Virus record (IMG/VR): IMGVR_UViG_3300037042_000140
Location: 1-25,131 of that record
From: a virus
Direction: 5' to 3' (one strand)
Length of the DNA: 25,131 bases
Both the position numbers and the translations under genes were made by a program. The stretch's first letter is position 1. Each line of letters starts with the position of its first letter. Under the pieces are notes generated by a model. It saw only the letters and a list, made by a program, of their open reading frames with translations, was not told where the DNA came from and did not search any database. Of this stretch, positions 1 through 25,131 are shown piece by piece.

Positions 1-3000
1 GTCCTCTTTTAGCATCTATACTCACTTGTCCTTGTGGTATCTTAAGGAGCATTTTGTTCTGTGTTCCTACATAACCTAAGTCTGTTTCAGCAAAGTCAAT
101 TGGAGGAGCTCCTCTGAATAACAAAGGATTACCAACGTAAGCAGCCTGTGGGTTGCTAGTATCAATTGTCAACAAGTTGTTGTACAATAATGTCTTGTTT
201 TCAAATCTAACAAGAATAGCCCTATTCTGAATACCATCTACAGAAATTACATTTCCATAGTTCTGAGGGAAGTCATAATAAGATATGGCTCTATAAATAA
301 GCCAACTATTCACCCTGTTATCAGCATCTATGTTCTGGGCATCAGAATAAATAGCTCTGAATGGATAGTAGGTGTAACAAGGTTTGTCCCAATCTATAGG
401 TAGATTAGTGAACGTATTTTCTCTGTTTTGTTTAGAATATGTGACATTATAGTAGTAGGTGTTATCCTGAACAATAGGAACATAGTCTTCTTGCACCCAA
501 TCATCAGGAATACCTGTGCTTACATGAGGCCAGAAATCACCTTCTCTATTATTAAATGCTTGTCTTAAATCAACGTTGTAAGAGCTCTCACAATAGAAGT
601 TAGGAATACCATAGGCAAACAAATAGAAGTAACCATCATAGAAAGTTCTACTAGAATCACTAGAAAAAACAGTTCCTGGTGCAACAGTTGTACTTGTTGT
701 GGTGGTTGTTGTGCTAGTAGCACTGCTTACAAAAACACTTTGTTCATTAGGACAATCAAAGTTATGAGCCTTATAAGATATGATGTTAGTTAGTGTTCCT
801 CCACTGCTTACATAATTCTTTAGAATAGAACGAGCTGAATGCCAATATTTTGGATAGGCTATATTACCTATCTCATCATAGAATATATCACTGTCATCAG
901 GAGCTCCCACTCTGTTGTCAATAAAGAATGGTAGTTTGCTCTTAAACGTAAATCTGCTAATAAACGTATCACCACCAAATACCGTTTGCACTTGAGTTGT
1001 ACCATTATTTAGAAATGTTTGGAAACCAGTGTCTACAGTTTCATAAGAGTAGATTTGACCATATTGATTTACAAATATATTCTTGAGTGAAGCATAATAA
1101 GACACTACAGATATATCTTCTTCCTTCGCAGGAACATCACAATTACCAATCTCTGATACAGTGAATCTAGACTTATCTGTGAGTAATGGGCTTCCTCCAG
1201 ATATCATGTTAGGACTTTGGTCTGGGAAAGGTAGACCAGGTCTAGTTAAATCTGTTCTTAAATAAACAGATGATTCTCTTTGGAAGTTGTTAATATTATA
1301 CGTATCACCAACGTTCTGTACACCAGGGATAAGGTATCTAGCAATATCTAGATTTCTTTGTTTAATACCCAAGTCATCAGGAACTCCAACACCATAGTTG
1401 TAATCAGCTACAGAGTTGAAAGAATACGCATAATTCCTTCTGGTGATACCGTTTACATATATTGTTAGATAGGCTTGGTATGCAGCAAACATTGCTGATG
1501 CACTAAATGGTGTAGTGAGTGCACCAAGTTTATTAGAGCTATCAAGAGCTTTCACCTGAGCTTCTTCTGATAGAAGCTTGTACTTAGCATTGTTTCTAAC
1601 TTGTACAAAATGAGCACTACCACCACCAAACATTACACTCTCAAGCTTTAGAATACCACCTAAGAAAGGTTGTCCAAAAGATGTTTCAGGAGAGTTGAAG
1701 ATTTGTCTGTATTTTTCTGTTACACCATGTTGTGGAGTTTCAATCTTACAGTTTGGTCCAGTGGTGCGTGTAGGTCCAGTGAAACAAATATTATCAGCAT
1801 TTTCTGTTGCTACAGGAACTGTTCCAGGCACTGCGTTAAATGTAAAGGTTTCTACATCTGGCCATCCTTCTATCCATGCTGTAGAAGGTCCATTATATAT
1901 ATCAACCCATTCAATCCTACCACCTGCTTTAAGGAATGTAGGAGGACATATTGTTGCCACCCATGTGTCGTATGTAGAAAGTCCTGTCTTTCCTGTTGCA
2001 GGAGCTAGGATGATTGGTTTGGTTGTAGAACATAAATGATATGCACCTGTAGCATAATATTTCTGTGTTCCTGTTTTATTATTATTACAGTCAGTGTATT
2101 GTACCTCTGCACAATCAGCACCCCCTCCAGAACAAGGACCTAGAGAGTCAATAAATATGTTGTAATCATCACATATCTGTGCAAACGCATTGTTGTTTGA
2201 ATTAAGGAATGGATCTTGGTTAAGATCGTTGTACGGATAGTTAGGATAGAAGAAGGTTTGTTTCTCTCTTTCATATGTATTAACATTCCTAAGAATTCCC
2301 TTAGCAACAATAGACTTGTTTGTACCGCGATCTGCACGTATAATTTTAAATCCAGCAATCTCATCTTTCTGTTCTGTTGTTAAACTAGAACTCTGAATTA
2401 ATGACTCAATTTGTTGTATATCCAAACGAACACCAATAGGAAATATACCATCGTTTCCTTGAACTAACGCATTTGGACCTAAGAATATCTTAGACTCGTA
2501 CGCAGGGCTAATGTTAACATCAGGAAACTTGTGATGTCTGATAGGCTGACCAGCCAAATCACCCCACACTTCTGTATTACAGGGATAGGTTTCTGTAGAC
2601 TGCCAGTAAGAAAACTCACCATATTGATATGGACCTTTGTAATTTTCTGCTGGAGAATAACCAGGAGAGAACCCTAATGCATATCCTGTATTGTATATTT
2701 TCCAATAAGGACTTGTTCCTGTAAGAGGATCAGGCTCACCTATGAAGTCATCATTACTAGGACTCACTGGTAATAAATCGTTGCTATTTGCTATTCTACC
2801 AGGAATATGGAATCCATCAGTTTGTTTACCATTGTTAAGCAGAAATACTATTTCAAAAGCATACACCTCATCCCTTAGATATCCTCTGAGGTTGGTGGCG
2901 TTCAGCTCATCTGCATAGTTCTCGTTAGCTGGTATTCTCCAGCTTTCCCATTGCAGAGTGATATTGTTAGCAATCCCTTGATAGTTAATACGATCAATAG

Positions 3001-4012
3001 ACGTGAGATTGTCCCATACAAGAATATCCTGTACGTTTGTAAGGTCTTGTGCAATGTCATAATAAGGGAACTTCTCAAATATATCATTGATGGTCAGCCT
3101 GATTTGTGTAACATTCTGACCTGTGTATGTGATTTGTTTCTGTAAATTGTCAATGTAATATGTACCAGCAAGTTCTACAGAAGTGATACTGTTAATGGTT
3201 TTGATCACTGCTAGATTAAAATACTGATAGAGTCCTGTGTCCTCAAGGTTGTTGATATTGAGGATGATAGATTTACCAACAGGATAGTTGAAGTTTACTG
3301 ATGTAATGAACTTATCAGCAATAGGTGTAGGGTTGGTTACAGAGTAGTAGGATGTGTAAGGGTTGCCCTGAGGATCAGAGTATTGAATAGCAAACTGATA
3401 TGTACCAGCTATCAGATTACCTGTGCTAGCAACATCTATCACCTCTAATTGAGGAATCTTAAAATTAGGCTGAAGCTTAAGTTGATTACAATCTACATCA
3501 TCTGTGTATTCTGGATTGCAAAAAGGAGTGCCAGACTTGAGTATTTTTGGAATATCATCAATGTCAAGATACCTTCTAGGATTGTAACCATCTGTCCAAT
3601 AAATCTCTGTGGTACAGTTAGTTATTTTATGAGCTGCCTTGTGAATTGGATAGTTAACATTAAAGTTTAGACAAGGGGCATTTACAAGTACACGATAGAC
3701 ACAATCGTTATTCTGCATATATCCAATCTGGCTAGCACCAGTTTCTGGATTAGTGATGAAGAATATATGTTTACTTTTCTCTTGGATGAAATGTGTACCG
3801 ATAAGTACATAACCAGAAGGGAATGTAACACAAAGTTCATTCCCTGGCTCATTCTGATAGTTTACAGAATTAGCATCAAAGTTTTCTACAGCAGCATTCA
3901 ATGCGTATGTCAGTTTCCCTTTTGGAATCTGATTAACGGTTTGGTCCATGTTAAGACCAGTGGTAGCATTATTATACTCCTGCCTAATATTGCCTTGTTC
4001 CTGTTCAGCCAT
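1..4012 (-). CDS. Tail muzzle-type protein of crAss-like phage (C-terminus cut by window edge)
   Basis: The frame is open from an ATG at 4012 to the left edge, giving at least 1337 residues; the end lies outside. The protein probably forms the distal part of the short tail, as the large muzzle protein does in crAss-like virions. The N-terminus starts MAEQEQGNIRQEYNNAT and is followed by TEIYWTDGYNPRRYLDID. A mid-protein block contains ETSFGQPFLGG, and the visible end reads GYVGTQNKMLLKIPQGQVS followed by IDAKRG, a combination I associate with crAss-like muzzle proteins. A Thr-rich run (TSTTTTTTSTT) lies near residue 1100, and several Cys-containing segments occur around residues 620-760. The gene starts 5 nt after the ring protein stop, so it is probably co-transcribed. 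Family assignment is from memory of the family; the role is inferred. Confidence 0.8.
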   Translation of the reverse strand, partial: MAEQEQGNIRQEYNNATTGLNMDQTVNQIPKGKLTYALNAAVENFDANSVNYQNEPGNELCVTFPSGYVLIGTHFIQEKSKHIFFITNPETGASQIGYMQNNDCVYRVLVNAPCLNFNVNYPIHKAAHKITNCTTEIYWTDGYNPRRYLDIDDIPKILKSGTPFCNPEYTDDVDCNQLKLQPNFKIPQLEVIDVASTGNLIAGTYQFAIQYSDPQGNPYTSYYSVTNPTPIADKFITSVNFNYPVGKSIILNINNLEDTGLYQYFNLAVIKTINSITSVELAGTYYIDNLQKQITYTGQNVTQIRLTINDIFEKFPYYDIAQDLTNVQDILVWDNLTSIDRINYQGIANNITLQWESWRIPANENYADELNATNLRGYLRDEVYAFEIVFLLNNGKQTDGFHIPGRIANSNDLLPVSPSNDDFIGEPDPLTGTSPYWKIYNTGYALGFSPGYSPAENYKGPYQYGEFSYWQSTETYPCNTEVWGDLAGQPIRHHKFPDVNISPAYESKIFLGPNALVQGNDGIFPIGVRLDIQQIESLIQSSSLTTEQKDEIAGFKIIRADRGTNKSIVAKGILRNVNTYEREKQTFFYPNYPYNDLNQDPFLNSNNNAFAQICDDYNIFIDSLGPCSGGGADCAEVQYTDCNNNKTGTQKYYATGAYHLCSTTKPIILAPATGKTGLSTYDTWVATICPPTFLKAGGRIEWVDIYNGPSTAWIEGWPDVETFTFNAVPGTVPVATENADNICFTGPTRTTGPNCKIETPQHGVTEKYRQIFNSPETSFGQPFLGGILKLESVMFGGGSAHFVQVRNNAKYKLLSEEAQVKALDSSNKLGALTTPFSASAMFAAYQAYLTIYVNGITRRNYAYSFNSVADYNYGVGVPDDLGIKQRNLDIARYLIPGVQNVGDTYNINNFQRESSVYLRTDLTRPGLPFPDQSPNMISGGSPLLTDKSRFTVSEIGNCDVPAKEEDISVVSYYASLKNIFVNQYGQIYSYETVDTGFQTFLNNGTTQVQTVFGGDTFISRFTFKSKLPFFIDNRVGAPDDSDIFYDEIGNIAYPKYWHSARSILKNYVSSGGTLTNIISYKAHNFDCPNEQSVFVSSATSTTTTTTSTTVAPGTVFSSDSSRTFYDGYFYLFAYGIPNFYCESSYNVDLRQAFNNREGDFWPHVSTGIPDDWVQEDYVPIVQDNTYYYNVTYSKQNRENTFTNLPIDWDKPCYTYYPFRAIYSDAQNIDADNRVNSWLIYRAISYYDFPQNYGNVISVDGIQNRAILVRFENKTLLYNNLLTIDTSNPQAAYVGNPLLFRGAPPIDFAETDLGYVGTQNKMLLKIPQGQVSIDAKRG

Positions 4013-4017
4013 TATTA

Positions 4018-4992
4018 TTAGTTATTACGTCTCCAACCATATCTATTACTACGGTTGGGGAGTTCATACATGTTAAATCTATTCAAGTCATTCTTAATCC
4101 TGCGCTGTTTAGCCCAAGGATCTTGTTTCTTAATTTCAATGTCAGCCATGATGAATGCTTCTTCAGACTGCTGTTTGTAGTTCATCATTTTTCTTTCCAA
4201 TTGATTATAGGTCTCATCATTGGTCTGATTGCTGAGTGTTTCTATCACCTTGTATTTGATAAACGCCTCAATATACTCTCTGATACGATAGTTGTTAGGA
4301 ATCATTTGATTACCCACTTGATCATATTCTGTAACATAGAATATCATATGTACAACACCATTTCTGAAGTTGGTTACAAACTTATTGTCTCTAATGTCAA
4401 AACTATCATATCCAGCAGATCCAGGAGTGAACTCACGAAGAGGAGGAGCCTGTGAATAGAATTCCCAGTTGTTTGTATAATCTACACTACAGTTCTTTTG
4501 TACAGATATATTACCTGGTTTGAGTAGATATTCCCTCTGATATAACACAGGGGCTTGGTTGTTTGTCTTATACACTGTCTCAATTAGCTGAGGCATACAA
4601 CTACCATCACATCCCACATTACCACAACAAGGGCTAGGACAAGATGGTCCACCGTATGTAACAGGACTCACTTGAATCGTAGTGGATGTAGCAGCTTGTG
4701 AATAGAATGAATTAGCTTGTTGATATGGGAAACCGTTAACAGCTGTGCACATCCAAGCTTCACGTACAGCAATAAAGTTATCTGGAAGCCTAGCTTCATA
4801 ATCACTGATGTACAACACTTGCTCTTGAATAACATACGTAGCCCTACCTAGCTTTCTAAGACATTTGTCTAGATAGGTGGGGAACATCAAATCATCTACA
4901 GCCCCTGTATCGAAATAGCTTTTAAACTCTTCCTTTACTGTGGAGTAGATAATCTCAGGAGAGATGAAGTTATATTTGTAATAGTATGCCAT
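4018..4992 (-). CDS. Ring/connector protein of crAss-like tail (R1-like)
   Basis: A 324-residue protein placed directly before the muzzle gene, the position of the first ring protein in crAss-like phages. It probably stacks between the portal assembly and the muzzle. The N-terminal half is largely helical by eye (residues 10-60) and then has the stretch VLYISDYEARLPDNFIAVREAW, typical of these connector proteins. Residues 118-132 hold a Cys cluster (C118, C122, C123, C128, C132) with Gly and Pro between. The C-terminus has a helical segment (about 235-290) and a basic end rich in Arg and Asn (NRSNRYGWRRNN). The start codon follows an AAATAA leader 4 nt after the preceding stop. The structural role is inferred from homology memory and position. 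Confidence 0.7.
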   Translation of the reverse strand: MAYYYKYNFISPEIIYSTVKEEFKSYFDTGAVDDLMFPTYLDKCLRKLGRATYVIQEQVLYISDYEARLPDNFIAVREAWMCTAVNGFPYQQANSFYSQAATSTTIQVSPVTYGGPSCPSPCCGNVGCDGSCMPQLIETVYKTNNQAPVLYQREYLLKPGNISVQKNCSVDYTNNWEFYSQAPPLREFTPGSAGYDSFDIRDNKFVTNFRNGVVHMIFYVTEYDQVGNQMIPNNYRIREYIEAFIKYKVIETLSNQTNDETYNQLERKMMNYKQQSEEAFIMADIEIKKQDPWAKQRRIKNDLNRFNMYELPNRSNRYGWRRNN

Positions 4993-4996
4993 TTAT

Positions 4997-5473
4997 TTAC
5001 ATTTTCCATTCATGATAAATATGTTGATACCTATCATTGGTTTTGATATAGTGAGATAGTAATCTTGATGTATTTCTGGAAGGTTTAAAATACCATAGAG
5101 CAGAATGTCTGAATCTTGCTGTGTCTTTAAACCAAATCCACCCAAAGAAATAACCTTCTGTATGGAAGTTAAAATTGTAGATGCGTTTGCCTTTCTCTTT
5201 TGTTTTCTTCCAGTCTATAGGAAGATTGACAAACTCTTTACCATCTATTCCCTTTATCTTCCTACGCTTTTTCTTGTTAATAGAGAACTCACCAAACCCA
5301 TATGGAAGCCTTGCCCTTTCTCCTGTCTCAAGGATGTATTCTTTGAAAGCCTCATTATAGGTGTAGACGATGTTTCTCCACTCATCAAACGTAAGTTTAA
5401 TTGAGGGATTTTTCTTACAGAAATTGTTGTAGTTTTCTTTGCTTGCGCTTCTCCAGTCTATTTTTACTCGCAT
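4997..5473 (-). CDS. HU/IHF-like DNA-binding protein candidate of the crAss tail cluster
   Basis: A 158-residue basic protein. Residues about 25-75 resemble the HU/IHF fold: a helical stretch (TFDEWRNIVYTYNEAFKEYI), then ARLPYGFGEFSINKKKRRK, comparable with the GFGxF-x-R/K-rich beta segment of HU/IHF. IHF-like subunits are among the conserved genes near the ring proteins of crAss-like phages. The rest, with aromatic WIWFKDTARF and WYFKPSRNTSRLL, is an extra domain I do not recognise. I start it at the ATG at 5473, just after the upstream TGA (TGATATG), rather than an ATG at 5518 that would overlap the upstream gene by 44 nt. It could instead be a structural protein with only superficial HU similarity. 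Confidence 0.55.
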   Translation of the reverse strand: MRVKIDWRSASKENYNNFCKKNPSIKLTFDEWRNIVYTYNEAFKEYILETGERARLPYGFGEFSINKKKRRKIKGIDGKEFVNLPIDWKKTKEKGKRIYNFNFHTEGYFFGWIWFKDTARFRHSALWYFKPSRNTSRLLSHYIKTNDRYQHIYHEWKM

Positions 5474-5474
5474 A

Positions 5475-6203
5475 TCATCTAAGGTTTGGAGCGTTAGGTG
5501 CTTGACCATCAACTCCATCGCTTGTGATATCTGTTTTAAGTGCGAAGTAGGTATTTAATAACTTCTGAGAAGTTAATTCAAGAACTTGTTTTTCTAGGTA
5601 GCCAGGAACAGGAGATTCTTTATCAAGAGGATTCTTGCAGAGTTCTTCTGTTGTGTAGTCTGGGCTTCCACAGCCACATTCTGGATACATAATAGAATTA
5701 GGAACATCCTCTTCAAAAAGAGCAACAAGTCTGATGGCTTTTAGAAGTGGATTGTTTACATACAAATATCCATTAGTAATCCAGTAGTATTCTTCCTTTT
5801 TAATTATAGGAAGCTTAAGCAAGTTGATGTATCTATTGATGGTTATTTCTTTTAACTTCTTTCCTTGTCCACTAAGAGCATTGATTGAATACACACCCTG
5901 TATAACATATTGGTAATTACCTTCTGTAATACGAGGAAGTTTTAATTTAGTTCTAGATACACTGCAAGGATCAGAATACTCACAGCATTCAGAAATAGGC
6001 ACTTCCACCATTTCCAAACATGGAATAGTAGTGAACACTGTATCAGTGGCCCAAAGCTTCCTTAGATTAGTCTCACGCTTTATCAAAAGGAAGGCATTAT
6101 TCTTAATCTCAGACATAACAGCTCTATCCGTGATCAAGTTATCTGTAGACAGTAACTTGTGCATGGAGCGTACATCTGAAACTAATTTTCTAAAAGTAGA
6201 CAT
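5475..6203 (-). CDS. Tail stabilisation / second ring protein candidate
   Basis: A 242-residue protein whose ATG overlaps the stop of the phosphoesterase gene (TAATG), so translation is probably coupled. The N-terminus is helical and basic (FRKLVSDVRSMHKLLSTDNL), followed by beta-rich segments and Cys motifs (ECCEYSDPC near residues 72-80; ECGCG near 173-177). The final 40 residues contain a helix (LEKQVLELTSQKLLNTYFAL). Size, position just before the ring and muzzle genes, and overall appearance match the P22 gp4-like stabilisation/ring proteins of crAss-like phages. I cannot confirm this without a profile search. Confidence 0.55.
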   Translation of the reverse strand: MSTFRKLVSDVRSMHKLLSTDNLITDRAVMSEIKNNAFLLIKRETNLRKLWATDTVFTTIPCLEMVEVPISECCEYSDPCSVSRTKLKLPRITEGNYQYVIQGVYSINALSGQGKKLKEITINRYINLLKLPIIKKEEYYWITNGYLYVNNPLLKAIRLVALFEEDVPNSIMYPECGCGSPDYTTEELCKNPLDKESPVPGYLEKQVLELTSQKLLNTYFALKTDITSDGVDGQAPNAPNLR

Positions 6204-7453
6204 TATAAATATTGTTTGAATATGTTTGTCATTCCATCCTTGTTATCAATAAGGAAGGCAGTCACCTCACCTCGCGCGCACGTGTACCCATTCTTCTCAT
6301 CCCATCCACTCTTTGCATTTGAGAATGCAGGTATCTGGTAAAATTTAATTCCGTTAAAATCCTGACTCAACTCATGGTGCTTATCACCTGTGAAGATGTA
6401 ATACACATCATGATTGGACCATTCATCTTTATATTCCATTGGGAATATACCAGCCAGCTTAGCAGGCTTCATAGCATCCCCATGATTGAACATCATTGCA
6501 GAAATACCGTAGCTAATATACTTTCTATATCTAGGAGAGCAATCAAATGTCAACCTATCAGTGTTTCTAAAATAGGTTTGTAGCCAATTGATTAAATGCC
6601 ATCCTACATATTCATCATGATTACCAGCCACATACACAACATCCACACATTTGGCATAGTTGAGCAGTAGGGTTATCATCAATATCTCGTGGTCACATAT
6701 GGCCTCAAATGACTTGTGGTAGCCCTCTATATTCTGTTGAGGAGTGCCCCTGGTTGTAGTTCCAGTGAATTCACTATTAAACTCATCTGAACCAATGATG
6801 TATATCACTTTTTCTAGGTTATTTGATAGAGTAGCTTGGTTGAGGATGGTTTCCACCCTATAAGCCATTCTAGCAAATCTCTCTTCAATATCATTGTTTC
6901 CATCAACATCAAGTTTGTTGTAGTGCGCATCTTGTTTATTAATAACAAGAGCAGCATTAGACTTTCCTGGCTGTAGTTTGGGGGACATAATTTCCTGTGA
7001 AACAGGAGAATAATCACTAAGGAATGTTATGAAGGAATCTTGAAACACTTGTTCATCTTTCTTCTTACCCAACCAAGCTTTCACTTGATAGTGTGGAGTG
7101 TCAACATTTCCCCAGTAGTTCTGAACGTATTTAGTTATTTCCCATTTATCTGTATCAATCTTACACTTCTCAATCAGCTCCTCTAAACTTTTAATTTCTT
7201 CTTTTGAGTTGAGGACTATCTCGCCTGTTCCTTTCTGCACATCCTCAATAAATCTAACAATTGTGTCTTCTAGTTCTCCAATGTAATTTGCAGTTTCTGC
7301 ATCTTCCCTTGCTATCTGGGAATCTCGGAGCTCCTTCATCAATTCATCCACCTCATTTTCTGTAATGTTTAGCTTGTCTGCATAGAACTTTTTGCTTTTC
7401 TTCCAATGAAGCATTTGCTCCAGTTGGTACAGAAGGGATTGATTTTCAGGCAT
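6203..7453 (-). CDS. Calcineurin-like metallophosphoesterase with N-terminal helical extension
   Basis: A 416-residue protein with the ordered metal-binding motifs of the metallophosphoesterase superfamily: DAH at 175-177, GSDEF at 221-225 (GDxxD-like, with one extra residue), GNHDE at 277-281, NHGD at 323-326 and GDKHH at 356-360. Such enzymes use two metal ions to hydrolyse phosphodiesters or monoesters; the substrate here is unknown. Residues 1-100 are helical and charged, and residues 20-43 (SKKFYADKLNITENEVDELM) look like a helix-turn-helix. The gene is first after a strong terminator and has its own promoter, and it is translationally coupled to the ring-protein gene downstream. Nuclease, protein phosphatase or nucleotide hydrolase are all possible; the domain call itself is firm. 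Confidence 0.85.
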   Translation of the reverse strand: MPENQSLLYQLEQMLHWKKSKKFYADKLNITENEVDELMKELRDSQIAREDAETANYIGELEDTIVRFIEDVQKGTGEIVLNSKEEIKSLEELIEKCKIDTDKWEITKYVQNYWGNVDTPHYQVKAWLGKKKDEQVFQDSFITFLSDYSPVSQEIMSPKLQPGKSNAALVINKQDAHYNKLDVDGNNDIEERFARMAYRVETILNQATLSNNLEKVIYIIGSDEFNSEFTGTTTRGTPQQNIEGYHKSFEAICDHEILMITLLLNYAKCVDVVYVAGNHDEYVGWHLINWLQTYFRNTDRLTFDCSPRYRKYISYGISAMMFNHGDAMKPAKLAGIFPMEYKDEWSNHDVYYIFTGDKHHELSQDFNGIKFYQIPAFSNAKSGWDEKNGYTCARGEVTAFLIDNKDGMTNIFKQYL

Positions 7454-7481
7454 TTACGATTTGATTTAGTTAAAATTACAG

Positions 7482-7513
7482 TAAAGGTACGGAGGTTTTT
7501 AATATTTTCCAAA
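7482..7513 (-). promoter_or_regulatory. Bacteroidota-type promoter before metallophosphoesterase gene
   Basis: On the minus strand TTTG at 7513-7510 is followed after 20 nt by TACCTTTA at 7489-7482 (then C), matching the Bacteroidota vegetative consensus TTTG, about 19 nt, TAnnTTTG with one change. It lies between the terminator of the fibre gene and the ATG at 7453, predicting a leader of about 20-25 nt. The same pattern occurs before the scaffold gene. Confidence 0.65.
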
Positions 7514-7562
7514 TTATTTTAACCTTTCTAGTTATCCATTCTAACTAAACTTGTTATAAATA

Positions 7563-7591
7563 AAAAACTCCTAGAACCGAAGTCCTAGGAG
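7563..7591 (-). terminator. Intrinsic terminator after the collagen-like fibre gene
   Basis: Read on the minus strand: CTCCTAG, an A-C mismatch, two more pairs closing a CTTCGG tetraloop (the very stable C-UUCG-G type), then CTAGGAG, followed directly by TTTTTT. Stem plus T-run is a textbook factor-independent terminator. It lies 31 nt past the fibre stop codon and upstream of the next promoter, so it ends the head-and-fibre transcription unit. Confidence 0.85.
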
Positions 7592-7622
7592 AAACCCTGT
7601 AAAACCAACAAAACAGGATTTT

Positions 7623-10529
7623 TTAACTCATTGATAACTTGTTTATTTTCTCTTCAAGTTCCTTTATCTTATTCTCTAGGTATGCTATTTTAAGAGTGTG
7701 CACATCTGAATAGTTCAACGTCAGTCTTTCTTCACCATCAACTAGTTCAGGAAGTATTTCTTTTACTTGTTGAGCAGAGTAACCATATCTAATCTTACCT
7801 TGTTCATCATCAATGAATGTGTATTTAATTACATTTACATTTAGTAAAATATTAGGATTAGTTTCCAACACATTCTTAAATCTAATATCAGAAGATTCAA
7901 AGAAAGCAGTGGCAGTCATGTTACCAGAATTAACAGTTATGTTATTTCCTGACTGAGACATTGAACTGTTACCTATTGCTGTAGCACTTGTAAACTTAGC
8001 TATGTAGTTTGTTGTACCACTTATTGAACCTGCACTACTTGTACCTGAACTTCCAGCTGTACCAGAAGTACCTGAACTTCCAGCTGCCCCAGTACCACCA
8101 TTAGCTCCAGATGTTCCGCTTGTTCCTCTTATACCTGAGGTTCCAGAAGAACCTGCAGCACCTGTTGCACCAGTGGCACCATTAGCACCATTAGCACCTG
8201 ATGTACCACTTGTTCCTTTGGTACCAGAAGTACCAGAACTACCAGCTATACCAGATGTACCAGAACTACCAACTCCTCCATTTACACCACTTGTTCCACT
8301 TGAACCAGTGCCACCATTTGCACCAGATGTTCCTGAGGTACCTGAACTTCCTGATGAACCAGATGTACCTGAGCTACCACTTGTTCCTGATGATCCAGAT
8401 GTACCAGAGCTTCCTGAAGAACCAGAACTACCATTTGTTCCTGATGTACCAGATGAACCAGAACTACCACTTGTTCCTGAAGAGCCAGATGTTCCTGAAC
8501 TACCACTGGTTCCTGATGAACCTGATGTTCCACTAGATCCTGAACTACCATTTGTACCTGAAGTTCCAGAACTTCCTGATGAACCAGATGTACCAGAAGA
8601 ACCAGTTGTACCTGATGTGCCACTTGAACCACTAGTTCCAGTTGTTCCACTAGAACCATTAGTACCACTGCTTCCGCTAGTTCCACTAGTTCCATTAGAA
8701 CCATGAGTTCCAGATGTTCCATTAGTTCCACTACTTGCAGAAGTACCAGAACTACCGCTCGAACCAGATGTTCCATTAGTTCCTGATGTACCAGAGGAAC
8801 CAGATGAGCCTGCTGTACCTGAACTTCCTGCAGTACCAGAACTACCAGATGAACCAGACGATCCACTAGTAGCGCTTGTTCCAGAACTACCAGAAGTGCC
8901 TGAAGTTCCAGAAGAACCAGATGTACCACTTGATCCTGATGAACCACTAGATCCTGCAGTACCAGATGTACCAGAGGAGCCTGATGTACCACTTGAACCA
9001 GATGATCCAGCAGTGCCAGATGTACCAGAAGATCCAGAGGTTCCAGAGCTTCCTGCAGTACCTGAGCTACCAGAAGAACCAGAGGTTCCACTTGTACCAG
9101 ATGTTCCGCTTGTAGCAGAAGTACCAGAAGTTCCGTTTATTCCTGAAGTTCCTGAACTAGCACTTGTACCAGCTGTACCTGAAGATCCAGAGCTACCACT
9201 AGTTCCAGTTGTTCCTGATGAACCACTACTTCCAGATGTTCCGCTGCTACCTGCTGTTCCAGAGGAACCAGCAGTACCTGAGCTTCCATTAGTTCCTGAT
9301 GTGCCAGAAGTTGCACTACTACCAGATGTTCCTGCGGTACCATTACCACCAGAAGCACCTGCCAGATTTATTGTCCAGCTTGAATATGTTCCACTACCAG
9401 TGAATATTCCATTAGATGTTACATCTAATTGTCCTGTTGCTGGATTATATGCGGTTACTGTAGCTTCAAAGTTATTACTTCCATTGTAAGCAACGATAAC
9501 AACCTGGGCTATTGTATATGAAAGACCTGTATCAGTTGTAATGATGTAGGTTTGTCCTGCTCCAGTGGGAATTGTTAAGTTTGTAGAGGAAGTTCCAGTA
9601 TAATCTGCTGATGATCCAGAAGATCCTGATGTACCAGAAGTTGCAGATGTGCCAGAAGAACCAGAAGATGCAGATGTTCCAGAGGAGCCACTTGTACCTG
9701 AAGTACCAGAGGAACCTGAACTACCAGATGTTCCTGATGTTCCAGATGATCCAGAGCTTCCAGATGTGGCAGATGTTCCGCTTGAACCAGACGTGCCTGA
9801 GGAACCAGAAGAACCAGAAGTTGCTGACGTACCACTAGAACCAGAAGTTCCTGAGCTACCGTCAGTTCCTGAACTACCAGATGTACCTGAAGTACCTGTT
9901 GTACCAGAGCTACCACTTGTTCCAGATGATCCAGAAGATCCTGCTGTTCCGCTTGTTCCACTACTTCCAGAAGTACCGCTAGAACCACTAGTGCCAGAAG
10001 TACCAGAACTTCCATCACTACCACTACTTCCACTTGTACCTGATGTCCCACTAGAACCAGAGGTCCCAGAAGATCCCCTTGTACCAGAAGAACCAGACGT
10101 ACCGTTAGATCCATTTACACCAGATGTTCCACCAGTTCCACTACTACCACTAGATCCAGATGTACCAGATGATCCATCAGTTCCACTAGAACCAGACGTA
10201 CCTTTGGTACCACTAGATCCAGAAGTAGCAGAACTACCTGAACTTCCAGAGCTACCAGAAGAACCAGATGTACCAGAACTTCCACTAATTCCAGAGGTGC
10301 CATTTGCACCTGATGTACCAGAAGTTCCGTTTTTTCCACTACTACCACTACTACCTGCAGTTCCTGAGGAACCTTTTATCTCACAGATTTTTTCATCTAG
10401 TTTTTCAATGACTACAGTGAGTGTATCACAGGTTTGAACTCCCGTGCAAGGGAGATTGGGCCCGTCATACTTTATTTTATTAGAACCAGTGAGTTCAGGA
10501 TTACAAGGATCACAATTATGTTTGTGCAT
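7623..10529 (-). CDS. Collagen-like tail fibre with C-terminal S74 self-cleaving chaperone
   Basis: A 968-residue fibre, probably a trimer used for host adhesion. In order: N-terminal anchor (1-50; YDGPNLPCTGVQTCDTL at 21-37) shared with the neighbouring collar fibre; Gly-X-Y repeats at about 54-307 made almost only of G, S, T, A and N, with no proline; a globular beta-rich insert at about 308-390 (QVVIVAYNGSNNFEATV; ATGQLDV; GSGTYSSWTINLAG); a second Gly-X-Y tract to about 832; a linker; and an intramolecular chaperone at about 880-968. The chaperone has SDIRFK (S880, K885), matching the Ser-Lys pair that cleaves S74 chaperones off trimeric fibres, and ends in a coiled coil (LENKIKELEEKINKL). 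Cleavage before S880 would leave a mature fibre of about 879 residues. Confidence 0.85.
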   Translation of the reverse strand: MHKHNCDPCNPELTGSNKIKYDGPNLPCTGVQTCDTLTVVIEKLDEKICEIKGSSGTAGSSGSSGKNGTSGTSGANGTSGISGSSGTSGSSGSSGSSGSSATSGSSGTKGTSGSSGTDGSSGTSGSSGSSGTGGTSGVNGSNGTSGSSGTRGSSGTSGSSGTSGTSGSSGSDGSSGTSGTSGSSGTSGSSGTSGTAGSSGSSGTSGSSGTTGTSGTSGSSGTDGSSGTSGSSGTSATSGSSGSSGTSGSSGTSATSGSSGSSGTSGTSGSSGSSGTSGTSGSSGTSASSGSSGTSATSGTSGSSGSSADYTGTSSTNLTIPTGAGQTYIITTDTGLSYTIAQVVIVAYNGSNNFEATVTAYNPATGQLDVTSNGIFTGSGTYSSWTINLAGASGGNGTAGTSGSSATSGTSGTNGSSGTAGSSGTAGSSGTSGSSGSSGTTGTSGSSGSSGTAGTSASSGTSGINGTSGTSATSGTSGTSGTSGSSGSSGTAGSSGTSGSSGTSGTAGSSGSSGTSGSSGTSGTAGSSGSSGSSGTSGSSGTSGTSGSSGTSATSGSSGSSGSSGTAGSSGTAGSSGSSGTSGTNGTSGSSGSSGTSASSGTNGTSGTHGSNGTSGTSGSSGTNGSSGTTGTSGSSGTSGTTGSSGTSGSSGSSGTSGTNGSSGSSGTSGSSGTSGSSGTSGSSGTSGSSGSSGTSGTNGSSGSSGSSGTSGSSGTSGSSGTSGSSGSSGTSGTSGANGGTGSSGTSGVNGGVGSSGTSGIAGSSGTSGTKGTSGTSGANGANGATGATGAAGSSGTSGIRGTSGTSGANGGTGAAGSSGTSGTAGSSGTSSAGSISGTTNYIAKFTSATAIGNSSMSQSGNNITVNSGNMTATAFFESSDIRFKNVLETNPNILLNVNVIKYTFIDDEQGKIRYGYSAQQVKEILPELVDGEERLTLNYSDVHTLKIAYLENKIKELEEKINKLSMS
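8034..9359 (-). repeat. Second Gly-X-Y coding repeat tract of the fibre
   Basis: About 1.3 kb of imperfect 9-nt-scale repeats encoding GTS/GSS/GTA/GTN triplets (residues about 391-832). Near its 3' end the tract includes GAN, GAT and GGT triplets. The degenerate codon use makes the DNA copies differ, but the tract is long enough to allow slippage or recombination. Confidence 0.8.
9609..10370 (-). repeat. First Gly-X-Y coding repeat tract of the fibre
   Basis: About 0.76 kb encoding Gly-Ser/Thr-Ser triplets (residues about 54-307), separated from the second tract by the globular insert. Same composition and period as the second tract, suggesting expansion from one ancestral repeat. Confidence 0.8.
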
Positions 10530-10541
10530 TAGTTTTTTACA

Positions 10542-11639
10542 TTAAGGAATGTACATTATGTAGTAACATCCAAGACCAGGTTGAATATTAGGATGGGACA
10601 ATCCACCTCCTGCAGAACCAATCGAAACACTTACAGACACACCTGTGCTTGCTGAGTTTGTAGTTGCAGAAGAACTTTTTGTACCAGCTTGATTCATGTA
10701 ATCAGCAACCGCTCCTGGCTCATCTGGATCAGAAAATCCAGGTGCGTACGCAAGAGTGTGTGTATGTCCAGGATCAGTTACAGAAGCTGAAGCTGAATGA
10801 GAGTGTGAAGGGATTTGATTAGTAGTGAGAGTGATTGCGTTAGCACCTTGTGTTCCAAGAAGAACATAGTTAGGATTACCAGACACTGCAGGATCAACTG
10901 CAGGGTTCATAGCTCCACCACCCATACCTGTTGTAACACCAACTGGTACACGTCCTCTTTTATCAGGAGTACCATTTAGACCGTTACACAAATATATTTT
11001 TTCCCAGTCACCAATACCAGCACCTGTACCATCAAATTTACCTGCTAAATTATCATAAAACTCCACTGCTACATAAGGTATCATTTTATTGTAATACTTA
11101 GTATTAGTTCCAATACTAGCTAAATAGGCAGAAATAAGAGAATTGAGATCTGCAAGCTTTACATAGTTAGTGTTAACATTTAGAGCAAGAGCATCAAGTT
11201 CAACCTCTAAGCCACAAATCTTATTGATAGCTGCCTGAAGGATGGCATGTGTTCCAGAAGAACTAGTTACACCAGTGAGACATCCTACAGTGTAAGGTCC
11301 TTCCAATGCAGCAATATCAGCTTCTACAGCAGTGAGTCTTGTATCAAGCTCACATATTGCCTTTATTAAAGCGTTAATAACATTAGGAAGAGTAAGATCT
11401 TCACATTCAACTAGGTTTTTATTTACAATTTCACATATAATAAGAGGGTCAATAGTAAGGACAATACCCTCACCATTTAACGTAGATGTAAGAAATGTAA
11501 TCAATGCTTGCTCTACATATGAAAGAGAATCACCAGTTTGGATTCCCAAAACTGGAACATCTACACCCGTATATCTAACGCATTGATCTGATACAGTTTC
11601 TGCACAGCCATTAAAGCAATTTGAACAAATGTTGGACAT
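10542..11639 (-). CDS. Tail collar-domain fibre / receptor-binding candidate
   Basis: A 365-residue protein with a phage tail-collar C-terminal half: DWEKIYLCNGLNGTPDKRGR at 211-230, IPSHSHS (H279, H281), PGHTHT (H292, H294) and the ending HPNIQPGLGCYYIMYIP. The HxH pairs resemble metal-coordinating His motifs in trimeric short tail fibres. The N-terminus is Cys-rich (CSNCFNGC) and carries YTGVDVPVLGIQTGDSL at 23-39, an anchor shared with the collagen-like fibre. Residues 60-175 are helical and probably trimerise. It starts directly after the 88-residue gene behind an AATAAATG leader, 12 nt upstream of the next fibre. The role in host binding is inferred. Confidence 0.8.
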   Translation of the reverse strand: MSNICSNCFNGCAETVSDQCVRYTGVDVPVLGIQTGDSLSYVEQALITFLTSTLNGEGIVLTIDPLIICEIVNKNLVECEDLTLPNVINALIKAICELDTRLTAVEADIAALEGPYTVGCLTGVTSSSGTHAILQAAINKICGLEVELDALALNVNTNYVKLADLNSLISAYLASIGTNTKYYNKMIPYVAVEFYDNLAGKFDGTGAGIGDWEKIYLCNGLNGTPDKRGRVPVGVTTGMGGGAMNPAVDPAVSGNPNYVLLGTQGANAITLTTNQIPSHSHSASASVTDPGHTHTLAYAPGFSDPDEPGAVADYMNQAGTKSSSATTNSASTGVSVSVSIGSAGGGLSHPNIQPGLGCYYIMYIP

Positions 11640-11906
11640 TTATTTATATTTTAAAAGTTTAACTCTGCTTGCGATCATATTCACTGTGAACTCAGCAGCA
11701 TAATCGGGGTTACAATACTTATAGGTGAGGATTCTCCTATAGTTTAAAAGATCTAAAATTGCTCCACCAGGTACAGGTTGGTTTAAAATAAACACAACAT
11801 TGTTGTACAAATTGTTAGCTAGCTCAGCCATTCTACAATCTATTTCTGCAATTAAAGCAGGAATGCTTGCGCACTCTGGACAATGTGTAAGTCTAGGTAA
11901 TAACAT
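11640..11906 (-). CDS. Conserved 88-residue protein, unknown function
   Basis: Starts MLLPRLTHCPECASIPALIA. It has an N-terminal CPEC motif and two further Cys (about 24 and 65), and is mostly helical by eye. It overlaps the end of the 41-residue Cys-rich gene by 14 nt, and its stop touches the start of the collar fibre gene, so all three are probably made together. Position suggests a fibre-attachment or assembly accessory protein, but no function can be assigned from the sequence. Confidence 0.65.
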   Translation of the reverse strand: MLLPRLTHCPECASIPALIAEIDCRMAELANNLYNNVVFILNQPVPGGAILDLLNYRRILTYKYCNPDYAAEFTVNMIASRVKLLKYK

Positions 11907-12018
11907 TTTTTATAAAGTTTTTTACTCTTTTAACAGCAGCATTACAAGCTGCGCAAAGACCATTAATTAATTGACATCCACATCCTACATTAGCTCCACA
12001 GTTTCTACACTTTGCCAT
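11893..12018 (-). CDS. Small Cys-rich (zinc-ribbon-like) protein, 41 residues
   Basis: ATG at 12018, TAG at 11895-11893. The sequence starts MAKCRNCGANVGCGCQLING and continues LCAACN, then a basic helix (AAVKRVKNFIKNVI). The CxxC...CxC...CxxC arrangement (C4, C7, C13, C15, C22, C25) suggests a bound zinc ion. It begins one base after the upstream stop (TAATATG) and overlaps the next gene by 14 nt, leaving no gap in the operon, which supports it as a real gene despite its size. Function unknown; a small assembly factor is a guess. Confidence 0.7.
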   Translation of the reverse strand: MAKCRNCGANVGCGCQLINGLCAACNAAVKRVKNFIKNVIT

Positions 12019-12019
12019 A

Positions 12020-12583
12020 TTAGTAAAAGTTTATAACGTAATTATTTCCAGAACATCCACAATTATTTTTAAGGAAATTGTCAAGCATAATGTTTGCTTG
12101 ATTATAAAGTCTCATGGATACATCGATAGCACAATTGTTAGCAGCGGCAATAGATCCTTGAATAAAGAAATAGATAGAGGTGAGAGTCACCTTTGATTGT
12201 GTTCTAATAGCTCTATCACATTCCATCATATCAAGCTTCATAAATGCATTATCAAACTTTTCTTGAAGTCTGTCAACACGCACAATAGACCTTTCTACAA
12301 AGTTTAAATATGCAGGTGCTACAGAATATTTCAAACGGTATACACCGTCAGGAAGTGGTTCGTACACTCCTACAGGACTTATACCTAGGTTTGATGTTGT
12401 AAATATATTGAAGTCATTAACGCTGAATGGTTTAACCACTGTACCAAAACCAGGAACATCAATTTCAATGGTTGCTCCAGAAACAACAGGAGGATCTGTA
12501 GGATAGACAGATGCATCAGCAACACCTAGTGTTTGTACATTATATGTAGGGATTACTAATATGTCTAATTTTAAAGCTGGCAT
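12020..12583 (-). CDS. Conserved crAss-like structural protein, 187 residues
   Basis: The N-terminal half is beta-rich (LDILVIPTYNVQTLGVAD... up to the PLPDGVYRLKY segment at about 97-107), resembling a small virion beta-domain. The C-terminal half is helical: RVDRLQEKFDNAFMKLDMM, then IYFFIQGSIAAANNCAIDV, ending in NNCGCSGNNYVINFY. The overall pattern matches a protein I have seen repeated in crAss-like genomes just before the fibre genes. A tail-hub or fibre-adaptor role would fit its place between the head and fibre genes. It follows a terminator-like hairpin; its leader is TTATTTATTTAGAACAAC. Confidence 0.65.
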   Translation of the reverse strand: MPALKLDILVIPTYNVQTLGVADASVYPTDPPVVSGATIEIDVPGFGTVVKPFSVNDFNIFTTSNLGISPVGVYEPLPDGVYRLKYSVAPAYLNFVERSIVRVDRLQEKFDNAFMKLDMMECDRAIRTQSKVTLTSIYFFIQGSIAAANNCAIDVSMRLYNQANIMLDNFLKNNCGCSGNNYVINFY

Positions 12584-12599
12584 GTTGTTCTAAATAAAT

Positions 12600-12638
12600 A
12601 AGCCAGAGGATTGAGTGTTATCCTCTCACCTCTGGCTT
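12600..12638 (-). terminator. Terminator-like hairpin between head and tail/fibre genes
   Basis: AAGCCAGAGG (12600-12609) pairs perfectly with CCTCTGGCTT (12629-12638), and on the minus strand TATTTATTTAG follows. A 10-bp stem followed by a broken T-run suggests a partial or leaky terminator after the 390-residue gene. The loop holds a competing 7-bp pairing (AGAGGAT 12605-12611 with ATCCTCT 12620-12626). Confidence 0.6.
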
Positions 12639-12673
12639 AGGTTATATAATGTTTGTATATCTCTACCTACCTA

Positions 12674-13846
12674 TTACGGAATCAAAGTTGTAGTGGTAGA
12701 AGTAGAAGGCCATATAGTGGTGGTTGTTGATGTAGTGGTTACACATGGTAAGTTATCAGCACTTACAGCACCCAAACCAGCAACAAGAACAGTCTCAATA
12801 GCAGTAGCTATTGCACTACCACTTTCAGCAGCGATAATTACAGTGCTATCTTCATAGATATAATCACCCCACTGATAAGCAGATTTGTCGAGTTCATTGA
12901 ACTTAATGTAGTAAGTGTCATAGCTAGTGCCATCGCTTACCCATGATTCAAAGTTCTCGTTGTAACCACCCATCCTATAGAGATGCTTCAAGTAACCAGC
13001 TTGGTAGCTGTAGAAGTTCTTTTCCAATTGTGCAATCTCAGCAGAAGTACCTACAGCATAAGAAGAACGCTGTATAATCACTGGATCAGCAACAACGTTA
13101 CAAGCATCTGCTACAATAAAGTCAGCAGTGGTTGCAGGTCCACTGTACACGAATGTACGGAACCACATTCTGTCATATTCAAAAGGAAACGCTGCAACAT
13201 CACAAGGCTGACCATATTTAGTCAATGGTTTACCAGTGATACGCAAGAATGCGTCTTGATCGTTACCAATCCTTTGGAATTGATAGAAGTCAGAGAAGGT
13301 AATGTTGTCTGGGTTGTTACCAGGAGCCTGAAGATTGAAGTGATAAATGATATCATCAATCAAGGCAGGGATGTCAACCAAGCTACAAGGATCACCACCA
13401 CAATCGCAACAAGGTGCGTTTACAGTGATTGAACGAGTGAAGCCATTGAAATACAATGTATCCAAATAGCTAGAGTGAGCACGCAAAGTGATAGTAACGA
13501 TGTCACCACACTGTACGTTCCAGTTAACCACATCTGTAACTTGAGTTACAGGAGTAGGACAACCAGCCACTTTATACCATTCAGTTACGTTGCTGTTGCA
13601 ACCAGATCCTGAAGGACAGCCTTTAATCTTATCAGAACGCTTAGAGCCTTGCAGATAAGTGTTAGTACGGCCCTGCGCAATATAAAAGTAAGGAGCAGCT
13701 GCGATGTTTGCAGCTGTAGCCAAAGTGTAGTCATTTCTGAAAATGCCCACTTGGCCAGCGCTCAAATTTTGCGTAGATCCAGAACTAGGGAGCGCAGATT
13801 GCCCTACTGGTACTACGAAGAGCGTAGTTAATGAAAAATCAGCCAT
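12674..13846 (-). CDS. Virion structural protein with Thr-rich tail (auxiliary capsid candidate)
   Basis: A 390-residue protein. It starts MADFSLTTLFVVPVGQSALP and is beta-rich, with Cys at 77, 83, 96, 113, 146, 147, 149 and 154 (including PCCDCGGDPC). The last 25 residues are low-complexity Thr (TTTSTTTTIWPSTSTTTT). It lies three genes after the capsid protein; in crAss-like phages an auxiliary capsid protein is found a few genes after the capsid gene, so decoration of the capsid is a reasonable guess, with a head fibre as the alternative. Translation starts behind an AAAATAAAGCAAA leader. Confidence 0.6.
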   Translation of the reverse strand: MADFSLTTLFVVPVGQSALPSSGSTQNLSAGQVGIFRNDYTLATAANIAAAPYFYIAQGRTNTYLQGSKRSDKIKGCPSGSGCNSNVTEWYKVAGCPTPVTQVTDVVNWNVQCGDIVTITLRAHSSYLDTLYFNGFTRSITVNAPCCDCGGDPCSLVDIPALIDDIIYHFNLQAPGNNPDNITFSDFYQFQRIGNDQDAFLRITGKPLTKYGQPCDVAAFPFEYDRMWFRTFVYSGPATTADFIVADACNVVADPVIIQRSSYAVGTSAEIAQLEKNFYSYQAGYLKHLYRMGGYNENFESWVSDGTSYDTYYIKFNELDKSAYQWGDYIYEDSTVIIAAESGSAIATAIETVLVAGLGAVSADNLPCVTTTSTTTTIWPSTSTTTTLIP

Positions 13847-13874
13847 TTTGCTTTATTTTAAATGATTAAAAAAC

Positions 13875-14606
13875 TTATTCGTTCGTCTGTATTCTGAACT
13901 GTGCGCTTTGGACAGCAGCAGCGTTCTCTGTATACATGGCGAGGTTTTGTACTGTTAAGTCTAAAAGCTCATCCTCTAGATAGAGCTCAAGCTCACAGTC
14001 TTGGTCAAATGATGGTTCACCGTCTAACATAATGTATCCAGTCTTGTTAATGTACAAAGGATATCTCATGTAGGACATATAAATCTTACTTGGAGTGAAT
14101 GTACCATCTGTGAAGATGGATATTTCATCTGTAGAAAGGAAGTTAAATGTCTCTTGGTACTCAAAAGAAGGCCTGTAGTGATCGTTATTCAGGATGAACT
14201 GAAGGTCACCGTGTTTAGCCAAGTCTCTGTTAATCCAGATCTTTCTATCCTTGCACACCCCTTTGTCAGCCAGTATATATGCATCTATGTAGAACATATA
14301 CTTAGGAACAAGGAGATGTAGATTAGCAAACCATTGATGTAGTTCTTCGTTCCTGAGAGTGAGATCAAGAGGTTGATTGTTATAGGTTACGACTAAGCTT
14401 TGTAGGTCCTCATAACGCTTCTTAAAAGCGTCAAGTCCCATACCACTCACTACACTAAAACCATCAACCTTTTGTTTTATCAGCTTTATCTGAGCCTCAT
14501 TGAGGGCCAGAATCTTATCTTCTAAGTTTATCTGCTGGTGAATATTTGTTGATAGTTTATTTAGTTTTTGGTCTATCTTGTATAATAAACTATCTACTGG
14601 TATCAT
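13875..14606 (-). CDS. Conserved head-tail protein, 243 residues
   Basis: The ATG overlaps the upstream stop as ATGA, so the two are translationally coupled. Residues 1-70 form a long heptad-like helix (SLLYKIDQKLNKLSTNI; EDKILALNEAQIKLIKQKV). The C-terminus has MRYPLYINKTGYIMLDG, a Cys-Glu-Leu segment, then a helix with LTVQNLAMYTENAAAVQSA. The acidic helix plus hydrophobic end recalls adaptor or connector proteins, and the position after the head genes agrees. I do not recognise a named family. Confidence 0.6.
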   Translation of the reverse strand: MIPVDSLLYKIDQKLNKLSTNIHQQINLEDKILALNEAQIKLIKQKVDGFSVVSGMGLDAFKKRYEDLQSLVVTYNNQPLDLTLRNEELHQWFANLHLLVPKYMFYIDAYILADKGVCKDRKIWINRDLAKHGDLQFILNNDHYRPSFEYQETFNFLSTDEISIFTDGTFTPSKIYMSYMRYPLYINKTGYIMLDGEPSFDQDCELELYLEDELLDLTVQNLAMYTENAAAVQSAQFRIQTNE

Positions 14607-15571
14607 ACTGCAGCTAATTTCTTAGTTTTCAGCTTACCTTCGAGAGTCAAGAGTAAGTCTTGATTGTCATCATCAGCAAGCAATTTAATTAAATCATCTT
14701 CATCCTTAGCTATTTCAAACTCACCTTCATAAATTTTACCATTAGGTCTAGACCTGTATATTGAATGAGTGAGAGCTTGCTTCACTAAGTCTTTGATATG
14801 GAGTAAGTTATCCTTCATGTCTGCAAAGCGTGTAAACACTTCAACAGGATTAAGGCCCTGATACTTACCGTTTTTAAATTCGGTTTGTTTAAGGACATTG
14901 TCTACAAGGTTGTAAACTGCTTCCTCTTTAGTATCATCTGTTACAGGTAGTCCCAACAATCTTGCCACTTTTCTTTTTCTCTCAGGAGTCATAGTATCAA
15001 ACTTGACAATAGCCTTGTTGATTAGTTGCTTTTTCTTGAACATCACTGCGTTTTCAATATCCTCGTCAGCCACATAAAATTGTATGTCTGCAGGAAACTC
15101 ACCACGCTCCCAAGCTTGATAACTGGAAGCAATTGTTGGATGAACACGCAACCAAGAAAATGCTAGTTCCTGAAAAGGAAGAGAAAGATCAAAGTAGTTA
15201 TCACCATCTAGAAGCTTTACAGGTTGAACATGTAAAGAATCATCGTTAGAGGTGGATAATCCATAGTTCCAAAACTGTGAACGAGAACCTAAGTCAACAT
15301 CACCAAGTGCAGATTGTAGCTTTTCTTTTAGAGCTGTTACACGTTCAATCTCCATTTCTCTTTCTAGAGGATCAGAGATTCTACGAATGTAAGCAGCATT
15401 AGCATCAAGTCCTGTTCTGTATTGACCATCAAGTTCCTTGTAAGGATACTTAAATACCCCTGTTCCAGGGATACGTGTAAGCCCTCTTAGTGAAAGACCA
15501 CCTTGCATTGTCTGAAGTTGTGAGTTTTGATACTCTTTCTTAATAGTTGAGATTTTACCTAACTTACCCAT
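14603..15571 (-). CDS. Conserved crAss-like protein after the capsid gene, 322 residues
   Basis: I place the start at the ATG at 15571, because the 16 nt AATAAACTACATATGG there is identical to the start region of the scaffold gene. An upstream GTG at 15637 would add 22 residues of poor appearance, starting inside a folded intergenic region. The protein has an N-terminal YRTGLDANAAYIRRISDPLE segment, then a central region with FDLSLPFQELAFSWLRVHP, a helical patch with MTPERKRKVARLLGLP, and an acidic C-terminus ending in Lys (LKTKKLAAV). It is coupled to the next gene by ATGA. Function unknown; the setting suggests head or connector assembly. Confidence 0.65.
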   Translation of the reverse strand: MGKLGKISTIKKEYQNSQLQTMQGGLSLRGLTRIPGTGVFKYPYKELDGQYRTGLDANAAYIRRISDPLEREMEIERVTALKEKLQSALGDVDLGSRSQFWNYGLSTSNDDSLHVQPVKLLDGDNYFDLSLPFQELAFSWLRVHPTIASSYQAWERGEFPADIQFYVADEDIENAVMFKKKQLINKAIVKFDTMTPERKRKVARLLGLPVTDDTKEEAVYNLVDNVLKQTEFKNGKYQGLNPVEVFTRFADMKDNLLHIKDLVKQALTHSIYRSRPNGKIYEGEFEIAKDEDDLIKLLADDDNQDLLLTLEGKLKTKKLAAV

Positions 15572-15590
15572 ATGTAGTTTATTTATTTGG
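15568..15590 (-). promoter_or_regulatory. A-rich translation leader shared with scaffold gene
   Basis: CCAAATAAATAAACTACAT precedes ATGG. The last 16 nt are identical to the scaffold leader at 18604-18627. No Shine-Dalgarno site is present; A-rich leaders of this kind are usual for Bacteroidota translation initiation. The shared leader decides the start of the 322-residue gene. Confidence 0.6.
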
Positions 15591-15660
15591 TTTATTTGCA
15601 GAGTGGTCCCATTGAAAGGAATGCGATTGGGAGACACCCCAGTCCATCACTCTGTAGTTT

Positions 15661-15738
15661 GAGAAGAGCTCCCCCACTCTGAAAGTGGGGGGCAATCTCT
15701 TCTCGGTATTTGTGGTCTAAGGATGCGTTATCCTTAGA
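15661..15738 (-). other. Folded RNA element after the major capsid gene
   Basis: Two hairpins directly follow the capsid stop. The first (15716-15738) is a 9-bp stem with a 5-nt loop. The second (15661-15704) is nested: GAGAAGAG pairs with CTCTTCTC outside, and CCCCCACT pairs with AGTGGGGG inside around a 5-nt loop. The G/C runs stand out in AT-rich DNA. Neither stem is followed by a T-run, so classical termination is unlikely; mRNA 3'-end protection or partial attenuation is more plausible. The rest of the gap (15591-15660) holds no gene. Confidence 0.65.
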
Positions 15739-15746
15739 GTGGAGGC

Positions 15747-17300
15747 TTAGAATTGTGGTATTTCCTCAATAAGAACTGTACGAGACAAGTCTTCGATAAA
15801 TACATCACAACGGTCCTTCATCCAGATTTCATATCCTGGGAATTTATTTGCAGAGCTCATACCCTGAGACTTAGCAAAGCCTAAGTGGTGACGAGTTCCA
15901 TCGATATAACCCCAAGTCATAGAAGGTGCACCCTTCATACGAACTTCACGGATGTTGTTAACCATAGAACCATCAGACATTGGAGACACGTCAAATACCA
16001 TGAATACTGGAGTGCTCTTCTTGTTCTGACCAAATTCTAGATTAGATTGAGGCAGGTCAAGTTCTTTCAAGTGAATAAGTTCAACACGACCAGTCTCACG
16101 TGTAACCATTGCATCGAATGCAAAGTTGTAAGTGATGTGTTGTCCTTCTCCTTGCAAGTAACGGTTTCCGCTATCAGCCATGAAAGTCAAACCACTGTTC
16201 AAAGCGTCTGTTTTCAAAGCTTGTTGGAATACGTCAAAACCTGCTTCGTTAGTATACATTTTAACTCTCCTGTCCTTAACATCAACCCTTCTGTAGAAAA
16301 GATCACCAAAGACAGCACGAATCAAGTTTGCAGTGAATTCACCACGGTTGTATTGAACAAGGTTACCGTTGTTACGCATTCTGTGGTAAACACCAGCAGA
16401 TGTACGCTTCAACTCTTGTTTAGAACCGTTTGTTTTAACAGTGCCTGGGCGAGACCAAATCATACGCTTAACTTTCAATTCAAGCATAGACTTTCTCATC
16501 CAGAACTCAATGAATGGTTCCCATTTAACATCATTCCTAGTCAAAGGAAGTTGGTTCCTACGCTGTGGAGCGTAAACCAAGATGTCCAATGGACGACCAG
16601 CTGAATCTCTCATCATTTTGTCATCAGCCCACTCAGTGATCTTGTGCTCAAAACCATATGCAGAACCAAGAGATTCAAACATTGTGATTTGCTCACCAAG
16701 ACGAGGAAGACCCAACAAATCTTGATCGAATTCACCAATCGCAGCATCAACCAACTCAAGTTCGATACCCACTTGCAAGAAGGTTGGGCTAACGAAGTCT
16801 ACAGTTGGATTATCTGTAACCAAAGTGAAGCTATAAAGGAAGCCCATGTTCCAAGGAACTGGATCCTTAATAACGTAAAAACGAGGACCATACTGACGAG
16901 AACCTACAGAAATAATTGCATTTTTAGAGAACTCGTTTGTGTCAAGAACCAATTGGAACTCTTGACCATCGATACCAGGCTTGCTCAATTCTTGAGTGGA
17001 AGCTGGAACATCAATGATTTTAGGGAATTTGTACGGAACAGCTACTTGCCATTTCCAAGCATCGCTATTATTATCAATGTAATAAGGCGTGCTTTTGTTG
17101 ATCATGTCAAGAAAGTCGTTGCTGTAAAGAGAGCTCTGTGTATAGAGGCTGATTATTTTTTTGTCATAATCAGCAGGCTCAGTAGAGTGAAAGCTCTCCA
17201 GGTGGTTAGCGTCAGTTAGCTTACCCACAGCACGCTTGTCCATAGATGCGACACGAGCATACGTGAAGCCAGTTAGACCTGGGATTGTTTGAATTGCCAT
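15747..17300 (-). CDS. Major capsid protein (HK97-fold, crAss-like)
   Basis: A 517-residue protein with the length, position (after the scaffold) and appearance of crAss-like major capsid proteins, which form the icosahedral shell with an HK97 fold. Visible features: helical N-terminal arm (residues 30-65), a beta-rich region with QYGPRFYVIKDPVPWNMGF, a long central helix (FIEFWMRKSMLELKVKRMIW), the loop RPGTVKTNGSKQELKR, and VFMVFDVSPMSDGSMVNNIR near the C-terminus. The leader AAAGGATAACAAAATGG contains AGGA at Shine-Dalgarno distance, one of the few such sites here, consistent with high expression. The fold is inferred from family knowledge. Confidence 0.85.
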   Translation of the reverse strand: MAIQTIPGLTGFTYARVASMDKRAVGKLTDANHLESFHSTEPADYDKKIISLYTQSSLYSNDFLDMINKSTPYYIDNNSDAWKWQVAVPYKFPKIIDVPASTQELSKPGIDGQEFQLVLDTNEFSKNAIISVGSRQYGPRFYVIKDPVPWNMGFLYSFTLVTDNPTVDFVSPTFLQVGIELELVDAAIGEFDQDLLGLPRLGEQITMFESLGSAYGFEHKITEWADDKMMRDSAGRPLDILVYAPQRRNQLPLTRNDVKWEPFIEFWMRKSMLELKVKRMIWSRPGTVKTNGSKQELKRTSAGVYHRMRNNGNLVQYNRGEFTANLIRAVFGDLFYRRVDVKDRRVKMYTNEAGFDVFQQALKTDALNSGLTFMADSGNRYLQGEGQHITYNFAFDAMVTRETGRVELIHLKELDLPQSNLEFGQNKKSTPVFMVFDVSPMSDGSMVNNIREVRMKGAPSMTWGYIDGTRHHLGFAKSQGMSSANKFPGYEIWMKDRCDVFIEDLSRTVLIEEIPQF

Positions 17301-17326
17301 TTTGTTATCCTTTTATTTATTAAAGT

Positions 17327-18607
17327 TTATAAGAACCATGAATTTTGTTTAGAAGGCTGAGTGCTACCTGTTGTCTTAGACTTAGTAACTTGTCTAGCCA
17401 CTTCCCCAAACAGTTCGTTAGATTTTTTTGTAACGCCTGTTTTTTGAATGGTAGATAATGTAGGATCCTTTTCCAAGATTTTGAGTAGTAAAGCAACCTT
17501 CACTTTAGTTGCATGATTCTCAGGTCTTTTCAATTCCAAGATGGTCTTATCGAAATCTGTAAGAGTTTCGCCAGATGCTGTCTTGTACTTATCCACCAGC
17601 AGGAAGTCTTGTAGTTCGTTAGCCAACTTAGGATTGATAGGAATACCATCAAACTCCTTGTTTTTCAGCTTATCCTGAAGGACTTGCTGAACGTTATTAA
17701 TATACTGATTTTTAACAGCTTGTCTTTGTTGTAGCTCTTGCTCAGCTTTTTGCTCCATTTGAGCTAGTTTCTGTGCTTCCTTTTTAACTAACACCTTGTG
17801 GTGTTTTGTTGCTACACTTTCCAGATCGCCATAGTTTTTGAGTCTTTCTACTTCTGTACCGATGTCATCAGGCTCAAATCCTTGATCAGCTAGAGCTTGC
17901 TTAATCACTGCCACTTGATTGTTTTCTTGTGACAGATCCATTTCAGAAAAGCTCACTACATTATTGTAAGTGCCAAAATAATCTTTTGGATTAACACCTT
18001 TTACAAATACAGCTTCGAACGCTTGTTGATAATCTTCACCAAATTGACTAATGAAGTTTTGGACCATCTCTACAGCACCTTTTTTCTTTTCATTTTGGAA
18101 ACGATCAAGGAATTCTTCAGGAGTGGAAATGTTTACATCATCTTCATCCTCATCCTTTGAGAAAACACCAAGTTTGAAAAGGTCGCGAGATAGAGCTGTG
18201 AATTGACTCGTTTGCTCTTCTTCACCTTCCTCAGTTTCCTGAGTGGGTTCTTCTGTAGGTTTAGCTTCAGCAGCAGGAGCTTTCTTCTTAACAGGTTGAG
18301 GATCAACATCTTCTGTTGTTTCCTCTTCTGTATCATTGTCTCCAAGGAAGCTAGAAATCAGGTCTTGACCTGTAAGTTCTTCACCTTCTTCTTTTGGAAC
18401 AATCTCCTTACCTTTTGGAACATCAGGTTTAGGACTAGGACTGGCAGGTTCAACATCTTTTACAATCTTCTGTAGATCATCAGGACTACCTGTTGACGTT
18501 TCAGGAGATAAAAGATCATTGAGAAGTTCTGCACTACCAGGACCCATTTCCATGGTGTTCTCAATACTAAAGTTGCCAAATGATGGCGTATTAAGGTTCT
18601 CAGCCAT
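17327..18607 (-). CDS. Capsid scaffold-like protein
   Basis: A 426-residue acidic protein directly before the capsid gene. The N-terminal 140 residues are disordered in appearance, rich in Glu, Pro and Thr (EETTEDVDPQPVKKKAPAAE). The centre carries a coiled-coil candidate at about 270-315 (QKLAQMEQKAEQELQQRQ). The C-terminus is basic (VTKSKTTGSTQPSKQNSWFL), as expected for a scaffold tail that binds the inner capsid surface. The position between portal and capsid genes fits an internal scaffold that guides procapsid assembly. No protease gene was seen in the window. A promoter lies 32 nt upstream. Confidence 0.7.
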   Translation of the reverse strand: MAENLNTPSFGNFSIENTMEMGPGSAELLNDLLSPETSTGSPDDLQKIVKDVEPASPSPKPDVPKGKEIVPKEEGEELTGQDLISSFLGDNDTEEETTEDVDPQPVKKKAPAAEAKPTEEPTQETEEGEEEQTSQFTALSRDLFKLGVFSKDEDEDDVNISTPEEFLDRFQNEKKKGAVEMVQNFISQFGEDYQQAFEAVFVKGVNPKDYFGTYNNVVSFSEMDLSQENNQVAVIKQALADQGFEPDDIGTEVERLKNYGDLESVATKHHKVLVKKEAQKLAQMEQKAEQELQQRQAVKNQYINNVQQVLQDKLKNKEFDGIPINPKLANELQDFLLVDKYKTASGETLTDFDKTILELKRPENHATKVKVALLLKILEKDPTLSTIQKTGVTKKSNELFGEVARQVTKSKTTGSTQPSKQNSWFL

Positions 18608-18627
18608 ATGTAGTTTATTTTTATTGG
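18604..18627 (-). promoter_or_regulatory. A-rich translation leader of scaffold gene
   Basis: CCAATAAAAATAAACTACAT precedes ATGG; 16 nt are identical to the leader at 15568-15590. It probably sets ribosome loading on the scaffold mRNA. Confidence 0.55.
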
Positions 18628-18638
18628 TTTACGAAATG

Positions 18639-18669
18639 TAAAAGTAGATGAAACGTATTGAATAGCAAA
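18639..18669 (-). promoter_or_regulatory. Bacteroidota-type promoter before scaffold-capsid genes
   Basis: On the minus strand TTTG at 18669-18666 is followed after exactly 19 nt by TACTTTTA at 18646-18639 (then C). This matches the host consensus TTTG, 19 nt, TAnnTTTG with one change and resembles the promoter at 7482-7513. It would give an mRNA starting about 25 nt before the scaffold ATG and would boost scaffold and capsid synthesis relative to terminase and portal. Confidence 0.65.
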
Positions 18670-18678
18670 GAGTTATGG

Positions 18679-18712
18679 TGCTATATAAAGTGTTTTGGTT
18701 GATAATATAGCA
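18679..18712. repeat. Inverted repeat just upstream of scaffold promoter
   Basis: TGCTATAT (18679-18686) and ATATAGCA (18705-18712) form a perfect 8-bp inverted repeat with an 18-nt spacer. It ends 9 nt upstream of the -33 element of the scaffold promoter. It could be an activator site or a weak mRNA hairpin after the SPFH gene; no T-run follows it. Confidence 0.35.
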
Positions 18713-18727
18713 TTAATATAATTTACT

Positions 18728-19258
18728 CTAATCAAGTTTGTTTACAATTGAGTCATTTATTATCCTAAAACTCCTGATTGGAGCTATATCTGTGAGTGTC
18801 ACCTGTTGTATATCCACTCCCCATTTCTTAGCTTCCACCCTAACTTTCTTGGTGAGAGTGTTATCAATCTCTGGATCTATACATGCATCTAGAGGAAGAG
18901 ATATAATAATGTTTTTAATGATTGACTGTGTCATATCAGCCAAGGCATCCTGAGCATCAAATACTTCCAAGAGGAATACTTTGACATCCGATATCTTATA
19001 TTTAATAACACCTTTAACAACAACATTTTGTTTATCTTTTGTGTATAGAGATTGAGCAGATAGGCTTAATGTTGTAACCACCACGTGTTGCTGTACCACC
19101 TCATCTATAATAGGGAGTTTCACGTGGAACCCTGGCTTTAACACCTTTTTAAACCTACCAGCTCTTAGAAGAACTGCTTCCTCATAGTCTGGTATAATCA
19201 CTGCTGGGGTTAAAAAGTTCCACCACTGAGCAAATAGGTCTATAAGTTTGTCAAACAT
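18728..19258 (-). CDS. Short SPFH / band-7 domain protein
   Basis: A 176-residue protein. Residues 21-160 show a band-7/SPFH domain: IIPDYEEAVLLRAGRFKKVL, then LKPGFHVKLPIIDEV (39-53), a beta segment with VVVKGVIKYKISD, and VRVEAKKWGVDIQQVTLTD (139-157), all typical of prohibitin/HflK/stomatin proteins. The N-terminus (FDKLIDLFAQWWNFLTPAVI) is amphipathic and could dip into the membrane. The usual C-terminal coiled coil that drives cage formation is missing. The ATG overlaps the portal stop (TAATG). Known SPFH proteins scaffold membrane microdomains or regulate proteases such as FtsH. Its role here is unknown. The family call is firm, any function is speculation. Confidence 0.85.
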   Translation of the reverse strand: MFDKLIDLFAQWWNFLTPAVIIPDYEEAVLLRAGRFKKVLKPGFHVKLPIIDEVVQQHVVVTTLSLSAQSLYTKDKQNVVVKGVIKYKISDVKVFLLEVFDAQDALADMTQSIIKNIIISLPLDACIDPEIDNTLTKKVRVEAKKWGVDIQQVTLTDIAPIRSFRIINDSIVNKLD

Positions 19259-21846
19259 TATTTAGTCTTTTTAGCCCTGTTCTTCGCGTTTTCTTTTGCT
19301 ATGGCTAAATCATTTGCTTGGTTCTCACGGGCCACTTTTAGTTTCTCCCTTTCGATCTCAAGCTTCTGTGCGTTTTGTAAGTTTTTAGATTGAATGTCAG
19401 CCATCTTAGCTTGGTAGTCTTTTGCCAGTTTGTCCTGTTGACTACTTATCTTGCTGATTTCCAATACATCAGGAACTCCTGACTCATCTGTATCAGAAAG
19501 TCCCATGCCCATAGATTTAGCCTCAGCACCAATTAAAGCTATCTCTTTCTTATTTATACGGTCAAGTTCATTCTGATAGTTATCATTAGCAATCTCTTGT
19601 TCTTTCTGAATCATGGCTTGTTGAATCTGAGCCTGTGCAATCTGGGCTTGTTGATCAGCTTGTTGCTGTTGAATCTGCAACTGTTGTTGTTGCATAGCCA
19701 TTTGTTGATCACGCAAATCCTTGAACACCTTCTTCATAGCTCTCATAGACTTCGTGCTGTAGAGCTCGATTACGTCATAAAGACTTCCACCGTTCTGCAT
19801 CAAAGGCTGAGCCAATTGACGAAGCTCATTAAACATTTGTGTATCTTCAGGACGATTTGTCAAGAACACCTTCAAATCACGGAACTTCAGGTCTGACCCA
19901 TTTACAGAAACAAAAGCTGATTCACCTTCGCTGGTAATATAGCTTAAGGTGGATTGAGGCTTCTTGCTTTCTACGTACAGAGCAGCATCAATTATTGCTT
20001 GATAGAGCTGACCCATTACATATTCATGTGCAACAAACCAAGGCTCTGTTTGAGCGTAAGATTGTGATACAGCTGTGTTTACACCTGTAGCAGACTCACT
20101 AGCTGTAATAGATCCCATACGTTGTCTGCTCATACCTATTAATTCCCAACATTCATTCTTAAGCTGTTGAGCCAGTGTATAACGAGATTGTATCTCCTGC
20201 GTGCGTGTGAGGTCAATATCTCTAAATTGGTTAAAGCTGGAAGGACTCTTCAGATTCTCAGGGCTATCGTCAATAAAGACAACACCTCTGTTTCTTGCTT
20301 CCATTTCCCAGATATCAAGAGCGTCTTGAGCATCACCATCCTTAGGAACAGGAATATGCCTGATGGATGTCAGATACACCTTACCCACTTCTTTCTCAAG
20401 AAGTTTATAAAGCTGGTTCATACAGACATTATATAACACCTGGAAAGGTTTCATTAAATCCACTAGAGATTTAGATTCTGTATTTTTAACTTCGTAGGTT
20501 ATTCCAATAATTGGACAATAATTAAGAAGCTTAAAAGGTTTAACATGATAGATATCTGGACCAATCTTTGTTCCTTGATACCACTCATTAATCCATCCCC
20601 ATTCTAACGATTGTTGTGTAGGAATAGTTCCAGACTTGTAATTCTCATCTACAAGAACAGATTGTTCATTACCCATCTCATCTAAGTAGATTAGTTTACC
20701 AATCTTTTTCTTACTGAGCCAGTAACATCTTACCACTACGTATTTGTAACCAAACGAACTAACATTAGATGTTAGTCCTAAGAAGTCTTTTAAACCATCG
20801 TTGTTCTCCTTCATTTCACTTTCGATAATCATACGAGTCTGAAGGACCAGTGGATCAAATGTATCATAGGTAACTGAGTCAATACCAGGAATGGCATTAG
20901 GATTACCTAGATTAGATTCACGGACATTAATTAGTCCATAGTCTTGGAGAGAACTTCTTAAATGGTCTATTTCTTCTTTAGTGAGGTCAGGAATACTTTC
21001 AATGATTTCTGAAAGTTCCATAACCTGAACAGTACCAGCAGCATACGCACCTTGAGCTCGCCCTGTAGGATCAGAGATGTACTTCCTATCAGGCGTTGTA
21101 AGAAACCATGTGTTTTTTGGATTAGCCACTTCGATGTTGAATCCCAGCTTGGAGTTATCTTCATATATGTGATAGAATTCTCTTCCAGAAATTAGCATAT
21201 CGCGAAATGCATCTTCACTCTTTTCCTTTAGATTAAACTCAGCTTTCTGACATGTGAGTACATGGTTAGCCCATTTCTCAGCTACAGATGTATAGCTATC
21301 TAACACTTCTTTCACCTGGTCAAATGACATTTGCTGAATGTCTTCTTCAGAAATATCCTCACCCTTTATAGCAGCATTCTCAATAATTTTTGTTTTGGCC
21401 TGATTGAGAACATATTGCTGGAGAATATCTGTTTTAAATTCCAGCTCCTCAGACTTACTGTCATCATCAAATGCCTTCACCCTGAATGTATCAGGGCGTT
21501 TACTGATTTCACCAACCAACTCATTCACTGGTGTTGTAATGATGGAATACATCTTTACATATGCAGGAAGCTGCAAGTCTGCTGTTAGTACATCTGTAAA
21601 CGATCTAACCTGAGGTTCTTGATAGAAGTCTTCCATCCTAAGAATACCCTTCATTAGGTCGTAATTCTTTACAAACGTATCACGGTTCTTTACATACTCA
21701 GCATATGCTTTGTTTGCAAAGTAGTCCATGGTGTTTTTTATCCAACTCTCATCCTGCTTCTCCTTATCAGTTTTAAACTGGTCAGGGAATATGTTTAGAT
21801 AGGCATATCTAATCGTAGCGTCTTTCGTATATCTAATAATTGCCAT
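19258..21846 (-). CDS. Portal protein
   Basis: An 862-residue protein in the portal position, directly after the large terminase and coupled to it by TAATG. It would form the dodecameric DNA entry ring at one capsid vertex. Portal-like features include the N-terminal helical region, a central core with WYQGTKIGPDIYHVKPFKLL, and the helix segment MSRQRMGSITASESATGVNT typical of phage portal stems. The C-terminus is long and helical: a Gln-rich stretch at about 713-750, an EF-hand-like loop DTDESGVPDVLE at 785-796, then a Lys/Glu/Ala-rich helix ending KNRAKKTK. Large portals with extended C-termini are usual in crAss-like phages. Confidence 0.85.
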   Translation of the reverse strand: MAIIRYTKDATIRYAYLNIFPDQFKTDKEKQDESWIKNTMDYFANKAYAEYVKNRDTFVKNYDLMKGILRMEDFYQEPQVRSFTDVLTADLQLPAYVKMYSIITTPVNELVGEISKRPDTFRVKAFDDDSKSEELEFKTDILQQYVLNQAKTKIIENAAIKGEDISEEDIQQMSFDQVKEVLDSYTSVAEKWANHVLTCQKAEFNLKEKSEDAFRDMLISGREFYHIYEDNSKLGFNIEVANPKNTWFLTTPDRKYISDPTGRAQGAYAAGTVQVMELSEIIESIPDLTKEEIDHLRSSLQDYGLINVRESNLGNPNAIPGIDSVTYDTFDPLVLQTRMIIESEMKENNDGLKDFLGLTSNVSSFGYKYVVVRCYWLSKKKIGKLIYLDEMGNEQSVLVDENYKSGTIPTQQSLEWGWINEWYQGTKIGPDIYHVKPFKLLNYCPIIGITYEVKNTESKSLVDLMKPFQVLYNVCMNQLYKLLEKEVGKVYLTSIRHIPVPKDGDAQDALDIWEMEARNRGVVFIDDSPENLKSPSSFNQFRDIDLTRTQEIQSRYTLAQQLKNECWELIGMSRQRMGSITASESATGVNTAVSQSYAQTEPWFVAHEYVMGQLYQAIIDAALYVESKKPQSTLSYITSEGESAFVSVNGSDLKFRDLKVFLTNRPEDTQMFNELRQLAQPLMQNGGSLYDVIELYSTKSMRAMKKVFKDLRDQQMAMQQQQLQIQQQQADQQAQIAQAQIQQAMIQKEQEIANDNYQNELDRINKKEIALIGAEAKSMGMGLSDTDESGVPDVLEISKISSQQDKLAKDYQAKMADIQSKNLQNAQKLEIEREKLKVARENQANDLAIAKENAKNRAKKTK

Positions 21847-23870
21847 TATAAGAACAATTTACTTTTTTTCTTTTGAAATAATCCTCTTGATTCTGTGAAC
21901 AGTTGATTCTTTTTATTTGGTCTAAAAAAGGCTTTTAGTCTATCATCTCCACTTCCTCCCACCCTTCCCATGATTGGGTCCATCTTAAGAGCTTGAGCTA
22001 TTGCCAATTCTGCTGCTACAATACGGTCAAAGTTACCCTGATCGTTGTATTGAATTATTTCTTCCAACAGAACAGGATCAAATACCTTGGATACGCCAGT
22101 TGTTTCTTTTACAACATTTCCATCTTCATCCTTTTCCTGATATACAACAGCTTCCATATACTTCTTAAGACAGTTGTGCAGATAGTCTCTAATCTTCTCT
22201 GCAGAACGATGAACACCATAATCACGCTTCACGGTGGTACCAGGCACCACTTCTTTCAGCCATTCTGGTTGTTTCTCTAGATAGTGTGCATCTCCTTTGC
22301 TCTTCATGTATTCAATAAAGGATATGTCATCATTTTCACAGAGCGTACGTGCATTGTAATATTTAATAAGCAAGCGAGCTTGCTCTTCCCACGTTTCCTT
22401 CTTATCAGGTCTTGCACAATACGAAGCTACGAACATATCTTGGTATTTCTCACCAGTGATGTCGTGCATTCTTTTATAAATGTATACAGAACCCAGAGAT
22501 GTAGAATATGCAGCTTGTCCTTGTCTATATGGGTCCACACCAGCTACATACAATCCATACGGAGGGTTTTCTAGAGGAAACTCATACACCACTACAGGTG
22601 CATCCTTTCGATCACTACTCTTTAGAGGGAAGTTAGTGATGGGTTGTTTGTCTGTAAACTCATGTCCTATCTTCTCTCCATCATGAAACAGAATAACAGG
22701 AGTGCCTGTGCGTTCCTGAGCAAGAAGTCTAGCCTTTTGACGTTTAGCTGCATCAATATCAAATATGTTTGTGTCCTCATTTAGAAAGATGTCATCCACT
22801 TCTAGTGGGTAGTACATCTTCTCTTTTAAATAGGCCACCCTATCACCAGCTTTCTTTAGACGTTCTAGATTAGACTCTGTAATTTCTTTTGCCTTTTCCT
22901 CATTACTTACCAACATTCTTACATTGTGAAGGTCACTATCTTTTGGTTGTTCTAAGAACGCACCAAGTGTAGATTCCTCCTTAGCCTCCATTCTGTATTT
23001 GTAGGAAATGAAGAGTCCGTGCACGCGTCTATCATCTTTCTCATTATTATATGTAAGGAAGTTGAAATTGTCTACATCGAACATTAAGCTCTTTGCATCC
23101 ATGAATCTCTTCATATCACCACCTGTACCTGTCAGGATTGGAGAACATCCCCATCCATAAGGAGTGGTGAAACCAGGCACAGCTGCCTGAAAACCTCTTA
23201 AGAAGTTGCCTTTACCAATCTCATCTATAATTAGTTTACGTGGTTTAGTACCTGCAATAGCTTCTTCGTTATTACCTTCATCCAGGTTACGGATGAGGAT
23301 CTGAGAGAACGGTATACGTTCTCCTGATTTAGTCTTGATACCTAGGGTGACTTGGTTTTTCCAATTATCCTCCACTCTCTGCCATCTCCATGCTTCAGGT
23401 AGAAAGTTGAGGCCCTTGTCCAGCTTATCTGTGATCAGCTTTATATCGGGGGCATTCAACCCAGCGATCACATTCTGGGAGTTTTCATCAAATGTAGCGC
23501 CCCACCCTATGTAAGAAGCCTCAAGGACAGATTTAGCAAAACGTCTAATTCCTAGTATAACTAGTCCTTTTTTGTCTTGTTGTGCCCTCTCTATTTCGTT
23601 TGTTACAATCCACTCATTATCTCTAAGGAGTGGGTTGGCATATTTTTGTGATATTCTTCCACGTTCATCAATTACATCCACCTCTGTGTGCCATATATTC
23701 AAATGCCAGTAGAGAAATGGATTAATGAACACACCGTTCATCATTGCACCGTTTAAGCATAAATCTCTATGAAAGTCAAAGAATGGCTTATACTCTGCTG
23801 ACTCACGGTCAGGAATACGTGGTTGGTTGATGAACCAATCTTTGTAGTCTATACTTTTAATTTCACTCAT
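21846..23870 (-). CDS. Terminase large subunit
   Basis: A 674-residue packaging motor with ATPase and nuclease domains. ATPase: Walker A-like LGIRRFAKSV at 106-115, Walker B KLIIDEIG at 212-219, and the coupling motif TGTGGDM at 247-253. RNase H-like nuclease: D446 in AGVDPYRQ, E512 in CENDD, and a third acid probably D615 in NFDRIVAAELA. The length is normal for crAss-like terminases and no motif is missing. The ATG has AGGAG at Shine-Dalgarno distance (AGGAGATAAAAATG), 2 nt after the upstream stop, and the stop overlaps the portal start. Confidence 0.92.
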   Translation of the reverse strand: MSEIKSIDYKDWFINQPRIPDRESAEYKPFFDFHRDLCLNGAMMNGVFINPFLYWHLNIWHTEVDVIDERGRISQKYANPLLRDNEWIVTNEIERAQQDKKGLVILGIRRFAKSVLEASYIGWGATFDENSQNVIAGLNAPDIKLITDKLDKGLNFLPEAWRWQRVEDNWKNQVTLGIKTKSGERIPFSQILIRNLDEGNNEEAIAGTKPRKLIIDEIGKGNFLRGFQAAVPGFTTPYGWGCSPILTGTGGDMKRFMDAKSLMFDVDNFNFLTYNNEKDDRRVHGLFISYKYRMEAKEESTLGAFLEQPKDSDLHNVRMLVSNEEKAKEITESNLERLKKAGDRVAYLKEKMYYPLEVDDIFLNEDTNIFDIDAAKRQKARLLAQERTGTPVILFHDGEKIGHEFTDKQPITNFPLKSSDRKDAPVVVYEFPLENPPYGLYVAGVDPYRQGQAAYSTSLGSVYIYKRMHDITGEKYQDMFVASYCARPDKKETWEEQARLLIKYYNARTLCENDDISFIEYMKSKGDAHYLEKQPEWLKEVVPGTTVKRDYGVHRSAEKIRDYLHNCLKKYMEAVVYQEKDEDGNVVKETTGVSKVFDPVLLEEIIQYNDQGNFDRIVAAELAIAQALKMDPIMGRVGGSGDDRLKAFFRPNKKNQLFTESRGLFQKKKSKLFL

Positions 23871-23872
23871 TT

Positions 23873-24208
23873 TTATCTCCTGCTCCTAAGGAAGTCTTCA
23901 GCCATAGTGCTGAGCTCTCCATTTCCTCTTATCTCCACCTTAGCTTCTTGTTTCTCACGTAGTTTCTCCACCACCTCAAGAAGAGCTAAATAGTTTTTCA
24001 TCGTTTCCTGTATAAACTTACCCTGAGCTTCTATTGACGCTATCACCATAGGAAGCATGCCTCCCTTGGCTGTGGGTTTCCACTCAATCCTGTCCTTCAT
24101 TTCATGAAGGGGATTGGCATCAACATAAGCCTTCCAGCTTTGTAGTTGTTGCTCAGCCCAATCGAGCTCAGCATTAACATATGTAGTTTTATTAATAGTC
24201 TTCGCCAT
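23873..24208 (-). CDS. Small terminase subunit candidate
   Basis: A 111-residue helical protein placed 2 nt before the large terminase, the usual place of the small subunit. I start it at the ATG at 24208 (MAKTINKTTYVNAELDWAEQ), because an ATG at 24298 would overlap the upstream gene by 107 nt; this start overlaps by 17 nt. The C-terminus contains a coiled coil (MKNYLALLEVVEKLREKQE) and ends MAEDFLRSRR. No clear helix-turn-helix is visible, so DNA binding is not shown, and the small-subunit call rests on position, size and helix content. Confidence 0.5.
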   Translation of the reverse strand: MAKTINKTTYVNAELDWAEQQLQSWKAYVDANPLHEMKDRIEWKPTAKGGMLPMVIASIEAQGKFIQETMKNYLALLEVVEKLREKQEAKVEIRGNGELSTMAEDFLRSRR

Positions 24209-24473
24209 CTTCTTCTTTAAACATGTTTTCAAGGTCCATTCCTTCCTTGATAATCTGATCAAGCTCGCTATCATCCGTGTGAGGAATGTCCAATTCAAGC
24301 TCAGATTTGTATTTTTCTAGGGCAAAAAGGATTTCCTTGTCTGTTAGCCCCCACACATCCCCATATCCATCCAGAGCTGTAGCTATATGCCTGCCAATAT
24401 TGTAATTAGGATAGGAGGCATGTAGTTGTTGAAGTGTCTGGAGCACTTGGCTATAATAACTAGCTTTTCTCAT
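24192..24473 (-). CDS. Small acidic protein of unknown function, 93 residues
   Basis: Starts MRKASYYSQVLQTLQQLHAS. The N-terminal half contains helices and IGRHIATALDGYGDVWGLTD; the second half is strongly acidic (DIPHTDDSELDQIIKEGMDL; FKEEDGEDY). It follows the 60-residue gene after 5 nt. I do not recognise the family. The acidic tail and place near the terminase genes would suit a small packaging accessory protein, which is a guess. Confidence 0.6.
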   Translation of the reverse strand: MRKASYYSQVLQTLQQLHASYPNYNIGRHIATALDGYGDVWGLTDKEILFALEKYKSELELDIPHTDDSELDQIIKEGMDLENMFKEEDGEDY

Positions 24474-24478
24474 TCACG

Positions 24479-24661
24479 TTATTTTACAATCAATCCAGCA
24501 CTTGTAGCTGATAGCTTATTTAGTCCTGGACTAATTACATCCTTTATAAGCTTAGTTATTTCTTCGTTAGCTAAGTTTTTTACATCTTCTGAAATTCCTG
24601 GTGTTGCTACGAGAGCTCCTAGCTTTTCAATAACAATCCATGCTTCTACTATTGGGTTCAT
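24479..24661 (-). CDS. Small helical protein, 60 residues, unknown function
   Basis: Starts MNPIVEAWIVIEKLGALVAT, with a helical pattern (ISEDVKNLANEEITKLIKDV). The ATG overlaps the upstream stop (ATGA), which supports real translation. The pattern of alternating hydrophobic residues would allow an amphipathic or coiled-coil role; no family recognised. Confidence 0.55.
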   Translation of the reverse strand: MNPIVEAWIVIEKLGALVATPGISEDVKNLANEEITKLIKDVISPGLNKLSATSAGLIVK

Positions 24662-24924
24662 ATTAATTGGTTTAAATCTTCGTCATCAAGTTTCTTTAAA
24701 GGATCTAGTTCCACCTCAATATCATAATCCTCTTCAATTTCACTATCGTCCTCTGATTGAGAATAGTATTCCTGTTTTATGGCAATACCAATGTTATCTT
24801 GCACCTCATCAGCCTGCCCTATAATATCTATAAAATCAGCCCCCTGGTTCCAAGCGTCTGTTAGTACATCTATAAATATCTTTAGAGGAATCTTCTTTAG
24901 GACAATTTCTTTATTGTTTTCCAT
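24658..24924 (-). CDS. Small acidic protein, 88 residues, unknown function
   Basis: The N-terminal 45 residues are mixed (NKEIVLKKIPLKIFIDVLTD), followed by a strongly acidic stretch (SEDDSEIEEDYDIEVELD) and a short helix at the end. The gene starts inside the end of the Cys-rich upstream gene, overlapping it by 14 nt. No family recognised. Confidence 0.6.
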   Translation of the reverse strand: MENNKEIVLKKIPLKIFIDVLTDAWNQGADFIDIIGQADEVQDNIGIAIKQEYYSQSEDDSEIEEDYDIEVELDPLKKLDDEDLNQLI

Positions 24925-25131
24925 GAGTTCTCATTTCTTCTTCTTGCTGTTGTGTAATAAGCGGCCCCCATTTGTTTATGGGACAGCTACATGAGAGACA
25001 TTTGGTTTTGGCAGCCAGTGTGCATCCACAATTTGTGCAATGATCGTCTGGCCTCACCGTTTTATAATCTTTTCTGTTTTTGGAGTGGTAGTTACAAGCC
25101 TTACAAATCTCTAGTCTTTCCTCACCAACCT
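24911..25131 (-). CDS. Zinc-ribbon protein (N-terminus outside window)
   Basis: The last 73 codons of a minus-strand gene enter at the right edge and end at TAA 24913-24911. The sequence has CKAC, then CTNCGC, then CLSCSC, three closely spaced Cys clusters, followed by PINKWGPLITQQQEEEMR. Two zinc sites are likely. Phage proteins of this shape are common near terminase genes in Bacteroidota phages. Function unknown. It overlaps the next start by 14 nt, as expected for one operon. Confidence 0.65.
   Translation of the reverse strand, partial: VGEERLEICKACNYHSKNRKDYKTVRPDDHCTNCGCTLAAKTKCLSCSCPINKWGPLITQQQEEEMRTHGKQ

Follow-up and report, generated by a model that had tools for sequence, protein, structure and literature searches.

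A compact SPFH protein encoded in an exchangeable slot behind the portal gene of uncultured crAss-like phages

Results

The window, a 25,131-nt stretch of viral DNA (positions 1 to 25,131 of IMG/VR record IMGVR_UViG_3300037042_000140), carries terminase, portal and capsid genes of the Crassvirales type, all on the minus strand. The gene for the terminase large subunit (TerL; 21846..23870; phrog_6681, E 1.5e-86) is followed by that for the portal protein (19258..21846; phrog_6547, E 7.1e-100; P22_portal, E 1.1e-11), by an ORF spanning exactly 18728..19258 for a 176-aa SPFH protein, which we call mini-SPFH, by a gene for a 426-aa protein with an acidic N-terminal half (17327..18607) and by the major capsid protein (MCP) gene (15747..17300; PF23898 Crass_capsid, E 5.7e-27). 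The 426-aa product has only a weak match, to phrog_16294, and we name its gene scaffold for its place between portal and MCP, which is the same in all related loci. Elsewhere in the window (7623-10529, minus strand) lies the gene for a 968-aa protein composed mostly of GTSGSSGSSG-type repeats, whose C-terminal end, we presume, resembles an S74-type intramolecular chaperone.

A sequence-only reading of this DNA, which gave no strand, had described an SPFH protein between portal and scaffold, coupled to the portal gene by TAATG. The letters bear this out: the portal stop and the SPFH start overlap by one base within TAATG (19256..19260, minus strand). Since TerL and portal share a 1-base overlap in the same manner, TAATG is how genes are joined throughout this run and no sign of a special bond between portal and SPFH. 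The same reading had placed the gene inside the packaging-head cassette; the neighbours were named correctly, but mini-SPFH is the last gene of the TerL-portal run and adjoins a conserved intergenic element. This element, the 15-mer TTAATGCTATATTAT (18702..18716, minus strand), lies in the gap between the SPFH and scaffold genes and may regulate the unit downstream of it.

The portal protein of the window is 30% identical to that of Leptolyngbya phage Lbo-JY46 and 24-28% identical to those of gut crAss-like phages, and its MCP is 26% identical to that of Lbo-JY46, its closest named phage. These values suggest that the clade of the window is, at best, a distant and separate lineage relative to the named crAss-like phages. 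Of the cultured relatives, the one nearest in portal and MCP (PP438436.1) infects the cyanobacterium Leptolyngbya boryana, and the usual assumption of a Bacteroidota host may not hold for this clade. A search of host genome contigs with the portal and with the SPFH alignment found no relatives, a viral search with the Lbo-JY46 portal found one (L199), and none of the GenBank crAss-like records retrieved by portal was among the SPFH matches.

The SPFH assignment is well founded. In a Pfam scan mini-SPFH returned Band_7 (PF01145) alone, over residues 21-160, with an E-value of 1.4e-24 and 87.5 bits against a cut-off of 23.6. A phmmer search of the PDB gave QmcA as the best solved relative by sequence (3.9e-11), together with stomatin and HflK. 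The AlphaFold2 model is of medium confidence (pLDDT 69, pTM 0.52); its Foldseek matches are stomatin, HflK/C, QmcA and prohibitin, and against the stomatin SPFH domains 4fvj and 8gn9 it scored a TM (target) of 0.81-0.83 at 2.1-2.4 Å over 103-112 columns.

The protein consists of a 20-residue N-terminal stretch, a core made up of SPFH1 and SPFH2 (residues 21-160, the Pfam match interval; 18779..19198, minus strand) and a 16-residue tail (residues 161-176; 18731..18778, minus strand). Apart from a few edge-truncated or interrupted copies, all homologues are exactly 176 aa long. Judged by the end of the ORF and by comparison of homologues, the tail has no coiled-coil region, as the sequence-only reading had said: the SPFH match stops at about residue 160 of 176, 16 residues before the end of the protein, whereas QmcA (305 aa, matched over 22-165) continues for ~140 further residues. 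Residues 2-16 (19211..19255, minus strand) are predicted by AlphaFold2 to form an amphipathic helix, which would replace a transmembrane anchor; its hydrophobic moment is 0.53-0.75 across 21 homologues, among the highest of any 16-mer in the protein. No signal peptide and no transmembrane anchor were predicted, and a strong transmembrane segment was not found in mini-SPFH or its homologues, in which the maximum 19-residue hydropathy is 1.2-1.9, borderline in a few. The conservation of the amphipathic helix supports the membrane-directed character that had been proposed for the protein. Compared with the SPFH/Band 7 proteins QmcA (YbbK), stomatin and HflK/HflC, which are ~300 aa long, mini-SPFH (176 aa) shares SPFH1 and SPFH2 (residues 21-160) but lacks the transmembrane anchor, the intramembrane hairpin, the coiled coil and the C-terminal cap. 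By sequence and structure prediction, it is a minimal SPFH protein, with an amphipathic N-helix, SPFH1 and SPFH2, and without a transmembrane helix or a cage-closing coiled coil; oligomer formation and membrane binding are likewise predictions.

In IMG/VR, 72 stretches encoding mini-SPFH were found with the protein as query and 205 with the SPFH alignment. The 72 loci, which were examined first, have the gene order portal, SPFH, scaffold, MCP wherever the contig allows. The converse search, from the portal, gave 516 stretches, and of the best 80 of these, which were examined, 79 were informative. At the position behind the portal gene, 44 of the 79 have an intact SPFH gene, one a truncated gene, 21 are empty, with a junction of ~110-180 nt, and 13 carry a module of two ORFs; since close relatives and pattern-matched loci are over-represented in the sample, these counts describe the neighbourhood of the window and not the order Crassvirales. 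Mini-SPFH is thus lacking from 34 of the 79 informative close relatives, so that not every phage with the shared portal requires it. In L154 the N-terminal half of the SPFH copy is deleted.

The SPFH gene has not moved elsewhere in the records that lack it behind the portal: in 23 records without the gene no other Band_7 match was found, and in a 24th (L154) only the known fragment. The records with neither an intact SPFH gene nor another Band_7 match include two of 114.7 and 116.9 kb. Thirteen long SPFH-bearing records each have exactly one Band_7 copy.

The replacement module encodes two small proteins of ~80 and ~85 aa that are unrelated to SPFH (L077:8595-9063, L089:8595-9060, L105:8589-9057 and ten more loci), and it mostly starts with the identical 1-base overlap at the portal stop. 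The second protein has a conserved HEHFH, within an invariant LHEHFHL (HExxH) motif. Neither ORF matched Pfam or PHROGs, a tblastn search of phage records with the HExxH protein gave nothing, and the protein was not found elsewhere in SPFH-bearing genomes. Its AlphaFold2 model (pLDDT 59) is too poor for a structure search. Since the alternative HExxH module has no known function, the slot gives no independent clue to the function of mini-SPFH. Extra insertions between portal and SPFH were also seen, namely an endonuclease VII gene in L047 and L048 (PF02945, E 8.3e-26 in L048) and a 65-aa ORF in L019, L022, L025 and L062.

The 15-mer, or a near match to its first letters, is found ~110 nt before the scaffold ATG in all slot states. 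It is near-invariant and occurs in one or two copies per genome of 100+ kb; the second copies in G026 and G030 are on the other strand, at a distance of ~7 kb. Several empty junctions have a hairpin directly behind the portal stop, mostly GC-rich and in some cases with a TTCG loop. One SPFH-lacking group (L142, L144, L146, L148, L150 and L152) has GC-rich hairpins there such as CCCCTC-TTCG-GAGGGG, a type that is terminator-like but without a T run. We infer that the TerL-portal run ends at the junction and that transcription of the scaffold gene starts separately, at a putative promoter, which would make the junction a cargo slot at the end of an operon.

A tree of 96 portals requires 12 changes of SPFH state, and well-supported branches force at least 8 of them; the empty state changes 5 times (4 forced) and the replacement module 7 times (4 forced). 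SPFH state differs even between phages whose portals are >90% identical. The SPFH alleles, too, have been exchanged between lineages, as is evident from both distances and trees. Distance correlations between SPFH and its neighbour genes (0.22-0.34) are poorer than those of the neighbours among themselves (0.42-0.54). For L051, L083 and L042, identity to the window is 89-90% in the portal but only 69-71% in SPFH, whereas for L008 the values are 83% (portal) and 85% (SPFH). In the SPFH tree the window groups with L002, L006 and L008 (window, L002 and L008, support 97), while in the portal tree it groups with L006, L051 and L083 (window, L051 and L083, support 98). Polymorphism of the slot, repeated change of its state and exchange of alleles together identify the site as an exchangeable cargo slot, which lies at the 3' end of the TerL-portal run in this uncultured crAss-like clade and in which mini-SPFH is accessory cargo that can be exchanged. 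In L061 and L071, TerL is just 59-61% identical to that of the window and the portal 87-88%; the terminase gene, too, appears to have been exchanged there.

The direction of these changes could be read in one case. The empty junction of L093 retains the last bases of the SPFH gene (2 mismatches in 16; 0/2000 shuffles). Remnants in L121, L135 and L147 are suggestive and those in other empty junctions are not significant, so gain and loss are not separable everywhere. The sequence-only reading had held that a gene absent from or scattered among related phages would indicate a chance gain of little importance. The gene is indeed scattered and often absent; it does not, however, look like an unimportant chance gain. 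Its dN/dS is 0.098, compared with 0.081 for portal and 0.151 for scaffold, and 95 of 176 alignment columns are invariant or nearly so in 21 diverse copies. With a dN/dS of ~0.1 and the same length kept in many divergent copies, mini-SPFH is evidently under strong purifying selection.

Discussion

From its position, a role of the gene in head assembly or ejection had been suggested. This does not agree with its absence or replacement in phages with portals up to 92-93% identical. The accompanying remark that no standard phage assembly step needs an SPFH protein is right in so far as close relatives do without the gene, but as a statement on membrane factors in general it is contradicted by T4, whose proheads begin on membrane-attached gp20 with the viral chaperone gp40 (PMC9958956). 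On this precedent, and given the 1-base overlap with the portal gene and the position directly before scaffold, mini-SPFH could be a membrane platform that keeps the portal ring at the inner membrane during scaffold and capsid assembly, a part that gp40 and YidC probably play for T4 gp20. We consider such a platform rather unlikely, because beside such similar portals the gene is missing or replaced, because no TerL, portal or MCP substitution tracks the presence of SPFH beyond chance, with a marginal signal in the best scaffold column (15/200 flips), and because the same overlap joins TerL to portal and portal to the unrelated replacement module. Moreover, gp40, which would be the functional analogue, is needed for assembly of the portal initiator (PMC9958956), whereas mini-SPFH is dispensable and contains only Band_7 by Pfam. 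It is also very unlikely that mini-SPFH, as a minor virion protein or an ejection protein, comes into contact with the host membrane when DNA enters the cell. Vi01-like phages have an SPFH lipoprotein that is listed in a virion proteomics table, with a count of 3 (PMC10892097), but it comes from an unrelated myovirus group, and portal and capsid of the SPFH-lacking relatives show no compensating change. Mini-SPFH is most likely an optional tool at the host cell membrane and no part of head building.

What it might do there is constrained by topology. Having neither a signal nor an anchor, mini-SPFH should remain on the cytoplasmic side. HflK/C cages lie in the periplasm (PMC12048511, PMC13086221), while that of QmcA/YbbK points into the cytoplasm (PMC13086221). 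A cytoplasmic location therefore argues against the proposal of the sequence-only reading that the protein is a truncated poison, mixing into host HflK/HflC and releasing or blocking FtsH, and is compatible with QmcA-, stomatin- or flotillin-like partners. Among NCBIfam models HflK (TIGR01933) does score best, but its 67.9 bits fall far under the cut-off of 159.4, as do the 48.9 bits for TIGR01932 (cut-off 134.4). A part in a lambda-type lysogeny decision is also unlikely, since no tyrosine integrase was found in the 19 records searched. We thus regard HflK/HflC poisoning as very unlikely. That mini-SPFH is a neutral passenger, captured from a host and of little importance, would fit its frequent absence, the 3' remnant in L093 and the half-deleted copy in L154; the low dN/dS, the fixed length, the presence in >200 IMG/VR stretches and the many invariant columns make this very improbable. 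A possible, if on the whole unlikely, function is superinfection exclusion or anti-defence at the inner membrane, where altered microdomains would foil DNA entry by competitors or membrane-acting defence, and where gain, loss and allele exchange would mirror changing hosts and rivals. Conflict genes would be expected to show just such repeated gain or loss, along with allele exchange and displacement by an unrelated module, and the same genomes encode homologues of rIIA and rIIB, known membrane-acting accessory genes. However, PADLOC gave no match, and rIIA (15 of 19 records tested, among them G025, G006 and G009, with G009 and G027 split over two matches; rIIB homologues are also present, with two proteins in G025) occurs in SPFH-bearing, empty and replaced genomes alike and so is not linked to SPFH.

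Our preferred reading is that mini-SPFH most likely serves as an accessory protein at the host membrane, on its cytoplasmic face. Judging from gene order, it would be translated together with the portal and expressed late. The N-helix would bind the host inner membrane from the cytoplasmic side, and SPFH-SPFH edge contacts could let the protein join or cap cytoplasm-facing host SPFH rings of the QmcA/YbbK, stomatin or flotillin type. A host membrane quality-control platform might thereby be disturbed or recruited late in infection, and the outcome could be that phage production is protected or membrane-based defence blunted. To this working model as a whole, an accessory mini-SPFH at the cytoplasmic membrane face in contact with host SPFH rings, we assign a probability of roughly 0.4. 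A narrower form seems quite unlikely, namely that mini-SPFH, able to make edge contacts but missing the coiled coil that closes the cage, caps cytoplasm-facing host SPFH cages and is traded, in one conflict slot after the portal gene, for an unrelated HExxH pair of equivalent effect on the host.

SPFH genes have been described in other tailed phages, including Streptomyces phage StarPlatinum, Rhizobium phage Pasto, Vibrio phage pVa5, mycobacteriophage LeBron (gp49) and Kuttervirus (a lipoprotein), with further examples in Bruynoghevirus (PMC8540360), CSP3 (PMC10269572) and DLP3 (PMC7326821). Overexpressed LeBron gp49 is mildly toxic (PMC13148394). At 281-313 aa, the proteins of StarPlatinum, Pasto, pVa5 and LeBron leave room for a C-terminal region, in contrast to the 176 aa of mini-SPFH; nor does the present comparison show for any of them, or for the Kuttervirus lipoprotein, the exchange slot behind the portal gene that it shows for mini-SPFH. 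Compact forms of ~175 aa are rarer than the longer ones, and two were found. In Podoviridae sp. ctgrD200 (MW202733.1), an unrelated podovirus, a mini-SPFH of <=187 aa (PF01145, E 1.7e-11) has the same domain start and end as that of the window, is 26% identical to it and is encoded directly behind the terminase large subunit gene. The annotated start of this 'prohibitin-like protein' (L075:7980-8543) leaves out ~40-50 N-terminal residues of the full frame; a viral search with the protein as query gave no relatives. The other is A0A6J7WFI0, an 'HflK protein' of 173 aa from an uncultured Caudovirales phage in BFVD, 31% identical and the best structural match in the viral library. An 'HflC' gene among the head genes of Vibrio phage Seahorse was considered as a parallel and rejected, as it has no Band_7 match. 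A literature search combining crAss and SPFH gave nothing relevant, and the main crAss-like survey (PMC7886860) makes no mention of SPFH, Band 7, stomatin, prohibitin or HflK.

Thus, phage-encoded SPFH proteins were already known, and what is new is a compact, swappable form. Phage SPFH proteins are often annotated, yet their role is almost untested. The presence, absence, half-deletion or replacement of mini-SPFH in otherwise similar phages provides natural comparisons that can separate a role in assembly from one directed at the host, and a viral SPFH subunit without the cage-closing part would be a natural probe of SPFH cage function.
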